DNA from: a virus
Strand: one strand, 5' to 3'
Length of the DNA stretch: 64,000 bases
IMG/VR virus record: IMGVR_UViG_3300020202_000072
Span: 1 to 64,000 of that record
Shown: one piece after another, positions 1 to 64,000 of the stretch
How the letters are laid out: each line of letters opens with the position of its first letter
Numbering within the stretch: the first letter of the stretch is position 1
Position numbers and translations under genes: made by a program
The notes under the pieces: model-generated
Seen by the model: only the letters and a program-made list of their open reading frames with translations
Told to the model about the DNA's origin: nothing
The model's database searches: none

Positions 1-49
1 GCGCTAAAAGGTGACACTGTTTGTTTCTTGCTCAGGGAGTTCAGTAACC

Positions 50-1765
50 ATGCCGATCCGAGACCGCATCAAAGAGATTAGAACCGTCAAGGGCAAGGAC
101 TTACATCCGAACCCCCGTAACTGGCGGACCCACCCGGAAGGGCAGGCGGACGCCATGCGGGGCCTGTTGACCGAAGTCGGGCAAGTCGACATCCTCCGGG
201 CCGTCGAAACCGAGGGCGGATTGATCCTCATCGACGGCCACTTGCGGAGCGAGTTGGCCCCGGACGCCGACTGGAAGGTCGCGATCCTGGACCTCACGCC
301 GGAAGAGCAGAAGCTGGTGCTCGCTACGTTCGACCCGGTCGGGGCCATGGCCGAGACGGACCGGGCCAAGCTCGACACGCTCCTCGCCGAAATCGAAGCC
401 GAGTCTAAGGAAGTGACGGCGTTGCTCGAATCGATGGGCGAGGACGAGCCGGAAGCGGACAAGCCCGCCGAACCTCTGGACCTGTCCCCCACCTACGGCG
501 TGCTGATCCACGTCCCGGACGAGGCCTCCCAGAAGCAACTCCTGCGAACGGCCGACGACGCCGGCTTCGAGGCCACGGCCGTGCTCACCGGCATGGTCGA
601 CACGCCGAAGCACAGCGAGCCCCCGCCGCCGGTACCGGAGGGGACCACCGTCATCGAAAGGATCTCGAAGGTCAACCGGTCCGTCCGCGTCCGCCAGGTC
701 GAGGGCATGTTCGACCTGCCGAAGTCCGGCAAGCAGGTCCGCCGCTGGGAGCTCCAGCTCGACTTGCCGAAGGAGTGGCACGTCGGCCTGATCGTCGGCC
801 CGTCCGGGTCGGGCAAGTCGACGCTGGCCCGCGAGTGGTTCGGCGCCGCGATGGTCGACCGCTGGGATTGGCCTGAGAGCGGGGCCGTCGTCGACGGCTT
901 CCCGGAGGCGATGCCGATCGCCGAGGTGACTTCGCTGCTGTCGTCGGTCGGTTTCTCCAGCCCTCCCGGCTGGGTCAAGCCTTTCCACGTGCTCAGCAAC
1001 GGCGAGCAGTTCCGCGTGAACCTGGCCCGGGCCCTCGCCGAGCAGCTGGCCCTGGCGGTGATCGACGAGTTCACGTCGGTGGTCGACCGCACCGTGGCGA
1101 AGGTCGGGAGCCACGCCGCGCAGAAGGCGGTGCGGGCGAGCGGCCGCCGGCTCGTCGCGGTGACCTGCCATTACGACGTGACCGAGTGGCTGCAGCCGGA
1201 CTGGATCCTCGACATGCAAACCGGCGACTTCGCCCGGAGGTCACTTCAACAACGCCCAGCAATACAAGTCGTTGTTCGACGGGTTGGAAGGGAGTGCTGG
1301 CCGGCGTTCCGCGAGCATCACTATCTGAGCCACTCGCACAGCAAGCAGGCGACGTGCTTCCTGGCCGAGGTCGAGGGCCGGCCGGCCGCGTTTTGTTCCG
1401 TCATCCACCAGCAGGGCAAGCACGGGACGTTCCGCACGCACCGCCTGGTCACCCTGCCGGACTTCCAGGGGATCGGGGTAGGGCACGCGCTTCACGAGTT
1501 CGTTGCCGGGATGTTCGCCTGCCGGAAGACGTACACCCTGACGTCGAGTCACCCGGCGATGATCGCCCACTGCGCGCGGTCGAAGTTGTGGGAGTGTCGG
1601 CTGCGGCGGTTCGGGAAGCCGTACCGGGCTGAGGGGACCCGGGCCACGGCGAGCAGCGCGGGGCGGATGACCACGACGTTCCGCTACGTGGGGCCGAGGT
1701 TAGAAGAGCAGGCCGCCCGGTTCGGCGTGATTCAGTCCTCTACTGAGGTGGATCAGGATTCTTAA
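50..1765 (+). CDS. ParB-like / ABC-ATPase / GNAT three-domain fusion protein
   Basis: This 571-residue protein joins three domains. Residues about 1-110 resemble the ParB/Spo0J nuclease-like fold (IDGHLR motif near residue 63). The middle is an ABC-type ATPase with a Walker A loop GPSGSGKST near residue 250, a signature-like LSNGEQ, Walker B LAVIDE and an H-loop-like CHYD. The last about 150 residues look like a GNAT acyltransferase with the acetyl-CoA motif QGIGVG. I chose the ATG at 50 because GGGAG lies 10 bases upstream; an in-frame GTG at 11 has nothing comparable. The gene overlaps the opposing AbiTii gene by 26 bases at its 3' end. GNAT-fold enzymes such as Mu Mom modify phage DNA bases, so DNA modification is an inference, not something the sequence proves. 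Confidence 0.85.
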   Translation: MPIRDRIKEIRTVKGKDLHPNPRNWRTHPEGQADAMRGLLTEVGQVDILRAVETEGGLILIDGHLRSELAPDADWKVAILDLTPEEQKLVLATFDPVGAMAETDRAKLDTLLAEIEAESKEVTALLESMGEDEPEADKPAEPLDLSPTYGVLIHVPDEASQKQLLRTADDAGFEATAVLTGMVDTPKHSEPPPPVPEGTTVIERISKVNRSVRVRQVEGMFDLPKSGKQVRRWELQLDLPKEWHVGLIVGPSGSGKSTLAREWFGAAMVDRWDWPESGAVVDGFPEAMPIAEVTSLLSSVGFSSPPGWVKPFHVLSNGEQFRVNLARALAEQLALAVIDEFTSVVDRTVAKVGSHAAQKAVRASGRRLVAVTCHYDVTEWLQPDWILDMQTGDFARRSLQQRPAIQVVVRRVGRECWPAFREHHYLSHSHSKQATCFLAEVEGRPAAFCSVIHQQGKHGTFRTHRLVTLPDFQGIGVGHALHEFVAGMFACRKTYTLTSSHPAMIAHCARSKLWECRLRRFGKPYRAEGTRATASSAGRMTTTFRYVGPRLEEQAARFGVIQSSTEVDQDS

Positions 1766-2684
1766 GGTGAAGGATTTCACCTAGGAAGAGGTACGTGTTG
1801 AGGAACAACGCTCTTGCCTCTTCCGCGGTGCCGTCGTTATGCACGGCATGTGACACGCGTCCATAGAGTGCTTCCAGATTCCGACGTATTCGTTGCCTTC
1901 GACTCGTGCTCGTAACTCGCTCTTGCACGAAGGCATTGATTCTGTTCTGGTGCTTGGACGCGTCCAGAGAGACTGTATTCCCACCCATCTCAATGGTCTG
2001 GTCTGTCGGTGGGTAAATCGAATCGGCAAAACTATCGATGATACGACGACAGGTTGTGAGGGCCTGAGATATCGATTCCGTGTCACCGTCTACAAGCCTG
2101 TCCATCACGAGCGGAATTTTTTCCAGCACGTCTCCGCAGTGCTCACCAATCAGGGCGTCAACGTCAGCCTTGTACCTCTCGAAGATGGACTCCGCCAGGC
2201 CTTCGAACGCTTTCTTGTAGTACACTTCCGCTGCAAAGGTGTGGAGTCGAGCGAGCACGCGACTCTTGATGCCGCTGAGTGCGGCGATGTAATTGGCTGA
2301 CGCGGTCATTGCCTCAGTAACACTTCGGACTGCGAGTAGCGCGACATTGCTACTAGAATCAGGCGTCCGCAGACTGGAGAGCTTCGCCTTCTCTGCCAGG
2401 ATCGCGGCTTCGATTTGTGCTAGAGGGCCCCAATGCCCCAACTTCTTCTCGACGTTGGTCCATCGTCCTGTGATGCCCATGTACTTAACGGAGTATGGGG
2501 CGTCGCTGTAGTAACCACTCATTTCGAGTTTTAGCCAACCCCTGATCTCATCCGAACCTATCCATCGGGCAAGTCTCGAACCTTTGAGAATCAGGGATTC
2601 GGGGGCTGCCCTGCTCAGCTCGATGTCGTCGAGCAGTTCCTTGGCGAGCTCAAGGACGTGCCTGGATCGACTCTGGTCTGACAT
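1740..2684 (-). CDS. AbiTii-domain protein, candidate abortive-infection factor
   Basis: The N-terminal about 110 of 314 residues match the AbiTii domain pattern: a helix with LLDDIELS, then LILKGSRLARWIGSDEI and a GYY turn. The rest is mostly helical, with no enzymatic motif I can name. AbiTii domains are known from abortive-infection-type phage defence proteins; the activity of this one is unknown. The gene is visibly poorer in GC than its neighbours and converges on the ParB fusion gene, which suggests a separately acquired cargo gene. It lies downstream of the ASCH gene on the same strand with only 43 bases between them, so it may have its own weak promoter or be read from the leftward operon. 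Confidence 0.75.
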   Translation of the reverse strand: MSDQSRSRHVLELAKELLDDIELSRAAPESLILKGSRLARWIGSDEIRGWLKLEMSGYYSDAPYSVKYMGITGRWTNVEKKLGHWGPLAQIEAAILAEKAKLSSLRTPDSSSNVALLAVRSVTEAMTASANYIAALSGIKSRVLARLHTFAAEVYYKKAFEGLAESIFERYKADVDALIGEHCGDVLEKIPLVMDRLVDGDTESISQALTTCRRIIDSFADSIYPPTDQTIEMGGNTVSLDASKHQNRINAFVQERVTSTSRRQRIRRNLEALYGRVSHAVHNDGTAEEARALFLNTYLFLGEILHLKNPDPPQ

Positions 2685-2727
2685 GGATAGGTCCGTGAGT
2701 AAATGCGCATGTTATTCTACCACGCGT

Positions 2728-3120
2728 TTAGGAAGGATTGGGGCGTGAACCGGGTTCGGGCACCCAGGTTGGGTCAGGCACCTCGAAGAAACCGAGCTGC
2801 CCCTTCCAGGGCACCGGCTCCAGGGCGACCGGGTTCGCCAGGATCCAACACCAGTGCCCGGGGATGGCGAACGCGTCGCCGGCGACCTGGTCGTAAGGGA
2901 CGCAGTCGACGAGCTCCACCCGGCCGATGACAGCGCCAAAGTCGAGCCCGGCCGGGACGTCGGTCCCGTCAGGCAGTTTCGGCACAAGTTGCCGCCGGTT
3001 GAGTCCGGCGTGGATCAAAAGCGGACCGCGGTACGAAGTCGGCCGCGAGCGATTCTCGATGCGCTTCAGGCCCGCCACGATCGCCCAGGCCCACGGCTGC
3101 TGCACGCTCAACGCCTTCAT
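2728..3120 (-). CDS. ASCH-domain protein
   Basis: The 130-residue product begins MKALSVQQPWAWAIVAGLK and continues to IENRSRPTSYRGPLLIHAG, the hallmark start of ASCH-domain proteins (a PUA-like beta-barrel thought to bind RNA or modified nucleosides; some members are amidohydrolases acting on N4-acetylcytidine). A later GAVIGRVELVDC strand and a C-terminal GFFEVPDP fit the fold. It is the last gene of the leftward group before the AbiTii gene. A second, larger ASCH protein is encoded at 44732-45301, so the phage carries two paralogues. Its substrate cannot be told from the sequence. Confidence 0.8.
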   Translation of the reverse strand: MKALSVQQPWAWAIVAGLKRIENRSRPTSYRGPLLIHAGLNRRQLVPKLPDGTDVPAGLDFGAVIGRVELVDCVPYDQVAGDAFAIPGHWCWILANPVALEPVPWKGQLGFFEVPDPTWVPEPGSRPNPS

Positions 3121-3334
3121 GGTCCGCCCTCCGCAAGTCTTCGATGGTGTCCTCGATCGTCCGCGTCTGCTCGATGCCGAGCGCGCGGTCCAGGTGCCCG
3201 AGCCAGTCCCGGGCCCGCTCTCGAATGGGGCCGGTCCCCTGCAGGATCTCGTCAGCCTCGGCCGCGAGCTCCGCGAGGCGGCAGCGAACGGCTTCGAGGG
3301 CGTCCGCCCGGGCTGTGTGGGTGATAGTAGTCAA
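2969..3334 (-). CDS. Small helical hypothetical protein, TTG start
   Basis: A TTG at 3334 overlaps the stop codon of the clamp-loader gene (TTGA), the kind of junction seen throughout this genome. The first about 70 of 121 residues are amphipathic helix (DALEAVRCRLAELAAEADE) and look genuinely coded. The last about 50 residues overlap the start of the ASCH gene in another frame and look like chance sequence. Either the overlap is real or a small frame error hides an earlier stop. No family is recognised. Confidence 0.45.
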   Translation of the reverse strand: MTTITHTARADALEAVRCRLAELAAEADEILQGTGPIRERARDWLGHLDRALGIEQTRTIEDTIEDLRRADHEGVERAAAVGLGDRGGPEAHRESLAADFVPRSAFDPRRTQPAATCAETA

Positions 3335-4176
3335 GCGACACCGCCTTTCTTCATGAGGCCGGCCCGGTAAAGGCGACCGCGGATGGTCGTCTCGGGCAGG
3401 CCGAGTTCCTTGGACAGGGTTCGCCACGACGTACCTGCCTGGCGGCGGGCGAACACCGCCGCGGCGTCGAAGTCGCTCCCACTCGTCGCCGGCGTGGAAG
3501 GGACGGTTACCGCCTGAACCTTCGGAACGGTTCGGCTCCGGGCCCAGGGCGTCAGCAGTTGCAGGACCCGCCGCACGCTGACGTTGCCCCGTTCGTCCTG
3601 GATCGCCCCCAGGTCTTCAACGTCCGGCGCGTCGTCGCGGCCCGTCTCTTCTTTCCAGACGCGGGCGACCAGTTCCGGCAGGTACGGGGCGAGGGCCAGG
3701 TAACCCGACTCGAACCGGAACCGCTCGCACCGGTCCCGTAACCGGGCCGGGATCTTGTCCGCGTGGTTGGTCGTGAAGACGATCACCGTGCGGAGGGGAA
3801 GTCGCTCCAGCGCGTCGAGCCAGATGTACGCCGCGTTCGGCGTCATGCAGTCCGCCTCGTTCACGATCAGGACCTTCCAGCCGGATCCCGACAGGGTGAA
3901 CAGTCGGAGGCCATCCATCACGCGGCGGACCGACTCGCCGGTCTGCTCACCGCTGGCGATCTCGTGCAGGCCGCCCAGCGGGCCGGCCTCGCAGTCGACT
4001 CCCAGCTCGCGGGCCAGGGCGAGGGCGGCCGACGTCTTACCCGTTCCCGTCTCGCCCTCGAAAAGGAAGGCGCAGGAGACGGGATTCTCGACGAACTCTT
4101 GCAACTGGCACACGGTCCAGGGCTGGCCGACGATTTCGGCGAGGGTGCGCGGGCGATACTTATCGGCGAGGTTCAT
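3331..4176 (-). CDS. Clamp-loader-like AAA+ ATPase (RFC/DnaX-like)
   Basis: The 281-residue protein starts MNLADKYRPRTLAEIVGQ, the RFC-small-subunit/DnaX entry motif. It has Walker A GETGTGKTS near residue 42, a Walker B in which the usual acidic pair appears as VLIVNEAD, a sensor-1 stretch IVFTTNHADKIPARL and an RDRC arginine-finger motif. The C-terminal about 45 residues form a helix-turn-helix (WRTLSKELGLPETTIRGRL), unlike a normal clamp loader. The ATG at 4176 was chosen because homology starts there, although the frame is open further upstream. It lies in the leftward group behind the DUF932 gene. It probably remodels host replication factors or loads a clamp; no phage polymerase or sliding clamp is visible here. 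Confidence 0.85.
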   Translation of the reverse strand: MNLADKYRPRTLAEIVGQPWTVCQLQEFVENPVSCAFLFEGETGTGKTSAALALARELGVDCEAGPLGGLHEIASGEQTGESVRRVMDGLRLFTLSGSGWKVLIVNEADCMTPNAAYIWLDALERLPLRTVIVFTTNHADKIPARLRDRCERFRFESGYLALAPYLPELVARVWKEETGRDDAPDVEDLGAIQDERGNVSVRRVLQLLTPWARSRTVPKVQAVTVPSTPATSGSDFDAAAVFARRQAGTSWRTLSKELGLPETTIRGRLYRAGLMKKGGVA

Positions 4177-4210
4177 GGCTGGGTTCCGGTAGATGAAAGC
4201 GGGAGAAACG

Positions 4211-4230
4211 CGGGGAGGTCTCCCTCCCCG
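4211..4230 (-). terminator. GC-rich hairpin between DUF932 and clamp-loader genes
   Basis: CGGGGAGG at 4211-4218 and CCTCCCCG at 4223-4230 form a perfect 8-bp stem with a 4-base loop. It sits between two leftward genes and is followed, in the leftward direction, only by a mildly T-rich stretch. It could be a weak terminator or attenuator reducing clamp-loader expression. Confidence 0.4.
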
Positions 4231-4244
4231 CACAGCGGGGACGA

Positions 4245-5111
4245 TCAGGCCGCGGTCTTCAACCGCTTCATTTCTTCGGCCAGTTGCCAGAGGGCCCGGT
4301 TCACGTTCGTCTGGCCGTCGACCGAGTTGACCGGGTTCGTCTTGCGGCGCTGGACGCCGTTCTCGGTTTCCTTCACGTACCGCGTCCCGCCGCGGATCAA
4401 ACTCTCCTGAACGGTGTTCAGGGTGTTCCACAGGTTGCCCGCCTGGTCCTCCTGGCGGCGGACGGTGAGGACCTGCGTCGGCGTGACCGGAGCCTCGTCG
4501 CCGTACTTTGCCGTCAGGGCGGCCCGGGCGAAGACCTGCCGCTCGTCCGGGGTCATGCCAATGGCCTGCATCGACTGAACCGCGTCGCCCAGGCGGGGGA
4601 GTTGCACCCGCATCCGCTCAACCCCCTCGGCCACTTCCGTGAGGACGTTGCCGGAGTGCTTAATCCGGATGTCCTCCACCGTCCCCTGCGACACAATCAG
4701 CCCGTTGCCGCAGACGAGTCGGAAGATGCCGGCCATCAGGCGATAGGCGCTGGTCCCGTCGTGGGAGTTGATGAGGACAATTTCCCCGAACGTCCCGCCG
4801 ACCTGCACGGTCTGGCCGAGGTGCCGCAGGCGGATCATGTGCTTCGTGTAACCCCGCTTGTCCTCGTCGCGGCTGCCGCCCTGGTTCACCGCGAAGACGC
4901 CGTAGTCGTGGCCCATCAGGTGCTCGACGATCTGGCTCGTCGGGATGTACGTGTACCGCTCCGACCGCGACGAGTGCCGGCTCTCCGCGAAGACCGACGG
5001 GGCGGCCTGGCGGATCTGATCAAGCGACAGGGGGTCGCGGGAGGCGATGCCGCTGGCGCCGTTGCTGCGGCCGAAGCGGTTGATCGAGCGGAGGGAGCTG
5101 ATAGTCTGCAT
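4245..5111 (-). CDS. DUF932 family phage/plasmid-like protein
   Basis: The 288-residue protein matches the DUF932 (phage/plasmid-like protein) pattern: YIPTSQIVEHL, then MIRLRHL, EIVLINSHDGTSAYRLMAGIFRLVCGNGLIV, and a helical C-terminus ending near AEEMKRL. Members are common in phages and plasmids near replication and recombination genes; their biochemical role is not established. The ATG at 5111 has an AGAGG ribosome-binding site on the minus strand. It follows the small membrane protein gene and is probably transcribed from the promoter at 5475-5503. Confidence 0.85.
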   Translation of the reverse strand: MQTISSLRSINRFGRSNGASGIASRDPLSLDQIRQAAPSVFAESRHSSRSERYTYIPTSQIVEHLMGHDYGVFAVNQGGSRDEDKRGYTKHMIRLRHLGQTVQVGGTFGEIVLINSHDGTSAYRLMAGIFRLVCGNGLIVSQGTVEDIRIKHSGNVLTEVAEGVERMRVQLPRLGDAVQSMQAIGMTPDERQVFARAALTAKYGDEAPVTPTQVLTVRRQEDQAGNLWNTLNTVQESLIRGGTRYVKETENGVQRRKTNPVNSVDGQTNVNRALWQLAEEMKRLKTAA

Positions 5112-5184
5112 GGTGTTGACCTCTTACCAGGTTGACCACGGGTCGGGACTGCCATCAGCAGTCGCCGGCCCACTTCGTTGGGGC

Positions 5185-5227
5185 GAATCCGCGGGGCGGG
5201 AGTCGAACCCGCCGGAACCACTCGCGG
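5185..5227 (-). other. tRNA-like T-arm/acceptor half element
   Basis: Immediately after the stop codon of the small membrane gene the minus strand reads CCGCG, a short linker, a six-base-pair stem closed on TTCGACT (GGCGGG / CCCGCC), then CGCGGA. This is a tRNA T-arm with a stacked five-base-pair acceptor-like helix and a discriminator-like A, but the D and anticodon arms are missing. It may be a tRNA remnant, an old attachment site, or a terminator-like hairpin that merely resembles a T-arm. Confidence 0.4.
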
Positions 5228-5437
5228 CTACTTGCACTTCCGGCCCGACACCGACCAGAGGAACGCGATCGTGTTGGTGACGAAGCCGACCAGGCCGAGG
5301 CCTGCGATCGAGCACATGATCAGGCCTTTGTTGCCGGAGGCGGCGAAGCCGGACTCGAACAGGTTCAGAGCCGTAACCATCGAGGCGGAGGCGGCGGTCG
5401 CGAAGCCGATCGGGGTGAGGGTCTTGAGGGTTCGCAT
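5228..5437 (-). CDS. Small membrane protein, two predicted helices
   Basis: The product has 69 residues, with hydrophobic stretches at about residues 8-32 and 39-63 and a basic tail GRKCK. A good AGGAG ribosome-binding site precedes the ATG on the minus strand. It is the first gene behind a near-consensus leftward promoter, so it is likely made early and abundantly. The position and topology would suit an inner-membrane effector such as a superinfection-exclusion protein, but that is a guess. No family is recognised. Confidence 0.65.
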   Translation of the reverse strand: MRTLKTLTPIGFATAASASMVTALNLFESGFAASGNKGLIMCSIAGLGLVGFVTNTIAFLWSVSGRKCK

Positions 5438-5474
5438 GTTTGACTCCTGTTGAGCGATTAATTTCTATACCCCC

Positions 5475-5503
5475 TTTATAACCCGGCTTTGAATTGGCGT
5501 CAA
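5475..5503 (-). promoter_or_regulatory. Near-consensus leftward sigma70-type promoter
   Basis: On the minus strand TTGACG (5503-5498) and TATAAA (5480-5475) are separated by exactly 17 bases, an almost ideal vegetative promoter. It lies 38 bases upstream of the leftward small membrane gene, in the gap that diverges from the terminase gene. It probably drives the leftward operon down to the ASCH gene. Confidence 0.7.
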
Positions 5504-5622
5504 TAGATACCGGCACAAGATGACGCCTTTTGACGGCTGGCCCATGAACGGCCGAGAAAAGCGAGGCCGAAAAAGTTGGCCGGCCGCGTACACTGGAACG
5601 GATCAAACCCCGGGCCCCACCC

Positions 5623-7926
5623 ATGGCCAACGTCGACCCCCTCAAGCTCAAGGAACTGCGGGAGAAATCCCAGGACCTGAAGCGGAAACTCCGCGAGGCG
5701 GAGAGGCTCGCGGGTGGCGGGGTCGACCTGCACAACCAGAGGGCCGCGGAACGGTCCCGCAAGCAGTCGGAGACTCGCCGCGAGATCGGGCCGTTGCCGC
5801 CGGTGAAGGACCCGGCGAGGAAGGCCGCGTGCGAGCGTGACCTGGCCCTCTTCGAGACGACGTACTTCCCCGGCCGCTTCTATCTGCGGCCCGCCCCGTC
5901 TCAACTCGAAGCGACCGCCATCCTCCAGGGAGTGGCCCTCGATGGGGGCTGCTTCGCCCTCGGCATGCCACGCGGCTATGGCAAGACAACGAAGTGCGAG
6001 GTCGCCGCCCTCTGGGCGATCCTCTTCGGGCACCGGCTGTACGCCCTGATCATCGCCGCCAACCAGGACCCGCTCGCGATCGACATCCTCGGCTCGATCA
6101 AGGCGGAGGTCGAACAGAACGACCTCCTCCTAGAAGACTTCCCCGAAGTGTGCTACCCGATCCGTTGCCTAGAAGGCATCCACAACCGGGCCAAGGGACA
6201 GACCCTGAACGGCGAGCGCACGCTCATCACCTTTACCGAAGACGGCATGCGCCTGCCCCGGGTCCCCGGCTCGCGCTGCAGCGGATCCGTCATCGAGGCC
6301 GTGGGCATGACGGCGGCCATCCGCGGGCGGAAGTTCCGCTCCCACGACGGCAAGCAAGTCCGGCCCGACTTCATCCTCCTCGACGACTTCCAGACCCGCG
6401 ACTCCGCCAAGTCGATCACCCAGACCCGCGACCGCCTGGCGATCATCAAAGGCGACATCCTCGGCCTGGCGGGACCGAAGACGAAGATCGCACTCGTCGC
6501 CCCGTGCACGGTCATCTACCGCGGCGACGGGGCCGACCAGCTCCTGGACCGCGAGAAGAACCCGCGGTTCAACGGCCGGCGGACGAAGCGGCTTTTGCAG
6601 TGGCCGACGAACATGGACCTCTGGGACGACTACTCCCAGATCCGCTCGCTCAAGGGCGAGAAGGAGGCGACGGCGTTCTACGCCAAGAATCGTGAGGCGA
6701 TGGACGAGGGCGGCCTGGTCTCCTGGCAGGACGACTTCGAGCCCGACGAGCTGTCGGCGCTGCAAGGCGCGATGAACGACTACTACAACGACGCCCGCAG
6801 CTTCTTCGCGGAGTCGCAGCTCGAACCGATGCCGGAGTCGACGGTCCAGCCGAAGGAGCTCAAGGTCGACGAGCTGAAGAAGCGGCTCACGAACATCCCG
6901 CGGGGGCAGGTGCCGCGCGAGGCGAGCCGGCTGGTGGCGTTCATCGACCTGGGCCAGGCCTGCCATTGGTGGGGAGTGCTCGCGATCGACGACAAGTTCT
7001 CCGGCAGCCTCATCGACTACGGGCCGTTCCCGCAACAGAACCGGGCCTACTTCGACGCCCACGACGCGAGACCGTCGCTCCTGGACGAGTTCCCCGGCCT
7101 CACCGACCCGCAGCGAATCTACCGCAGCCTCGGCGTTCTCGTCCCCCAGATCATGGGCCACACCTGGTACCGGCACGAGACGGGGGCGGCCGTCAAGGTC
7201 GAGCGCTGCCTCATCGATTCCGGCAAGTGGACCGACGCCGTCCACCAATTCTGCCGCGAATGTCCGGGGTACGCGCCGCTCCTGTTCCCGAGCAAAGGGT
7301 ACGCAACCAGCTCCAACACGCGGCCCATGAACGAGTGGACGAAGAAGCCCGGCGAGCAGATCGGGTGGAACTGGCGACTCACGGCCGGAGCGGGCGGCAC
7401 CAAGGGGCGTTTCGTCATCTTCGACCCGGACCCCTGGAAGACGTTCCTCTCGGAACGACTCTCCACCCCGCCCGGCGACGCCGGCGCCGTGATGTTCTTC
7501 GGCGACGCCACGAAGCCCGACGTTCACGATCTGCTATTTGATCACCTCACGGCGGAAGTCTGCGACGAGATGACGCTCACAAAGACCGGGCGGAAGGTGG
7601 ACAAGTGGAAGGAGCGGCCCGATCGGCGAGACAACCACCTTTTCGACGTCCTGACCGGCTGCATGGTCTGCGCGTCGACGCTCGGGCTCGCCTGGGGGAA
7701 CATCGGCGCAACGGCCGCCGGCGAGCAGAGGATCCCCGGGCCGGAGCCCATCACCTACGCCGAAGAGCGAAAGAAGCGAGAGGCCAACGTCGCTCCAACG
7801 CCCGCTCCGGCAGCGGCGACGACCGCCGCGAACGTCCCGGCCCCGGCCGTCGATTCAAGCCCGCAGCCGATCAGCTACGCCGAGGAGAAGAAGCGGCGTG
7901 AGGCGGAGCGTCGGGGCCGCCGGTAA
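5623..7926 (+). CDS. terL: Terminase large subunit
   Basis: This 767-residue protein is the DNA-packaging motor. The ATPase domain shows Walker A GMPRGYGKTT at about residues 114-123 and Walker B FILLDDF near residue 250. The nuclease domain has acidic clusters at AFIDLG (about 438), CLIDSGKW and DNHLFDVLTG, as expected for an RNase H-like fold. The N-terminus is coiled-coil. The C-terminus carries a duplicated YAEExKxREA motif in a Pro/Ala-rich tail, probably a flexible contact region. It starts the late block, but a strong terminator-like hairpin follows it, separating it from the head genes. No small terminase subunit is recognised nearby. Confidence 0.92.
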   Translation: MANVDPLKLKELREKSQDLKRKLREAERLAGGGVDLHNQRAAERSRKQSETRREIGPLPPVKDPARKAACERDLALFETTYFPGRFYLRPAPSQLEATAILQGVALDGGCFALGMPRGYGKTTKCEVAALWAILFGHRLYALIIAANQDPLAIDILGSIKAEVEQNDLLLEDFPEVCYPIRCLEGIHNRAKGQTLNGERTLITFTEDGMRLPRVPGSRCSGSVIEAVGMTAAIRGRKFRSHDGKQVRPDFILLDDFQTRDSAKSITQTRDRLAIIKGDILGLAGPKTKIALVAPCTVIYRGDGADQLLDREKNPRFNGRRTKRLLQWPTNMDLWDDYSQIRSLKGEKEATAFYAKNREAMDEGGLVSWQDDFEPDELSALQGAMNDYYNDARSFFAESQLEPMPESTVQPKELKVDELKKRLTNIPRGQVPREASRLVAFIDLGQACHWWGVLAIDDKFSGSLIDYGPFPQQNRAYFDAHDARPSLLDEFPGLTDPQRIYRSLGVLVPQIMGHTWYRHETGAAVKVERCLIDSGKWTDAVHQFCRECPGYAPLLFPSKGYATSSNTRPMNEWTKKPGEQIGWNWRLTAGAGGTKGRFVIFDPDPWKTFLSERLSTPPGDAGAVMFFGDATKPDVHDLLFDHLTAEVCDEMTLTKTGRKVDKWKERPDRRDNHLFDVLTGCMVCASTLGLAWGNIGATAAGEQRIPGPEPITYAEERKKREANVAPTPAPAAATTAANVPAPAVDSSPQPISYAEEKKRREAERRGRR

Positions 7927-8012
7927 CTTCTTCCGCTTTCCGATTGCTCGCATCAAAGCATCGCGATATGATTTCAACGCCCGACGACTCGCCTCGCCGG
8001 GCACAACCCGAG

Positions 8013-8064
8013 CCGGGCAGCGCCGCCGTGCCCATACCACGCTGGCGCTGTCCGGTTCTTTTTT
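8013..8064 (+). terminator. Rho-independent terminator after terminase
   Basis: CCGGGCAGCGCC (8013-8024) pairs with GGCGCTGTCCGG (8044-8055) in a 12-bp stem with one G-U pair and a 19-base loop, followed by TTCTTTTTT. It lies in the 167-base gap between the terminase and the next gene. The loop is long, so termination may be partial. Confidence 0.65.
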
Positions 8065-8093
8065 GAACTCCTTGCCCATACCAGGGAGTCCGC

Positions 8094-8312
8094 ATGGCTT
8101 ACCACGTTCCCGACGCCGGGCCTGCGCCCGGGTTCTACTGTCCCGTCTGCGCCCGGAAGGGCAAGAAGGCTAACCCACTGACGGTGCAACACACCGAGCG
8201 ATCGGCCCCGGGGATCATCACCCGGTACCGGAAGTGCCTGGTGTGCCGGTACACGCGCGCGACCGAGGAGCGCACGCGCACGAAAAAGGAAAAAGTTTCC
8301 AGTATTGGATGA
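8094..8312 (+). CDS. Small C4 zinc-ribbon protein
   Basis: The 72-residue protein has two cysteine pairs, CPVC near residue 16 and CLVC near residue 49, with RYRKCLVCRYTRATEER between a basic tail. The spacing and the TRYRKC..C..T.E pattern resemble the zinc ribbon of NrdR and Ogr/Delta-type phage activators. The ATG has a GGGAG site eight bases upstream. Its position between terminase and the joining protein would suit a late regulator or a packaging accessory; neither is proven. Confidence 0.7.
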   Translation: MAYHVPDAGPAPGFYCPVCARKGKKANPLTVQHTERSAPGIITRYRKCLVCRYTRATEERTRTKKEKVSSIG

Positions 8313-8394
8313 GTCGCACCGTTCTGGCGCGCAGCCACTTCCCACCAGCCCCCGCGTGTGATTCCGTAGACGCATCACCCCGCGGGGCGGCGTC

Positions 8395-8601
8395 TTGGCC
8401 CTCACACCCGAACAACTCGAAACGCTCGCGACGAAGCCGCAGTCGGCCAGCAACGACTCCGGCTCGATGACGGCGAGGAGCGCGGACGATGTCCTGAAAC
8501 TCCGGGACGCGGCCGCGACCGAGGCCGCCCTGGCCGACGGCCGCTCCGCGTTCGACTGCCTCCGGCCCCGAGTCATTTCCTCGCCGGGGCCCAACCGATG
8601 A
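8395..8601 (+). CDS. gpW-like head-tail joining protein
   Basis: The 68-residue product begins MALTPEQLETLATKPQSASND and resembles short gpW-type proteins encoded just before the portal in lambda-like genomes. Lambda gpW is also 68 residues long. It starts with TTG, and its stop overlaps the portal start (ATGA), indicating translational coupling. It probably joins the portal vertex to the connector. The preceding 82 bases hold only a CCCCGCGGGG palindrome. Confidence 0.65.
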   Translation: MALTPEQLETLATKPQSASNDSGSMTARSADDVLKLRDAAATEAALADGRSAFDCLRPRVISSPGPNR

Positions 8602-10460
8602 GCCAACAAGCTCCCGGCCTCTACGGGGTCACTCACGCCGTCCCGCCGATGACGGGTCCGATCGCCTATCCGAAGGCCAGCCCGGGCCCGCGGGCCTCTT
8701 ACGACGCGGCCCAGGACACCCACAGCAACCGCAGCCACTGGGCCAACGCCGACGGACTCTCCGCGAAGGCGGCCAACTCCCCGGAAGTCCGCCGCAAGCT
8801 CCGCAACCGGGCCCGGCTGGAATACGACAACGGCGGCAACTGCAAGGGCTCGATCGAGACCTACGCACACGACCTGGTCGGGACCGGGCCGCGGAACCAG
8901 CTCACGCTCCCGGCCGGCTCCCACAAGGACGCGGCGGGCACGCTGGAACGGCTTTTCCGCGACTGGTGCGACGACCCGATCGTCAACTTCGCCGAGAAGC
9001 TCCGGATCATGGTCGAGGCCGAGGTCCGCGACGGCGAGTCGTTCGCGGTCTTCATCAAGAACGAGCTGGTCAAGGGTAAACTCAAGCTCGACTTCCAGGT
9101 CCTCGACGCCGAGCAGGTCGCAACTCCGACCCTCAACCCGCTCGACAAGAAGGCCGTCGACGGCATCGAGTTCGACGATCAGGGCAACCCGGTCGCCTAC
9201 CACATCCTCAAAGAACACCCGGGCGACCTCGCGTACAACCCGGGCTCCGGCTACACCCGCCAGCTCGCCGACAACGTCATCCACTGGTTCCGCCCGTCCC
9301 GGGCCAGCCAGTGCCGCGGCATCCCGCGCATCACGCCGGGCCTGCCGCTCCTGCCGATGATTCGTGGGTATTCGACGGCCACTCTCACGGCGGCCCGTCG
9401 GGCGGCCCAGATCTCCGCCGTCATCGAGACGAACGGGGCCCCGGACACGGGCCCCGTCCCGGTGAAGCCTTACGACCCGGTCGAGTGGGAAAACGACATG
9501 GCTCTGACCATGCCCGCCGGCTGGAAGATGAACCAGATCGAGCCGGAGCAGCCGACGTCGAACCACAAGGAGTTCAAGGAGACGAACCTCGCCGAGTTTG
9601 GCCGGGCGATCCACCAGTCGCGCGGAGTCGTGACGGGGGACCACTCCGGCTACAACTTCTCGTCGGCGCGCATGGACAGGCTCATCGGGCAGAGCGCCAT
9701 GCGGATCGAGCGAAACCGGCTCGCGGTTCGCGTGACCGACCGGATCTTCGCCATGTGGGCCCGCTGGGCGATGGCGACCCGCGGCTACATCCCCGATCAC
9801 ATCCTGATCACGCTGAAGCCAGTCGAGACCTGGACCTGGGCCTGGCAATACGACGCCGCCCCGGCCATCAACCCGGTCGACGACGCCAACGCGGACAAGA
9901 CCAACCTGGAGAAGGGGCTCGTCAACCACGGCCAGCTCCTCAACGAGCGCGGCGTCGACTGGCGCGAGCACTTCAAAGCCACGGCCGAGCAGTACGCCTA
10001 CGCGAAAGAGCTCGGCATCGACCACCTGTTCTACGGCGAGGCGGGCGCCGACTCGGGCAGCGTCTCCGTCACCGACGAGAACGGCAGCCGCACGACGATC
10101 GCCATGCCGAAGGCCGCCGCCCAGAAGGCGGCAGCAGCGCCTGCCGCCGCGGCCGCCGCGGCCGGGGCCGACGTGCAGGCCACCGCCCTGAACGGCGCGC
10201 AGGTCCTGTCGATGATCTCGGTCTGCGACAAACTCGTCGCCAAGCAGTACACCGCGGGCGCGACGGAGGCCATCCTCCAGGCCGCGTTCCCGGGCATCGA
10301 CCGCAAGCTCATCGCGACCATCGTCAAGGAGCTGAAGGATCACGAGCCGCCCGCCCCGCCGGCTGCTCCTGCGACCCAGCCCCGACCGGCCGAGGCCCCG
10401 AAGGCCCTCGCCGACGACGAAGACACCGCCCTCGAATTCAAGGAGCCGGCGTATGCGTGA
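8598..10460 (+). CDS. Portal protein, lambda gpB type
   Basis: The 620-residue protein forms the dodecameric DNA-entry vertex of the head. It matches the lambda-type portal family: an N-terminal region with SHWANADGLSA and RNRARLEYDNGG, the conserved DGESFAVF and HWFRPSRASQCRGIP motifs, and the ETWTWAWQYD region near residue 410. The C-terminal about 130 residues are Ala/Pro-rich with a helical module (TEAILQAAFPGI). Length and order (gpW-like, portal, S49 protease) match lambda. Confidence 0.92.
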   Translation: MSQQAPGLYGVTHAVPPMTGPIAYPKASPGPRASYDAAQDTHSNRSHWANADGLSAKAANSPEVRRKLRNRARLEYDNGGNCKGSIETYAHDLVGTGPRNQLTLPAGSHKDAAGTLERLFRDWCDDPIVNFAEKLRIMVEAEVRDGESFAVFIKNELVKGKLKLDFQVLDAEQVATPTLNPLDKKAVDGIEFDDQGNPVAYHILKEHPGDLAYNPGSGYTRQLADNVIHWFRPSRASQCRGIPRITPGLPLLPMIRGYSTATLTAARRAAQISAVIETNGAPDTGPVPVKPYDPVEWENDMALTMPAGWKMNQIEPEQPTSNHKEFKETNLAEFGRAIHQSRGVVTGDHSGYNFSSARMDRLIGQSAMRIERNRLAVRVTDRIFAMWARWAMATRGYIPDHILITLKPVETWTWAWQYDAAPAINPVDDANADKTNLEKGLVNHGQLLNERGVDWREHFKATAEQYAYAKELGIDHLFYGEAGADSGSVSVTDENGSRTTIAMPKAAAQKAAAAPAAAAAAAGADVQATALNGAQVLSMISVCDKLVAKQYTAGATEAILQAAFPGIDRKLIATIVKELKDHEPPAPPAAPATQPRPAEAPKALADDEDTALEFKEPAYA

Positions 10461-11316
10461 GCTCCTGGAAATCCCGGCTTTCAGCCGCCTGCACGACTGG
10501 CTCGGCCCGTGGATCATGCTGCCTTCGGCCTACGAGGGCTTGAAGGCCACGATCCTGAGAACCGACTGGGCGCGGCACATGGCCGACTACCAGCAGAAGC
10601 AGGAGCTGGCCGCCGGCCGCGGCGAGGAAGACACGCTCACGCAGATGATCCCGGTCAAGGGCGGCAAGAACATCGCCGCGATCACCCTCGCCGGCACGCT
10701 GATGAAGTCCGCGTCGAGCTTCGGCGGGACCTCGACGGTGCAGGCCCGCAAAGAGATCAACGCGGCGAAGCGGGACCCGAACGTTCACGGGATCCTGCTG
10801 GCGATCGACAGCCCGGGCGGCACGGTCGCGGGCACGGCCGAGCTCGGCGACGCGATCAAGGACGCGACCCGGTCGAAGCCGGTTTACTCCTACGTCGACG
10901 GCCTCGCCGCGAGCGCCGCCTACTGGGCCGCGTCGCAGACGGACATGATCTTCGCCGGCAACCGGATGACCCAGACGGGCTCCATCGGCACCTACCTGCC
11001 GGCTTACGACTTCTCGAAGGCCCTCGAGGCCGAGGGGGTCAAGGCAAAACTCTTCACGACCGGCAAGCTCAAGGGGCTCGGCACCTACGGGATGCCGATC
11101 ACCGACGAGCAGTCGGCCCACCTGCAGGAACGCGTCAACGAGATGCAGACGCACTTCGACGCGGCCGTGCGGAGCGGGCGGGGCATGAACGCCTCGCAAC
11201 TGGAGGCCGTGAAGAGCGGGGCCGTCTTCTCCGCCAAGGAGGCGATGGAGAAGCGGCTGATCGACGGGATCAGGACTTTAGACCAAACGCTCGCGGCGCT
11301 CGCCGCGGCGTCGTGA
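10453..11316 (+). CDS. S49-family head maturation protease (gpC-like)
   Basis: The 287-residue protein is a SppA/S49-type serine protease. It shows IDSPGGTVAGTAEL near residue 116, the nucleophile region DGLAASAAYWAAS near residue 150, the GSIGTY strand, and a lysine-containing GKLKGLGTYG segment as in SppA. In lambda-like phages this protease processes the portal or scaffold during head assembly. Its start overlaps the portal end by eight bases. A scaffold is not encoded inside it; the capsid gene's long N-terminus may serve. Confidence 0.9.
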   Translation: MRELLEIPAFSRLHDWLGPWIMLPSAYEGLKATILRTDWARHMADYQQKQELAAGRGEEDTLTQMIPVKGGKNIAAITLAGTLMKSASSFGGTSTVQARKEINAAKRDPNVHGILLAIDSPGGTVAGTAELGDAIKDATRSKPVYSYVDGLAASAAYWAASQTDMIFAGNRMTQTGSIGTYLPAYDFSKALEAEGVKAKLFTTGKLKGLGTYGMPITDEQSAHLQERVNEMQTHFDAAVRSGRGMNASQLEAVKSGAVFSAKEAMEKRLIDGIRTLDQTLAALAAAS

Positions 11317-11344
11317 ACGGGTTCACCCCTACGGGAGTAGTGTC

Positions 11345-12979
11345 ATGGATTTCGAAGCCTATGTGATCTCGTTGGGACTCGACCCGGCGACCCTCACCGC
11401 CCAGGCCCGGGCGGGTCTACAGACCGCCTGGCGTGCCCTGCACGGCCCGAAGCAGCAGGCTGGCCAGGCTAACGGTGCCGCCACCGGGAACATCCCGGTT
11501 GCCCAGCACGCTCCCGAGCAGACCGGCTCGGCCGGCCAGACGCAGTCGCAGGCGCAGGCCCGGGCCGCGTCGCCGTTCCACCAGGAGGCGGCCGCGTTCA
11601 AGGCGAACGCTGAGCGGATGGATACGATCCAGAAGCTCACCAAGGAGGCGATGAAGAAGCACTCCGGCGACAAGGTCATGTTGGAGCACCTGGAGAAGCT
11701 CTGCGAGAGCGCCTGTGCCGACGAGAAGATCGAGGTCCGCGACTTCCAGCTCAAGCTCTTCGAGCTCGCCGCCTACCGCGGCCCGATCGTGTTCGCTCCG
11801 TCCGCGCCGCAGGTCAATGAGACCGTGCTGGAAGCCGCCATCTGCGCGGCCCACAAGCTGGCCGGCCACGAGAAGCAGTTCGACGACCAGACGCTCCAGG
11901 CGGCCCACGCGCGGTTCCGCGGCGGCATCAGCCTGAAGGAGCTCCTGGCCCTCGCCGGCGAGCGGAACAACGGCTACCGCGGCACGACCCGCGACATCAA
12001 GGCCCTGTGCCGGGCGGCGTTCGGCGGCCGGATGCTGGCCCGCGGCGGGGCGGACGACTTCCGCGCCGACGTCGGCCCGTCGACGATCGACGTCGCCGGC
12101 ATCCTGTCCAACGTGGCGAACAAGAGCCTCGGCGCCGCGTGGCTCTTCAGCGAGCAGAGCTGGCGGCGGATCGCGAAGGTCACCAGCGCCGGCGACTTCA
12201 AGCAGATGAGCGAGTACCGGCTCAACGGCGCGGCGAAGTTCGAGAAGATCGCCAAGGGCGGCGAGATCAAGCACGGCACGCTCAGCGACACGACCTACAC
12301 GAACCAGGTCGAGAACTACGGGAAGCTCATCGGCATCTCGTATGAGGACATGGTCAACGACGACCTGGGGGCCTTCATCAGCGTCACCCAGGAGCTCAGC
12401 CGCGGCGGCAGCGACTCCTTCAACGAGGTCTTCTGGACCGAGTTCCTGGACGACGCCGCCTTCTTCCCGACGGACAAGAGCCTCGGCAATTACGACGACG
12501 GGGCGACCGACTCCGTCCTGTCTATCGCCGGCCTCAACAACGCGGACGCGATCTTCGCGGCCCAGACCAAGCCGGACGGCACGCCCCTGGGGGCCATCCC
12601 CCGGATCCTGCTCGTGCCCCGCACGCTGCGGGCGACGGGCAGCGAGCTGATGACCTCCGCCAAGAAGATCGGCCAGGGCCTGGACGGGGCGGCCGTCCCG
12701 GAAAACAACCCGTGGGTCGGCATGTTCGAGCTGGTCGCCTCGCTCTACCTGGCCTCCAGCGCCATCTCGGGCAGCAGCTCCACCGCGTGGTACCTCGGGG
12801 CCGACCCGATGGACATCGCCGCGATGTGGGTCGCCTTCCTCAACGGCCAGGAGACGCCGATCGTCGAGACCGGCGAGTTCGACTTCAACAGGCTCGGCCT
12901 GGCCATGCGAGCGTACATGGCGTTCGGCGTCCGGAAGAAGGAATACCGGGCCATGGTGAAGCTCAAGGGCGCCGCGTAA
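11345..12979 (+). CDS. Major capsid protein with long N-terminal extension
   Basis: The 544-residue protein has an N-terminal about 130 residues rich in Gln/Ala and then helix (AERMDTIQKLTKEAMKKH), followed by a capsid-like domain of Mu gpT or HK97 type with KLIGISYEDMVNDDLGAF and DAAFFPTDKSLGNYDD. The extension probably acts as a built-in scaffold that the preceding S49 protease could cleave; this is inference. It has a GGGAG ribosome-binding site and the highest-expression position in the head module. Confidence 0.85.
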   Translation: MDFEAYVISLGLDPATLTAQARAGLQTAWRALHGPKQQAGQANGAATGNIPVAQHAPEQTGSAGQTQSQAQARAASPFHQEAAAFKANAERMDTIQKLTKEAMKKHSGDKVMLEHLEKLCESACADEKIEVRDFQLKLFELAAYRGPIVFAPSAPQVNETVLEAAICAAHKLAGHEKQFDDQTLQAAHARFRGGISLKELLALAGERNNGYRGTTRDIKALCRAAFGGRMLARGGADDFRADVGPSTIDVAGILSNVANKSLGAAWLFSEQSWRRIAKVTSAGDFKQMSEYRLNGAAKFEKIAKGGEIKHGTLSDTTYTNQVENYGKLIGISYEDMVNDDLGAFISVTQELSRGGSDSFNEVFWTEFLDDAAFFPTDKSLGNYDDGATDSVLSIAGLNNADAIFAAQTKPDGTPLGAIPRILLVPRTLRATGSELMTSAKKIGQGLDGAAVPENNPWVGMFELVASLYLASSAISGSSSTAWYLGADPMDIAAMWVAFLNGQETPIVETGEFDFNRLGLAMRAYMAFGVRKKEYRAMVKLKGAA

Positions 12980-13056
12980 GCCACGGGCGGGGCTGCCGTC
13001 GCCGCCCCGCGTTTCGATCAGTCGCCCATACCAAACCAAACCGACGAGACAGACTC

Positions 13057-13413
13057 ATGAGCACGGTAATTCTCAAACAGGACCACGCCGGCAAGAAGAA
13101 GGGCGAGTCGGTCTCCATGCCCTTCGTCCGGGCCAGGGAAGCGGTCAAGGCGGGCATCGCCGAGTACCCGCAGCCGGCGCAGGGCAAGCCCGGCCTGGTG
13201 GAGCTGAAGCCGAGCGACGCCACGGTTCCGAAGCCGTTCCACGACGAGGTCTGCCGTCGGCACAAGCTCGATCTGGATCAGTCGGCCCAGCGCGTGAAGT
13301 TCCTCGAAGACGAGGTCAAGCGCCTGGCGGACGAGGTGAAGAAGGCGGCCGACGAGAACAAGGTCCTCGCTGACAAACTGGCCGCGGCCAACAAGGGCGG
13401 CGACAAGAAGTAA
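13057..13413 (+). CDS. Head-region protein with C-terminal coiled coil
   Basis: The product has 118 residues. The first about 40 (MSTVILKQDHAGKKKGESVS) suggest a small beta domain, and residues about 72-112 are a Lys/Glu/Asp-rich coiled coil. It lies between the capsid and decoration genes and is likely a minor head protein. The ATG at 13057 is preceded by a 77-base gap. No named family is recognised. Confidence 0.65.
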   Translation: MSTVILKQDHAGKKKGESVSMPFVRAREAVKAGIAEYPQPAQGKPGLVELKPSDATVPKPFHDEVCRRHKLDLDQSAQRVKFLEDEVKRLADEVKKAADENKVLADKLAAANKGGDKK

Positions 13414-13478
13414 CGCCTTCGGCGGAACAAGGGGTCGAATCCACAGGCGGGGCACTGGCCCCTTTCGGAGTACCGATC

Positions 13479-14309
13479 ATGCAAGCGAAGAAAGTTCACG
13501 ACACCGGCAACGTGCTGGATTACACCCCCGCCTCGGCCGTCGAAGCCGGCGACGTGGTGGTCCAGAAGGATCTCGTCGGCGTCGCCGCGTGCGACATCGC
13601 CGCGGACGAGCTCGGCGCCATCGAGGTCGGGGGAGTCTTCGACCTGCTGAAGAGCGGATCGAGCGGCCCCGTCTTCGCCGTCGACGACCCGGTGTACTGG
13701 GACGACACGAACAACCTGGCGGTCGCGACCCCGGCGAGCGGCGTGCAGATCGGCGTCTGCGTCAAGGCGGCGGCCACGGGCGACACCACCGTCCGGACGA
13801 AGCTCATCCCCCGGCCAAAGGCCGATCACGACCTCCTGTACTCCAACATCGCCGCCTCGACGGCGGTGACCAACACCACGACGGAGACGGCCTTCGACAA
13901 GGCGGTCACGATCCCCGCGAACACGCTCAAGGTCGGCGACGTGATCCGCGTCCGCGCCCAGGCGATCGCCACGCTGACCAACGCGACGGACACGCTCGAC
14001 CTGCAACTCCGGCTCGGCACCACGGACATCCTCGCGACCGGCGCGGTCGACGTGGCGAACAACGACATCGGCTTCATCGACGCGGACATCGTCGTCCGCA
14101 CGGTGGGCGCCTCGGGCACGATCGTCGCCGCCGGGCACACGGCCCTCGGCGTCCCGGGCACCGTGACGGCGAAGCCGAAGCTCCTCGGCTCGACGACTCT
14201 CGACACGACCGCCGACCAGAGTGTCAACGTTTCGGCGACGTGGGGCGCGGCCAACGCCGGCAACAGCGTCCGCCTCGACATCCTCAACGTCCAGCTCATC
14301 CGGAAGTAA
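13479..14309 (+). CDS. DUF2190-type capsid decoration protein with C-terminal beta domain
   Basis: Residues 1-110 match DUF2190 capsid-decoration proteins: MQAKKVHDTGNVLDYTPAS, AGDVVVQKDLVGVA, ELGAIEVGGVFDLLK and DDPVYWDD. The remaining about 160 residues are an added Thr/Ala-rich beta domain (TLKVGDVIRVRAQAIATLT). The first part probably cements capsomers; the second is likely displayed on the head surface. The neighbouring gene at 14582 has a related design. Confidence 0.75.
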   Translation: MQAKKVHDTGNVLDYTPASAVEAGDVVVQKDLVGVAACDIAADELGAIEVGGVFDLLKSGSSGPVFAVDDPVYWDDTNNLAVATPASGVQIGVCVKAAATGDTTVRTKLIPRPKADHDLLYSNIAASTAVTNTTTETAFDKAVTIPANTLKVGDVIRVRAQAIATLTNATDTLDLQLRLGTTDILATGAVDVANNDIGFIDADIVVRTVGASGTIVAAGHTALGVPGTVTAKPKLLGSTTLDTTADQSVNVSATWGAANAGNSVRLDILNVQLIRK

Positions 14310-14353
14310 CGCCCCCGGGGGACGCCCATCCCCCTCTTGATGCACGATGCGAC

Positions 14354-14371
14354 GGGGCCACGGAAGGCCCC
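14354..14371 (+). other. Hairpin between decoration-protein genes
   Basis: GGGGCC (14354-14359) and GGCCCC (14366-14371) form a six-base-pair stem with a six-base loop in the 77-base gap upstream of the gene at 14387. No T-tract follows, so it is more likely an mRNA-stability or attenuation element than a terminator. Confidence 0.35.
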
Positions 14372-14386
14372 ACATTTAGGAACCAC

Positions 14387-14581
14387 ATGCTTCGCTGGCT
14401 CTACCGGCTCCTGATCGGGGAACCCCGGCCCACGTGCCGGTACTGGTACGCGATCGAGTCGGACGTCGGTCGGGTCGAGTTCGGCGCGGAGACGGTAGAG
14501 GAACTGGCCGCCCTCATGCGCTGGCGGCAAGACGAGAAGGCGGCGGGGTATACGCCGACACCGGAACACACAGAGGCTTGA
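14387..14581 (+). CDS. Small hypothetical protein
   Basis: The product has 64 residues, MLRWLYRLLIGEPRPTCRYW at the N-terminus and a helical acidic C-terminus (VEELAALMRWRQDEK). The stop codon abuts the GTG of the next gene at 14582, which supports translation. No family is recognised; its place among head genes suggests a structural or assembly accessory. Confidence 0.5.
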   Translation: MLRWLYRLLIGEPRPTCRYWYAIESDVGRVEFGAETVEELAALMRWRQDEKAAGYTPTPEHTEA

Positions 14582-15529
14582 GTGGCCGACGCCGCACGAA
14601 CCTACGGCTACTCGCCCGCCAACCTTCGGCTCACGCTGGCGGCGGCCAAGGTCGCTTACGAAGTGTTCCAGATCCCGGACGGCCGGGCCGCGGTGCTCGC
14701 GCGAGAGACGGGGGCCGCCTCCGGCGACCAGATCATCCCGGCCTCGTCAGGCGTGTACACGGTCACGAAGACGGCCGGCCAGGTTTTCCTCGACGGCTGC
14801 GAGCTGTGGTGGGACCACTCGGAGAACAAGGCGATCTTCGCCCCCGGCAACGACCGGGACTTCTACCTGGGGACCTGCGTCGGCGACGCGGAGAGCGCGG
14901 ACACGAGCTGCGTTGTCAACCTGAACGAGCGGCCGCGGTACGAGATCGACAGCCGGCTCGGCGTGTGGACGAGCGAGGCCACTCTCGGCGAAGGCGTCAC
15001 CGTCCTGCCGGGCGGCGGACTGAAGCTCAGCTTCGACGCGGTCGCCGAAGTCGCCCAGGCCGCGGTCTACAGCGAGAAGACGCGGCACGTCAACGCGAAC
15101 GGCATCCTCGAGGCCCGCGTCGCCGTCTTCGACAAGGGCGACAACGCGGCCCTCGACATCGACATCGGCCTCGCGAGTGCGAGCCACGCCTCCGATTTCG
15201 AGGCGATCCCGATCTTCGTGGCTTTCCACCTCGACGGGAATGCGCTCGACTTGAAGGCCCACAGCGACGACGGCACGACTGACGTCGCCATTGTGGACAC
15301 GACGATCGACCTGGTCGACGACACCTACGCCGTCCTCTGGATCGACACCCGGGACCTGACGAGCGTGAAGCTCTACGTGAACGCGGTCCGGGTGGCGTCG
15401 GGGGCAACGTTCAACTGGGCGGCGGCGACCGGCGAGGTCAAGCCGATCGTCCTGATCGAGAAGACGAACGACGACACGCCGGCGGACGTGCGGGTCGACT
15501 ACCTTCGGTACCGAACCTCGGAGCAGTGA
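14582..15529 (+). CDS. Virion protein, DUF2190-like N-terminus plus lectin-like domain
   Basis: This 315-residue product starts at a GTG abutting the previous stop. Residues 1-105 show a layout like the decoration protein upstream (ASGDQIIPASSGVYTV, WWDHSENKAIFAPG, YLGTCVGDAES). Residues about 130-315 are beta-rich (VLPGGGLKLSF, YAVLWIDTRDLTSVKLYVN, VRVDYLRYRTSEQ) and resemble concanavalin-like jelly-roll domains. It is probably a second head decoration protein that could bind polysaccharide; the similarity is by eye only. Confidence 0.55.
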   Translation: MADAARTYGYSPANLRLTLAAAKVAYEVFQIPDGRAAVLARETGAASGDQIIPASSGVYTVTKTAGQVFLDGCELWWDHSENKAIFAPGNDRDFYLGTCVGDAESADTSCVVNLNERPRYEIDSRLGVWTSEATLGEGVTVLPGGGLKLSFDAVAEVAQAAVYSEKTRHVNANGILEARVAVFDKGDNAALDIDIGLASASHASDFEAIPIFVAFHLDGNALDLKAHSDDGTTDVAIVDTTIDLVDDTYAVLWIDTRDLTSVKLYVNAVRVASGATFNWAAATGEVKPIVLIEKTNDDTPADVRVDYLRYRTSEQ

Positions 15530-15531
15530 CC

Positions 15532-16080
15532 ATGTTGATTCTCCTGATCACCCTCGGCGTCGCTCTCCTCGGCCTGGCTCTCTACGCCGGCGCGGTCTCG
15601 GTCACCTACGCCTCGACCATCACCATCGCCGAGACGCTGCCGAACAACACCGGCAGCGCCGCGGACGCGAGCCGGATCGTCACCCACAACCAGTACAACG
15701 AGTCCGGCACGTACACCGCGGCCACAACTCCACCCGTCACTCTGCAGGCGTCCTTCCTCCAGGCACTCAGCGCCGGCGCGGCCACGATCGACCTCCGCGC
15801 CCTGACCGGGACGAACGGCGCGAGCGTCGACGGCAACGGCCTCAAGGTGCAAATGGTCCGGGTCAAGAACCTGGGGGCCAACGCCCTGACCGTGAAGTCT
15901 GGGGCGTCGAACGGGCACACCGGCTTTTTCACGGCGACGACCGGCACGATCATCCCGCCGGGCGCCCACATGCAGTTGTTCACGAACGACAACGGCGACG
16001 ACATCGACGCCACGCACAAGACCTGGGACCTGACGGGCACGGGGGCCCAGACGTCGGAGTGGACCATCGTCATGGGGTAA
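15532..16080 (+). CDS. Virion-region protein with N-terminal hydrophobic segment
   Basis: The 182-residue product begins with MLILLITLGVALLGLALYAG, a strong hydrophobic helix, followed by a Thr/Ala/Asn-rich beta region. An earlier GTG at 15526 is in frame, but the ATG at 15532 is the more ordinary start. The hydrophobic N-terminus is odd for a head protein and may be a signal or anchor. It lies between decoration and connector genes. No family is recognised. Confidence 0.6.
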   Translation: MLILLITLGVALLGLALYAGAVSVTYASTITIAETLPNNTGSAADASRIVTHNQYNESGTYTAATTPPVTLQASFLQALSAGAATIDLRALTGTNGASVDGNGLKVQMVRVKNLGANALTVKSGASNGHTGFFTATTGTIIPPGAHMQLFTNDNGDDIDATHKTWDLTGTGAQTSEWTIVMG

Positions 16081-16083
16081 GCC

Positions 16084-16452
16084 GTGGGCGACCTGGAAAG
16101 CGCGTTCGAGTGGCTTGCCGAGCAGCAAGAGGAGAACAACCCGACGACGATCACGTATCGCCGGGACTCCCTCGACGCCGAGATCACGATTGATTGCGTG
16201 GCCGGGCGGGTGACATCGGAGCGTTGGGCGCTGGCGGACGGCAGGGCGAACCTGAACGTCGAGCCCGCCGACTTCCTGATCCGCCCCTCGCGGCTCGACT
16301 TCGGAGACGGACCGACGGACCCGGCGCGGGGCGACCGGATCACCGTCGGCAGCCGAGTCTACGAGGTCGTCGACAGGGACGGGGAGCCGTGCTTCCGGTG
16401 GGACAGCCAGTACCGGACCATGCTCCGCGTGCGAGCCATCCGTGTGAGTTGA
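16084..16452 (+). CDS. Head completion / head-tail stopper protein
   Basis: The 122-residue product starts with GTG and has a predicted beta-barrel with GDRITVGSRVYEVVDRDGEPC near its C-terminus, the pattern of small head-tail connector proteins (gpFII or stopper type). Its position, third from the tail tube gene, fits that role. The assignment is by position and secondary-structure pattern, not by a diagnostic motif. Confidence 0.6.
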   Translation: MGDLESAFEWLAEQQEENNPTTITYRRDSLDAEITIDCVAGRVTSERWALADGRANLNVEPADFLIRPSRLDFGDGPTDPARGDRITVGSRVYEVVDRDGEPCFRWDSQYRTMLRVRAIRVS

Positions 16453-16453
16453 C

Positions 16454-16930
16454 ATGAGTCGAGTGCTCGAAGCCTGCGACGCCGTCGCCGACTTCCTCTC
16501 CGAGAGGATCGAGGAGGAGGTCGCGGTCTCACGCCGCTACGTCGCGACCGACGAGTACGCGACCATGACCGGCCGCAAGATCCGAGTCTACCCGGAGGGG
16601 TACACGGACGCGGAGCGGCTGACCAAGCGCCGGACGTACAAGGAGCTCCGAGTCGTCGTCGTCGTCGAGGAGAGGTACGAAGCGCCGGGCGTCGCCGGGG
16701 ACAACGACCCGGTGCCCACGGCCTGGGTGGACGAGCGGGTCGACTGGGTTGAGGAGAGCGTCTTCGACCCCCTCAATGATAAGGGCGTTCACGGGAACGA
16801 CCTGCTGGCAGACCGCTTCCGGAACTACACGTGCGAGGTCACCGTCGTGGCGGACCCGCAGCGGCTCCAGGAGTCCAAGGTTTTCTTTTCTCTGATCACG
16901 GTCTCGTACCGCGAACAGGCGGAGGGCTGA
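16454..16930 (+). CDS. Probable tail terminator / minor tail protein
   Basis: The 158-residue product has a mixed alpha/beta fold with VLEACDAVADFLSERI, a strand ELRVVVVVEERYE and a C-terminal FFSLITVSYRE, resembling tail terminator proteins that cap the tail tube. It starts two bases after the previous stop and precedes the tail tube gene. Its role is inferred from order. Confidence 0.6.
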   Translation: MSRVLEACDAVADFLSERIEEEVAVSRRYVATDEYATMTGRKIRVYPEGYTDAERLTKRRTYKELRVVVVVEERYEAPGVAGDNDPVPTAWVDERVDWVEESVFDPLNDKGVHGNDLLADRFRNYTCEVTVVADPQRLQESKVFFSLITVSYREQAEG

Positions 16931-16934
16931 CGTC

Positions 16935-17411
16935 ATGCCGAAGCACGGAATCGACTCCGAGATCTACCGCGACACCGCCGCGAGCTGGGACGGCCCGAGC
17001 TGGAGCGACTGCGACCTCATCAGCGACTGCACTCCGAACGAGGAGTGGGACGTCTTCGAGTTCGTCGTCCGCCGCAGCCGGGCCAAGATGGGCGAGCCGA
17101 CGACCAAGGGCATCGGCTGCACTGTCAAGATGCTCCGCGACCCGAACGACGCGAACTACGTCGCCTTCCGCGACGCCTGCAACGCGCGGACGCCCCTGCA
17201 CCTGCTCATCCTCGATGGGCCGAAGGAGACCGAGGGCTCCGAAGGGCATCGGGCCTGGTACAAGGTGACGAAGGCTACCGCGAGCCAGAACACCGGCGAC
17301 GTGCTCTTCAGCGAGTACAACCTGATCCCCTGCCTGTCCGACGAGACGGACGAAATCCCCCAGACGGCGGTCGTCGGGGGCGGCGGGTCGATCACCTACA
17401 CGGACATCTGA
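16935..17411 (+). CDS. Probable major tail tube protein
   Basis: The 158-residue product starts MPKHGIDSEIYRDTAASWDG and contains SRAKMGEPTTKGIGCTVKML, HLLILDGPKE and AWYKVTKATASQNTGDVLFSEYNL, a beta-rich layout similar to tail tube subunits. It is followed by the HK97 gp10-like and chaperone genes. The length suits a tube subunit. It ends in a Gly-rich tail with SITYTDI. Confidence 0.65.
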   Translation: MPKHGIDSEIYRDTAASWDGPSWSDCDLISDCTPNEEWDVFEFVVRRSRAKMGEPTTKGIGCTVKMLRDPNDANYVAFRDACNARTPLHLLILDGPKETEGSEGHRAWYKVTKATASQNTGDVLFSEYNLIPCLSDETDEIPQTAVVGGGGSITYTDI

Positions 17412-17412
17412 C

Positions 17413-18066
17413 GTGGCGGTCTGCGCGGGAGCTCCGACCGGCGGCATCTCCGGGGCCCTGGCCTCCGGCCGGGGCTCCCTCGACCAGTTCAAGCGGGGCT
17501 TCTTCGACGCCGAGTCGGTAATCAAGGCGATGGACAAGGGGACGGCGAAGGCCCTGTCGAAGCACGGGGCGTTCGTCCGCCGTCGGGCCCAGACCTCGAT
17601 CCGGTACCGCCTGCAGCCGTCCGAGCCCGGGCAGCCGCCCTCCGCGCATCGGACCATGACGCGGAACAAGACGAACAAGAAGACCGGGGTGACCAAGAAG
17701 CAGCAGGTGAGCCCGCTCCGGGAATTCCTGTTCTTCGCATACGAGTTCAACGTCCGGACCGTGGTCATCGGACCCGCCGCGACCAACCAGCGGAACGCCT
17801 TGGGCATGGAAGGCAAGACCGTCCCGGAGGTGCTCGAATACGGCGGCACGGTCGGCATCCTGGAGTACCTGGCCAGGAGCTACGTCGGCGCCGACGGCGT
17901 CAAGGTCCCGGAGCGATGGCGAAGGATAGACCTCCGCTCGCCCAGGCGGGCCAGCGGCCGGCCGCAACGCCAGCGGACTGCCAGCTATCCGGCCCGGCCC
18001 TACATGAATCCGGCCCACCAGGCGGAATTGAAAACTTTGCCCGCACTGCTGACCAACATCATTTGA
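17413..18066 (+). CDS. HK97 gp10-like tail completion protein
   Basis: The 217-residue product starts at GTG one base after the previous stop. It has a helical N-terminus with FVRRRAQTSIRYR, a basic middle (TRNKTNKKTGVTKKQQ), the YGGTVGIL strand and a C-terminal ARPYMNPAHQAELKTLP, the signature ending of HK97 gp10-type proteins. These act at the head-tail interface. It precedes the tail chaperone pair. Confidence 0.7.
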   Translation: MAVCAGAPTGGISGALASGRGSLDQFKRGFFDAESVIKAMDKGTAKALSKHGAFVRRRAQTSIRYRLQPSEPGQPPSAHRTMTRNKTNKKTGVTKKQQVSPLREFLFFAYEFNVRTVVIGPAATNQRNALGMEGKTVPEVLEYGGTVGILEYLARSYVGADGVKVPERWRRIDLRSPRRASGRPQRQRTASYPARPYMNPAHQAELKTLPALLTNII

Positions 18067-18075
18067 GGTTCGACC

Positions 18076-18462
18076 GTGAAGTTCAAAGACTCGACTGGAC
18101 AGGATTGGGTGTGGCCGAAGCTCACGACCCGCGTCCTCAACAACCTGCGAGATAACCAGCAAGTCGACCTGCGACAGCTCCTCCGCACCAAGGCCGAAGA
18201 GGTCGGCGAGGCCTTGATGGACGACGAGAAGTTGATCGCCGTCTTCATGTACCTTTGCAAGCCTCAGGTCGACGAACGCGGCCTGACCAAGGAGCAGGTC
18301 GAAGACCGCTGGGACGGGGAGACCAACCTCGCCGCGAGGGAGTCGCTGGTCGAAAGTTTTTTTCGTCACTCCCAGAGCCAGAAGGTGACGGAGGTCTTGA
18401 TGAGGAGGTTCCGAGGGGAGGGTACGAGCCTCGCGACCTTGAGCGAGTCGCCTGGGAGCTAG
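18076..18462 (+). CDS. Tail assembly chaperone, short form (gpG-like)
   Basis: The 128-residue product starts at GTG and lies directly upstream of the tape measure, the standard place for tail assembly chaperones. It is helical (LTTRVLNNLRDNQQVDLRQL; LLRTKAEEVGEALMDDEKL). At residues 95-96 two Phe codons sit in a run of seven Ts, a -1 slippery site, after which the zero frame runs only 32 more codons. It binds and folds the tape measure protein in the model from lambda. Confidence 0.75.
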   Translation: MKFKDSTGQDWVWPKLTTRVLNNLRDNQQVDLRQLLRTKAEEVGEALMDDEKLIAVFMYLCKPQVDERGLTKEQVEDRWDGETNLAARESLVESFFRHSQSQKVTEVLMRRFRGEGTSLATLSESPGS

Positions 18463-18758
18463 CGGGGGCAGCCGGGGGCGTTGACGCTAACGACCTCACG
18501 CTCCGCGAGCTGGCCTGGCTGGCCAACGGCCGGCGGCGAGAAGAGTGGGACCACTCGATTCTGCACGCCATGGCCTTGGGCGCCAAAGACATCGACCCGG
18601 AGAAGACGAACCCCTACCGCAAGGGGTCGGAGAAGGGCAGGAAGTTCACACCGGAGCAACTCGCGAGGGCTCGCAAGGCGCGGATGAAGGACTACGTCGC
18701 TTCGATGAAGGCGATGAACCAGCAACGGAAGAAAAGCCATGGCAATGGGCGGCAGTAG
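18076..18758 (+). CDS. Tail assembly chaperone, frameshifted long form (gpGT-like)
   Basis: A -1 shift at the T7 run moves translation from residue 96 into a frame that stays open to 18758, giving a fusion of about 227 residues. The added 131 residues contain LRELAWLANGRRREEWDHS and a basic C-terminal helix. The join works only as -1 relative to the upstream frame, as in lambda G/GT. The end overlaps the tape measure start by 20 bases. The ratio of the two forms normally sets tail assembly; here the shift itself is predicted, not shown. Confidence 0.65.
18357..18363 (+). promoter_or_regulatory. -1 ribosomal slippery site
   Basis: TTTTTTT is read in the zero frame as T TTT TTT, an exact X XXY YYZ heptamer. 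The -1 frame beyond it is open for 131 codons and encodes the expected second half of the tail chaperone. Confidence 0.7.
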
Positions 18759-20790
18759 CGGCGGGAAGGCGGGCGGCATCCGTGCCGGCAAGGCCTTCGT
18801 CGAAACCGCCCTCGACATGGCCGGGCTGAAGGGCGGGCTCCTGCAAGCCAAGCGGCTTGTCATGGGAGCGTCCAAGGGATTTGGTATCGCAGGAGCGAGC
18901 CTGCTGGGCCTGGGGACCGGTCTCCTCGGCGCAGTCGCGGCCCCCTTCCGCGAAGTTGTGGACCACTTCGACGAGATCCAAAAGGCGGCGGACCGGCTCG
19001 GGACCTCGACAGAATCCCTCTCTGCACTGGGCTACGCGGCGGAACAGTCGGGCTCCAACCTGGAGGAGCTCGAGAGCGCCGCGAAGATCATGCAGAAGAA
19101 CCTGATCAACTCGCCGGAGGCCTTCGACAAGCTGGGCATGAGCGCCGCGGAGCTGGCGAAGATGCCACTCGCGGAACAAATCGAAGCCATCTCCGACGCG
19201 ATCGCGGAACTCGACAGCCATTCGAAAACGGCAGCTTCACTTGCCATCTTCGGCAAGGCGGGCACCCGGCTCCTGCCGCTCTTCAAGGACGGCGCGGAAG
19301 GCATCCGGGCCCTGAAGAAGGAAGCGGAGGATGTCGGCGCCGTGGTGGGGGGCGACAACGCACGCAAGGCGGAGCGGGCCGGCGACGCCATCTCGCGCGC
19401 GTGGACCGCCGTGAAGAACACCATCCGCGCCGTGGGCGCCGCGATCCTGCCGGAGATCGATACGCTGGAGAGGCTCACCGGGTACGTCGTGTCCGGTGCG
19501 AAGATCGTGCGAGAGTTCATCGGCGAGAACCGGCAACTGATCCTGATCATCGCGGGCGTCGGTGCCGGGCTAGCCGCGGCCGGCGCCGCCTTCATCGGCA
19601 TCGGCACCTCGCTCGCGGTCGCGGGCGTGGCGTTGGGCGGGATCATCACCGGCATCACAGCCGTCGGCACGATCATCTCGACCATCTGGGCCTGGCTCCC
19701 CGCGATCGCCATCGTCGCAGGAATAGCCGCCGCGGTCGGCGGGCTGGGATACGCCCTCTACAAGTTCACCGTCGTCGGCGACTACGCGAGGGATCTGTTC
19801 AGGGGGCTGGGCGAAGTCATCGGCTGGGCCAGCGGAATCCTCACCACCGCCTGGGAGGGGATTTCCGCGGCACTCGAGGCCGGCGACCTCAACGGGGCGA
19901 TGGACGTCGCCAAGCAAACGCTGTCCGTCTTCTGGGCCGCACTGAAGTACGGGGCTCAGGTCGCGTGGTCCTTCGTAAAAGAAAAGGCCCTGAACGCTTG
20001 GGACGACGTGATCGGCTTCGGCAAGAAGGCCTTGGTCGACGTCGACGCTGAGCTCAAGATCTTCGGCACCGACATGGAGGATTACCTGAAGGAGACCTTC
20101 GAGTCGATCTGGAAGTTCTTCAAAAACGGGTGGAAGGATTCCTTCAACGCCTTCCTTGACATGAGCAACGCCGCGCTGGAGGCGGAGGCGAGGGGCCGCC
20201 AGTACGTCAAAGACCACTGGAAGGACATCGCGGCGGGGGCCATCGGGGCATCTGGTCTCGGGCTCATCATCGGCGGTGGCAAGGAAGGTGTCGACGCTGC
20301 CACGAAGCCGATCGGCGAGGGCCAGGCCCTCGCCGAGCAGCTTGGCGACCGGGAGGCGGCGAAGAAGCGCATCCGCCTGGAGCGCGATCGCCTGAAGGCC
20401 GCGGAAGACGCGCTGACCCAAGACAAGAAGGACGCCCGCGCCGCCCGCGAGAAGGAGAAGATCGACAAGGCCCTCGAAGAGCTGAAGCAAGAGGAGAGGA
20501 AGCTGGAGGCCGAAAAGCAGAAGCAAGAACTCGCGGCGCGGGACAAGCGGATCGCGGCCAACACCGCGATCTTCGCCGCGCTGATGAAGGACATCAACGG
20601 CATGGGCCAACGGAAGCAAGACGCGATCGCCGGTATTTCCGCCGCGACCCGCTCGGCCTTTGGCACCTTCGGCAACTCCGCCCTCATGTTCGGCGGCGGT
20701 GGCGGGGTTCTGAACAAGATCGAGAAGAACACCGCCGACGCGGCCGAGGATCTGGATGACATCAAGAACAAGGGCGGACTGAGGCACTAA
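18739..20790 (+). CDS. Tail tape measure protein
   Basis: The 683-residue protein has the tape-measure plan: helical N-terminus, a region IQKAADRLGTSTESLSALGY near residue 80, a long hydrophobic block at about residues 255-345 (LILIIAGVGAGLAAAGAAF), and a C-terminal coiled coil rich in Lys/Glu (about 540-610). At about 0.15 nm per residue it implies a tail near 100 nm. It is the largest tail gene and overlaps the chaperone fusion by 20 bases. Confidence 0.88.
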   Translation: MAMGGSSGGKAGGIRAGKAFVETALDMAGLKGGLLQAKRLVMGASKGFGIAGASLLGLGTGLLGAVAAPFREVVDHFDEIQKAADRLGTSTESLSALGYAAEQSGSNLEELESAAKIMQKNLINSPEAFDKLGMSAAELAKMPLAEQIEAISDAIAELDSHSKTAASLAIFGKAGTRLLPLFKDGAEGIRALKKEAEDVGAVVGGDNARKAERAGDAISRAWTAVKNTIRAVGAAILPEIDTLERLTGYVVSGAKIVREFIGENRQLILIIAGVGAGLAAAGAAFIGIGTSLAVAGVALGGIITGITAVGTIISTIWAWLPAIAIVAGIAAAVGGLGYALYKFTVVGDYARDLFRGLGEVIGWASGILTTAWEGISAALEAGDLNGAMDVAKQTLSVFWAALKYGAQVAWSFVKEKALNAWDDVIGFGKKALVDVDAELKIFGTDMEDYLKETFESIWKFFKNGWKDSFNAFLDMSNAALEAEARGRQYVKDHWKDIAAGAIGASGLGLIIGGGKEGVDAATKPIGEGQALAEQLGDREAAKKRIRLERDRLKAAEDALTQDKKDARAAREKEKIDKALEELKQEERKLEAEKQKQELAARDKRIAANTAIFAALMKDINGMGQRKQDAIAGISAATRSAFGTFGNSALMFGGGGGVLNKIEKNTADAAEDLDDIKNKGGLRH

Positions 20791-21716
20791 TGCCGGCATA
20801 CATCGAGAACCTCCTGGGAGACGGCGACTTCAAGTCGGGGCCGACGGGCGTCGACGGGGTCGGCCTCGCCGTCGTCTTCGACGCGGCCGACCAGTCCGAG
20901 GCATACGACGTCGCCGACGAATACTACCCGGCCGTCGTTGGCGGCATCCCCCGCGGATCGATCGACGTCAAAGAGAAGGTCGTCGGACGGCTCTACCTGA
21001 TAGAAGTGGACTACTCCTCCTCGGTCCGCGACCGGGCCGAGAACGCCAACGGCATCGAGCCGGGCGATAACCCCGGGGCCCAAGGAACGGGGGAGGGCGG
21101 GGGCAACCCGGCCGGCGACAAGACCGGCGACGAGGAGGTCACGCGGAAGTATAGCGTCAGTACCAAGGGCGGCACGCAGCACATCAAGCGTAGCTGGCAC
21201 ATCGTTTCCCGCCATGCCCCCAATGGCGCCGACCCCGCCACGATCCCGGCGAACGAGGGCAACTGGATCGGCTTCCACGACGGCGATTGTGACGGCACCG
21301 ACATCATCGCGCCGAGCCCGGAGTTTACGATCTCGGTCACGCTGCCGCGTCTGACGCTCGGCTATTTCTTGCGCGTGATGGCCACGACTGGGAAGATCAA
21401 CAACGCCCCGATCTGGGGGCTCGGCACCGCCGAGGTTCTCTTCGCCGGCGCCGACTTCTCCAGCCGCGACGGCAAGAACAAGGGGTGGGACTCAAACTTT
21501 TACTTTAAATACTCGCCCTCGGAACACGATGTTCCGATCACCGATGACTTTGTCGTCCCCTTCAAGGCCGGTTGGCACTGCCTCGATGTCTGGTACGAGA
21601 AGATCATCGACCCCGGCCCGAACAAGCTGGCGTCGCGGCCTTTCGCGGCCTACGTGCACCAGGTGTACAAGTATGCCCAGTTTGAAGACTTAAATCTCCG
21701 ACCCCTCGACCAGTGA
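20790..21716 (+). CDS. Tail-tip region protein, probable distal/minor tail protein
   Basis: The 308-residue product starts at the A that ends the tape measure stop (TAATG). It is beta-rich, with an acidic Gly-rich loop near residues 90-110 and KYSVSTKGGTQHIKRSWHI in the middle. Its position right after the tape measure suggests a distal tail or baseplate hub protein. I do not recognise a diagnostic motif. Confidence 0.6.
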   Translation: MPAYIENLLGDGDFKSGPTGVDGVGLAVVFDAADQSEAYDVADEYYPAVVGGIPRGSIDVKEKVVGRLYLIEVDYSSSVRDRAENANGIEPGDNPGAQGTGEGGGNPAGDKTGDEEVTRKYSVSTKGGTQHIKRSWHIVSRHAPNGADPATIPANEGNWIGFHDGDCDGTDIIAPSPEFTISVTLPRLTLGYFLRVMATTGKINNAPIWGLGTAEVLFAGADFSSRDGKNKGWDSNFYFKYSPSEHDVPITDDFVVPFKAGWHCLDVWYEKIIDPGPNKLASRPFAAYVHQVYKYAQFEDLNLRPLDQ

Positions 21717-21955
21717 GCATGATGCACCGACTTCCCCTGCGCCTGCGACGCTTCACCGCCGCCGACCTCGACCGCGACTTGTGCGACGTCCTGGGCGCGC
21801 GGGAAGGCGGGGTCGCGATCGAAGACAACAAACTCATTGTCAACGGGACTCACGAGATGAGGCTCGAGGACTTTGCCGCCAAGTGCGAGGCCGACCTCTC
21901 CCCCCCTATGGTCGCAGCACCGGGGCGTATCACCATCGCCGACCTCGGAATCTAA
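21713..21955 (+). CDS. Small tail-region hypothetical protein
   Basis: The product has about 80 residues if translation begins at the GTG that overlaps the preceding stop (GTGA); ATGs at 21719 and 21722 are alternatives. It contains LRLRRFTAADLDRDLCDVLG and a C-terminal GRITIADLGI. Its own stop overlaps the next ATG (TAATG). No family is recognised. Confidence 0.6.
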   Translation: MSMMHRLPLRLRRFTAADLDRDLCDVLGAREGGVAIEDNKLIVNGTHEMRLEDFAAKCEADLSPPMVAAPGRITIADLGI

Positions 21956-23670
21956 TGCTAGCTAAGAATCCATTTCGAGGCGTGCAACCGGGAGATGGGC
22001 TTGGCTTCCCGGCACAGTTCTACAACGCGCTGCTCGAATCGCTGAAGCAGCAACTCTCGGGCACCCTCCGCCGCTCGCGCGAATCCTCGACCGAGATCCT
22101 CGTTAAGAACACGAGCGCAACCCCCATCACGCAACAATTCGGTATCCTTGGCCTCGAAAACCCGTTCGCGACCCAGGCCCAGAACGCGGCCGAATTCGCC
22201 GACCGGCGGGCCATGAAGGGCATCGCCCCCGCGGCCGGCGAGCCCTTCGTCGTCGCGAAAGAGCCCCTGTCGATGGACGCTATCGGGGAGGCGACACTCC
22301 TCGGCCTGACCCCATGCCAGGTCAACCTCACCGACACCGCGCACCGCTACGCCGGCCCGTCAGTCTCGACGACAACGCTCACTTCCGCGAGCACCGGCCC
22401 GGCTCGCATCCTCTGGACCGCGAGCGGCTTCGCGACCACGGGCGTTCAGTGGGCCCTGGTGAACCTGCTTGGCGACGAGCCCCCCGACGACGAGACCGCT
22501 TTTGTGCGGGTCACCTCGCTGAGCCCGGTCGGCACTCCGGGCGGCTCGGTGTACCCGGCCGTCCGCCTCCGGAATGAAGGTCGCCCGGCGAGTTCGTGGC
22601 CGATCGCGGCGGAGTGCTGGTATTACAACGTCCGCGGCGAGACCCCCGAGCTGGGCGTGCCCTACCTGTCCCGGCGGAACGCCGAGACGCACCTCGACCT
22701 GGAGCAGTGGGACTCGGACAACTGCTGCGCGGGCGGCGGCGAGGACCCGCCCGACCCCGGCGTCTCGGCCTGTTGCCCGGACGAATCCCCACTACCCGAC
22801 TCGATGGCGGCGATCGCTTACGTCGTCGATTGGAACGGGGGGGACACGAGTTTGTGGTCGAGTTTCGACGTGATCGACTCGTTCGGGTTCACGCTCTTCA
22901 CGGGCGATGGCGGGGCCCGCTACCACGGCCAGGTGGCGATCGAAGGGACGATGGAGAACCAGACACTGGACGTCACCCTCCGCTGTAACTCGAGCGTCGG
23001 CGGGACGATCAGTTGGTACGGCAGGGCCTGCGACCCCGAGTTCACCAATAACACCAACAACTGGATTCTGCTGACCGGCCCCGTGGCGGTGGACATGGTG
23101 ACGACGGGTAATCGGACGACCTGTGACCCTCTGTGCTTCCAGTTCTTTACGAATCTCGCTTATACCAGCACGTCGAATCCATTCACTGCCTACGCATCGT
23201 TGGACTACACAGTTATTATCGTCGCCGGGGCGGATTGCGCATCTGGCGGAGGCGGAGGTGGCGGGGGAGGGTGCTTCGGTCACGGTCTCGACGCCGAGAC
23301 GGGTGACGTGCTCCAAGTTCCCGAAGTGTTCAGTGGCGTGTTCGGCACTGTCAGCGGCACGAATACGAGTGACGGGCAAGAGGTGGACGTCCCGTTCCAC
23401 CACATCGCGGGCTCGACTCTGTGGTACGTCAGTTCGACCTTCTCGCTCAACGGCCACGACGCCCAGATCGTCATCGGCTTCGGCTTCGGCCCGGTCGAAC
23501 GTCAGCTCTACGTCACCTGGGAAGTGACGCCGGGCGGAGAGTGGACCAGCGCCCCGGGCTCTCTCTCCTACACCGGCGGCGTCTACACGATCTCCATCGA
23601 GGGCATCGACACGGGCGACGGCGGCGTCCTCGACTTCAACTCGACCTTTGACACGGCGGACTGCGAGTAA
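21955..23670 (+). CDS. Large modular tail-tip/adsorption candidate protein
   Basis: The product has 571 residues from an ATG overlapping the previous stop. Residues about 1-230 are a structural domain (ALLESLKQQLSG, NTSATPITQQFGILGLENPF). Then come Cys-rich segments (DNCCAGGG, SACCPDE), a beta domain, a nine-glycine linker near residue 430 and a second beta domain ending ADCE. The two displayed domains after linkers are typical of a receptor-binding or fibre-like protein. The function is inferred from position and modularity. Confidence 0.55.
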   Translation: MLAKNPFRGVQPGDGLGFPAQFYNALLESLKQQLSGTLRRSRESSTEILVKNTSATPITQQFGILGLENPFATQAQNAAEFADRRAMKGIAPAAGEPFVVAKEPLSMDAIGEATLLGLTPCQVNLTDTAHRYAGPSVSTTTLTSASTGPARILWTASGFATTGVQWALVNLLGDEPPDDETAFVRVTSLSPVGTPGGSVYPAVRLRNEGRPASSWPIAAECWYYNVRGETPELGVPYLSRRNAETHLDLEQWDSDNCCAGGGEDPPDPGVSACCPDESPLPDSMAAIAYVVDWNGGDTSLWSSFDVIDSFGFTLFTGDGGARYHGQVAIEGTMENQTLDVTLRCNSSVGGTISWYGRACDPEFTNNTNNWILLTGPVAVDMVTTGNRTTCDPLCFQFFTNLAYTSTSNPFTAYASLDYTVIIVAGADCASGGGGGGGGGCFGHGLDAETGDVLQVPEVFSGVFGTVSGTNTSDGQEVDVPFHHIAGSTLWYVSSTFSLNGHDAQIVIGFGFGPVERQLYVTWEVTPGGEWTSAPGSLSYTGGVYTISIEGIDTGDGGVLDFNSTFDTADCE

Positions 23671-24701
23671 TGCCGCCCACGACTTGCAAGCGGGGCCACG
23701 AGCCCCTGCAGCCCGACACCTGCCCCCTGTGCCGCGGGTTGACCCCTTCCTCCCGGCGGCCGCGGCCGGTCGCCAACGGACCCTGCACTCACCGCGGCCC
23801 AGAGACGGGCGGCAGCGAGGTCCTGCTCTCGTGCCAGAAGGACCCACCAGCCCGCGTCCCACTCTACCAGTGTGCGATTTACGGCACCTGCACGCTGGCC
23901 AAGGCTGCTCGCGACACGCGATGTTGCGCCCACTGTTCCGATCGGGAAGCCTTCCTGCCGGCGGACGACTCCCCCTTCACGGCCCGGCTCGGCGACCCGG
24001 CCGTCGGCGTCGTGATCGGCTCGTACAAGTTCCCCGGCCTGGTCGAGCTGCAGCTCCGGGCGATCCGCCACTGGTGCGGCCCGGTGCCCGTGCTCGTCAG
24101 CGACGACTGTTCGCCGCACGCCGGAGAGCTCGCCCGCGTCTGCGAGCGCGAGGGGGCGGAGTTCAGCCCGAACCCCGAACGCCTCGGCCACACGGGCGGC
24201 GACCTGGCGGCCTTCTGGAAGGGGATCCGCTGGGCCCGCTCGAAGAAACTGCAGGTCCTGTGCAAGCTGTCCCAGCGCTTCATCGGGACCTCGCACCGCT
24301 GGCTGCACGACGGCGCCCGCGAACTAATCGAGTCTGCCTTACCGCTGTCAAGCAACCGCTGCCGGGGCCGGGAGAGCTGGCCGCTGCGGACGGAGGCGGT
24401 GCTGCTCGACGCGGCCGCCTGGCACCGCGACGACGTGCTCGACTTCCTCGCCCCTCGCCAGCGCCCCAAGCCGGCCAACGCGGAGTTCGACTTCGCACGG
24501 CTTCTGGACTCCAAACTCGGCGGGCTGTTCTGGCCCTGGAAGCTCTTCGGCGAGGACCGCTACGAGCGGCGGCCCGGCTACCTCTGGCACTGCTCGCACC
24601 GGGTGGGCGACTACCGCAAGCTCGCGGCCCGCTTCGGCGTCGAGCTCGACGAGTCGTTCCACGTCGACGGCTGGCAGAACGACAGGAGCTACGTCCATTG
24701 A
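23670..24701 (+). CDS. Glycosyltransferase-like protein with N-terminal Cys-rich module
   Basis: The 343-residue product starts at an ATG overlapping the previous stop. The first about 95 residues contain paired cysteines (CPLC, CCAHC) suggesting a zinc-binding module. From about residue 112 a GT-A-like fold appears: VGVVIGSYKFPGLVELQLRA, then VLVSDDCSP and GHTGGDLAAFWKGI. It is followed, with a four-base overlap, by another glycosyltransferase. It may decorate the virion or the host surface. Confidence 0.65.
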   Translation: MPPTTCKRGHEPLQPDTCPLCRGLTPSSRRPRPVANGPCTHRGPETGGSEVLLSCQKDPPARVPLYQCAIYGTCTLAKAARDTRCCAHCSDREAFLPADDSPFTARLGDPAVGVVIGSYKFPGLVELQLRAIRHWCGPVPVLVSDDCSPHAGELARVCEREGAEFSPNPERLGHTGGDLAAFWKGIRWARSKKLQVLCKLSQRFIGTSHRWLHDGARELIESALPLSSNRCRGRESWPLRTEAVLLDAAAWHRDDVLDFLAPRQRPKPANAEFDFARLLDSKLGGLFWPWKLFGEDRYERRPGYLWHCSHRVGDYRKLAARFGVELDESFHVDGWQNDRSYVH

Positions 24702-25297
24702 TCCGCTTCTCGCTCATCCTCCCCACCGTCAGCCGGCCGACACTGGCCGCCGCGCTCCTGTCCCTGCGCGGCCAGGACTGGCGGCCGGGCGACGAGGTCC
24801 TCCTGGTGGGCGACGGCCCGCAAGAGACGGCACGCTTGTTCTGGGAACAGCTCGGCTTGCCCGGCCGATACCTGGAGACGCCGGCCAAGATGGGCTCCTG
24901 GGGACACGGGATCCGCAACTGGGTGAACAAGCTTGGCCACGCGAAGGGGACGCACCTGCTGAACCTCGACGACGACGACGCCTACCGGCCCGGGGCGATC
25001 GCCGCCGTCCGAGAAGCCCTCACCGAGGATCCGCACCGGCCCCACCTGTTCCGGATGTTCACCGCCCACGACGGCCGCACGCTCTGGCGCGAGAGGTCGA
25101 TCGAGCACGGCAACCTGGGGACGCCCTGCTTCGTCGTCCCGAATACACCAGGCCGGCTCGGCGAGTGGGCTCCGTATCACGGCGGCGACCTGGCCTTCCT
25201 GCGCGGCACACTCGACCATTACCCCCAGGGCCCGGTGTGGCGTGAGGAAGTAATCGCGGACGTCTGGCCGGCGGCGGTGCCGAGATCATCCGCTTAG
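24698..25297 (+). CDS. Family 2-type glycosyltransferase
   Basis: The 199-residue product starts at a TTG overlapping the previous stop (TTGA). It has the GT2 opening FSLILPTVSRPTLAAALLSL, VLLVGDGPQETA, and the metal-binding LLNLDDDDAYRPGAI near residue 90, followed by PHLFRMFTAHDG. It is shorter than many GT2 enzymes but contains the whole nucleotide-sugar-binding half. The acceptor is unknown. Confidence 0.75.
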   Translation: MIRFSLILPTVSRPTLAAALLSLRGQDWRPGDEVLLVGDGPQETARLFWEQLGLPGRYLETPAKMGSWGHGIRNWVNKLGHAKGTHLLNLDDDDAYRPGAIAAVREALTEDPHRPHLFRMFTAHDGRTLWRERSIEHGNLGTPCFVVPNTPGRLGEWAPYHGGDLAFLRGTLDHYPQGPVWREEVIADVWPAAVPRSSA

Positions 25298-25367
25298 GCC
25301 GGGTAAACGGGAAAGACTTCCAATACTGGAACACTTCCCCCCATTCCCCTTTGACTCACTTCCTAAC

Positions 25368-25405
25368 CGACCTCGCTTCACTCACCATGAGCCGAAGCGA
25401 GGTCG
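25368..25405 (+). promoter_or_regulatory. 12-bp stem-loop covering a ribosome-binding site
   Basis: CGACCTCGCTTC (25368-25379) pairs perfectly with GAAGCGAGGTCG (25394-25405); inside the 14-base loop CTCA and TGAG can pair as well. The GAGG ribosome-binding site of the gene at 25411 lies in the 3' arm, so the structure should block initiation when folded. The rest of the 113-base gap shows nothing clear apart from a TTCCAATACTGGAA dyad at 25318-25331. Confidence 0.55.
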
Positions 25406-25410
25406 CTCTC

Positions 25411-25629
25411 ATGTACGGTCCACCGCCAAATCGCCGACTCGACCCGTGCGATCGCGAGCCGCCGATGCCGTCCCCGAAATCCAAACCGACGCCGCAGCCG
25501 GTTCGGCTGGATCGCTGGGATTTTGCCTGGGTCTTTGCAATCGCCCTTCTCGCCCTGGCCCTGATCTCGATCGGAGAGGGCCTCGCCCTCGACGACATAA
25601 GCCACCTGACGGCGAGGATCGCCCGATGA
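25411..25629 (+). CDS. Small single-span membrane protein
   Basis: The 72-residue product has a proline-rich basic N-terminus and one strong transmembrane segment (FAWVFAIALLALALISIG). I chose the ATG at 25411 because GAGG lies eight bases upstream; ATGs at 25387 and 25465 are alternatives. The stop overlaps the next ATG. It begins the membrane-protein cassette that probably handles lysis. Confidence 0.55.
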   Translation: MYGPPPNRRLDPCDREPPMPSPKSKPTPQPVRLDRWDFAWVFAIALLALALISIGEGLALDDISHLTARIAR

Positions 25630-26135
25630 CGGAAGGCAAGGATTACATCGGCTACAAGGTCTGCGGGTTCGTCCTCTCGATGGTCCCGCCGATCGCCGTC
25701 CTGGACACCGCCGACGTCCTGGACCGGATCCTACTTTCGCTCTGCGGCGGCCTCGGCGCCCTGCTCGCGATCCTGGGGGACCGGCCGAAGAACTGGCCCG
25801 ACGTCGTCTACCGGATCGTCGGCGGCGTGATCTCCTGCTTCCTCTTCGGGCCGTGGATGGCCCGGCGGTTCGGGCTCGACGCCAACTTCGACGGCCTGAT
25901 CCTCGTGTTCGGCTGCGTCGGCGTCAGCTCCTGGTACGTGCTCGGAACGGTGACGAAGCTGATCGTCCAGTGGCAGGAGTCGGGCGGCCTGGCCAACGCG
26001 ATCAAGAGCTGGTTCCGCCAGTGGGCCGGGCACCTGGCCCCGCCAGCGCCGCCCGCCGCGGCCGAACCGACCAAGGCCGTCGTGATTTCGCCCGCCCAGA
26101 CCGTCGCCCTGAACGTGACCGAGGTCAAGACCTGA
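25626..26135 (+). CDS. Membrane protein, holin candidate
   Basis: The 169-residue product has about three or four hydrophobic segments (GFVLSMVPPIAVLD; LLSLCGGLGALLAIL; VVYRIVGGVISCFLFGPW; GLILVFGCVGVSSWYVLG) and a Pro/Ala-rich cytoplasmic tail. The start overlaps the previous stop (ATGA) and the end overlaps the next gene (TGATG). Topology and place after the tail genes suit a holin, but no family match is claimed. Confidence 0.6.
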   Translation: MTEGKDYIGYKVCGFVLSMVPPIAVLDTADVLDRILLSLCGGLGALLAILGDRPKNWPDVVYRIVGGVISCFLFGPWMARRFGLDANFDGLILVFGCVGVSSWYVLGTVTKLIVQWQESGGLANAIKSWFRQWAGHLAPPAPPAAAEPTKAVVISPAQTVALNVTEVKT

Positions 26136-26362
26136 TGGCCGACGAGCAACTATCCCCGGGCTGGCACCTGTCGAACAACGGCCTGCAGGCCATCGTCGTC
26201 GTCTGCGGGATGGTCGTCTCCGTCGCCACGCTCTTCTGGCAGTCGCACAACCAGCACGCCGAGCGGCAGGCCCAGCAGGAGCGGCACCAGGTCGAACGGA
26301 TCAAGCAGTTGCAGTCAATCGAGGACAAGCTCCCCCGCCGTGTGTTCCTGGGGAACCAATGA
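26135..26362 (+). CDS. Small membrane-anchored coiled-coil protein, spanin-like candidate
   Basis: The 75-residue product has one membrane segment at about residues 16-36 (GLQAIVVVCGMVVSVATLF) followed by a charged coiled coil (HAERQAQQERHQVERIKQL). The N-in, single-anchor, coiled-coil plan is that of inner-membrane spanins and of small XhlA-like proteins. It lies directly after the holin candidate with overlapping codons. Confidence 0.55.
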   Translation: MADEQLSPGWHLSNNGLQAIVVVCGMVVSVATLFWQSHNQHAERQAQQERHQVERIKQLQSIEDKLPRRVFLGNQ

Positions 26363-26784
26363 GCCGAGCCGTCGGATCCTGGTCGGGGACCTACACGCTT
26401 CGGGACCGCGACGTCCCGAACGAGCTGCTCTATTGCCCGGACCGGGCCTATCCGCTGACCTACACGGCCGCCGACGGGCGCCAGTACCGGATGGACGAGC
26501 CGTTCTCGACCGACTTCGCGACGACCGGTCCCCTCGGCGTCCTGCCGTGGTTCAAGCCGATGGCCTGGAAGAAGGCCGCCGTGCTGCACGACTGGCTCTG
26601 GGAGCTGCGGCGGACGGGCCGGCACCAGGCGAACTTCTTCGAGTCGAACCGGCTGCTGCAGGAGGCGATCGTCGCCCTCGGCCACGCACGCTGGGTCGCG
26701 TGGGTGTGCTGGTTCGGCTGCACCGTGTTCGGCTGGCTGTGGTGGTTGCGAGGCGAGCGATCGGCAGTGAGGGTCAAGGAATGA
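26359..26784 (+). CDS. DUF1353 family phage protein
   Basis: The 141-residue product contains the DUF1353 core: PFSTDFATTGPLGVLPWFKP followed by KAAVLHDWLWELRR. A C-terminal hydrophobic segment (WVAWVCWFGCTVFGWLWWL) adds a membrane anchor. DUF1353 proteins are widespread in phages near lysis genes; their activity is not known. Both ends overlap neighbours by four bases. Confidence 0.75.
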   Translation: MSRAVGSWSGTYTLRDRDVPNELLYCPDRAYPLTYTAADGRQYRMDEPFSTDFATTGPLGVLPWFKPMAWKKAAVLHDWLWELRRTGRHQANFFESNRLLQEAIVALGHARWVAWVCWFGCTVFGWLWWLRGERSAVRVKE

Positions 26785-27125
26785 TCGCGTTCTTCGTCCG
26801 AGCCGCGAAAGCCGTCTCCGCCTTCACGTACAGGAAGGCGACCGGCCGCTCCGCGAAGTGGCCGAAGGTCCGCGACCGCTGGCTGGAAGACAACCCCCAC
26901 TGCGAGGTCTGCCGGACGACGAGCGACTGCGAGGTCCACCACATCGAGCCGTACCAGGTCAACCCGGAGCGCGAGCTCGACCCGACGAACCTGATGACGC
27001 TGTGCCGCGAGCACCACTTCCTCTTTGGGCACTTGCTCAACTGGAAGAGCTGGAACGAGGACGTGCTCGAAGACGCGGTCGAGTGGCGGGACAAGATCAG
27101 GATGCGGCCGCGGAAGCCGCTGTGA
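26781..27125 (+). CDS. HNH endonuclease-like protein
   Basis: The 114-residue product has two zinc-type cysteines (CEVC), the HNH core CEVHHIEPYQVNP, and DPTNLMTLCREHHFLFGH. It starts on an ATGA overlap. It may be a homing-type nuclease, a packaging nuclease or a host-DNA nuclease; lying among membrane and lysis genes it is an odd member of the cassette. Confidence 0.8.
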   Translation: MIAFFVRAAKAVSAFTYRKATGRSAKWPKVRDRWLEDNPHCEVCRTTSDCEVHHIEPYQVNPERELDPTNLMTLCREHHFLFGHLLNWKSWNEDVLEDAVEWRDKIRMRPRKPL

Positions 27126-27241
27126 ACGACGCGAGCGCGAAGTCCGGCAATCGCAAGGACCGCCGCCGGCAACAGGCCGAGTTCCGCCGCTTGAGGAAGA
27201 GGGCTCGGCGGCTGGCAAAGACGATGGGAGCGAAGGCGTGA
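27122..27241 (+). CDS. Very small basic protein
   Basis: The 39-residue product, rich in Arg and Lys (RKDRRRQQAEFRRLRKRARR), is bounded by GTGA overlaps at both ends, which is the main evidence that it is translated. It may bind nucleic acid. No family is recognised. Confidence 0.5.
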   Translation: MNDASAKSGNRKDRRRQQAEFRRLRKRARRLAKTMGAKA

Positions 27242-27630
27242 AACTCTGCGAGCACGACTCCTTCCCGTTCTACCAGCGGTTGATCGGTCCGCTCAGGGAC
27301 GTGGCAAGAAAGCTCGGCTACGCGTTGGGGGTTCACGGCACGCTGAAGCGGGACATCGACCTGATTGCTTGCCCGTGGTCAGAAGCGGCCGTCTCGGGGA
27401 AGACATTGGCGAAAGCGATCCAGCACAAGGCTCGCGAGATCGCTGGGTACGCAGAGCCGCACCCGCGAGAGACGAGGAAATGGTTTCGCGACGGAGTGAC
27501 TGGTTATGTCCCGAAATTCGGTCGCATCAGCAGCAAGCCACACGGCCGGCGGTGCTGGACGTTCCACCTGATACCGACCCACGACGGCCCTTACATCGAT
27601 TTGTCGGTGATGCCGAGAAAGGCAACGTGA
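27238..27630 (+). CDS. Conserved-type phage hypothetical protein
   Basis: The 130-residue product starts on a GTGA overlap. It contains RKLGYALGVHGTLKRDIDLI followed by ACPWSEAA, a pattern seen in many small phage proteins of unknown role, possibly with a nucleotidyltransferase-like strand (GTLKRDIDLIA). It continues RRCWTFHLIPTHDGPYIDLS. Function unknown. Confidence 0.65.
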   Translation: MKLCEHDSFPFYQRLIGPLRDVARKLGYALGVHGTLKRDIDLIACPWSEAAVSGKTLAKAIQHKAREIAGYAEPHPRETRKWFRDGVTGYVPKFGRISSKPHGRRCWTFHLIPTHDGPYIDLSVMPRKAT

Positions 27631-27968
27631 AGCGACTCTCTGACTTCGCCGTCCGCTGGATCGACACCCCCGACCGCAAGGGCTTGGGAGTCATCATCCG
27701 CTGCGTGACCGGCCACTGCCAGGGCTGGAACATTGTCCTCTTCGCCAACCCGCTCGATGGCGGACCGGCGGCGACGGAGACGACCTGGGACGATCAGCGG
27801 CAACTCGTCGGTGTGGAGATCGGCACGCCTGAATGCCGGTCGCTCCGCGGCTGTGGTGCAACCCGATGGCAACGGGGCGGCGAGACGCTAGACACGCTCA
27901 CCCTGCACCCGTCCGTCCACATGCACGAATGCGGGCACTACTGGGTCCAGGGCGGAGCGATCACCTGA
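27627..27968 (+). CDS. DUF6527-like protein
   Basis: The 113-residue product starts on a GTGA overlap and reads GWNIVLFANPLDGGP, then CRSLRGCGATRWQRGGETLD, LTLHPSVHMHECGHYWVQGG. The ending and the Cys/His arrangement resemble the DUF6527 family, which is probably zinc-binding. Its function is not known. Confidence 0.6.
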   Translation: MKRLSDFAVRWIDTPDRKGLGVIIRCVTGHCQGWNIVLFANPLDGGPAATETTWDDQRQLVGVEIGTPECRSLRGCGATRWQRGGETLDTLTLHPSVHMHECGHYWVQGGAIT

Positions 27969-28060
27969 TGGACCCCGACCTCTGGTTTATCCCGCTGCTC
28001 CTCGCGATCTCCGCGGCAGGCGGCATCGGGTGGTTGCTCCAAAGACGACGAAGGAACTGA
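27968..28060 (+). CDS. Tiny single-span membrane protein
   Basis: The 30-residue product MDPDLWFIPLLLAISAAGG plus a basic end (LLQRRRRN) is almost entirely one membrane helix. It starts on a TGATG overlap and its stop lies one base before the next ATG. Such peptides are common in lysis cassettes. Confidence 0.5.
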   Translation: MDPDLWFIPLLLAISAAGGIGWLLQRRRRN

Positions 28061-28061
28061 C

Positions 28062-28274
28062 ATGGCTCCGAACTCTCCGCGACTGACGATGGTTGCCGTC
28101 CTGGCCGCCGCCTCCCTCAACGCCTTCGAGGGTGCCCGCGTCCGCCGCACTCCACAGGCTCACCGCGAGCGGCCCGGCGTCGCCACGGCCGACCCGTCCA
28201 CCCGCGACAACATGGCCCAGCGACGCGAGCACCGGCAGGCCCGCCGGCTCCGCAAGCTGGCGAAGGGATCGTAA
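28062..28274 (+). CDS. Small basic protein with hydrophobic N-terminus
   Basis: The 70-residue product has a short hydrophobic start (MVAVLAAASLNAFEG) and an Arg-rich C-terminus (RREHRQARRLRKLAKG). It is packed one base after the previous stop. No family is recognised. Confidence 0.5.
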   Translation: MAPNSPRLTMVAVLAAASLNAFEGARVRRTPQAHRERPGVATADPSTRDNMAQRREHRQARRLRKLAKGS

Positions 28275-28278
28275 CCCG

Positions 28279-28983
28279 ATGCGTTCGACGCTCTCCCTAC
28301 TTCTCGCGCTCGCTCTGTCGCTTCCGGCACTGGCTCAGGTCAAGGGCCCGGCCGAAGTTGTCGCGCCGATCGGCCGGCTCGTCTCGATCCCGCTGACGAT
28401 CGACGCCGACGAGTCGGACTTCCAGATCTTCGGGGCCGATCTCGACGGGATGCGGGAATACGACCCCGACCCGAAGAAGCTCAAGCTCCGCGTGATCGGC
28501 TACTCGAACGGCGAGGGCTTCGTCGTCGTGTCGAGCCGGACCGGCAACAAGCTCAACCCTCTCTTCCTGTGCAAGGTGATCGTGGGCAAGGGCGGCCCGG
28601 CCCCGCAACCGCCTGTCCCGCCCGATCCCGGCCCAGGTCCTCAACCGAACCCGCCCCCGCCCGTGCCGGCCAGCGTGGTGAAGTTCCTCGTCGTCGTCGA
28701 GGAGACCGGCGAGGCCGTCGGCAAGCGGGGGCTCTGGTTCGCGGACAAGACGCTCGCCGCCCGGCTGAAAGAGAAGGGCGTCCGCTGGCGCTGCGTCGAC
28801 AAGGACGTCAAGAACGCCGACGGGGTGACGCCGCCGGACATCGAGCGATTCGTGGACGCGGCCGCCGGCAAACCGCTGCCGCGCGTGTACCTGGTCGACG
28901 AGAGGGGCCGCGAACTGTTCGCCGGCAACATGCCGAACGACACGGCCCGGCTGATGGAACTCCTGAGTAAGTACGGGGGCTGA
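28279..28983 (+). CDS. Secreted protein with thioredoxin-fold-like C-terminus
   Basis: The 234-residue product has a clear signal peptide (MRSTLSLLLALALSLPALAQ) with an Ala-Leu-Ala cleavage motif. Residues about 20-100 are beta-rich, a Pro-rich linker follows (about 105-130), and the last about 100 residues (KFLVVVEETGEAVG ... LPRVYLVDERGRELFAG) look like a thioredoxin fold without the CxxC pair. It should act outside the cytoplasm. Its presence in a phage lysis-region cassette is unusual. Confidence 0.65.
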   Translation: MRSTLSLLLALALSLPALAQVKGPAEVVAPIGRLVSIPLTIDADESDFQIFGADLDGMREYDPDPKKLKLRVIGYSNGEGFVVVSSRTGNKLNPLFLCKVIVGKGGPAPQPPVPPDPGPGPQPNPPPPVPASVVKFLVVVEETGEAVGKRGLWFADKTLAARLKEKGVRWRCVDKDVKNADGVTPPDIERFVDAAAGKPLPRVYLVDERGRELFAGNMPNDTARLMELLSKYGG

Positions 28984-28984
28984 C

Positions 28985-29803
28985 GTGCTCGACGTGATCA
29001 CGCTACCGGACGGAACGACGCGGAAGCTCGGCAACAACCCGGGCCCGGTCCGCCTCGCCTGGTCGACCTTCGGCGAGACGGGGAACGTCAAGGTCATCCC
29101 GCGCTCGGAGTGGAAGGGCCTCGTCGACGCGATGGGCGGGCCCGGGCTCGACTCGCCGTTCCTGTCCCCGGTTCACGACCAGGACGGCATCGGCATGTGC
29201 AACGCCTCCGCGACGGCCTCCGCAATGGAGAGTCAGCGGATGAAGCAGGGCCTTCCGCTGGTGATGCTGTCGGGAGGCGATCTTTACCACCGGATCTGCG
29301 GCGGCGGCGACAACGGTTCGACACTCGAGGACGGCATCGCCGCGGCCATGCGGCAGGGCGTCGCGTCGGTGAAGGCCTGCCCGTACATGCAATGGGAGCG
29401 CGAGGCGAGCGGGGCCGCGGCGGACCGAAAGAACTACCGCGTCCTCGAAGCCTACCTCTGCCCGACGTTCGACCACTGCTTCTCGGCCGTGCTGCAGCAG
29501 TTCGACCTGATCTCCGGCATCTGGTGGTTTGATTCGTTCATGCGGACGGACGCGGACGGCTGGCTGCCGGCACCAGCGGGGAAGAAGGGCGGCCACGCCG
29601 TTCACGGGTACCGCGCGACGTACCGCGAGAAGACCCGCATCGAGTACGGCATCGCCCACAAGAACAGTTGGCAGACGCGGTTCGGCGTCAACGGCTGCTG
29701 CGTATTCCCGGAGTCGTGCTACCAGTCCCGAGACATCGGCGGCTGGTGGGCGGTCCGTTCTGTTGTCGACGAGGGCGGAGTCATCCCGCCAGAAAGCAAG
29801 TGA
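28985..29803 (+). CDS. Papain-like (C1-type) cysteine protease, lysis or virion enzyme candidate
   Basis: The 272-residue product shows the C1 catalytic set in order: SPVHDQDGIGMCNASATASA with the nucleophile Cys near residue 70, GGHAVHGYRA with the His near residue 203, and HKNSWQTRFGVNGCC with the Asn near residue 225. No signal peptide is visible. It starts at a GTG one base after the previous stop. Phage papain-like proteases are uncommon; with no recognisable lysozyme or amidase in the window it is a candidate for breaking the protein-rich planctomycete envelope. Confidence 0.75.
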   Translation: MLDVITLPDGTTRKLGNNPGPVRLAWSTFGETGNVKVIPRSEWKGLVDAMGGPGLDSPFLSPVHDQDGIGMCNASATASAMESQRMKQGLPLVMLSGGDLYHRICGGGDNGSTLEDGIAAAMRQGVASVKACPYMQWEREASGAAADRKNYRVLEAYLCPTFDHCFSAVLQQFDLISGIWWFDSFMRTDADGWLPAPAGKKGGHAVHGYRATYREKTRIEYGIAHKNSWQTRFGVNGCCVFPESCYQSRDIGGWWAVRSVVDEGGVIPPESK

Positions 29804-29807
29804 TCCC

Positions 29808-30872
29808 ATGAAGAAGGCGAACGAGCAAGCCGGCCCGGTCATGTCGGGTTACGCGTGCGACCTCTACCTCAAGGACCCCCGTCCGGGCGTCGGTCAGTTC
29901 CTCTGGCGCATGGCCGTCGGCGTGGCCCTGTTGCTGATCTTCCTCACCCTCACGGCCAGCATCGTGAAGGCCGCGGACATCTCCAGCGACGACCCGCCGG
30001 CGGTGTCCGTGAAGGATCGCGCGGAGCTTCGGGCGCGGGCTGCACAGTCCCTGGCGGAAGTCACGCGCGAGTACGAGGCAATGAAGGCCGCCGGCAGGCA
30101 ACCCGGCCGGCTCCTACTGCGAGAGGTCTATGACCTCGACGGCAGGAAGGTCGGACTGGAGGAGTACAGCGACAAGCCGGTCGCCGCGACGAAGGCCGCC
30201 CCGAAGAAGATCCCGTGCGGCGTCTGCGGCTCAGCCTGCAACTGCGAGGACTGTGCCTGCGAGGACGTTAAAGCGGGCCGGGTCCAGGTGAAGGCGAACC
30301 CGCCGCCCGTGAAAGTCCAGCCGCCGAAGATCACACCGGTCAACCCGAATCAGCGACCCGTGTACGCCGCAGACGGAGAGCGGAGTGCCTTCGATCAATA
30401 CCAGGAGGCCATTGCCGAGGTGAAGAGAACGGGCCAACCAAAGACCGTCACCGTGACGGCAGGCGGATTGTCGGCGAGTACCTACGTCGGCACAGACGGG
30501 GCCTTGTACGGGCAAATCCTTCTCGACGGCGGCCCCCCGGAGACGCTGGAGCAGGCGTGGGAGCGGGCGAAGAAGAAAGGCTACACCGGCCCCCCGCCGA
30601 CGTGGGTTCCCGGCACCGAGCCAGGCGTATACGTGCCGCCACAAGCTAGCCTCCGGTCCGCGGGGGTGGGACAGACAAACCCTACCACGCGGGGCACAAC
30701 TGCCCCGGTTGTGGTGCTTCCCAGTACGTCGTCGCCGGTTTTAATCCCGACGGCACCCACGTACATACCTGCCCCCGCTGTCGCGCGTCGTGGCGGCATT
30801 AGCTTCGGACTCAGCGGGCCGTTCGGCGGAGGCTTCTCCGCGGCGGCCGGCGGTTGTGCGTCCGGCGGTTGA
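29808..30872 (+). CDS. Membrane-anchored protein with Cys cluster and Pro/Thr-rich tail
   Basis: The 354-residue product has one transmembrane segment at about residues 31-52 (FLWRMAVGVALLLIFLTLTA), a helical region, a cysteine cluster CGVCGSACNCEDCAC near residue 145, and a long Pro/Thr/Gly-rich C-terminus ending in glycine repeats. The bulk should lie in the periplasm. It follows the protease gene by four bases. No family is recognised. Confidence 0.6.
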   Translation: MKKANEQAGPVMSGYACDLYLKDPRPGVGQFLWRMAVGVALLLIFLTLTASIVKAADISSDDPPAVSVKDRAELRARAAQSLAEVTREYEAMKAAGRQPGRLLLREVYDLDGRKVGLEEYSDKPVAATKAAPKKIPCGVCGSACNCEDCACEDVKAGRVQVKANPPPVKVQPPKITPVNPNQRPVYAADGERSAFDQYQEAIAEVKRTGQPKTVTVTAGGLSASTYVGTDGALYGQILLDGGPPETLEQAWERAKKKGYTGPPPTWVPGTEPGVYVPPQASLRSAGVGQTNPTTRGTTAPVVVLPSTSSPVLIPTAPTYIPAPAVARRGGISFGLSGPFGGGFSAAAGGCASGG

Positions 30873-30892
30873 CGGTAAACGTGAGGCCGGCC

Positions 30893-31009
30893 GTGAGCCG
30901 GACAAGGATGTTGGCTCGACTGCGATCCTCGATCGACCTTCTCGCCGGCTGCGGGCTGGCGGCCCTGGTGTTCGGCTTCGTGATGGCAGGCCTCTGGCTC
31001 AGGAAGTGA
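30893..31009 (+). CDS. Tiny single-span membrane protein
   Basis: From a GTG at 30893 a 38-residue product is encoded, with a basic N-terminus (MSRTRMLARLRSS) and one membrane helix (LAALVFGFVMAGLWL). The gap to the next start is nine bases and contains GAGGGAG, the ribosome-binding site for 31019. A GTG at 30881 is an alternative start. Confidence 0.5.
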   Translation: MSRTRMLARLRSSIDLLAGCGLAALVFGFVMAGLWLRK

Positions 31010-31018
31010 GGGAGTCTC

Positions 31019-31483
31019 ATGCGAACGATTCTCGCCAGCCTCTTGCTCGCCGTGGTCACCGTCGCCGCCCCGGCCCTGAAGGCGGACAAGTCGAACTGCA
31101 AGTGCGGCGAGTGCTGCGCGTGCAAGGACGGCCGGGTCGACGCGGCTTGCTCCTGCCCGAAGGGCGAGTGCCGCTGTGCGGACGTTGCCGCGGCCGACCC
31201 GCTGGAGATCGAAGAGCGATACATCGAAGCCCTTTGCTCGATGCACTCCAAAGCGAAGCCCTGGCGTCAGGTCCGAGCGCTGGAGGTTGACGCGGAGAGG
31301 CGGACCGGCGTCCCGCAAGCCGAATGGAATGCGCGCATGGCGTGGGTCGTCACGATGCACCTGAACAAGAGGTACGGCAAGGATTACGCCCCGGCCGACG
31401 ACGCGACCCCGTCGGGGGTCGCCTACCAGGCGATCGCGACCGACGGATTCAAGAAGTGGTTCCCCGATTTCTGGACCTGGTGA
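31019..31483 (+). CDS. Secreted cysteine-rich protein
   Basis: The 154-residue product has a signal peptide (MRTILASLLLAVVTVAAPA) followed by ten cysteines within about 35 residues (CKCGECCACKDG, CSCPKGECRC), resembling metal-binding or disulfide-rich modules, then a helical domain with WFPDFWTW at the end. It shares the cysteine-cluster style of the protein at 29808, so the two may work together outside the cytoplasm. Confidence 0.6.
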   Translation: MRTILASLLLAVVTVAAPALKADKSNCKCGECCACKDGRVDAACSCPKGECRCADVAAADPLEIEERYIEALCSMHSKAKPWRQVRALEVDAERRTGVPQAEWNARMAWVVTMHLNKRYGKDYAPADDATPSGVAYQAIATDGFKKWFPDFWTW

Positions 31484-31496
31484 AAGGACCGACGAC

Positions 31497-31802
31497 ATGA
31501 TCAAACCGAATGACCTGCCCCTTGCCCCCCAGGCGAAGGCCGCGCGCGACCCCTACGAAGAGCTTCTCTACAAGACGCTCATCAGCAACAGCATCCTGCT
31601 GATCCAGTTCCAGTTGCAGCGGAACCGGCGGCCGAAGGGGGCCAAGCTCGCCCAGTTGGTCAACCAGGACTTCCTCCTGAACTTCGACCGCTACATGGAA
31701 GAGATCAACGGCCCGATCGTGATGGGGACCGTCCCTACGGTCGAGCTGGAGGCGATGGTCGAAAACTCCCGCCGCTTGCTGCACGAGGCGCTGACGGTAT
31801 GA
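31497..31802 (+). CDS. Helical hypothetical protein
   Basis: The 101-residue product is helical throughout (DPYEELLYKTLISNSILLIQ, NFDRYMEEINGPIVMG). The stop overlaps the next ATG (ATGA). No family is recognised. Confidence 0.55.
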   Translation: MIKPNDLPLAPQAKAARDPYEELLYKTLISNSILLIQFQLQRNRRPKGAKLAQLVNQDFLLNFDRYMEEINGPIVMGTVPTVELEAMVENSRRLLHEALTV

Positions 31803-32197
31803 CCCGCGCCCGGCTACTCGCGGTCGAGATGAGCCTCCGCGTCGGGGCCGCGGCGGAGATCATCCTCGCCATCCTCACCGTGCTGTCGACGGCAATCCCG
31901 CTGTTGTGCCCGGCGAAGCCCGAGACGCCGGAACAGAAGGCCCGGCTCCTCCGCGACCTGGCCACGAACCGGCCCCGGCGGATCGAACGACTCACGCGGC
32001 GGCACTACCGCCGGCTGCAGGGCAACCCGGCGAACGAGGACGCCCTGGTGCGCGAGATCCGGCGAACGTGCCTGGGGGCGACGCCGGAGCTGATGGCGAT
32101 CTTCGACGAGGAGAGGCCGGCCCTGATGGCCGCGTTCCCGTTCTCGGAAGACGACGAAGACACCGGCGAATTCGAGGCGGTGCCCGATGAGCAATGA
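31799..32197 (+). CDS. Hypothetical protein with hydrophobic N-terminal segment
   Basis: The 132-residue product has a hydrophobic segment at about residues 15-37 (GAAAEIILAILTVLSTAIPL), a basic helical middle (RRIERLTRRHYRRLQG) and an acidic tail. It overlaps both neighbours. No family is recognised. Confidence 0.55.
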   Translation: MTRARLLAVEMSLRVGAAAEIILAILTVLSTAIPLLCPAKPETPEQKARLLRDLATNRPRRIERLTRRHYRRLQGNPANEDALVREIRRTCLGATPELMAIFDEERPALMAAFPFSEDDEDTGEFEAVPDEQ

Positions 32198-32585
32198 ACT
32201 TCGACGGCTGATTGTCGCACTTGTCCGGGAAGCTCTGCGGGAGGTTCCCGCGCCGGAGCGGCCGTCGGTCGTCCAACACTCGGAGGTTTACGTCATGGCG
32301 TTGAAAGCAAAAGTCACCCTCGGCGAGCCGAAGGCCTCGGACGTCGAGAAGCGGAAGCTGCACGTGGAAGTCAACGGCGCCGACACGGTGACCGAGCTCC
32401 CCGCGACGGCCCGCGAGCACTTCTTCCTGGTCGAGCGCAACGCGACGGTCGCGGTGTGGCTCACCGACGTCGACGGCTCGGGCAACGAGTCGGCGCCGTC
32501 CGGCCGCGCGGAGTTCACCGCGGTCGACACCATCCCGCCCGGCCCGCCGGACGCTCCCATGGTGGAGATCGTCGGCGAGGAGTAA
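32187..32585 (+). CDS. Hypothetical protein with fibronectin-III-like beta domain
   Basis: The 132-residue product has a short helical N-terminus and a beta region (ADTVTELPATAREHFFLVER; VAVWLTDVDGSGNESAPSG) similar to a fibronectin-type fold. It is the last gene before the terminator at 32701 and so closes the late operon. It could be a small virion surface protein. Confidence 0.5.
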   Translation: MSNELRRLIVALVREALREVPAPERPSVVQHSEVYVMALKAKVTLGEPKASDVEKRKLHVEVNGADTVTELPATAREHFFLVERNATVAVWLTDVDGSGNESAPSGRAEFTAVDTIPPGPPDAPMVEIVGEE

Positions 32586-32700
32586 AGAGCCAACCCCCGT
32601 CCCGTTCCCGGGACAGCCCCGCCGCCCACGGCCGATGCGAGTCCGACCCGCGGGGCTTCTTACACGTGGTCCTTGCCGTGGGAGAGGCGGCAGGGAAGCG

Positions 32701-32733
32701 GCCGGGGTGGTCCCAACCGCCCCGGTCTTTTTT
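32701..32733 (+). terminator. Strong rho-independent terminator of the late operon
   Basis: CCGGGG-T-GGT (32702-32711), a four-base loop and ACC-G-CCCCGG (32716-32725) form a ten-base-pair stem with one G-U pair, followed by TCTTTTTT. It lies in the 164-base gap after the last late gene and 17 bases before the sigma-like gene. Confidence 0.8.
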
Positions 32734-32749
32734 GTTGGAGAGTGGTGGG

Positions 32750-33295
32750 ATGGCGTTGCCGAAGCGACCCCTGACGGAAGAACAGAAGCAACTCGCGGAG
32801 CAGTGGTTGCCGCTGGCCATGAGACTCGCCGGCAAGGCGACGAAGCACTTCGCCAACATCGACCCACAAGAAATTCACAGCATGGCCTATGACGCCTTGC
32901 TCCACGCGGTCTCAACATTCAGGCCAGCTCGCGGAGTGCCGATCCGGAACTGGCTCGGCTGGGCCGTCTACCGCCTGATCATGAACGGTATTCGCGATTA
33001 CCGCGCGTCGCGGCGTCTCGAAAGCGAATGGCCGGTCGACGTCGAAGGCGAGCTGATCGTCATAGCGGAACTCGGCCGGGAACAGCGATCGATGGTCGCG
33101 GAGCGCGAGATCGTCGACGACCTCCGCCGCAAGCTGGACCCGAAATACTTCGCCGTCCTGGAATGCCGGCAGGCCTACGACGTGAAGCGCGAAGACATCG
33201 CCCGCTTCCTGGGGGTCTCGCCTGTCCGGGTTGGACAGATCGAGCAGAAGGCCCTCGCGGCCGCACGAAGGAGGATCAACCGCCATGCCGCGTGA
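32750..33295 (+). CDS. Phage-encoded sigma-70-family-like factor
   Basis: The 181-residue product has a region-2-like N-terminal half (WLPLAMRLAGKATKHFANID; DALLHAVSTFRPARGVPIRN; WAVYRLIMNGIRDYRASRR) and a region-4-like helix-turn-helix at the C-terminus (EDIARFLGVSPVRVGQIEQK). The size fits a small alternative sigma factor. The ATG lies only 17 bases after a strong terminator, so either readthrough or a promoter within that region expresses it. It may direct late or host-takeover transcription. Confidence 0.75.
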   Translation: MALPKRPLTEEQKQLAEQWLPLAMRLAGKATKHFANIDPQEIHSMAYDALLHAVSTFRPARGVPIRNWLGWAVYRLIMNGIRDYRASRRLESEWPVDVEGELIVIAELGREQRSMVAEREIVDDLRRKLDPKYFAVLECRQAYDVKREDIARFLGVSPVRVGQIEQKALAAARRRINRHAA

Positions 33296-33638
33296 CAATA
33301 CCGGTGAACCAATCCCCCGCGAGGGCCCGCCCTTCACCTGGCAGGGCTACAAGGTCGACGTGATGCTCGACGGCAAGCTGCTCGGCCCCTTCCAGGCCAC
33401 GTCACCGCGGGCCCTGGAAGAGCTGCTGATGACGCTCGGCCAGCGCTACGCCTTCGCGCCTCAGTTCTATGACGCGGACGCCAACCCGCTGCCGCGGCCG
33501 CAGGTGCTCTTCTCTGTCTACGACCTGGCCCGCGAGGCGTGGGTGAAGGCGGACGGAGTCACGGAGATGCAGGACGGCGCGATCTGGATGAACGTCGAGG
33601 TCAAGCTCCACATCGGGAGCGTCATTCTGCCGAAGTAA
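33285..33638 (+). CDS. Hypothetical protein downstream of sigma-like factor
   Basis: The 117-residue product starts inside the sigma-like gene (11-base overlap). It has an alternating beta pattern (YKVDVMLDGKLLGPFQATS; FSVYDLAREAWVKADG; IWMNVEVKLHIGSVILPK). It ends one base before the converging TIGR02996 gene. No family is recognised. Confidence 0.6.
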   Translation: MPRDNTGEPIPREGPPFTWQGYKVDVMLDGKLLGPFQATSPRALEELLMTLGQRYAFAPQFYDADANPLPRPQVLFSVYDLAREAWVKADGVTEMQDGAIWMNVEVKLHIGSVILPK

Positions 33639-33639
33639 G

Positions 33640-34458
33640 TTAGCCCTCGATCGCTCCGCGGAGAAATGCGTGGGCATCGCGGACGGCGCTGGGGAGACGG
33701 CCGGCCGGCGGCAGGTGGAACGTGATGCCGGGCCATTCGGCTTCAAGGCAGAGCTCTACGTGAGATCGGGTAGTGTACCGGACCGGGACCAGAGCCTTTC
33801 GCCCGGCGATGCGTCGCGCATAGCCCTCGTGCTCAAGCATGGGGATTGTCGTCAGCCTCACCTCTCGCACCGGATGCTGGGCCGTGATCGCGTCGGCGTT
33901 ACACCGTCCGGCAGCATCCTTCGCGAGCCATGCCTCGGCGGTGCAGGCCACAACTTCGATGAACCCACGGCGGACAAAGGCCAGAGGTTTTTGCCCTCGC
34001 TCCGGCGTGTACGGCTCGCCGATCGAGAAGCACCAGACAGATTCGGGCAGAGGTGGTGTGAAGCCTTTGCCTGGGAGATACCACAACCCCTCGACCCGGC
34101 GAACCAGTGGCCGCCTCTCTTTGCAGTCGTCGCACACCGAGCAATGAGCACCGTACATTCCGCGGTCGCAAAGAGGCAACCGGGCAAGTCGACACTGCGC
34201 CCGAATGAACTCCGCCCGTTCCGCGTTGCCGTCCGAGACGTAGCCGGTGCCCGAACATTTGCAGCAGCCAGCCCGCGGGTATTTCATCACGCGAACGCCG
34301 GAACCGTCTCGGACGTACTCGCCCTTCCCGTCCTTGCATTCCCCGCAAGGCACCGTCCCCGCGTTCTCCTGCAACCAATCCGCGTAGATCAGCCGCGGCG
34401 CGTCGTCGTCGGGGGCAACCAGGATCGCGGCGATGAATGCGAGTTCATCCGGGCTCAT
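33640..34458 (-). CDS. TIGR02996-domain protein with Cys-rich insert
   Basis: The 272-residue product begins with MSPDELAFIAAILVAPDDDA followed by PRLIYADWLQENAG, the TIGR02996 pattern found mainly in Gemmata-type planctomycetes (and some myxobacteria). An inserted cysteine-rich segment (CGECKDGKGE ... CCKCSGTGY) resembles a DnaJ-type zinc finger, and CSVCDDCK follows. The family's function is unknown. It is the best taxonomic clue in the window and may have been taken from a host. Confidence 0.75.
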   Translation of the reverse strand: MSPDELAFIAAILVAPDDDAPRLIYADWLQENAGTVPCGECKDGKGEYVRDGSGVRVMKYPRAGCCKCSGTGYVSDGNAERAEFIRAQCRLARLPLCDRGMYGAHCSVCDDCKERRPLVRRVEGLWYLPGKGFTPPLPESVWCFSIGEPYTPERGQKPLAFVRRGFIEVVACTAEAWLAKDAAGRCNADAITAQHPVREVRLTTIPMLEHEGYARRIAGRKALVPVRYTTRSHVELCLEAEWPGITFHLPPAGRLPSAVRDAHAFLRGAIEG

Positions 34459-34633
34459 GCGGGGATTGTATCAGGCCCTCTCGACAAATCCTCTCCAGCT
34501 CCAGCCGCAACCTCTCCACCCGCGGCCAGTCGCGGATGACCAGGGCGACGAGAAGCAACTGGTACGTCCGTGCGTAGAGCTCCTGAAGGGCAGGGGGCAT
34601 CGAGGTCGGCTCGGGGTGGGTGTGAAAGCTCAC
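34445..34633 (-). CDS. Small helical hypothetical protein
   Basis: The 62-residue product starts at GTG and is mostly helix (LQELYARTYQLLLVALVIRD; RVERLRLELERICREGL). Its end overlaps the TIGR02996 start by 14 bases on the same strand. No family is recognised. Confidence 0.5.
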   Translation of the reverse strand: MSFHTHPEPTSMPPALQELYARTYQLLLVALVIRDWPRVERLRLELERICREGLIQSPHEPG

Positions 34634-34687
34634 CCGCGCGATTGTGCCCGGCGAGTAGGATGAACGGAAGGTCAGTAGGAGCTTGCC

Positions 34688-34984
34688 GTGGCCGAACTCA
34701 ACCTAATCCCATCCTGGCCGGTCGGAGCCGGCGACCCGGTGTACCTGGACGACGACGGCAATCCGTTCGTCCGAAAGAGAGTCGGCTTCGACGAGTACCG
34801 GGAGTTCTACGGCTTCGACCCGGGCGAACTGAGAATAGGAAGGCCCCGCGTAGTCGAAGGCCTGCTGTACACGATCGACATTCCGTGCGAGTACGTGCCC
34901 CGCGGGCGAAGGCCTACGCCGCCATTAGAAGCCGACGAGGCGCTCGCTGTCGAATCCGCTCCACGCTCTGGCGCGCCTGCGTAA
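34688..34984 (+). CDS. Small hypothetical protein, GTG start
   Basis: The 98-residue product starts at GTG with AGGAG seven bases upstream. It contains GDPVYLDDDGNPFVRKRVGF and VVEGLLYTIDIPCEYVPRG, a beta-type small domain. Its last about 25 codons overlap the opposing 57-residue gene. The 54-base gap to the divergent gene at 34633 should hold promoters, but none is clear. Confidence 0.6.
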   Translation: MAELNLIPSWPVGAGDPVYLDDDGNPFVRKRVGFDEYREFYGFDPGELRIGRPRVVEGLLYTIDIPCEYVPRGRRPTPPLEADEALAVESAPRSGAPA

Positions 34985-35087
34985 GCTCCTCGGCCTCGTC
35001 CGGGTCGAGTCGGTCGACCAGCTTCGCGGCCGCGCGGTCGAGCGCCTCGCGTGCCTCGACCAGGTCCGGCTCGGGATCGTCGTCCAT
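34914..35087 (-). CDS. Small acidic helical protein
   Basis: The 57-residue product is a charged helix (VEAREALDRAAAKLVDRLDP; EELTQARQSVERIRQR). GGAGGG seven bases upstream of the ATG is a perfect ribosome-binding site and lies in the arm of a 13-base inverted repeat. It overlaps the opposing gene at 34688-34984 by 71 bases. No family is recognised. Confidence 0.5.
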   Translation of the reverse strand: MDDDPEPDLVEAREALDRAAAKLVDRLDPDEAEELTQARQSVERIRQRAPRRLLMAA

Positions 35088-35094
35088 TGAAAGG

Positions 35095-35132
35095 CCCTCC
35101 GACGTATCAACGGCATTGTATACGTTGGAGGG
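35095..35132 (-). promoter_or_regulatory. Inverted repeat enclosing the ribosome-binding site of the 57-residue gene
   Basis: CCCTCCGACGTAT (35095-35107) and ATACGTTGGAGGG (35120-35132) pair over 13 positions with one mismatch (G-U in one RNA). In the minus-strand transcript the GGAGGG ribosome-binding site of the gene at 35087 is inside the stem, so the structure could hold the gene off; as DNA it could also be an operator. Confidence 0.5.
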
Positions 35133-35150
35133 AGCGAGGTGGGGCTTGGT

Positions 35151-35351
35151 TCACAGGATCAAGAACGCCGCCACGGTCGCGCCCGTTCCCGCCACTACCG
35201 CGAGCAGGATAACCGAACAGCCGGCCATGCGGCCCATCTTCCGCTGACGGCCGGCCCGCGTCGTCGGGATGCCCGTCTCTCGCGCGAACTTGCGGCGGGC
35301 TTTTGAGATCCCGGACTGGCGGTACCAGAAGGGCTTCTTTCGTCTTGCCAT
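35151..35351 (-). CDS. Small basic protein with C-terminal membrane helix
   Basis: The 66-residue product is basic at its start (MARRKKPFWYRQSGISKARR) and ends in one membrane helix (VILLAVVAGTGATVAAFLIL). AGGA precedes the ATG on the minus strand. Tail-anchored basic proteins of this sort may bind nucleic acid at the membrane; no family is recognised. Confidence 0.55.
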   Translation of the reverse strand: MARRKKPFWYRQSGISKARRKFARETGIPTTRAGRQRKMGRMAGCSVILLAVVAGTGATVAAFLIL

Positions 35352-35400
35352 GGGCGAGAGTCCTTAGCTGGGTCAATAGACCGACGTGCCGGGCCTGGCT

Positions 35401-36162
35401 TCACTTCTTCAGAAGGCTTCTGGTTTCCGCCTCGCTCAGTTCGTACTTCCTCGCAACCGCAGTCCGAGCTTCATCGACAGCAACAGAGACCGCCTTCTCC
35501 TGATTGCTCTTCGCGACGGCCTTCTCCTGGAACGTCCCGTCTTTTGGAATGGGGAACTCCTTCGCGGCCGCGTCCGCAGCCTTTGCGCGGGAAGCCGCCC
35601 ACTCCTTCGCGATCACTCCGTCGCGCTTGGCAATGGCAGCATCCAGATCACGCTTCGCCTTCTCAATCGCGGCGGCGAGCTCATCCTTGTCCGGCGCGTT
35701 CTTGCTCTCGACAGGTTCCAAAACGAAAAGCGTCCGCCCTTCGATCTTCTCCGTCCCGACCACCCTGAAAGCACCAGCGGGCTTTATCTCCTTGTCGTCC
35801 GCGTAATTACTGGTGTCTGTTTTCCGGATGACGAAAGAGATCTGCGGGAACCTTGTGCCGCCGTAGGGCTCGCGCTTGCAGAGGATCACGCACGTGCTCT
35901 TGTCAGAAACCGACTCGACGAAGTAGCGATGATGGACCCAGCCAATGACCAGGTCGCCTCGAGGCGCGTTGTAAGGAGGGAGGTGGATGGTCTCGCCGGT
36001 CTTGAAGGCTCCGGGTGAAACGTATTTGGTCTCTTTGCCGGGCACCGCTGCGGCCTGGGCCTTCTTCAGGGCCTCCCGCGCCTCACGAACGGCGATGGCT
36101 TCAGGAGGAGGCGCGGCTATTACGGCGCAGGGAGCAACCAGCAGGAGGAGAAAGGCACGCAT
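35401..36162 (-). CDS. Secreted protein with C-terminal coiled coil, lysogenic cargo candidate
   Basis: The 253-residue product has a signal peptide (MRAFLLLLVAPCAVIAA), a beta-rich central domain (about residues 55-150, GDLVIGWVHHRYFVESVSD) and a Lys/Ala-rich coiled coil (about 160-250). It is transcribed away from attP, on the left side, a common place for lysogenic conversion genes. No family is recognised. Confidence 0.65.
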   Translation of the reverse strand: MRAFLLLLVAPCAVIAAPPPEAIAVREAREALKKAQAAAVPGKETKYVSPGAFKTGETIHLPPYNAPRGDLVIGWVHHRYFVESVSDKSTCVILCKREPYGGTRFPQISFVIRKTDTSNYADDKEIKPAGAFRVVGTEKIEGRTLFVLEPVESKNAPDKDELAAAIEKAKRDLDAAIAKRDGVIAKEWAASRAKAADAAAKEFPIPKDGTFQEKAVAKSNQEKAVSVAVDEARTAVARKYELSEAETRSLLKK

Positions 36163-36329
36163 GGGGAAGGGCTCCGAGACAAGGAGTCATTCGTTGGCGA
36201 GTCTACTGGCTTGCGGCCGCGGATGGAAGGGGGTACCCAAGCCGGTCTTTCCGTAAGTGGGCCGGTAAGTCAAATCCCGACCGCAGCGCAACCGGCGTGT
36301 GACGACTCGGTTCCGTCGAGCGTGCGGCC

Positions 36330-36387
36330 GTCTCGAAAACCGATATGGGTGAAAGCCCATCGAGGGTTCGAATCCCTCCCTCTCCGC
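36330..36387 (+). other. attP: attP core: 3' part of a tRNA-Ser(CGA) gene
   Basis: The sequence matches a bacterial tRNA-Ser from the anticodon arm on: anticodon loop CTCGAAA (36332-36338), a long class II variable arm (ATGGGTGAAAGCCCAT at 36345-36360), T-arm GAGGG-TTCGAAT-CCCTC (36362-36378), acceptor 3' strand CCTCTCC and discriminator G (36386). The upstream half (acceptor 5' strand, D arm) is absent and the 5' anticodon stem does not pair, so it is not a functional tRNA. Phage attP sites often carry such 3' tRNA ends, which restore the host gene on integration. The integrase gene lies 2.4 kb to the right. Confidence 0.75.
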
Positions 36388-36390
36388 TGA

Positions 36391-36419
36391 AAACCCCGCA
36401 GAAATGCGGGGCTTTTATC
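36391..36419 (+). terminator. Rho-independent terminator after the tRNA fragment
   Basis: CCCCGC (36394-36399), a six-base loop and GCGGGG are followed by CTTTT. It may be the host tRNA terminator carried along in attP, in which case the attP homology extends to here. Confidence 0.7.
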
Positions 36420-36482
36420 ATTCCCCTCGTTCAGTCCTGCCACTCGCGTACCGATACAACCGTTCAGGAGTTTTGCGAAGTT

Positions 36483-36512
36483 TTGAGAACAAGCCGGCTG
36501 GATCGGGATAAG
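36483..36512 (+). promoter_or_regulatory. Possible promoter of the cargo operon
   Basis: TTGAGA (36483-36488) and GATAAG (36507-36512) are separated by 18 bases, 72 bases upstream of the gene at 36584. The rest of the 36163-36583 gap holds attP and a pair of GTAAGT repeats near 36254 and 36265 that could be integrase arm sites. Confidence 0.35.
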
Positions 36513-36583
36513 TGGAGGCATAAGCGAAGTCGTGGGTCAATCCGAGGCTGAAGGGTCCTGGGATCCGGAGATTGGAGCAAAAC

Positions 36584-37363
36584 GTGTCCGCTCACTCGCC
36601 GTCGCCGCCTCCCATCGGGGAGTGGAAGGCAAACTATTTAAGGCTGATCTCGTTCCCGGTGGAACCTGCTTACGGGATTCAGCAACAGTGGTGGCAATCG
36701 CTGACGGGCGAAAGCGCTCCTTCGGTCGCTGATCAGCGACAGAAACGGAGGCGGGTCGAAAGTGGGTCATACGAAGGTAGAGAACTCCTCCTCGAAATAG
36801 AAGAGGGCAAGGTGGTGCTCACTGCTTCCCCCTCGGTCGACCCGGAGGCGGTCCCGGAGGGGATCCCGCTCCTCGGCTCGCTGGTTGACCACAAGCCCTG
36901 GTTCGTCTCACTTTGCCTAAAGTGGCTCGCATCCTGCCCGTCCCTTTCGCGGCTGGCGTTTGTCGCGTCGTTGCACCAGCCGACACCCACTCGGGAGGAA
37001 GCGTACCAGAGACTGGATCGATACCTTCGGTGCGTTGAGGTTGATGCGGCCTCGTCCGACTCTTTTATGTACCGAATTAACCGACCCACGGCGTCTGCGG
37101 TGGCACCCGGGATTGCGGTCAATCGGCTGTCTACCTGGGTGTCCATGAAGCTGACAAGCGCGGTGGGGCTGGTCTCAAACCTCGGCCAGCCCTTGCCGCC
37201 GAAGACGGTTTCAGAATGGAACAGTTGTTGTGTTGAGTTGGACATAAACACCGTCCCACAAATCACCGGGTCACCGCTCCCCACGGATCGGCTCTGCCCT
37301 TTGTTCCAGGAGCTTGCAGACATGGGGCAGGCCATTGCGGAGAAGGGGGATTTTCGACCATGA
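36584..37363 (+). CDS. Cargo operon gene 1, unrecognised
   Basis: The 259-residue product is taken from the GTG at 36584, which has GGAG six bases upstream. It is a globular alpha/beta protein (GEWKANYLRLISFPVEPAYG; LLLEIEEGKVVLTASPSV; YRINRPTASAVAPGIAVNR). The GC content is visibly lower than in the phage's own genes. It ends on an ATGA overlap with the next gene. No family is recognised; with its two partners it may form a defence or conversion cassette. Confidence 0.65.
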   Translation: MSAHSPSPPPIGEWKANYLRLISFPVEPAYGIQQQWWQSLTGESAPSVADQRQKRRRVESGSYEGRELLLEIEEGKVVLTASPSVDPEAVPEGIPLLGSLVDHKPWFVSLCLKWLASCPSLSRLAFVASLHQPTPTREEAYQRLDRYLRCVEVDAASSDSFMYRINRPTASAVAPGIAVNRLSTWVSMKLTSAVGLVSNLGQPLPPKTVSEWNSCCVELDINTVPQITGSPLPTDRLCPLFQELADMGQAIAEKGDFRP

Positions 37364-38052
37364 ACTCTTTCCCCACTGCAGAATGGAATACCGGCGGCCC
37401 ACTCACAAGCATGGGAGGGCGACTTGGCGAGCTGTTCTCGGACTTCTACGCCTCCGCGACGGAGCTCTGGCACGTAGAGATTGAGAATGCCGAGACACAG
37501 CACAAGAGCCAAGTTATCCAGTGTAATTATCCAAGTGCGTCCGGGGATAGAGCGGGGTTATTCGTCTTCAGCCACGCTTCGAACGTGAATAGAATTCGGG
37601 AGAGTGCAGTCGACTTCCTCTCCTCCGAGGCCGCTTCCTCACCGATCCGAAACAACATGCCGGAGATGGCGTCGAGTAACGAGGCCTCTGCCCTCTCACA
37701 CGTGAGAGGCAGACCAACACGTATGGAGCGGCTCGACACTTCGCCGGCGGACTTTCTGAATTACATCTACCTACTCGTGCGGGAGGGCCAAGCCCAGTCG
37801 GCATCGGTTGCTACCATCGATTTCCTCGACCAACTGCTAAACGATAATCGCTTCCGGCTATGCAACGATGTCTTGGCCACCGCAGACGCCGCGAGGATGC
37901 CGTCCGCCCTCCGACGCGCCTTCCTCATGGTGACTCGACCTGCCAAGGACCGTCTTCCCGCAAGGACCATCTTTTACCAGAAGTCGCTGGAGCTTCTCTC
38001 GAAGGAACGAGGAGAAGAGGTCGCCAAACAGATGCTGGGACCCGTGGCCTAA
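37360..38052 (+). CDS. Cargo operon gene 2, unrecognised
   Basis: The 230-residue product overlaps gene 1 by four bases. The middle (SASGDRAGLFVFSHASNVNR) looks disordered or linker-like, and the C-terminal half is helical (LNYIYLLVREGQAQSASVAT; LLNDNRFRLCNDVLATADAA). No family is recognised. Its lower GC matches genes 1 and 3. Confidence 0.6.
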   Translation: MNSFPTAEWNTGGPLTSMGGRLGELFSDFYASATELWHVEIENAETQHKSQVIQCNYPSASGDRAGLFVFSHASNVNRIRESAVDFLSSEAASSPIRNNMPEMASSNEASALSHVRGRPTRMERLDTSPADFLNYIYLLVREGQAQSASVATIDFLDQLLNDNRFRLCNDVLATADAARMPSALRRAFLMVTRPAKDRLPARTIFYQKSLELLSKERGEEVAKQMLGPVA

Positions 38053-38056
38053 TCTC

Positions 38057-38740
38057 ATGCGGCATGATCTTTTCCGCTTCTCTGGTAGTTACGTCACATC
38101 CGCAGCCGTGATCGTTTCAAAGAGCGGTGCGGGGACGCACGTTGGTATCTTGTACCGGGACGACCAGGGATCGTTGCTGAGAGTCGATTTTTACTTGGAC
38201 GGTAGAATCGCCAGCCGACCGTGGGGCGGGGGCCACTTCCACGTCATTCCGAACACCGACGACGACGCTTTATCGAACTTGGCTGCCTTGTGTCAGGTAA
38301 TGGAACGGAGATACCGGGCCAAGCCGCCAGAGCACCTGTACGCTTTCCGGCGTAATCCCCACGCCTACGTCGATGTCCGGACCGGAGAACTTCATTTGGG
38401 AGGCAGCTTAGGCGCGTCGTGCGCATCCTTCGTCCTGATCGTACTGTCATCAGCAGGAATCGAACTGGTCGAATCAGGCGAGGGCTGGCCCTACCGGGAA
38501 GGGCCGGACTCCGCTAGGCACGAAGAGTTGATCGAGATCCTGCGACAGCAAAACTTCTCCGAATCCTACATCGAGCGGATCTGTACCGAGCTCCCGTGCC
38601 CTCGGGTAGCGCCAGAGGAAGTAGCAGGCGCAGCCATGTATCCCGATCTTCGGGCGAAGCCCGCCCCGCAGTCATTTGCAGAAGACGCTGCGAAATGGAT
38701 CGTCGACCTTTGGGCGCTGAATGCCAAGCACAGAGTGTAA
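38057..38740 (+). CDS. Cargo operon gene 3, possible permuted papain-fold enzyme
   Basis: The 227-residue product has a His-containing strand GTHVGILYRDDQGS near residue 27 and, later, GASCASFVLIVLSSAGIEL near residue 122. The order His strand then Cys helix is that of permuted papain-fold (NlpC/P60-like, YiiX/LRAT-like) enzymes. If correct it would be a protease, amidase or acyltransferase, a common effector type. The match rests on two motifs only. It ends four bases before the converging integrase gene. Confidence 0.5.
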   Translation: MRHDLFRFSGSYVTSAAVIVSKSGAGTHVGILYRDDQGSLLRVDFYLDGRIASRPWGGGHFHVIPNTDDDALSNLAALCQVMERRYRAKPPEHLYAFRRNPHAYVDVRTGELHLGGSLGASCASFVLIVLSSAGIELVESGEGWPYREGPDSARHEELIEILRQQNFSESYIERICTELPCPRVAPEEVAGAAMYPDLRAKPAPQSFAEDAAKWIVDLWALNAKHRV

Positions 38741-38744
38741 GAGT

Positions 38745-40022
38745 TCATTTCTTACCCAAACGCTCCCCCAGCTTCTCCACCTCCGCCGCCAACTCGTCGA
38801 GCCCCAGCTTCGCGTAGTGCTTCATCAGCGTCGTCGGACTCGACAGCCTGGCCAGCCGCGTCGCGTGCGCGAGCGGGATCCCGGCCAGGAGCATCGACGT
38901 CTGGTAGTGCGTCCGCAGCGCGTGGAAGTCCAGCCGCTTGCCGTTCAGTTCGATCGGGACCTTCGCGTCCTCGAGGTCCGCGTAGAACGCGGTCGACGCG
39001 TAGCCCCACTTCGCCCACCCGCCCTTGTTCCACATCTGGTCCCCGGCCGGCTTCGTCTTGAGGTAGCCGAGCAGCCGCCGGGCGATCTTCGACGGGATGT
39101 ACACCGGCAGCTCGCGGCGGTTCTTCTGGTCCTTCGCCGGCAGCAGGATCCGCAGTTGCTTCCCGTGCTTGACGAACGACTCCGGCACCAGCTCAGCGAG
39201 CTCGCCCAGGCGGAGGCCGGTGAAGGCGGCGGTGAGGTAGCAGTAGGCACGGTCCGGGCCCGACAGGTTGCGGCGAACGGCCGTGCTCTTCTCCGTGGTG
39301 TTGATCAGCGACCAGAGTTCCTTGTCCGTCAGCGCCCGCCGCTCGAACGCCCGGGCGGAATCCGCGTTCAACTTCTCCAGGCGAGTTAGCGGGTTCTTCT
39401 CCAGGTGGTTGCGGTCGACCAGCCAGCCGCAGAAGGAGCGGATCGCCACCAGGTAGTGGTTCGAGGTCTGGGCACTTGAGCCGGTGACCTGGCCGCGGAA
39501 GTTCTCGCCACGCTCCCGGAGCTCCGCCAGCCAGTCTTCGACCGCCGAGGCGGAGATCGCCTTCGGCGTCAGGGCGCCGATCCCGGCCATGATCTTCCGC
39601 ACGCGGCTGACCGTCTGCCGCACGTGCTTGTCGGTCGGCGCCTTCGACCGCAGGTGCTTGTCCCAGGCGTCGATCAGCTCGGCCATGCTCTTCGGCGTCG
39701 AGGGCGAGGGGACCGGGATGCCCGCGGCCTCTCGCTCCAGCCTGGTCAGGATCTGCAGCCGCTTCTGCTCGCTTGCCGTCTTGTCGCGGAAACAGCGCTC
39801 GACCTTCACCTCTCCCAGGTGGTTACGGGTCTCGCACGCCCAGTAGTCCACCTCGACCGTGCAGCGCTTCCCGTCGTCCGACAGCGGGGCCGTTACTTCC
39901 CTGCCGCCCCGCTGCGTCCACCGGGCGAACTTCACGCGGTCGATCGTCACGATCTTGGCCCCGGCCGGCACGGGTTGCGTGTAGCGGGGACGGAACAGCC
40001 TGGCATAAATTCGGTCCAGCAT
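38745..40022 (-). CDS. int: Tyrosine integrase
   Basis: The 425-residue product has an N-terminal arm-binding-like region, a SAM-like core-binding domain (SMAELIDAWDKHLRSKAPTD), and a catalytic domain with Arg in AFTGLRLGELAEL (near residue 271), Lys in LPAKDQKNRRELP, HxxR in FHALRTHY (near 369) and the Tyr in LMKHYAKLGL (near 402). It points toward attP at 36330-36387, its likely substrate. It is preceded in the same leftward operon by two small regulators. Confidence 0.92.
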   Translation of the reverse strand: MLDRIYARLFRPRYTQPVPAGAKIVTIDRVKFARWTQRGGREVTAPLSDDGKRCTVEVDYWACETRNHLGEVKVERCFRDKTASEQKRLQILTRLEREAAGIPVPSPSTPKSMAELIDAWDKHLRSKAPTDKHVRQTVSRVRKIMAGIGALTPKAISASAVEDWLAELRERGENFRGQVTGSSAQTSNHYLVAIRSFCGWLVDRNHLEKNPLTRLEKLNADSARAFERRALTDKELWSLINTTEKSTAVRRNLSGPDRAYCYLTAAFTGLRLGELAELVPESFVKHGKQLRILLPAKDQKNRRELPVYIPSKIARRLLGYLKTKPAGDQMWNKGGWAKWGYASTAFYADLEDAKVPIELNGKRLDFHALRTHYQTSMLLAGIPLAHATRLARLSSPTTLMKHYAKLGLDELAAEVEKLGERLGKK

Positions 40023-40026
40023 CGAT

Positions 40027-40437
40027 CTACCCCGCGACCTGGACGTCGTTCTTCGTCTTCGACTTCCGGGTCCGCCGCGGCGTGGCCGGTGCGACCGGGG
40101 CGGGGGCCGAGTGCTCGCCGCACCAGTGGCAGCCCAGCGTCACGGGAAAGACGCTGGCCTCGGCCACGGCCGTCATCCGCAGCGGGATCCGTCGGCCGCT
40201 GACCTCGACGTGGCCGGCGAGCGCCGCGTCCGAGATCCTGGGCGGGAAGCGGCGGCACTCGCCGAGCATGATCCGGCCGTCGTCATCGGCCTCCACCGGC
40301 TCGTCGTCGTGCAAGTCGATCGGCGTCAGCCGACTCCAGTGGCGGCAGCCGTCGCACCGCTCCGCCCGTTCCGGTTCGGCGAGCAGCAGCTCCGCCGCCT
40401 GGTCCAGGTCTTCAAGCGTCAGGTCATCGCGGTTCAT
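40027..40437 (-). CDS. Small zinc-binding-type protein upstream of integrase
   Basis: The 136-residue product has CDGCRHW near residue 28, CRRFPP, and CHWCGEH near residue 104, giving paired cysteines for a zinc site, and a basic C-terminus (RRTRKSKTK). It ends four bases before the integrase start and begins on an ATGA overlap with the gene before it. A regulatory role in integration is possible. No named family. Confidence 0.65.
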   Translation of the reverse strand: MNRDDLTLEDLDQAAELLLAEPERAERCDGCRHWSRLTPIDLHDDEPVEADDDGRIMLGECRRFPPRISDAALAGHVEVSGRRIPLRMTAVAEASVFPVTLGCHWCGEHSAPAPVAPATPRRTRKSKTKNDVQVAG

Positions 40438-40934
40438 GGTTGGGCCTCCGAAGAAGGTGACTTGGGTGTCGGCTTGAGAGGAGGCACGAGGCAATACGTG
40501 CCGTCCGGCCCGCCGTGGAACTCGCCGGGGGAAATCAGCTTGAGCCAGGCGCCGCCCGGCTTCCGAAAGACGAGGAACATCTTGCGGGCTTCGCTGCCCG
40601 CGAGATCAAGCAGGCCTTCGCCGCTGAGGAACGGATGGCCCTTCTCCCACGCCTGCCACAGGGCCTGGATGATCGGCCGCTGCGTCGGCGTCAGCGCGAA
40701 CACCTGCCCGTTCCAGACGACAGTCTCGAAGTCCGGGGAGTGCGAGGGCTTGGATAGGTCGACGTTCATCATCGCCGCCGGCAGGTCGAGGGGCGGCGCC
40801 TCGCCCGCGGGCAGCACGATCGGCCGGCGCTCGCCTGGCTCGTCGGGCAGGAACTGGATGCGGTAGGTCTTCTTCTCGAGCTCCGCGCCCGAGAACAGGT
40901 CCGGTTGTCGTCGTGGGTCTGGTGGCTTCGTCAT
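40434..40934 (-). CDS. Winged-helix-like regulator, excisionase/control candidate
   Basis: The 166-residue product has a helix-turn-helix-like block with a wing (FALTPTQRPIIQALWQAWEK ... EARKMFLVFRKPGGAWLKLI). I used the ATG at 40934; the frame is open further but that stretch looks non-coding. It heads the leftward operon regulator-zinc protein-integrase and might be the directionality or control factor. Confidence 0.6.
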   Translation of the reverse strand: MTKPPDPRRQPDLFSGAELEKKTYRIQFLPDEPGERRPIVLPAGEAPPLDLPAAMMNVDLSKPSHSPDFETVVWNGQVFALTPTQRPIIQALWQAWEKGHPFLSGEGLLDLAGSEARKMFLVFRKPGGAWLKLISPGEFHGGPDGTYCLVPPLKPTPKSPSSEAQP

Positions 40935-41327
40935 GGTGTGTCCGGGATAAAGGTGAGTGGTTGGGGACTCACCAATTAGTACCTGAACACCCGCACACAC
41001 GCTATGCGCGTCGAGAAAATCGTTGACGGCGTCGGAGCAAACTAGACGTTTCTGCGCAGCAGTGTGGAGTTTGGTTGGGAGGGCGGAGCGCTCTGTTTTT
41101 TCCGAGCCCTCTCGGTCGAACGATTGACAGAAGGCAACGAAACTAGACACGGCCAAAAACGGCCGACGCCAGCTGTAGTCCTTGGCGGAGGCGTGCGTTT
41201 GCTGTCGGCGGAGAGGGGCGAGCGGAAGCATTTTTGGAAGGGTTCCCCGGATTCACCCTGCAGCGCACCCGGCAGGGCAAAGCGGTCTCGGACAATGGCC
41301 TCACGCCCAATTCAGGAGGCTGCGACC
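40935..41327. other. 393-base control gap upstream of the integrase operon
   Basis: No convincing gene is present. GGTGAGT (40952-40958) and ACTCACC (40967-40973) form a seven-base inverted repeat just upstream of the leftward ATG. AACTAGAC occurs twice, about 100 bases apart (near 41039 and 41140), and could be operator half-sites. No consensus promoter is obvious. Confidence 0.5.
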
Positions 41328-41552
41328 ATGACGATCAGCGAACTACAAGAACACGTCCGCGCGTTCGCGGCGACCAACTGCCCGGACTTCACTTATGCGT
41401 CGGTGGTGCTTCACCTGGGCCCGACGGTCCCGTCGATGGTGATCCCTGTTGTTTCGCCTTCCGCTTCAGTTCTTCCAAGCGGGCCTTCTTCTCGGCTTCG
41501 ATCCGCTCCTCGTTCTCCACGTCCGCAGCGAAAGGTGCGAAACGAGAGGTGA
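41328..41552 (+). CDS. Small hypothetical protein, possibly truncated
   Basis: An ATG at 41328 with AGGAGG upstream encodes 74 residues beginning MTISELQEHVRAFAATNCPD, which looks genuinely coded for about 40 residues. The remainder is Ser/Pro/Arg-rich and overlaps the opposing regulator gene, so the true end is doubtful and the gene may be a remnant. Confidence 0.4.
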   Translation: MTISELQEHVRAFAATNCPDFTYASVVLHLGPTVPSMVIPVVSPSASVLPSGPSSRLRSAPRSPRPQRKVRNER

Positions 41553-41760
41553 TTCTGTCGCGGCAGGCCCAGTCCATCAGCTCAACGCTCGAAATGTTTT
41601 CGATCTCGCAGATCCACTTCACCATTCGCTTCATGTCCGAGGACACGCGAACGGTGTCGCTGCCGCCATCTCCTGGCTTTACTTCGGAAGGCGAGCCTGG
41701 TTCTTCCAAGGCCTTGGTTTTCTTGCGACGGGGTGGCGGCATGAGGAGCGTACTCGACAT
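41389..41760 (-). CDS. Ribbon-helix-helix-like regulator, lysogeny repressor candidate
   Basis: The 123-residue product has a short strand and two helices (SDTVRVSSDMKRMVKWICEI; SSVELMDWACRDRI) typical of a ribbon-helix-helix DNA-binding domain, followed by a charged coiled coil and a Ser/Pro tail. It diverges from the gene at 41919 across a gap filled with inverted repeats. No CI-like repressor is seen elsewhere, so this is the best repressor candidate. Confidence 0.6.
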   Translation of the reverse strand: MSSTLLMPPPRRKKTKALEEPGSPSEVKPGDGGSDTVRVSSDMKRMVKWICEIENISSVELMDWACRDRITSRFAPFAADVENEERIEAEKKARLEELKRKAKQQGSPSTGPSGPGEAPPTHK

Positions 41761-41765
41761 CTATC

Positions 41766-41810
41766 GACTCTCAGTGGAGTGAAACAGTTTCACGAGTCTG
41801 TCACTGAGAG
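41766..41810. promoter_or_regulatory. Nested inverted repeats, operator candidate 1
   Basis: GTGAAACAGTTTCAC (41779-41793) is a perfect 15-base palindrome. It is flanked by CTCTCAGTG (41768-41776) and CACTGAGAG (41802-41810), a perfect nine-base inverted repeat. Both lie just upstream of the ribbon-helix-helix-like gene's start. Confidence 0.65.
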
Positions 41811-41824
41811 CGATTCGGAGCATT

Positions 41825-41877
41825 TTCGCAAATCTTTGATTTCGATGCTTGACGTTTTGCGAATTTGCCGTTACCGT
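41825..41877 (+). promoter_or_regulatory. Rightward early promoter candidate with overlapping inverted repeat
   Basis: TTGACG (41849-41854) and TACCGT (41872-41877) are 17 bases apart. TTCGCAAA (41825-41832) and TTTGCGAA (41856-41863) form an inverted repeat that straddles the -35 box. A protein bound there would block polymerase. Confidence 0.45.
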
Positions 41878-41891
41878 GTCAGTGTCTGATA

Positions 41892-41906
41892 CTGATTCAG
41901 AATCAG
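41892..41906. promoter_or_regulatory. 15-base palindrome, operator candidate 2
   Basis: CTGATTCAGAATCAG is a perfect palindrome with a central A, the same geometry as the one at 41779-41793 but a different sequence. It lies 12 bases before the start at 41919, where it could also affect translation. Confidence 0.6.
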
Positions 41907-41918
41907 AGTCAAAAACAA

Positions 41919-42203
41919 ATGACCACGGCGACCAAGAAAACGAAGCCCCTCCAGCGACGCAAGGCATCGATTGATCCTCTCCGGGTTAAGCCCCAGACGG
42001 CGGCCGACCGCTGCGATGTGGCCTACGAGGAGATCACTCGAGTCGTTGCCGAGGACGTGTTCACGGTGATCGCACCACACGGCCGCGGGCCAGGCAAACC
42101 GTACTGGCTCTTCCTCGACGAAGTCGATGCGTGGGCAGTCGGCGGGAAAGAAGGCGTCCGCGAACTCCGGTACAAGAAGGGCCGACTCAAGCGAGGCCAG
42201 TAA
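41919..42203 (+). CDS. Small DNA-binding protein (excisionase-type helix-turn-helix)
   Basis: The 94-residue product is basic at both ends and contains KPQTAADRCDVAYEEITRVV, a helix-turn-helix followed by a wing-like GKPYWLFLDEVDAW. This layout resembles small excisionase/MerR-like proteins. It is the first rightward gene after the operator region, so it could be the Cro-like or early activator. Confidence 0.6.
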   Translation: MTTATKKTKPLQRRKASIDPLRVKPQTAADRCDVAYEEITRVVAEDVFTVIAPHGRGPGKPYWLFLDEVDAWAVGGKEGVRELRYKKGRLKRGQ

Positions 42204-42232
42204 CCGCGCCGCACCCGGCAAGGACCCACACC

Positions 42233-42656
42233 ATGCGAGTCACCAGCGTAGAAGTGAAGCTCCACCCGCACGACCCGCGGCTCGTCGCGTTCGCCGAGAT
42301 CGTCTTCGACAACGCGTTCGCGGTGAAGGAACTGAAGCTGCTCGCGATGGCGGACGGGTTCCTCCTCGCCTTCCCCTCGCGTCTGGTGACCGACCACTGT
42401 ACCGAGTGCGGCGGCAAGGCTCCGGTGATCGCCCGGTTCTGCCACGAGTGCGGGGCACGCCGACCGAACCCGCCGCCCCGCCGCCCCGCCGCCCGGCACG
42501 ACGCACCACAAGGACGTCTGCCACCCGATCAGCCAGGGGCTCCGCGAAGTGGTCCTGTCCGCGGTCCTCGCCGAGTACCGCCGGCTGCTGGCCGCGGGGC
42601 GGACGGAGAGCGAGTCGATCGAGCGGCGGCACCGGGAGCGCCAGGTCGCCGCGTGA
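42233..42656 (+). CDS. spoVG: SpoVG-family protein with zinc-ribbon insert, interrupted by a +1 frameshift
   Basis: The N-terminal 82 residues read MRVTSVEVKLHPHDPRLVAF ... KELKLLAMADGFLLAFPSR, a SpoVG domain, then a zinc ribbon with CTEC and CHEC. The matching SpoVG C-terminal helix (HKDVCHPISQGLREVVLSAV) is encoded in the +1 frame and stops at 42656. The join lies in a C-rich stretch; CCC followed by C at 42476-42479 would allow a +1 slip and give about 140 residues. It is either a programmed shift or an indel. SpoVG proteins bind nucleic acid and regulate expression. The original frame otherwise runs on to 42661 as unrelated residues. Confidence 0.7.
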
Positions 42657-42686
42657 CGTGATCCTTCGCCCACCGGAAAGGTCGAG

Positions 42687-42923
42687 ATGGTTGCCAGCGG
42701 TTTCAGCGTCACCGTCGAATTCGAGGCCGAGATGGACGCGGTAGAGATCGATGAGGGGCCGCGGCCCGGAACGAAAGTCGTGACGCACCAGGGCGCGGCC
42801 TACGTGCTGCCGGACGCGGTGATCCAGCAGCTCATCAGCAGTCGGCGGGTGATCGACCGCGCGAAGTATCTGCTCCTGCCGCGGGTCATGCGGCGGAGCA
42901 AGCCGGAAGCGGAAGTGAACTGA
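42687..42923 (+). CDS. Small hypothetical protein
   Basis: The 78-residue product has a beta N-terminus (SGFSVTVEFEAEMDAVEIDE) and a helical basic end (QQLISSRRVIDRAKYLLLPR). A GGT-rich site precedes the ATG. It lies between the SpoVG-like and CsrA genes. No family is recognised. Confidence 0.55.
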   Translation: MVASGFSVTVEFEAEMDAVEIDEGPRPGTKVVTHQGAAYVLPDAVIQQLISSRRVIDRAKYLLLPRVMRRSKPEAEVN

Positions 42924-42943
42924 GCAACCAGGGAGGGAATCCG

Positions 42944-43117
42944 ATGTTGGTCGTTTCCAGGCGAAAAGGCGAACGGGTTTTCATCGGCGACAACGTCGTC
43001 GTGCAGGTGGTCGACATCGACCGCGGCAAGATCAGGCTGGGCATCGAAGCGCCGCCGGAGGTTGAAATCCTCCGCGAAGAGTTAAAGGAAGAGGTCCGCG
43101 AGAATGCTGGACACTGA
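42944..43117 (+). CDS. csrA: CsrA/RsmA-family RNA-binding regulator
   Basis: The 57-residue product reads MLVVSRRKGERVFIGDNVVV, then RGKIRLGIEAPPEVEILREE, matching CsrA along its whole length, including the conserved R in the EILREEL segment that contacts RNA. GGGAGG lies upstream of the ATG. CsrA binds GGA motifs near ribosome-binding sites to change translation. A phage copy could alter host mRNA use or phage gene timing. It overlaps the next gene by 14 bases. Confidence 0.9.
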   Translation: MLVVSRRKGERVFIGDNVVVQVVDIDRGKIRLGIEAPPEVEILREELKEEVRENAGH

Positions 43118-43310
43118 CCCGCCCAACCGCAACCAGCCGGCCCGGATCGTCGACGGACGGCACGCGGGAGTCTTCGGCAAGATCGAGGCGACCTGGACGG
43201 ACGGCTATCTCGGCACGATGCTCTGCGTTCGGACGCACAACGGGCAGCCGGTGTGGGTGGAAGAAGACGAAGTGATACTCGGAACCAACGCCGGTCGGGC
43301 GGACCTCTGA
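43104..43310 (+). CDS. Small SH3/KOW-like hypothetical protein
   Basis: The 68-residue product has a compact beta pattern (PARIVDGRHAGVFGKIEATW; TMLCVRTHNGQPVWVEEDEV) like a KOW or SH3-type barrel. It starts inside the csrA end, so it is coupled to it. No specific family is recognised. Confidence 0.55.
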   Translation: MLDTDPPNRNQPARIVDGRHAGVFGKIEATWTDGYLGTMLCVRTHNGQPVWVEEDEVILGTNAGRADL

Positions 43311-43362
43311 AGTGGGCGACAGAACCGTCCCGGCCGGCTTGGATACACAGCGGGAGTCCTCA

Positions 43363-43809
43363 ATGGAAAGCTGGCGAACTGTGTGGCGCAACGGCTTTGC
43401 CCACGTCCTGCCCTTGAAGGGCCTGGAGTCCTTGCTCGACGCCCTGGAGCGAGACGACTCGCGACTGACGCAGGGGTCGACCACGACGCCCCCGCCGTTG
43501 ATGGTCGTGCAGGACTGGCCGTGCGAGGGATGCGAGGCCATCGCTTGGACCGGCTGGCAGGGCGGAGAGAACCCCGCGTGCAAGTGTGTCGGCGACGTCG
43601 AGGATCACTTCGCCCGTATGTGCTTCGAGGCTGACGAGCGGCTACAAGAGGCAGCAGCGTGCCGCTGGTTCCTGAACTGGTTCGACGACACGCCCCGGTC
43701 GGAAATGCTGCGGGAGCTGCGGGTCGAAGTAGAGCGGGCAATCAGCCTGCGAACAACTCCCGCTGAAACGTCGGCCGCGTTTGAGCCGGCGACCATCGCG
43801 GCCGCGTGA
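43363..43809 (+). CDS. Hypothetical protein of planctomycete-phage style
   Basis: The 148-residue product is taken from the ATG with GGGAG seven bases upstream; an in-frame GTG at 43312 is the alternative. It contains TTTPPPLMVVQDWPCEGCEA and CRWFLNWFDDTPRSEMLREL. The CxxC and Trp-rich blocks suggest a small structural fold. Function unknown. The following 414 bases contain no gene except the tRNA. Confidence 0.6.
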   Translation: MESWRTVWRNGFAHVLPLKGLESLLDALERDDSRLTQGSTTTPPPLMVVQDWPCEGCEAIAWTGWQGGENPACKCVGDVEDHFARMCFEADERLQEAAACRWFLNWFDDTPRSEMLRELRVEVERAISLRTTPAETSAAFEPATIAAA

Positions 43810-43974
43810 GCCAACCCGCTCGAAGAGAAGAGCGGCGAAGGGGAGTCGGCCCAGTCCGACCGTTCCGGCTGCGAGGCTGGTCGAGTGAACCGCATCGACT
43901 GGTACCAGTAGTCGGAGACAGGGCGAACTCGGCCCGCGGTGGAAGAGTGACAGCCGGGAAAGTTGCCGGCAGCT

Positions 43975-44049
43975 TGGAGCGTAGTGCAGTCCGGTTAGCA
44001 CGCCTGGCTCATAACCAGGAGGTCGCAGGTTCAAATCCTGCCGCTCCGA
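43975..44049 (+). tRNA. tRNA with CAT anticodon (Met or Ile2)
   Basis: A full cloverleaf fits: acceptor TGGAGCG with CGCTCCG (the first pair is U-G), D arm GTGC/GCAC, anticodon arm CCTGG-CTCATAA-CCAGG (CAT at 44010-44012), variable loop AGGTC and T arm GCAGG-TTCAAAT-CCTGC. The variable loop and TTCAAAT are initiator-like, but the three G-C pairs expected in an initiator anticodon stem are not complete, so elongator Met or lysidine-modified Ile2 is equally possible. CCA is not encoded. Confidence 0.9.
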
Positions 44050-44223
44050 TTGCCTGGGGCCGGTTGTTTCGCAAACGTCCCTGAGTTTTCGGGGAGTGTT
44101 GGCGGGGCTCTTCGACCCGGCATCCGCTCGTTGCGGGACCCAGGCAGACTCAAGTAACCGAGACCGACGGCCGGCGGCGTGCACGTCGCGCGCTTCAGTC
44201 GCGGTACGTACCGAGGGGACAAC

Positions 44224-44613
44224 ATGCTTCGAATGGACTTTCACCAGGTCAAGGGGATCGAGCTTTCGAAGCCGACGTTCATCGAGCCCTACACGACCAG
44301 CGACGGCGAGCAGCGCCCCGGCTTCTGGGTGCGTGACATCATCGTCCGGATGGACGACGACGCCGAGCGACGGATCGCCTGCTACGCGCACGAGAGCCTG
44401 AAGGACATCACCGTCCCCGGCGACCCGATCATCCTGCCGCCGGTCGAGGAGCACGAGGACAGCGAGCCCGACCCGCGCGAGCCGGACACCGGCAACCCCG
44501 TCGCCGTCGAGGACTCGCGCGTCTTCCCCGCCGCGGCGAACCTGCCGGAGAAATCTTCCGACGACGCGACGGTCCTTGTTCGCGGCGTCCCCCTGGAGCA
44601 TGCAGTCGCATGA
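44224..44613 (+). CDS. Hypothetical early protein
   Basis: The 129-residue product has a beta N-terminus (IELSKPTFIEPYTTSDGEQR; FWVRDIIVRMDDDAERRIAC) and an acidic Pro-rich C-terminus. The stop overlaps the next ATG. It opens the tightly packed early operon after the tRNA. No family is recognised. Confidence 0.55.
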   Translation: MLRMDFHQVKGIELSKPTFIEPYTTSDGEQRPGFWVRDIIVRMDDDAERRIACYAHESLKDITVPGDPIILPPVEEHEDSEPDPREPDTGNPVAVEDSRVFPAAANLPEKSSDDATVLVRGVPLEHAVA

Positions 44614-44735
44614 ACCCAGACCGACCCTCCGTCCGCAGCAACCTTGCCGTCGGCGTCATCGCCGCGGTGCTCTGGTCCGTCGTGTTCGCGTCCGGGAAGG
44701 CCCTCTGGTTCTTTGTGTTCGGAGTCATGCCGTGA
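44610..44735 (+). CDS. Tiny single-span membrane protein
   Basis: The 41-residue product begins MNPDRPSVRSN and continues as one membrane helix (LAVGVIAAVLWSVVFASG) with an aromatic end. ATGA and GTGA overlaps on either side support its translation. No family is recognised. Confidence 0.5.
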   Translation: MNPDRPSVRSNLAVGVIAAVLWSVVFASGKALWFFVFGVMP

Positions 44736-45301
44736 AGTGTCTGTCGCTCTGGAACCCGTGGGCCATGCTCCTCGTCGCCGGCCTGAAGCGCGTCGAGACG
44801 CGGAGCTGGGCCATGCGTCACCGCGGGCCACTCCTGATCCAAGCGAGCAAGACTTGGAACCCCGACCTGGCCACGCTCTGCGTCGACTCGTCGAAGCCGT
44901 TCCGCCTGGCGGTCGAGTCGATGGGCTACCCGATCGCGGGCACTGTGGCCGAGGCCAAACGAGGCTGGGGACTGCCGTTCGGGGCGATCGTCGGCTGCGT
45001 GCGGGTGACCGACTGCTTCCGAACCGGCGTCGTATCCGTCGCGGCGAGCAACCCGGCCGTCCCCTACGTGACGACCTGGGCGAACACGGGCGGGGTGGAC
45101 AACCGATCGTTGCGGATCAGCGAGCAAGAGCAGGCCTTCGGCGACTACAGCCCCGGCCGCTTCGCCTTCCTGTGTGAGTCGCCCGTCCGCTTCGACCGGC
45201 CGATCCCGTACCGCGGGGCACAAGGGCTGTTCGAGGTTCCTGATGAGGTGATTCGGGGGCTTGTCGTGCTGAACGAGATGCAAACGAGCGAGGGCCGGTG
45301 A
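44732..45301 (+). CDS. ASCH-domain protein, second copy
   Basis: The 189-residue product begins MKCLSLWNPWAMLLVAGLKR and has VETRSWAMRHRGPLLIQAS, the ASCH opening also seen at 2728-3120, with a long insert around residues 45-80 and FGAIVGCVRVTDCF. It ends PYRGAQGLFEVPDEV. Start and end overlap neighbours by four bases. The two ASCH proteins share the opening motif but differ in length. Confidence 0.8.
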   Translation: MKCLSLWNPWAMLLVAGLKRVETRSWAMRHRGPLLIQASKTWNPDLATLCVDSSKPFRLAVESMGYPIAGTVAEAKRGWGLPFGAIVGCVRVTDCFRTGVVSVAASNPAVPYVTTWANTGGVDNRSLRISEQEQAFGDYSPGRFAFLCESPVRFDRPIPYRGAQGLFEVPDEVIRGLVVLNEMQTSEGR

Positions 45302-46128
45302 TGCCGACCATGCGCATTAGCGCCATCAAGATCGGGCCGCGATTCCGAGTTGAACTCGGCGACCTGTCCGCACTCGCCGCCAGCATCAAGGCCATCGGCC
45401 TCCTGCATGAAGTCATCGTGACGGGGCAGGGAGACCTCGTGTGCGGCCGTCGTCGCGTCGAGGCGTGTCGGTCACTCGGCTGGAAGGACATCCCGTGCAG
45501 GGTCGTTGACATCGATCACCTGATTGCGGAGCGCGACGAGAACGAGTGTCGCAAGGACTTCACCGTCTCGGAGCGGGTTGCAATCGCGAAGGCGATTGAG
45601 GAGAGGGAGAAGCCCGAGGCGGCAAAGCGGAAGCAATCAACTCAAACCAAAGGCGGCGATAGGGCCGGCGCTCCGAAGCTCGGTTCCGAAAAATTTACGG
45701 AACCGAGCGAATCAGACGCCGACGAGTACGAGCGATACAAGCAGAGGCGAGACGAGATTCAGCAGCGACAGTCGCAGACCACGCCGCTCCCAAAGCGGGG
45801 TGAGGCTGCGGACATCGCCGCCCGCGCCGCTGGTTTCTCTCGCCCGACCTACGAGAAGGCGAAGGAAGTCGTCGAGGCTGCGAAGGAGGAGCCTGAGAAG
45901 TTCGCCGACCTCAAAGAGCAGATGGACCTGACCGGCAAGGTCGACCCGGCCCACAAGGAAATGGAAAGGCGGAAGGCCGGCGCGGAACCGCAAGAGCGGC
46001 CCTACGACGTGATGGATGACGTCGCCAAGATCACAGCCTTCATCGAACGGCTGCGCAAGAACTGGACTAAGGACGAGCACAAGACCGTCATACAGCACTG
46101 TCTCCGACAACTGGCAAAGGACATTTGA
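45298..46128 (+). CDS. ParB/Spo0J-like nuclease-domain protein
   Basis: The product has 276 residues from GTG 45298 (an ATG at 45301 is in frame). It carries IKIGPRFRVELGDLSALAAS, a GDLVCGRRRVEACRSLGW motif near residue 46 and VDIDHLIAERDENECRKDFT, the ParB N-terminal fold, then a helix-turn-helix-like region and a charged helical C-terminus. It is followed two bases later by a GHKL ATPase gene. It may bind or nick DNA; it lacks an obvious partition ATPase partner. Confidence 0.82.
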   Translation: MMPTMRISAIKIGPRFRVELGDLSALAASIKAIGLLHEVIVTGQGDLVCGRRRVEACRSLGWKDIPCRVVDIDHLIAERDENECRKDFTVSERVAIAKAIEEREKPEAAKRKQSTQTKGGDRAGAPKLGSEKFTEPSESDADEYERYKQRRDEIQQRQSQTTPLPKRGEAADIAARAAGFSRPTYEKAKEVVEAAKEEPEKFADLKEQMDLTGKVDPAHKEMERRKAGAEPQERPYDVMDDVAKITAFIERLRKNWTKDEHKTVIQHCLRQLAKDI

Positions 46129-46129
46129 G

Positions 46130-47515
46130 ATGGTCAACATCACACCGACGACGAGCGTCATTGAGGCTATGCGGAAGCAGTACCTTCAATGGCACATCAT
46201 CCTTGGAGAGTTCATCGACAACGCCTTCGACGCAGGAGCGACGCGCGTCTCGATTGAGTTCGACAAGAACCAGCTCAAGATCACCGACGACGGGTCGGGA
46301 TGTAAAGACCTGGTCCTTATGCTGAAGCCCGGCGCACGCGAGAGTAAGACGACGACGATCCTGGGCAGGTACGGCATCGGGGCCAAGGACGCCGCGATCT
46401 CCGCGGCCGATGCCATCGCGATCAACTCCATTCACAAGGGCAAGCAGCGATTCATTCAGTGCGACTGGCGGCGTGTCGAGCGGAGCGGCATTTGGGAGAT
46501 CGACGACCCTGTCGAGACCGAAACCGACAAGGCCAGCGGGACAACCATTTCGCTGATGCAGTTGCGAAGCGACCGGCTTAAGAAGCCGGACCAGCTCGTC
46601 GAGCGACTGAGCTTTCAGTACACGCCCGCGATTAAGCAGGGCCGCCAGATCATCTTGAAGACCAGTAAGCAGGCGGCCGCGATCCCCATTCCTGAGTTCC
46701 TGATTCCAGTCCTGGAGCACCAGAAGGAAGCGGACATAGACCTTGGCGACAAAGTTGCCCGCGTGGTGATGGGCCTCATCCCCGAGGGGAGCAAGTTCCA
46801 AGAGCGAGGCCTGATGATCTCCTACGGCTACCGTGTGGTCAGTAAGGGGCAGACCATTGGGCTCGGATCGGAGCCGACGCCGGGCTTGTTCGGGCGAATC
46901 GAACTCGGCAAGGGCTGGGACCTCACGAAGAACAAGGACAAGGTCGACTCGGACGTCGAAGCGCTTGCCGACGAAATCTACCGCGTCTTCCGCGACGTGA
47001 TTGACCGCGCGTCGAAGCGGTCGCAAGCCGTCCACTTCGGCAGTGTGACGAAAGAGATCAACCAGATTCTGAAGGAGTTCACGCAGGGCGACGACACCGC
47101 CAAGGCCAAGCGTGGTTCCAAGCGAGCCGAGTCGGGTTCAATCCTGCCGCGAAATACGGACCGAAAGCATAGGCAGGCCGCCCGTACTCAGCCCGGAGAC
47201 TCCTTTCGCGCACCCAACGGCGCGTCTCGCGGATTGTCGATCTCCTTTGAGCATCTTGGCGAGAGCGGCCCTGCCTGTCGTTGCGACGGCAATGCCATTT
47301 ATTTGAACGTGGACATACCTGCAATCAAGGTGGATTCGAGCGACCCACGGGCGCTATCAAGGCATGCCATCTATGCCGCCTCGACCTACTTCGCCATCGC
47401 ACAACCTGAGCTGTTTCCAGACTTTGAAGGATCGTTTGCGAAGGCCGTTCACTGCGCTGGGCACCTGCTGTCCCGCTTGAACCAGCCGGGCATCGCCCTG
47501 GCAAACGTCGGATAG
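46130..47515 (+). CDS. GHKL (HSP90/MutL/MORC-like) ATPase
   Basis: The 461-residue product has the GHKL ATP-binding motifs: LGEFIDNAFDAGATRVSIEF (N box, near residue 25), ITDDGSGC (G1 box), and GRYGIGAKDAAISAA (G2-like). The rest is an extended alpha/beta region with a conserved TPGLFGRIELGKGWDLTKN block like GHKL transducer domains, and a variable C-terminus. Prokaryotic GHKL/MORC proteins occur beside restriction or DNA-modification genes. The tight coupling to the ParB-like gene suggests a joint complex. Confidence 0.82.
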   Translation: MVNITPTTSVIEAMRKQYLQWHIILGEFIDNAFDAGATRVSIEFDKNQLKITDDGSGCKDLVLMLKPGARESKTTTILGRYGIGAKDAAISAADAIAINSIHKGKQRFIQCDWRRVERSGIWEIDDPVETETDKASGTTISLMQLRSDRLKKPDQLVERLSFQYTPAIKQGRQIILKTSKQAAAIPIPEFLIPVLEHQKEADIDLGDKVARVVMGLIPEGSKFQERGLMISYGYRVVSKGQTIGLGSEPTPGLFGRIELGKGWDLTKNKDKVDSDVEALADEIYRVFRDVIDRASKRSQAVHFGSVTKEINQILKEFTQGDDTAKAKRGSKRAESGSILPRNTDRKHRQAARTQPGDSFRAPNGASRGLSISFEHLGESGPACRCDGNAIYLNVDIPAIKVDSSDPRALSRHAIYAASTYFAIAQPELFPDFEGSFAKAVHCAGHLLSRLNQPGIALANVG

Positions 47516-47544
47516 GAGCGAGCCCACAAGGGAGGAACCCCGCC

Positions 47545-47865
47545 ATGAACTTGAGCCAGCCGCACCTACTCCTCCTCGCCCTATGGCGTCTGGAGGAGCG
47601 GCAGCCCGGGCCGAAGCAGGTCTCGGAGCTGGTTGTTGAAGCGTGGAAGGAAGGCAAGGGCACCTGGGGTCTCGACGGCTTCGAGGGCCTGCACCCGAAC
47701 TCGAACCGCGTCATCGCGTGCCTGTCGCACCGCGGCGGCCCGGTGAAGGCGGGATGGATGGAACGGCCGTGGCCCGGATGCACCGTGGTGCAACTGACGA
47801 AGGCGGGCCGGGCGGAAGTGAAGCGGATCCTGGGACAGCAAGAGCAGCAGAGGAAGGGGGCTTGA
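47545..47865 (+). CDS. Winged-helix-like small protein
   Basis: The 106-residue product has LLALWRLEERQPGPKQVSEL, NSNRVIACLSHRGGPVKAGW and VVQLTKAGRAEVKRILGQQ, a winged-helix plan. It starts after a 29-base gap with GGGAGG. It may be an early regulator. Confidence 0.6.
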   Translation: MNLSQPHLLLLALWRLEERQPGPKQVSELVVEAWKEGKGTWGLDGFEGLHPNSNRVIACLSHRGGPVKAGWMERPWPGCTVVQLTKAGRAEVKRILGQQEQQRKGA

Positions 47866-47867
47866 AC

Positions 47868-48323
47868 GTGGCCAAGTTAATGACTGTCGACGACCTGAAA
47901 CAGATCGTGCTCGACCGCGGGGCAGAGTTCGCCGTCGTGATGCTCTACTTCCACGACGAGCGCCTCCCGATGCAGTACGTGACCTACGGCACGCACCCGG
48001 CGGCCAAGGTCTGCGCGTCCGACTTGTCCGAAGAGATCTCCGCCTGGATCGACCGAGGCGAGTGCAAGTCCATCAGTCCCGCGACCGGGCCGGCGCAGGT
48101 CAACGAGTCGTTCAAGCTCGACGCCGCAAAGAACAAGGCCGAGAACGAGCGGCTCCGGAAGTCCAACGCCGACTTGCTCACCGTCGTCTGCATGATCCGC
48201 GAAGCCGCTGGCGTCGCGAAGTCGGAGGAACGGTTCGGCGAAATGGTGACCGAGATCATGCCGTTGCTGCTCGCCGCCATCAAGCAGGGCGAGGCGGCGG
48301 AAGCCAAACCAACTGGAGTCTGA
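47868..48323 (+). CDS. Hypothetical protein with coiled-coil C-terminus
   Basis: The 151-residue product starts at the GTG after AGGAAGGGGG. It has a beta N-terminal domain (FAVVMLYFHDERLPMQYVTY) and a helical C-terminus (DAAKNKAENERLRKSNADLL). No family is recognised. Confidence 0.55.
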   Translation: MAKLMTVDDLKQIVLDRGAEFAVVMLYFHDERLPMQYVTYGTHPAAKVCASDLSEEISAWIDRGECKSISPATGPAQVNESFKLDAAKNKAENERLRKSNADLLTVVCMIREAAGVAKSEERFGEMVTEIMPLLLAAIKQGEAAEAKPTGV

Positions 48324-48325
48324 AC

Positions 48326-48553
48326 ATGGAACCGATCAACACCGGCGGACCTGCTTTCCCGACGATCGACTTCAGCGAGTCCGGTCACCCGTACAGCGAC
48401 CGGTCGGGCATGACGCTCCGCGACTACTTCGCCGCGGCCGCCTTGCAGGGCCAGCTTTCGGATCCGACCGTCCGGCCCACCGACAACAAGAAGTTTGCCG
48501 AAAACTGCTACGCATGGGCCGACGCCATGCTCGCCGCACGGGAGGCCAAGTGA
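48326..48553 (+). CDS. Conserved small phage protein
   Basis: The 75-residue product contains NTGGPAFPT and GMTLRDYFAAAALQGQL, then AENCYAWADAMLAARE, a pattern seen in many phages near recombination genes. Its role is unknown. It ends on a TGATG overlap. Confidence 0.7.
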   Translation: MEPINTGGPAFPTIDFSESGHPYSDRSGMTLRDYFAAAALQGQLSDPTVRPTDNKKFAENCYAWADAMLAAREAK

Positions 48554-48867
48554 TGGCCATCTCCAATCCGCCGCCGCTGAGCAAGGACTGGACCATCGCG
48601 GAGCGCTGCGCTTACGCCGCGTGGTGCGCACAGATCACGATGGAGCGGATCGACCGCGACGACCCGACTGTCCCCGTCGTCTCGAAGGCGGCGTCCCGCT
48701 GGATGATGCACGCCATTCACGCCGTGCTGACCTGGCCGGCCGAGAAGCTCGAAGCGAACCGGGCGGCCCTGGAGAAGCCTCGCGACGACAGCCGCGACCG
48801 CCCCGGCATTCTGCTTCCGACGGCGACGATGGAGCTCCTGAAGCGTGCCTCCGTGGAGGCAAAGTAA
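48553..48867 (+). CDS. Hypothetical helical protein upstream of exonuclease
   Basis: The 104-residue product is helical (KDWTIAERCAYAAWCAQITM; HAIHAVLTWPAEKLEANRAA). Its stop overlaps the exonuclease start (TAATG). No family is recognised; the close coupling suggests a recombination accessory. Confidence 0.55.
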   Translation: MAISNPPPLSKDWTIAERCAYAAWCAQITMERIDRDDPTVPVVSKAASRWMMHAIHAVLTWPAEKLEANRAALEKPRDDSRDRPGILLPTATMELLKRASVEAK

Positions 48868-49748
48868 TGTCGACTCGTCTCGACTGGCTCAAGGAACGGC
48901 AGACCGTGATCGGCGGTAGCGACGCCCCGGTCCTGCTCGGCTTTGGCTTCGACGGCCAGACCGCGGCCGACCTGTGGCGGCAGAAGACCGCCCCCATGAT
49001 TGAGAACCGTCCGACCGGAGCGCTCCGCCTTGGCATCGAGCTCGAACCGCTGGTCGGCCAGCTCTACGAGGAACAGATGGGAGTGCCGGTCGACCCGTGC
49101 GGGCTCGTCGTCGTGCGGCACCCGCTGCGACCGTGGCAGGGCTGCACCCCCGACTTCCGCCGAGCCGACGGGATGTACATGCAGGCGAAGACGGTCGGGT
49201 TCTTCTCCGACGAGTGGGGCCCGTCCGGCAGCGACGAGATTCCCGACGGCTACCGGCTGCAGGTCACCCAGGAAATGGCCTGCACCGGCACGGACATGAT
49301 CGACCTGGCCGCCCTCTGCCGCATGAGCGGCGAGCTTCGGGTCTACCGCCTGACCTTCGATCAGGTCCTCTGGGAATGGCTCACTGAGATCGAGGCCCGG
49401 TTCTGGGAATGCGTCGAGAGGCGGCAACCGCCGCCCGCCGACTGGCACCAGCAACTCGCCGGGTCGATCGACCGCGTCATCGTGCGCGGGAAGTCGATCG
49501 TCCTCGGCGACGACGTCGCGGCGAAGGTCGAACAGCGACGGGCAATCAAAGCGATCAAGGACGAGGCGGATGCGTGGTACGAGCGGCTCGGCGAAGAGAT
49601 CAAGGAAGCGATGGGCGACGCCGAAGAGGCGGTCGCCGGCGGCTTCAAGTTGAAGCAGACCCACGTCAAGGAGTCGACGTTCACGACGACGCGGAAGAGT
49701 TACAGCTACGTCAAGGCAACACCAATCAAAGAGAGGATCGGTCGATGA
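48867..49748 (+). CDS. YqaJ-family phage exonuclease
   Basis: The 293-residue product has the YqaJ motifs: RQTVIGGSDAPVLLGFG near residue 11, the acidic CTPDFRRADG, MQAKTVGFF, and the DGYRLQVTQEMACTG segment near residue 125. These place the catalytic acidic and Lys residues of a RecE/lambda-exonuclease-type nuclease. With the adjacent RecT it forms a two-component single-strand-annealing recombination system that can repair or circularise phage DNA. Confidence 0.88.
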   Translation: MSTRLDWLKERQTVIGGSDAPVLLGFGFDGQTAADLWRQKTAPMIENRPTGALRLGIELEPLVGQLYEEQMGVPVDPCGLVVVRHPLRPWQGCTPDFRRADGMYMQAKTVGFFSDEWGPSGSDEIPDGYRLQVTQEMACTGTDMIDLAALCRMSGELRVYRLTFDQVLWEWLTEIEARFWECVERRQPPPADWHQQLAGSIDRVIVRGKSIVLGDDVAAKVEQRRAIKAIKDEADAWYERLGEEIKEAMGDAEEAVAGGFKLKQTHVKESTFTTTRKSYSYVKATPIKERIGR

Positions 49749-50815
49749 GCACCACGAAAACCAAACCCAATCTCGCCCAAGGTGGATCGGGGACACCACC
49801 TCCGAAGGAACAGAACGGCACGGTCGCGAAGCGCGAGCTCGACTGGGTCAAGCCCACGAACAAGAGCGGCCTGGAATCGTTCGTCCCGCAAGTTCGGGCT
49901 CAACTCGACCGGGCTTTGCCGCGGTTCCTCGCCGGCCAGTCCGACCGGCTCATCCGCTGCATGATCACCGAGACCAGCAAGAACCCCAGCCTCCTGGAAT
50001 GCACGCCCGTCAGTTTGTTCGGGGCCGTGATCCAGGCAGGGCAACTGGGCTTCACGATCGGCGGGCCGCTCGGCGAGGCGTACCTCCTTCCCTTCAAGAA
50101 CGGCAAGCTCTCGAAGCAGTTCGGGCGCGACGTCCGGGAAGTGCAACTCTGTGTCGGCTACAAGGGCTACATCCAGCTCGGTCACCGTTCCAACGCCATC
50201 CGCCGAATCACGCCGGTTGCCGTTCGCCAGGGCGACCAGTTCGTTTTCAGCCGCGGGCTTGAGAACAAGCTCGAGCACGTTCCGTTGCGGAACAACCGCA
50301 ACCGCGTCACCGACTACTACGTGGTGATCGAGCTGATGAACGGAGGTAAGGATTTCGAGGCCTTCACTTTCGAGGACGCCCTCCTCTGGCGCGACACCTA
50401 CAGCACGGTCCGAAGTGCCCCGGACTTCGTCAAGGCGAACTCCCCCTGGTACCAGCTCCTGCAGGACGGCTCATCCACCCACGGCTTCGACGCGATGGCG
50501 CTGAAGACGCTGATCCGCCAACTCGGGAAGCGGATGCCCCTGTCCGTCGAGTGGAACATGGCGGTCAACCTCGACGACATGGCGGAGCACGGAATCGAGC
50601 AGAACCTGGGCACCGTGATGATGACGGACGCCGAAGCCCCGGCCGCCCCCGAACCGCCAGAGAAGGAACTGGCGGGTCGCCTCGAACAGGCGAAGAACGG
50701 CTCGGCGCCGAAGGGGCAGGCAGGCGACCCCGATGCGGACCCATTCGAGACCGGAGAAGCGCAGGGCTCGGGCAACATGTTCGACGGCGGCGACCCGCGC
50801 GACAACCAGAAGTAA
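49745..50815 (+). CDS. recT: RecT-family annealing protein
   Basis: The 356-residue product contains the RecT core: ALPRFLAGQSDRLIRCMITE, TPVSLFGAVIQAGQLGFTIG, GEAYLLPFKN and VQLCVGYKGYIQLGHRSN. The C-terminus is acidic and glycine-rich, a common site for SSB-like contacts. It begins on an ATGA overlap with the exonuclease. It anneals complementary single strands. Confidence 0.92.
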   Translation: MSTTKTKPNLAQGGSGTPPPKEQNGTVAKRELDWVKPTNKSGLESFVPQVRAQLDRALPRFLAGQSDRLIRCMITETSKNPSLLECTPVSLFGAVIQAGQLGFTIGGPLGEAYLLPFKNGKLSKQFGRDVREVQLCVGYKGYIQLGHRSNAIRRITPVAVRQGDQFVFSRGLENKLEHVPLRNNRNRVTDYYVVIELMNGGKDFEAFTFEDALLWRDTYSTVRSAPDFVKANSPWYQLLQDGSSTHGFDAMALKTLIRQLGKRMPLSVEWNMAVNLDDMAEHGIEQNLGTVMMTDAEAPAAPEPPEKELAGRLEQAKNGSAPKGQAGDPDADPFETGEAQGSGNMFDGGDPRDNQK

Positions 50816-50948
50816 TCGCGAGCAACCGTCCGGGCGTCCGGCCTGAGAAACCGGGAGTGCGGCGTCCTGACCGCCGAGGCGACGGGTGCTCCTGGAAGGC
50901 ACCCGGAGCCGAGCCGGACGGCGAGACACGAACGAGCAAGGGACACCG

Positions 50949-51203
50949 ATGAGCCAGGCGGCAAAGCACGTGTGCGACGAGGCGATGGAACAACTCCGGG
51001 CCGTCGAGCGGCACCTGGCGGTCTTGCGGAAGGACTGCGGCCAGATCGCCTACTGGGGCAAGGGGCCGTCGGACCTGGACCGCGACGCCTGCCGCGTCGT
51101 CGAAGCGGGCTGTTACTCGATGCTGAGCACGCTCCGCCAATGGGAGTCGCTCCTGGCGGGCGTCGCGGTTTCACTGAGCAAGGAACAGGAGAGCCCAAAG
51201 TGA
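50949..51203 (+). CDS. Small helical hypothetical protein
   Basis: The 84-residue product is helical (HVCDEAMEQLRAVERHLAVL; VVEAGCYSMLSTLRQWESLL). It follows a 133-base gap that contains a GGGTGC/GCACCC hairpin (50884-50904). Its stop overlaps the methylase start. No family is recognised. Confidence 0.55.
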   Translation: MSQAAKHVCDEAMEQLRAVERHLAVLRKDCGQIAYWGKGPSDLDRDACRVVEAGCYSMLSTLRQWESLLAGVAVSLSKEQESPK

Positions 51204-53173
51204 TTGACGGAGAGATCATCGTCGACAGCTTCGCCGGCGGCGGCGGGGCATCGCTCGGCATCAAGCGTGCGCTCGGCCGCGGGCCGGACGTGGCGATCAA
51301 CCACGACGCGGCCGCGATTGCGATGCACGCAGCCAACCACCCGGAGACCGTCCACTTCACGGAAGACGTGTGGAAGGTCAGCCCCCGGAAGGTCACTCGC
51401 GGCCGTCGCGTCGGCCTGTTGTGGGCCTCGCCCGACTGCAAGCACTTCTCGCGGGCGAAGGGCTCGAAGCCCGTCGAGAAGAACATCCGCTCGCTCGCCT
51501 GGGTGGTTGTCCGCTGGGCCGAGCAGTGCGAGCCGCGGGTGATCGTCCTGGAAAACGTCCGGGAGTTCGAGGAGTGGGGCCCGCTCCTGCCGCTCTGGAC
51601 CTGCAGCGCCTGCGGCTGGAAGGGGACCGAGGGCCAGGCGACGCTCGTCCGCCACTCCCGCCGCCGCTGCCCACGGTGCGAGTCGAAGGGCATCCGCCAG
51701 ACCGAACACCAGGTCCCCGACCCCGCCCGCAAGGGCCTGACCTTCCGGCGATTCGTCGGCCGGTTGAAGAACCTTGGCTACCAGGTGCAGTGGAAGGTGC
51801 TGAACGCCGCGGACTTCGGGGCCCCGACCCACCGACGCCGGCTGTTCCTGATCGCCCGCAACGACGGTGCGGAGATCTGCTGGCCGGAGCCCACGCACGG
51901 CGACCCGAAGAAGATCGCGGCGAGCGAGACGGACCTGTTCCCCTCGGCGCTCAAGCCGTGGCGGACGGCGGCTGAGATCATCGATTGGTCGATCCCGTGC
52001 CCGTCGATCTTCGAGCGGAAGCGGCCGCTGAAGCCGAACACGCTGCGGCGGATTGCGATGGGCATCAAGCGGTACGTGCTGGACAACCCGCGGCCGTTCA
52101 TCGTCCGGCTGGCCAACACCGGCGACGACGCCAGCCGGTCTCACACGCTGGACGAGCCACTCCGCACGATTCACGGTGGAGGGGGGAGCCATGCGGTCGT
52201 TGCCCCGATCCTCGCCCACGCGACCCACCAGGGCGAACGCCGCTCGCACACGCCCGACGAGCCGCTGCCGACCGTGACCGGGGCCAACCGCGGCGAGATT
52301 GCTGTCGTCGCCCCTTACCTCGTTCGCGGCTGTCAGACGGGCGGGAACGGGAAGTACACGAACGGGACGGACGAGCCGCTCACGTCGGTGGTCAGCAAGG
52401 CGGAGCACATGCTCATCGCCCCGACCCTGATCCAGACCGGTTACGGCGAGCGGCCGGACTACTTCACGCACGTCTGCGAGACGGAGGCAGGAGACATAGT
52501 CCGCGAATCGACGTCCGGGCGCCGCTGCAAAGTCTGCGGCGTCAAGCCGACGAAGAGGGAAGGCCAGGCCCCCCGCACGCTGAACATCGAGGCCCCGATG
52601 GGCACCGTCGTCGCCGGCGGGTGCAAGCAGGCCCTGGTAGCCGCCTTCATCGCCAAGCATTACGGCGGATGGGAAAACCGGAGCGGCGTTCCAGCAGACG
52701 TGCCGCTGCCAACCACGACGGCCAGCGGCGGCCAGAACCAGCTTGTCGCCGCCAACCTGATCCACCTGAACAACAACACGCGGCCGACGTGCCCAGGCTC
52801 GCCGCTCCACACGGTCACCGGCGGGGGCAACCACGCGGCCCTGGTCTACAGCTTCCTGACTAAATACTTCGGCCGGGCCGTCGGCCAGGTCCTCGACGAG
52901 CCGCTGCACACCGTCACGAGCAAAGACCACTTCGGCGTTATCACGGTCACCGTTGACGGCGAGCCCTACGTCATCGCCGACATCGGCATGCGGATGCTCA
53001 CTCCCCGCGAGCTCGCGAAGGGGCAGGGCTTCGACGACGACTACATCCTCACCGGATCGAACACGAGCCAGGTCGCCCGGATCGGCAACAGTGTGGCCCC
53101 GGACGTGGCCGAGGCGATCGTGCGGGCGAACTGTGGAGCGGAAGTTGAGACCTACTCAGGAGCTTCCCGATGA
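51200..53173 (+). CDS. C5-cytosine DNA methyltransferase with repeat-rich target region
   Basis: The 657-residue product starts at GTG (GTGA overlap). It has motif I DSFAGGGGASLGI, a motif IV variant SPDCKHFSRAKGSKP, motif VI VIVLENVREF, motif VIII RRRLFLIA and a C-terminal motif X-like ARIGNSVAPDVAEAIV. A zinc ribbon (CSACGWKG ... CPRC) lies near residue 130. Between motifs VIII and IX there are about seven repeats of the form DEPLxTVT ... LVAPxL, a feature known from phage cytosine methylases. It methylates phage DNA, probably against host restriction; the target is unknown. Confidence 0.88.
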   Translation: MIDGEIIVDSFAGGGGASLGIKRALGRGPDVAINHDAAAIAMHAANHPETVHFTEDVWKVSPRKVTRGRRVGLLWASPDCKHFSRAKGSKPVEKNIRSLAWVVVRWAEQCEPRVIVLENVREFEEWGPLLPLWTCSACGWKGTEGQATLVRHSRRRCPRCESKGIRQTEHQVPDPARKGLTFRRFVGRLKNLGYQVQWKVLNAADFGAPTHRRRLFLIARNDGAEICWPEPTHGDPKKIAASETDLFPSALKPWRTAAEIIDWSIPCPSIFERKRPLKPNTLRRIAMGIKRYVLDNPRPFIVRLANTGDDASRSHTLDEPLRTIHGGGGSHAVVAPILAHATHQGERRSHTPDEPLPTVTGANRGEIAVVAPYLVRGCQTGGNGKYTNGTDEPLTSVVSKAEHMLIAPTLIQTGYGERPDYFTHVCETEAGDIVRESTSGRRCKVCGVKPTKREGQAPRTLNIEAPMGTVVAGGCKQALVAAFIAKHYGGWENRSGVPADVPLPTTTASGGQNQLVAANLIHLNNNTRPTCPGSPLHTVTGGGNHAALVYSFLTKYFGRAVGQVLDEPLHTVTSKDHFGVITVTVDGEPYVIADIGMRMLTPRELAKGQGFDDDYILTGSNTSQVARIGNSVAPDVAEAIVRANCGAEVETYSGASR

Positions 53174-53745
53174 ACAGCCCCGTCTTCGGCTGCTACCGGA
53201 ACACCATCCGCGTCCGCTCCGGCGGCTACTTCGACATCGCCGACCCCCGGCCCGGCCAGTTCACCTTCGCGGACGTGGCCGGTGCCCTGTCCAAGATCTG
53301 CCGCTTCGGCGGGCAGATCGACCGGTTCTACTCCGTGGCCGAACACCTCTGGCACTGTGCGGAGCAGGCGGCCCGCGACGGCCTCTCGGGCGAGGCCCAG
53401 CGGGCGGTGCTCTTGCACGACGCGGCGGAGGCATTCATCGGCGACGTGGTGAAGCCGTTGAAAGTGATGCTGCCGGAGTACGCGGCGATCGAGCAGAAGG
53501 TCGAGGACTGCATCGCACTCAAGTTCGGCGTCAGCTTCCGGCTGTGGCAGGAGGAGATTCGGAAGGTCGACCGCGAGCTCTTGATCGCCGAGCGTCACGG
53601 ACTGTTCACCGCCGACGACGTGAAGTGGACGGGCGAGGACGAAGTGAGGCGGCTGAAGATCGACTTCTACCGGTGGAGCCCGCCGGTCGCGGAGGAGTTC
53701 TTCACGAATGCGGCCCGGAACCTTGGCATCGACGTGAAGCGGTGA
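53170..53745 (+). CDS. HD-domain phosphohydrolase
   Basis: The 191-residue product has the HD signature: YSVAEHLWHC, AVLLHDAAEAFIGDVV with HD near residue 78, and VDRELLIAE. It resembles YfbR-type nucleotidase/phosphohydrolases that act on deoxynucleotides. It overlaps the methylase by four bases. It may trim the nucleotide pool during phage DNA synthesis. Confidence 0.82.
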   Translation: MNSPVFGCYRNTIRVRSGGYFDIADPRPGQFTFADVAGALSKICRFGGQIDRFYSVAEHLWHCAEQAARDGLSGEAQRAVLLHDAAEAFIGDVVKPLKVMLPEYAAIEQKVEDCIALKFGVSFRLWQEEIRKVDRELLIAERHGLFTADDVKWTGEDEVRRLKIDFYRWSPPVAEEFFTNAARNLGIDVKR

Positions 53746-53909
53746 GGTTTCCCTACTTCTTCGCCTGGAAGCGCGGCCCCGTCTGGTCCGGCCTCTACCG
53801 CCGGCCCTGCCGGGTGATCGCGAGGGGAAGCCTCAATAGTGCCCTGGTGGAGTTCGAGGACGGGCGGAAGTTCATCATCAGTCGGAACGCGTTGCGGAGG
53901 CGGAAGTGA
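53742..53909 (+). CDS. Small basic hypothetical protein
   Basis: The 55-residue product starts on a GTGA overlap and has RFPYFFAWKRGPVWSGLYRR, then SALVEFEDGRKFIISRNALR, a small beta barrel type. Both ends overlap neighbours. No family is recognised. Confidence 0.55.
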   Translation: MRFPYFFAWKRGPVWSGLYRRPCRVIARGSLNSALVEFEDGRKFIISRNALRRRK

Positions 53910-54049
53910 TGGGCGACGAACCTTGTATGTGCGGCCACGCTCCCGAGGAGCACGGCGGCGACCCGAAGCATCCCGGCTCGACTGCTTGTACCGCGGAAGG
54001 CTGTCCCTGCATTTGCTACGAGGCGGACGAAGTCGACGAGGAGGACTGA
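53909..54049 (+). CDS. Small cysteine-rich zinc-binding-type protein
   Basis: The 46-residue product contains eight cysteines and histidines in CMCGHAPEEHGG and CTAEGCPCICYE and an acidic end. It likely binds one or two zinc ions. It starts on a TGATG overlap. Confidence 0.6.
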   Translation: MGDEPCMCGHAPEEHGGDPKHPGSTACTAEGCPCICYEADEVDEED

Positions 54050-54052
54050 CCA

Positions 54053-54187
54053 GTGAGCCCATCCGACCAGGCCTACGAACGCATCACGACGGAGATCGCC
54101 CGCGAGTGCGAGCGGCTGTCGCCGGCGGAGCGGACCGCGTTGTTGCGGTCGCTGGAGGAGTGGGTCGTCAACGAGCTGGGGGAGTGA
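54053..54187 (+). CDS. Small helical protein
   Basis: The 44-residue product is one or two helices (DQAYERITTEIARECERLSP; ERTALLRSLEEWVVNEL). It starts at GTG three bases after the previous stop. No family is recognised. Confidence 0.45.
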   Translation: MSPSDQAYERITTEIARECERLSPAERTALLRSLEEWVVNELGE

Positions 54188-54189
54188 CC

Positions 54190-54486
54190 ATGCAAGCCCC
54201 GATCGGCCTGCCGGCCTACGAGCTCCGCGTGAAGGACCTCGACCCGAAGCATCACGACGAGCCCTACGGCCTGTTCGTGGGCGTCGCCGGGTCCGGCCAG
54301 GTCTGCCAGTTCGCGGCCGGCTCCCGGTCGGATATGCGTGACTTGCGGCAGGCGATCTTGAAGGCGATTCGGTCGAACCGGGAGCCGCTCGAGGCGTTGG
54401 CGAGTGCGCTCGCCAAGGTTGCCCGTGATGTGCAGGCGGGGCAGGGGGCCGAAGTTCAACTGACCGAAGAGGTGAGTCGTGGCTGA
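54190..54486 (+). CDS. Hypothetical early protein
   Basis: The 98-residue product has a beta N-terminus (PYGLFVGVAGSGQVCQFAAG) and a helical C-terminus (REPLEALASALAKVARDVQA). It overlaps the DUF5131 gene by eight bases. No family is recognised. Confidence 0.55.
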   Translation: MQAPIGLPAYELRVKDLDPKHHDEPYGLFVGVAGSGQVCQFAAGSRSDMRDLRQAILKAIRSNREPLEALASALAKVARDVQAGQGAEVQLTEEVSRG

Positions 54487-55594
54487 GAACAGCAAGATCG
54501 AGTGGTGCCACCACACTTTCAATCATGTGCGTGGGTGCACGAAGGTTTCGGCCGGTTGCGCCAACTGCTACGCGGAGTCGATGAGCGGGAGGAATCCAAA
54601 GACTCTCGGCGTGTGGGGGCCGAACGGTACGCGAGTCGTCGCGGCCGAAGCGGCTTGGCGCGAGCCGTTGAGGTGGAACAAGGTGGCAAAGTTGGCCGCA
54701 GAACTATACGCGGCGGTCGGCGGAGATCCCTCGCGGCCGGGACGAGTCGAGTGGCAGGGCAGGACGGTCCGCTTCGACGGCCGACCTCGCGTGTTCTGCG
54801 CGTCGATGGCCGACGTGTTCGAGGACTGGACCGGGCTGATGGAGGCGGCAGATGGTGACGTGCTCCACGTCTGTAACGAGTGCGGTGAGTGGCGAACGAT
54901 GGCGAAGATGTGTCACGGACCGCTCGCCCACATGCCCCTCACCATGCAGGACGTTCGCGCCCGCCTCTTCCGTCTGATCGACCAGACGCCGAACCTCGAC
55001 TGGCTGCTGCTGACGAAGCGGCCGGAGAACATCGAGCGGATGATGCCGCCCTACCGGGACACGCACTGCGACCACAAGCGGTACTCGTGCGCAGACGTGG
55101 GTTGCCGGGGCGGGGTCCGCCCAAACGTCTGGCTCGGCGCCAGCGTCGAGAACCGGAAAGCTGCGGAACGCATCAAGGTTCTTCGCGGCATCCCCGCCGC
55201 CGTCCGCTTCCTGAGCGTCGAACCTCTTCTCGAGGACCTAGGCACGATTGACCTGACCGGCATCGACTGGGTAATCGTCGGCGGCGAGAGCGGCCACGGG
55301 GCGCGGCCGATGCACCCCGACTGGGCCCGCTCCCTTCGCGACCAGTGCCGGGCCGCCAATGTGGCGTTCTTCTTCAAGCAATGGGGTGAGTACGCACCGC
55401 GAGACGCCGGCGGCTTCTTCTCTGTCAGCGACAAGACGAACCACACGATCGACGAGCTAGGACGCCTCGACACAAAACACGGCGGTGGCCAGCTCGTTCA
55501 GGTCGGCCGCGTCGGCAAGAAAGCCGCCGGCCGGCTCCTCGACGGCCGCGAGTGGAGCGAGTTTCCGGCACAGGCTGCGGAGCCCGCAACGTGA
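54479..55594 (+). CDS. DUF5131 (phage Gp37/Gp68) radical-SAM-like protein
   Basis: The 371-residue product begins MAENSKIEWCHHTFNHVRGC, then TKVSAGCANCYAE, the three-cysteine iron-sulfur motif of Gp37/Gp68 proteins. It continues with PNLDWLLLTKRPENIERMMP, NVWLGASVENRKAAERI, VRFLSVEPLLEDLG and WVIVGGESGHGARPMH. The fold is radical-SAM related; the reaction and substrate are unknown. It sits next to a DndC-like enzyme gene, so a joint nucleic-acid modification pathway is possible. Confidence 0.85.
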   Translation: MAENSKIEWCHHTFNHVRGCTKVSAGCANCYAESMSGRNPKTLGVWGPNGTRVVAAEAAWREPLRWNKVAKLAAELYAAVGGDPSRPGRVEWQGRTVRFDGRPRVFCASMADVFEDWTGLMEAADGDVLHVCNECGEWRTMAKMCHGPLAHMPLTMQDVRARLFRLIDQTPNLDWLLLTKRPENIERMMPPYRDTHCDHKRYSCADVGCRGGVRPNVWLGASVENRKAAERIKVLRGIPAAVRFLSVEPLLEDLGTIDLTGIDWVIVGGESGHGARPMHPDWARSLRDQCRAANVAFFFKQWGEYAPRDAGGFFSVSDKTNHTIDELGRLDTKHGGGQLVQVGRVGKKAAGRLLDGREWSEFPAQAAEPAT

Positions 55595-55809
55595 AGACCC
55601 TGAACCATCCCCGCCGCGCCGTCCGCCCCCACGACGCGCTCAACGACCTGGACGACCGGTGTGCCTGGTGCAACCGGCGGCTCCCGCACGGGGCGCTTTG
55701 CAGCCGCGGCAAGGACCCGGTCAAGGGTCGGACGGTGTACGTGTGCGATAAGTGCCTGACGCCGCCGGCGATGGGCCATTACCCGGTTGAACTGACGGTG
55801 GAGGATTGA
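55591..55809 (+). CDS. Small zinc-ribbon protein
   Basis: The 72-residue product carries CAWCNRRLPHGALC and VYVCDKCLTP, a treble-type zinc site. It starts on a GTGA overlap with the DUF5131 gene and ends four bases before the PP-loop gene, so it may be an accessory of either. Confidence 0.6.
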   Translation: MKTLNHPRRAVRPHDALNDLDDRCAWCNRRLPHGALCSRGKDPVKGRTVYVCDKCLTPPAMGHYPVELTVED

Positions 55810-55813
55810 AGCG

Positions 55814-57022
55814 GTGAGTACCTTGTTCGACGCACACCGGCTGACACTCGAAGAGTCGATCGACCTCACGGCCGCGACTCTTTGCGACTACGGTACGCGC
55901 TACGACGTGTGGGTCTTCGCCTGGTCAGGCGGAAAGGACTCGACGACCTGCCTCACGCTCGCGCTCCACCTGATCGAAAGCGGCCGCGTCCCGGCCCCGA
56001 AGAAGATCATCGTCCTGTACGCCGACACCCGGCAGGAGATCCTTCCGCTGTGGTTCTGTGCCTCGCACATTCGCGAAGCCCTGGCCGATCGTGACATCGA
56101 GTCCCGCGTCGTCATGGCCCCGCTCGACAAGCGGATGTGGGTCTACATCCTTGGTCGCGGCGTGCCCCCGCCGAACAACAACACGCTCCGGTATTGCACC
56201 CGGCAGATCAAGATCGAGCCGATGGCACGGCACGTCGAGGACCTGGCCCGCGAGCACAACTGCAAGGTGCTGGTTCTCACCGGCGTCCGTCTCGGCGAGT
56301 CCGCGGCACGCGACAACCGGATCGCTCTCGCCTGCACCACGAACGGGGCGGAGTGCGGACAGGGCCATTTCCACCAGTCGCTCGAGGGCGCGCTCGCCGA
56401 CACGCTGGCCCCGATCGTCCACTGGCGAGTCTGCCACGTCTGGGCCTGGCTGAACAACTACGCCCCGGATTATCGCTTCGGCGAGTGGCCGACGCGGACG
56501 CTGGCCGAGGCCTACGGAGGGCAGGGCGGGAACGAAGAGCAGGAGATCAACGCCCGCACGGGCTGCGTCTGTTGTCCACTGGCCGCCCGCGACACGGCCC
56601 TCGACGCCGTGATCGCGAATCCACGCTGGGCCTACCTAGAACCGCTGAAGCGGATCCGCGACCTGTATGAGTGGCTGCGGGTCCCGGCCCAGAGGCTTCG
56701 GAAGGCCGGAGGGGAGCGCCGCAAGGACGGGAAGCTCGCGAGCAATCAGCAGCGGATGGGACCGCTGACGTTCAGCGCACGCAGCGAAGGACTGCACCGA
56801 CTCCTGAGCATCCAGGAGGAAGTGAACGCCGAAGCCCGGCGGCTCGGCCGCCCGGCCGTGGATCACCTGAACCACGAAGAGACGGCCCGCGTTCTGGAGC
56901 TGATCGCGAACCGCACCTGGCCGGACGGGTGGGACGGGACCGAGCCGACGGCCGACACGATGCTGCCCACGCACTACGGAGACGGATCGGTGATGAACCT
57001 GTTGTTTGGAGAGCCGGAATGA
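55814..57022 (+). CDS. DndC/PAPS-reductase-like PP-loop enzyme
   Basis: The 402-residue product has the PP-loop FAWSGGKDSTTCLTLALH near residue 37, NNTLRYCTRQIKIEPM near residue 118, LTGVRLGESAARDNRI, and GCVCCPLAARD near residue 253, which is the DndC/SspD-like combination of PP-loop and iron-sulfur-type cysteines. DndC activates the backbone for sulfur insertion in DNA phosphorothioation; phage homologues have mostly unknown roles. No DndD, DndE or cysteine desulfurase is visible here. It overlaps the HerA-like gene (ATGA). Confidence 0.82.
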   Translation: MSTLFDAHRLTLEESIDLTAATLCDYGTRYDVWVFAWSGGKDSTTCLTLALHLIESGRVPAPKKIIVLYADTRQEILPLWFCASHIREALADRDIESRVVMAPLDKRMWVYILGRGVPPPNNNTLRYCTRQIKIEPMARHVEDLAREHNCKVLVLTGVRLGESAARDNRIALACTTNGAECGQGHFHQSLEGALADTLAPIVHWRVCHVWAWLNNYAPDYRFGEWPTRTLAEAYGGQGGNEEQEINARTGCVCCPLAARDTALDAVIANPRWAYLEPLKRIRDLYEWLRVPAQRLRKAGGERRKDGKLASNQQRMGPLTFSARSEGLHRLLSIQEEVNAEARRLGRPAVDHLNHEETARVLELIANRTWPDGWDGTEPTADTMLPTHYGDGSVMNLLFGEPE

Positions 57023-58662
57023 GCTTCTTTCTCCCACAAGCGGCGGTCGACCAGCACGTCGCCATTCTCGGCAAGACCGGGAGCGGCAAGACATCGACGG
57101 GCAAGTTGCTCGTCGAGCACGTCGTCGCCAGCGGTGCCCGCGTCTGCGTCCTGGACCCGATCAAGTCCGACTGGTGGGGTCTCATCTCCAGCGCCGACGG
57201 GAGGCGGGCGGGCTTGCCCTTCGACATCCTCGGCGGGCCACGCGGCCACGTCCCCCTGCACTCGGCGTCAGGCAGGGCCATCGGCGAGATCGTGGCCACG
57301 GGCCAGCTCCCGCTGTCGATCATTGACATGGCGGACTTCGAACCCGGCGGGCAGGCCAAGTTCTTCGTCGACTTCGCGCCGGCCCTGCTCCGCAAGATGC
57401 GCGGCGTGGTCTACGTGGTCATCGAAGAGGCCCACTTGTTCGCCCCGAAAGAACGCTCCGGCATCGGCGCGGAGAACATGTCGATCCATTGGGCGAAGAC
57501 TCTCGCGACGGCCGGCCGATCCAAAGGCCTTCGCTTCATCATTCTTACCCAGCGAACCCAGGCGTTGCACAACGCCGTCCTCGGCAGTTGTGACACCCTT
57601 ATCGCCCACCGACTCACCGCGCCGGCCGATCAACTGCCCGTCCTGAAATGGCTCCAGGCCAACGTCAGCCCGGAGGTGGCGAAGGAGATTTCGGGCTCGC
57701 TGGCCTCTCTTCAGAAGGGCGAAGCGTGGATCTGCTCTGGCGAGGCCCAGCTCTTCGAGCGACGGCAGTTCGGTCGGATCAAGACTTACGACAATACGGC
57801 GACGCCAACGGGCGACGGCAACGCCCACGAGGTCAAGTCGGCCCCGATCAATCAGGACAAGTTGCGATCGATCATCGGCGAGGCCGTGAAGGAGGCCGAG
57901 GCGAACGACCCAAAGCTACTCCGCCGCAAGATCGCCGAGTTGGAGCGGGCTCTCCGCGAGCGGCCGGCGGCCACGAAGGAGGTCGAGAGGCTCGTCGAGA
58001 CACCGGCGATTAGGGACGATCAAATCGACATGATGCGCGACGTGGCGGCATCCATCGCACGCTACTGCCAGACCGTGGTCGAGGTCGCCAATGGGCTGAA
58101 AGACGGCCTCGACCGCGTCGTCCAGTCGCGTCGAGCGGTCCCGGTTAGCAACCAAAGGCCAGCGGTTAGCAACAAACCGGCCCCGGCCAGCAGGCTATCA
58201 GCCCCTTCTAGCAGTCCAGCCGGCGGTCTCACCGGCCCCCAGCAAGCCATCCTCGACACCGTCCTCATGCTCAACACGCGGGGCATCCAGGCCAGCCGCG
58301 ACACCGTCGCCCGCTGGCTGGCGATCCACCCCAACGGCGGCAGTTACGGGACCAACCTCGGCTTCCTGCGATCCAACGGCTACCTCGAAGGCTTCCACCT
58401 GACGGAGCTCGGGCTCGCTACGGCCCGCATCTCCATCACCGGGCTCGAAGGCGCCCTCGCGGCCCTGCCCGACGAGCCGAAGCGGAAGATCGTCCGCACC
58501 GTCGTCGAGCACGGCCAGCCGCTGACCCGCGACGAGCTCGCCGAGAGGCTCGGCATCCACCCAAACGGGGGGAGCTACGGCACGAACCTCGGCTGGCTCC
58601 GGACCATGGGCATCATCACGGAACGCGGGCCGATTGCGGCCACGGAGGGCTTGTTCCGATGA
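57019..58662 (+). CDS. HerA/FtsK-type DUF87 ATPase with tandem winged-helix C-terminus
   Basis: The 547-residue product has Walker A ILGKTGSGKTSTGKLL near residue 18 and Walker B VVYVVIEEAHLFAP near residue 133, as in HerA-like pumping ATPases. Residues about 395-547 contain two similar winged-helix units, each with IHPNGGSYGTNLG followed by LRSNGY or LRTMGI. HerA-like ATPases work in DNA end processing and in Dnd/Dpt restriction. It overlaps the DndC-like and Dam-like genes on either side. Confidence 0.85.
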   Translation: MSFFLPQAAVDQHVAILGKTGSGKTSTGKLLVEHVVASGARVCVLDPIKSDWWGLISSADGRRAGLPFDILGGPRGHVPLHSASGRAIGEIVATGQLPLSIIDMADFEPGGQAKFFVDFAPALLRKMRGVVYVVIEEAHLFAPKERSGIGAENMSIHWAKTLATAGRSKGLRFIILTQRTQALHNAVLGSCDTLIAHRLTAPADQLPVLKWLQANVSPEVAKEISGSLASLQKGEAWICSGEAQLFERRQFGRIKTYDNTATPTGDGNAHEVKSAPINQDKLRSIIGEAVKEAEANDPKLLRRKIAELERALRERPAATKEVERLVETPAIRDDQIDMMRDVAASIARYCQTVVEVANGLKDGLDRVVQSRRAVPVSNQRPAVSNKPAPASRLSAPSSSPAGGLTGPQQAILDTVLMLNTRGIQASRDTVARWLAIHPNGGSYGTNLGFLRSNGYLEGFHLTELGLATARISITGLEGALAALPDEPKRKIVRTVVEHGQPLTRDELAERLGIHPNGGSYGTNLGWLRTMGIITERGPIAATEGLFR

Positions 58663-59486
58663 AAGTCACCGCCCTGGCCCCGTGGTTCGGCTCGAACCGA
58701 ATGCTCGCCGAGAACGTCGGCGCCGCCCTCGAAGGCTGCTCCTGGGTGGGCGTGCCGTTCGCCGGCGGGATGTGCGAGTTGGCCTACATCAAGGCCCGCA
58801 CGTTGATGGTCAACGATCTGCACGAACTGGTCATCAACCTGGCCAATGTCGTCGCCTGCCCGAAGCGAGGGCCGGCGCTAGTTCGTCGACTCCGCCGCGT
58901 GCCGTTCCACCCGTGGGCCCTGGAGGTCGCCCAGCGGTGCTGCGCAACCTACGGCCGCCCGCCGGCCGGCGACCCGGAAGCCGCGCTCAACTTCGCCGAG
59001 GCGTACTTCATCTGCGCCTGGATGGCCCGCAACGGCAAGGCCGGGACGAAGGACGAGTTCAAGGCCGGCATGTCGATCCGCTGGGAGGCGGGCGGTGGTG
59101 ATTCGGCGAAGCGCTTCCGGTCGGCGACCGAATCCCTGAGCGACTGGAGGAAGGTCCTCTCGCGGGCGACCTTTAGCACCGAGACGTTCAGCTTGTTCCT
59201 GAAGAAGTGCAAGGACGCCGACGGGCACGGCCTCTACTGCGACCCACCCTTTCCCGGTCCCGGGGACGCCTACTTCCACACCTTCGCCAACGGCGAGCAC
59301 GGGTTGCTGGCCCGCGCGCTCGCGGCCTACCAGAAGACGCGGGTGGTCTGCCGGTTCTACGACACGCCGCTCATCCGCGAGTTGTACCCGGAATCGCTCT
59401 GGCAATGGAACCACTTGAAGGGGCGCGACCAGGTCAACGCGGAGAAGGCCGAGGTCCTGCTGGTCCGGAATAGGGAGGTCGGTTGA
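58659..59486 (+). CDS. Dam-type (D12 class) adenine-N6 DNA methyltransferase
   Basis: The 275-residue product has an N-terminal LAPWFGSNRMLAENVGAAL, the SAM motif GVPFAGGMCELAYIK and the catalytic YCDPPFPGPGD (DPPF) near residue 195. This is the D12 order of motifs. It would methylate adenine in phage or host DNA, giving restriction protection or a regulatory mark. It starts on an ATGA overlap with the HerA-like gene. Confidence 0.82.
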   Translation: MKVTALAPWFGSNRMLAENVGAALEGCSWVGVPFAGGMCELAYIKARTLMVNDLHELVINLANVVACPKRGPALVRRLRRVPFHPWALEVAQRCCATYGRPPAGDPEAALNFAEAYFICAWMARNGKAGTKDEFKAGMSIRWEAGGGDSAKRFRSATESLSDWRKVLSRATFSTETFSLFLKKCKDADGHGLYCDPPFPGPGDAYFHTFANGEHGLLARALAAYQKTRVVCRFYDTPLIRELYPESLWQWNHLKGRDQVNAEKAEVLLVRNREVG

Positions 59487-59487
59487 G

Positions 59488-60273
59488 ATGGCTCGCGCTC
59501 GCAACATCAAGCCCGGGATCTTCAAGAACGAGGTCCTCGGCACGCACGATCCGCTCCTGACCCTCCTCTTCGAGGGCTTGTGGATGCTCGCGGACCGCGA
59601 GGGACGCCTCGAAGACCGACCGCTGCGCATCAAGGCGGAAGTCTTCCCGTACCGCGACGGCGTCGACATCAACGCGATGCTCGACTGGCTCGCCGACAAC
59701 GGCTTCATCGCCCGGTACGACGTGCGTGGATGTAAGTGCATCGAGGTCATCGAGTTCCTCAAACACCAGAAGCCCCACCAAAACGAACCTCCGAGTGAAC
59801 TACCGGCGCGCCCTGGCACTACCAAAGGTCGAAGGACTTCGACCAATGGTGCAAGTCCTTCGACCAATGGTGAAAGCACTTCCGAGAATGGCGCACGCAC
59901 TCGCGCTGATTTACTGATTGCTGATTGCCTCTTGATTGATTCCCTCTTGATTGAATCCCCATTCCTTGAATCCCTCAACACCGAACGGTTCCGTTCGGTC
60001 TGGGCCCGCTGGGTCGAGCATCGGAAGCAGATCAGGCACCCGCTCACGAAAACGCAAGCCGAGGGACAGCTCAAGAAGCTCGCGAAGGAAGGCGAGCCCG
60101 CTGCCTGCGATCGCGTCGAGCGGAGCATCGTCAACGGCTGGCGAGGTCTCTGGTTCACGGACGAAGGCGCCAAGAACGGATCACCCAAGACGCATCGGTC
60201 CGACCAGGCGGCGACGGTCGCACGCCAGGCCGAGGAAGCGATGCGCGAACGCAAGGAGGCATCCCATGGCTAG
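59488..60273 (+). CDS. Replication initiator-like protein
   Basis: The 261-residue product starts MARARNIKPGIFKNEVLGTH and has a winged-helix N-terminal domain (LLFEGLWMLADREGRLEDRP; AMLDWLADNGFIARYDV) as in phage replisome organizers. A low-complexity linker (about residues 110-160) is encoded by repeated DNA, and a C-terminal domain follows (KTQAEGQLKKLAKEG; ERSIVNGWRGLWF). The plan resembles lambda O, where origin repeats lie inside the gene. Confidence 0.75.
   Translation: MARARNIKPGIFKNEVLGTHDPLLTLLFEGLWMLADREGRLEDRPLRIKAEVFPYRDGVDINAMLDWLADNGFIARYDVRGCKCIEVIEFLKHQKPHQNEPPSELPARPGTTKGRRTSTNGASPSTNGESTSENGARTRADLLIADCLLIDSLLIESPFLESLNTERFRSVWARWVEHRKQIRHPLTKTQAEGQLKKLAKEGEPAACDRVERSIVNGWRGLWFTDEGAKNGSPKTHRSDQAATVARQAEEAMRERKEASHG
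59827..59998 (+). other. oriV: Candidate replication origin inside the initiator gene
   Basis: The region starts with GGTCGAAGGACTTCGACC (59827-59844), an 18-base dyad. CTTCGACCAATGGTG occurs exactly at 59837-59851 and 59858-59872, 21 bases apart, with a third degenerate copy from about 59879. A locally AT-rich tract follows, with tandem CTCTTGATTGATTCC (59929-59943) and CTCTTGATTGAATCC (59944-59958). It ends with CCGAACGGTTCCGTTCGG (59981-59998), a perfect palindrome. Iterons plus an AT-rich tract in an initiator gene match a lambda-type origin. Confidence 0.65.
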
Positions 60274-60787
60274 CTCCCTGAGACCCGCGAGTGAGGCGTC
60301 GCTCAACGCTGTCAAGAAGCTCAACGAGTACACCGAAAACCCGTTCCGGTGCCTCGACGACGACTGGATCCCGATCGTCCTCGCGTTCATCCAGGCCAAG
60401 GGCAAGCTGGTCGAGTCGCCGACCAAGTTCTGCATGACGGTCGCGATCCAGCAGCGCAAGGGCCTCACCCTGACCGGGCTCAAGGCCGTGCTGGGCCGCC
60501 TCACCGACGCGGAGGTCGCCGCCACGCACAACTACGACAACCAGCTTTACGCCGACTTCCACGGGCTCTGCGCCCACGCGATCAGGAACCAAAGGCGAAT
60601 CAACGAGAAACGGGCCCGGGAGGAGGCCGAGCAGAACCGCGAAAGCGCCGCGGCCGTGATCCTCAAGCTGGCCGACGCGACCAAGGTCCCGGTCGACCCG
60701 TTGCCCGCCGCGAGCGACTGCCAGCGACACCCCCACGGCCGCGGCGAGGTCGAGAAGGCCGCGGCCAGGAAGGAGCAACGGGCATGA
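60266..60787 (+). CDS. Replication-accessory candidate
   Basis: The 173-residue product overlaps the initiator by eight bases. It is helical (SLNAVKKLNEYTENPFRCLD; LAFIQAKGKLVESPTKFCMT; LGRLTDAEVAATHNYDNQLY) with a charged C-terminus. Its position suits a helicase loader, but no ATPase motif is present. No family is recognised. Confidence 0.55.
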   Translation: MASSLRPASEASLNAVKKLNEYTENPFRCLDDDWIPIVLAFIQAKGKLVESPTKFCMTVAIQQRKGLTLTGLKAVLGRLTDAEVAATHNYDNQLYADFHGLCAHAIRNQRRINEKRAREEAEQNRESAAAVILKLADATKVPVDPLPAASDCQRHPHGRGEVEKAAARKEQRA

Positions 60788-61068
60788 ACGAATCCTACCA
60801 GGACAGGCTCTTCGGCGAGTTCAGCGACGCCATCAACGCCGCCGCGATGCGTGAGCTCGACCGGCACGCGCTGACCAGGCAAGAGCGCCGAACCGCGATG
60901 GTCCAGATGGGCAAGGCGATGATCCTGCTCGGCTCCAGCATGGTCGGCAACGCGGCCGGGCCGGTCCCGATCCCGTTCGACGTCACGGCGAAGATGGTCG
61001 AGAGCTACATGGACATCTGGCGCGAGGTCATCACCCAGGCGGTCGAGTCGGCGAGGGCGAAGTCATGA
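60784..61068 (+). CDS. Helical hypothetical protein
   Basis: The 94-residue product starts on ATGA and is helical (GEFSDAINAAAMRELDRHAL; VTAKMVESYMDIWREVITQA). It ends on an ATGA overlap. No family is recognised. Confidence 0.5.
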   Translation: MNESYQDRLFGEFSDAINAAAMRELDRHALTRQERRTAMVQMGKAMILLGSSMVGNAAGPVPIPFDVTAKMVESYMDIWREVITQAVESARAKS

Positions 61069-61286
61069 CCGGATTCTTTTTGGACGACGCTCGCTATGAG
61101 CGCCTTCAACAACTCCAACGACAGGCGAAACAGCTCGCCGAAATCGACGAGCGCCTTGAGCGTATCGAGCGTGCCGATCGGAGCCTTCGAGAGACCATGA
61201 TGGTCGTGCTTCGCTGTGACCTGCGAGCGATGGCGGAGCGGGTGCATGAGGAGTGTGCGGAGCTGAGAGCGAGGAAGCACCCATGA
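61065..61286 (+). CDS. Coiled-coil hypothetical protein
   Basis: The 73-residue product is a coiled coil (RLQQLQRQAKQLAEIDERLE; RIERADRSLRETMMVVLRCD). Both ends overlap neighbours by four bases. No family is recognised. Confidence 0.5.
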   Translation: MTGFFLDDARYERLQQLQRQAKQLAEIDERLERIERADRSLRETMMVVLRCDLRAMAERVHEECAELRARKHP

Positions 61287-61660
61287 ACACGCTCTTCGAC
61301 GACCCGCCCGACACGGCCCCGGCCCCGCCCGCCGAGTCCGAAGAGGCCAAGAAGGCCAGGGGCCGGGCCATCGCCGCCGACACCCACGCCTCGGCCCTCG
61401 CCTGGCTCCGCGCGGCCATCCGGCTCAAGTGGCAGGAGCTGCACCGGACGGGAGTCCGCGACTACGTGACCGCCGACGATGCGCGAATCCTGCTGGAGAT
61501 CGGCATCGGCAACGGGTGCCTCGAACGCCCGTCGAACATGAACTGGATGGGCAGCTTGTTCGCCGGCAAGGAGTGGGAGTTCACCGGCCATTACATCAAG
61601 TCCGAGACGCCCGGCAGTCACCGCAACGAGCTGAAGTGCTGGCGCTGGGTGGGGGAGTGA
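61283..61660 (+). CDS. Winged-helix-type hypothetical protein
   Basis: The 125-residue product has a disordered acidic N-terminus and a C-terminal domain with VRDYVTADDARILLEIGIGN, then MNWMGSLFAGKEWEFTGHYI, a winged-helix-like pattern. It may bind DNA. Starts on ATGA. Confidence 0.55.
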   Translation: MNTLFDDPPDTAPAPPAESEEAKKARGRAIAADTHASALAWLRAAIRLKWQELHRTGVRDYVTADDARILLEIGIGNGCLERPSNMNWMGSLFAGKEWEFTGHYIKSETPGSHRNELKCWRWVGE

Positions 61661-61664
61661 TTTC

Positions 61665-61895
61665 ATGAGCGACCGCATCGTCGTCGAGAAACTACCGGGC
61701 TGGTGCCCGATCGAGATTCCGGCGGTCGACCCGGAAGCTACGAAACAGCCGTGCGCGAAGTGCGGTCTCCGACCAGGCTCCGCTTCCTTCTGCGACGTCG
61801 GCGGTCGCTGCATCTGCCGGGAGTGCTTCTGGCGATGGGACTGGTCCGAAGGGCACGTCCCGGACGGGTGGGTAGTCGACGGGTTGGGGATCTGA
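61665..61895 (+). CDS. Small zinc-finger protein
   Basis: The 76-residue product has CAKCGLRPGSASFC and CICRECFWRWDWSE, likely one zinc site. It starts four bases after the previous stop. No family is recognised. Confidence 0.55.
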   Translation: MSDRIVVEKLPGWCPIEIPAVDPEATKQPCAKCGLRPGSASFCDVGGRCICRECFWRWDWSEGHVPDGWVVDGLGI

Positions 61896-61938
61896 GGCTC
61901 AACGGTCCACAGGCAAGCGACTGGGAGAGCGACACGAC

Positions 61939-62427
61939 ATGGTCGAACAAGTACTGAACCTGATCGGCGTCTACCGCCCCGCGGCGTCGCCGCCCGAGCG
62001 CATGAAGGCCCTCCGCCTGACGGGCGGCTCGCCCTACCGGTACCACACGCTCATCCTCGTCGAGGTGCCGGGCGTCCGGGCCGGCGACGAGCTCCACATC
62101 GACGCCGATTTCCAGGTCACCACGGAGCTGCCCTACGTGGTGATGGTCGCCTGCGGCGTCGCCATCGGCGAGGCCGAGGACGGCTTCCGCCAGCCGACCC
62201 GCGACCGGTTCATCCTGCCGCGCAACGGCACGAACATCGGTCGGTCCACGCACCACTACTGCCGGTCCCGGTCGGGCTGGTGGACGGCCGACCGCGACTA
62301 CGAGCGGCTGTACGTCGGCCTATGCGTCTACACCGCCTCGACCGCGTACAAGTCGGGAGACGCGTTGAAGGTCGACACCGGCTACGGGTCGATGGCCGTG
62401 GCCGTGTACCGCAAGGGAGGGGAGTGA
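61939..62427 (+). CDS. Beta-sandwich-type hypothetical protein
   Basis: The 162-residue product is beta-rich (YHTLILVEVPGVRAGDELHI; LPYVVMVACGVAIGEAED; DRDYERLYVGLCVYTA; GYGSMAVAVYRKGG). It could be a small jelly-roll protein. It follows a 43-base gap with GGGAG. No family is recognised. Confidence 0.55.
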   Translation: MVEQVLNLIGVYRPAASPPERMKALRLTGGSPYRYHTLILVEVPGVRAGDELHIDADFQVTTELPYVVMVACGVAIGEAEDGFRQPTRDRFILPRNGTNIGRSTHHYCRSRSGWWTADRDYERLYVGLCVYTASTAYKSGDALKVDTGYGSMAVAVYRKGGE

Positions 62428-62429
62428 CC

Positions 62430-62945
62430 ATGCTCCTTCGGGACAACCGCGAAGCCGTCGCCGAACTGTTGTGGCTGGCCAACTCGGCCCCGCCGCCGGC
62501 CTTCCGCCGCGAGTTCTACGTGATGAAGGACAAGATCCTCGCCGAACACGGACGCAAGGTCGGGGAGGACCTGCAGCGCATCGACCGCCCGTGCTGGGGA
62601 TGCAACGGCACGGGGCAGGGCTTCGACGACTTGAACGACTGCTACCGCTGCGACGGCTCCGGTGTCTTCGAGACCGTTTACGTCCGCCTCGAGCGATGGA
62701 ACCTCGCCGAGCGGATCTTTCACAGGCCCGCGGGCCGACTCTTCGCGAGCCAGGTCGCCGAGCAGGGTCTGACACCGAACATCCAAGGTCGCATCGTACA
62801 CAAGGCCGTCGACCCGGCGGACGCCCTGGAGGCCTGCCTCCTGCTGGCGGTGATGTTCGACCGCAAGCTCCTGGAGCAGCTCGCTCCAGAGGAAACGTAC
62901 ACGCGCGTGTTGAATTGGTATTGTCCTGACCCGATCTGCACCTGA
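62430..62945 (+). CDS. Protein with DnaJ-type zinc finger
   Basis: The 171-residue product has a helical start and CWGCNGTGQGFDDLNDCYRC followed by DGSGVFE, two CxxCxGxG-like repeats of the DnaJ zinc-finger type, then a helical C-terminus (PADALEACLLLAVMFDRKLL). It starts two bases after the previous stop. It may help assemble or disassemble early protein complexes. Confidence 0.6.
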   Translation: MLLRDNREAVAELLWLANSAPPPAFRREFYVMKDKILAEHGRKVGEDLQRIDRPCWGCNGTGQGFDDLNDCYRCDGSGVFETVYVRLERWNLAERIFHRPAGRLFASQVAEQGLTPNIQGRIVHKAVDPADALEACLLLAVMFDRKLLEQLAPEETYTRVLNWYCPDPICT

Positions 62946-62960
62946 ACCCTGGAGACCCAC

Positions 62961-63911
62961 ATGGCGACGAAGACGAAGGCGAAACCCAAGTCCAAGAAGC
63001 GGGCGAAGGCCAACAAGCCCAAGCTCCGCGGCGGCAACAGCGACAAGGCCGCCGACGAGCCGCTGATTCAGGTCCCGGAATCGACTGCCGAGCAGCCGAG
63101 CCTTGAGCAGTGGAAGGCCTCCGCACCGGAAGGGCAGGAAGCCCTTCCCGCGGAAGGCGACAGCCAGGTCCGTGAGATCCTCGACCCGTCGAAGGCTTAC
63201 GACTCGCCCGAGGCCCTCGCGATCTGGGACGCGGAGACCGCCAGCGAGGCCGAGCAGCGACGCCGCAAGCGGGCCGAGCTCTGGGAGAAGGAAGACGCCA
63301 GCAAGGCCGCCCACAAGGCCGACAAGGCTGCCGCCGAAGAGTACGAGAAGCAGTTCTTCGACTGGCTCCGCGAGCGAAACGAGCAACGCGGCAAGCCGCC
63401 GCAACCGAAGCAGGGGACCATCCCCTACCCGGATCCAGAGGCCAAGGTCGACCCGCCCGACCTGCCCCTCGCCCCAGCCGAGAACGACGAGCGATGGAAG
63501 GCGATCCCGCTGACCGAGCTGGTCGAGAAGGACGGCTTCCCCGCCTACCTGGTCGAGAAGCTGGCCAACGCGACCCGCAAGGACGATCGGCCCCAGGCTC
63601 CCATCACCACGCTCGGCGAGCTGACCCAGTTCCAGGAGCCCGAGGGCAACGGCTACCAGAAGAAGCTCACTGACCTGGTCGGCATCGGCCCCGGCGCCGC
63701 GGAGAAGATCGCCAACGCGTGCATGGCCTTCTGGGACCGCTGGGCCAAGGAAGAAGCCGCCCGCCGGCTCGAGGCCAAGCCCGCCCCGGCGGGGGAGCTG
63801 GTCGACGCCGAGTTCGAGGTGATCCCCGACGAGGGCGAGGACGACGAGGTCGAGGAGCCGGATGACGACCTGGACGACATCGACGAGGACGAGGCCGATG
63901 ACGACGAGTGA
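62961..63911 (+). CDS. Helix-hairpin-helix protein with acidic tail
   Basis: The 316-residue product has a basic N-terminus (MATKTKAKPKSKKRAKANKP), a helical charged middle, a helix-hairpin-helix motif LTDLVGIGPGAAEKIANA near residue 240 and a strongly acidic C-terminus rich in Asp and Glu. The HhH suggests DNA binding and the acidic tail suggests a protein-docking or DNA-mimic role. No specific family is recognised. Confidence 0.65.
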   Translation: MATKTKAKPKSKKRAKANKPKLRGGNSDKAADEPLIQVPESTAEQPSLEQWKASAPEGQEALPAEGDSQVREILDPSKAYDSPEALAIWDAETASEAEQRRRKRAELWEKEDASKAAHKADKAAAEEYEKQFFDWLRERNEQRGKPPQPKQGTIPYPDPEAKVDPPDLPLAPAENDERWKAIPLTELVEKDGFPAYLVEKLANATRKDDRPQAPITTLGELTQFQEPEGNGYQKKLTDLVGIGPGAAEKIANACMAFWDRWAKEEAARRLEAKPAPAGELVDAEFEVIPDEGEDDEVEEPDDDLDDIDEDEADDDE

Positions 63912-63927
63912 GGTGAGTAGCCCGATT

Positions 63928-63954
63928 CGGCCTCGCTCACGGTGAGCGAGGCCG
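63928..63954. terminator. 27-base palindrome after the early operon
   Basis: CGGCCTCGCTCAC (63928-63940) and GTGAGCGAGGCCG (63942-63954) are exact reverse complements around one central base. It lies between a gene end and the next start, without a T-tract. It may be an intrinsic terminator-like hairpin or an operator. Confidence 0.5.
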
Positions 63955-63982
63955 ACTTCCGCAAAGCACAGGGAGACTAATC

Positions 63983-64000
63983 GTGGGGATCGAACTGGGA
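63983..64000 (+). CDS. Start of a gene cut off by the window end
   Basis: GTG at 63983 with GGGAG seven bases before it begins an open frame reading MGIELG to the last base. Nothing can be said about its function. Confidence 0.4.

Follow-up and report, generated by a model that had tools for sequence, protein, structure and literature searches.

The window, a 64,000-nucleotide stretch of viral DNA (positions 1 to 64,000 of IMG/VR record IMGVR_UViG_3300020202_000072), carries at its start a gene that was read as one complete frame of 571 residues, with AGGGAG 9 bases upstream of the ATG. The gene lies at the start of the contig, and its neighbourhood was visible on the 3' side only. The encoded protein joins a ParB-like part, which carries a small tail domain, to an ABC ATPase domain and a GNAT domain; Table 1 collects the positions of these features.

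Domains, motifs and conservation of the window protein

In the Pfam analysis, ABC_tran (PF00005) scored 36.6 bits against a cut-off of 25, and the GNAT models Acetyltransf_7 (PF13508) and Acetyltransf_1 (PF00583) scored 27.4 and 25.6 against cut-offs of 27 and 20.7, respectively. In PHROGs, residues 202-552 matched phrog_11143 (4e-99), residues 8-133 matched phrog_498, a family of ParB-containing DNA methyltransferases (1e-9), and the N-terminus matched the ParB-like phrog_620 (5.5e-6). The Pfam threshold of PF02195 was not attained by the N-terminal domain of the window protein; the partner ParB of phage Vinitor-27 scored 36.6 bits with this model. The P-motif of the ParB/Srx fold, G-x-x-R, is present as GHLR (63-66), and PMC12704722 describes a role of its Arg in nucleotide-phosphate binding. 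The whole ParB part comprises about 185 residues, with the ABC domain after it.

Table 1. Positions of the domains, motifs and genes discussed in the text (window numbering, unless a locus is named)
Feature	Position	Strand	Evidence
Complete gene (571 aa) with ParB-like, small tail, ABC ATPase and GNAT domains	50..1765 (stop codon 1763-1765)	+	sequence
ParB/Srx-like N-terminal domain, residues 1-128	50..433	+	PHROGs; alignment with ParB proteins that relatives encode in a separate gene upstream
Predicted nucleotide-phosphate binding site: P-motif (Box II) IDGHLR with R66, residues 61-66	230..247	+	sequence
Putative docking element: small phrog_28816-like tail domain at the C-terminus of the ParB partner, residues ~147-182	488..595	+	
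ABC ATPase domain, residues ~198-400	641..1249	+	PF00005; Foldseek matches to solved ABC ATPases
Walker A GPSGSGKS, residues 250-257	797..820	+	K256 100% in 177 loci
ABC signature LSNGE, residues 315-319	992..1006	+	L315, S316, G318 100%
Walker B with catalytic glutamate, DE (339-340), residues 335-340	1052..1069	+	D339, E340 100%
H-loop H374, family motif CHYDVTEWL	1169..1171	+	100%
GNAT domain, residues ~404-550	1259..1699	+	PF13508, PF00583; AlphaFold2; VIA Z
HHY motif, residues 423-425, candidate active-site residues H424-Y425 (inferred catalytic role)	1316..1324	+	100% in 177 loci
Acyl-CoA pyrophosphate loop QGIGVG (Q-x-x-G-x-G), residues 473-478	1466..1483	+	sequence, conservation
AbiTii-family abortive-infection gene	1740..2684	-	PF18864, 7.8e-17
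ASCH-like gene	2728..3120	-	
Integrase gene	38745..40022	-	phrog_1
Second ASCH-like gene, related to the first	44732..45301	+	
Second ParB-like gene, then GHKL-type ATPase gene	45301..47515		PF02195; PF13589
Cluster: C5-cytosine methyltransferase, PAPS-reductase-like protein, HerA-like ATPase, Dam-like methyltransferase	51200..59486		phrog_12882 (PAPS-reductase-like)
-1 frame overlap of GNAT and ABC genes	L183:4567-5050; L180:5558-6046; L236, L179, L232, L233, L235		
ParB genes with partner-dependent tails	L220, L221, L219, L222, L229		

Structure models were made with AlphaFold2. The full-length model had a mean pLDDT of 83.6 and a pTM of 0.66, with uncertain relative placement of the domains and a pLDDT below 50 in region 129-147, and Foldseek matched it with solved ABC ATPases. 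The GNAT domain alone was modelled at a pLDDT of 89.9 and a pTM of 0.83, and its comparison with solved GNATs gave a top VIA Z of 14.4 (1y9k; rmsd 2.7, 130 aligned). The best structural matches among those listed were protein or small-molecule acetyltransferases (RimI, Ard1, Naa50, IAA). These results confirm the proposal of the first-pass annotation that ParB-like, ABC ATPase and GNAT domains are fused in a single frame, including its assignment of the GNAT fold to the C-terminal third.

The first search yielded 20 close relatives of the window protein, and further scans found at least 596 stretches in viral and at least 349 in genomic sequences; 80 per scan were retained. Because many of the genomes with relatives belong to Planctomycetota, the host of the phage is probably a member of this phylum. 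Over 177 loci, K256, L315, S316, G318, D339, E340 and H374 in the ATPase and H424, Y425, R465 and G474 in the GNAT domain were conserved at 100%, and Q473, G476 and G478 at 98%, 96% and 95%, respectively. The motifs that the first-pass annotation had pointed out (IDGHLR, the three ATPase motifs and QGIGVG) are all present. From the invariance of the ATPase residues and of the four GNAT residues, together with the 95-98% conservation in the acyl-CoA loop, we infer that the window ABC-GNAT very probably retains both ATPase activity and transferase activity of the acyl-CoA type.

Organisation of the ParB and ABC-GNAT genes

To describe the gene organisation, we used 142 distinct loci (at most 85% identical, with at least 650 bases of upstream sequence), nearly all of which had been retrieved by searches with the ABC-GNAT part alone, not with ParB. 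ParB was directly upstream of ABC-GNAT in 139 of the 142, and the small ParB tail domain in 138. The two genes overlap by a fixed distance in about 60 of the 177 loci, where the stop codon of ParB is found exactly 21 bases beyond the ABC-GNAT start. The ParB-plus-tail gene and the ABC-GNAT gene are therefore an almost obligate pair. The ParB genes of three loci (L174, L020 and L033) are divergent and were at first taken as absent, and ParB was not found upstream of ABC-GNAT in L017 and L018.

Fusion of ParB to ABC-GNAT occurs in only four loci, namely the window, L099, L023 and L128. The proteins of the window and L099 are sisters (support 0.998) with 53% identity over 567 residues, and the fusions in L023 and L128 fall in other clades, so that about three separate fusion events have taken place. 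An assembly error as the source of the fusion was rejected, since three relatives, the sister L099 among them, are fused as well. The fusion is the exception; in most relatives a ParB gene accompanies a separate ABC-GNAT gene, and some relatives have three genes. The description of the window protein as a "self-contained" machine accordingly fits only this rare fused version.

Phages of Lactococcus, Oenococcus and Streptococcus have one annotated gene each for ParB, ABC and GNAT, and these sets are upstream of the terminase genes where those are in view. In seven of eight records from these phages (two Oenococcus records being near-identical), the -1 frame within the end of the ABC gene encodes the N-terminus of GNAT with its invariant HYL, over an overlap of 103-106 bases. 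In this overlap, the identity was 67% in the -1 frame versus 52% in the ABC frame, and most changes affected third codon positions when read in the -1 frame. This better conservation of the -1 frame suggests that GNAT is joined to ABC in the Firmicutes phages by programmed frameshifting or by an unusual restart. No canonical slippery site common to all candidate records was established, and Javan420 has one more frame break.

The naming of these genes in public records hides the family: in L179, L180 and L232-L236, the ABC gene goes under the name of a transporter (iron siderophore or oligopeptide), and the gene for ParB under that of a DNA methylase. The record of Tenacibaculum phage pT24, named as a carrier of an ABC-GNAT system (PMC7824862), has an in-frame stop within the GNAT domain (L182:5661-5663). 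An ABC transporter ATPase joined by chance to other domains would agree with the annotation "ABC iron siderophore transporter" found in several phages, but none of the neighbours identified in the window is a permease, and both the fusion to GNAT and the pairing with ParB are conserved family-wide, which makes this explanation hardly credible.

Several other genes in the window were recorded. The AbiTii-family gene slightly overlaps the ParB-ABC-GNAT gene. Two ASCH-like genes are present, and about 20 loci likewise have an ASCH gene in the vicinity of ABC-GNAT. We considered whether the window ASCH is an N4-acylcytosine hydrolase of the YqfB type, whose catalytic residue is Thr24 (PMC6972931), and rejected this, because its motif GLKRIENR, placed by eye, has Glu at that position; the hint towards cytosine was dropped accordingly. 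The methyltransferase cluster at 51200-59486 may constitute another set of genes for modification or defence. The integrase gene indicates that the phage is probably temperate. No terminal repeat that would support circularity of the contig was found.

Exchange of ABC-GNAT with Mom-type genes and the contexts of related ParB genes

The Arthrobacter phages EastWest and LeeroyJ are collinear, with flanking proteins 32-83% identical and ParB N-domains 55% identical. The gene following ParB in the same slot is ABC-GNAT in EastWest and Mom-like in LeeroyJ (phrog_1384, 1e-65), where the small gp71 lies between ParB and the Mom-like gene. A third Arthrobacter phage, Sicarius2, has ParB-Mom in this slot. 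Similarly, in Porphyromonas phages a cluster downstream of the same tail genes terminates in Mom (phage014a) or in ABC-GNAT (phage006a), and in phage006a only a 42-residue tail domain stands where ParB would be.

Ten phages with a related ParB were then hand-picked from a spread list, and the next or fused gene was annotated. Mom follows in Sicarius2 and B2_17, a TGT/DpdA-like gene adjoins ParB in Sonali, Hilltopfarm and Prairie, and in Pam4 the ParB is fused to a protein of a DNA-methyltransferase family. Shrooms has ParB, a PAPS reductase, and then another ParB with a methyltransferase; ScarletRaider has a member of a nuclease family; and in Beans and MellowYellow an unknown gene follows. 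Beans keeps the Mom-type ParB tail and the accessory gene phrog_9461 with no Mom gene after them (L223:2423-3376), and is a natural negative control. In the literature, a ParB-domain gene has been described beside CmoX, experimentally shown to be a cytosine carboxymethyltransferase (PMC12783734), and another, proposed to be DpdB, beside DpdA (PMC6392294). From the Mom/ABC-GNAT exchange and the presence of ParB beside base-modifying enzymes, the genomic context of ABC-GNAT is DNA-base modification. The slot exchange and the common ParB partner show a shared context, not a shared chemistry.

The ParB tails differ with the partner. ABC-GNAT-paired ParBs had the small tail domain at their end in all five phages tested (E 1e-7 or better), and this domain is a stand-alone gene of 42 aa in a Porphyromonas phage. 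Mom-paired ParBs carry a cysteine-rich, CPNCGHTFE-like tail (LeeroyJ, Sicarius2, Bush, B2_17), and three TGT-linked ParBs terminate in other sequences; the ABC-GNAT tail model matched neither the Mom-linked nor these three TGT-linked ParBs. In this small sample, the differences suggest that the tail selects the partner enzyme as a docking code, with binding of the two as the presumed basis.

Two other functions can be judged from these contexts. Terminase, portal and capsid genes recur downstream of ABC-GNAT across the family, and in many relatives the pair is just upstream of the terminase and portal genes, as would suit a packaging or DNA-maturation factor in which a ParB/ABC complex marks or condenses concatemers by the terminase and GNAT controls the terminase. 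However, the EastWest pair sits near a sliding-clamp gene and the Porphyromonas pair after tail genes, so that the linkage to terminase is not obligatory, and we regard a packaging role as improbable. Alternatively, GNAT may acetylate a protein, such as an enzyme of restriction or defence or the RNA polymerase of the host, with ABC and ParB as guides to DNA-bound targets. The match of the GNAT model to RimI, Ard1 and Naa50 favours this, and there are precedents for a phage GNAT affecting a host protein (Rac and RNA polymerase, PMC7552054), but protein acetylation explains neither the exchange with Mom in one slot nor the same type of ParB before base-modifying enzymes, and is for these reasons unlikely.

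A probable role in acylation of phage DNA bases

TmcA/NAT10 combines a P-loop ATPase with a GNAT that acylates the amino group of a nucleobase; its ATPase is of the helicase type, its substrate is RNA, and it has no ParB. The ATPase of the window protein is not of this type, as its ABC motifs and structural matches indicate. Modification of tRNA or mRNA, either as TmcA-like N4-acetylcytidine formation or as acetylation of aminoacyl-tRNA like that by GNAT toxins, could draw on this coupling of ATPase and GNAT, on the tRNA targets of DpdA relatives and on the AtaT-type GNATs, which act on tRNA (PMC7595197). Against RNA as the substrate stand the ABC-type ATPase, the ParB context of DNA modification and the nearby terminase and portal genes, and we consider it quite unlikely.

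The window protein was also compared with other known systems. The ABC-GNAT family PHROG 11143 is homologous over the region given above and has the same motifs; it differs in that ParB is fused in the window protein, and its chemistry is a predicted one. Mu Mom (PF25680, phrog_1384, PDB 8bv8) is also a base modifier of the GNAT superfamily from a phage, occupies the same post-ParB slot in Arthrobacter phages and has an HY motif at a similar place, but it lacks an ABC domain and its ParB partners carry the CPNCGHTFE tail. Mom was absent from the Pfam matches of the window protein up to E 10. The hhalign comparison of Mu Mom alone with 13 GNAT domains, and that of four Mom-type proteins with 68 GNAT domains, were not significant (prob 0.2% and 0.4%, respectively); a local Mom alignment places HHYLS near HYS. 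A Mu Mom query in viral contigs retrieved close copies only, and 8bv8 was absent among the 50 fold matches listed for the GNAT model. Membership of the window GNAT in the Mom family, which was considered as a candidate, is therefore not detectable by sequence profile. The DpdA/DpdB system of 7-deazaguanine DNA modification likewise has a ParB-type partner beside the modifying enzyme (Sonali, Hilltopfarm; PMC6392294), but it exchanges the base instead of transferring an acyl group, and its ParB has another tail. Fusions of the ParB-CTPase fold to enzymes were described by Kaljevic et al. 2025 (PMC12704722), whose available text reports GTP binding by a ParB-acetyltransferase fusion and ATP binding by some fusions of ParB to methyltransferases, and does not mention an ABC domain in the same chain. 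The binding of these nucleotides is in favour of a nucleotide-dependent switch in the ParB part of the window protein.

As the same slot holds a known kind of base-modifying enzyme in one group of related phages, the window protein is probably a base-modification machine that adds a chemical group to the bases of the phage's own DNA. Specifically, we consider it fairly likely that the phage uses it to acylate DNA bases and so to protect the virion DNA from restriction, and that the partner usually encoded in the same operon is here part of the chain. Base acylation is supported by the invariant ATPase and GNAT motifs, the almost constant upstream ParB, the repeated independent fusions, the exchange with Mom and a published prediction; the resemblance of the GNAT fold to protein and small-molecule acetyltransferases and the non-significant Mom profile comparison speak against it. 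In such a mechanism, the ParB domain, loaded with a nucleotide via GHLR, would bring the complex to the phage DNA, and its tail would dock the ABC subunit. Two ABC domains would close on each other with ATP and would distort the DNA or flip a base, and GNAT would use an acyl-CoA to place a small acyl group on an exocyclic amine of the base, either N6 of adenine or N4 of cytosine. The modified virion DNA would then resist host restriction. The whole would act like Mu Mom or TmcA as a member of neither family. The nicking by the ParB-like part and the ATP-driven DNA clamp that the first-pass annotation had envisaged found no support, and its proposal of base modification, made with reference to Mom, gained comparative support without extending to a Mom relationship by sequence.

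That proposal is largely a published prediction already, since acylation of a DNA base by ABC-GNAT was predicted by Iyer et al. 2013, as cited in PMC7824862. The literature search found no measured modified nucleoside for any ABC-GNAT phage. Four observations are added here: that ABC-GNAT is almost always paired with ParB, that it exchanges with Mom, that the ParB tails differ by partner, and that a candidate frameshift is conserved. No earlier description of them was found in the searchable literature, whose coverage leaves out many journals. More tentatively, a single ParB-type adaptor with exchangeable tails may run several unrelated base modifiers (Mom, DpdA/TGT, methyltransferases and ABC-GNAT), the ABC part may power an acyl-CoA-dependent base acylation leading to an undescribed nucleoside, and -1 frameshifting may set the ratio of ABC to ABC-GNAT in Firmicutes phages; we hold this wider proposal to be possible at somewhat less than an even chance.

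Base acylation by ABC-GNAT and the adaptor role of ParB are both directly testable in isolated phages with laboratory hosts (EastWest, LeeroyJ, Sicarius2, Gordonia phage Ligma, Lactococcus phage P335). If these ideas are true, hundreds of viral proteins that often bear the annotation of transporter or unknown would belong to a DNA-base acylation system, and the little-understood phage ParB domain would be a general adaptor of DNA-modification enzymes. New modified bases of this kind would be relevant to restriction evasion and to tools for DNA chemistry.
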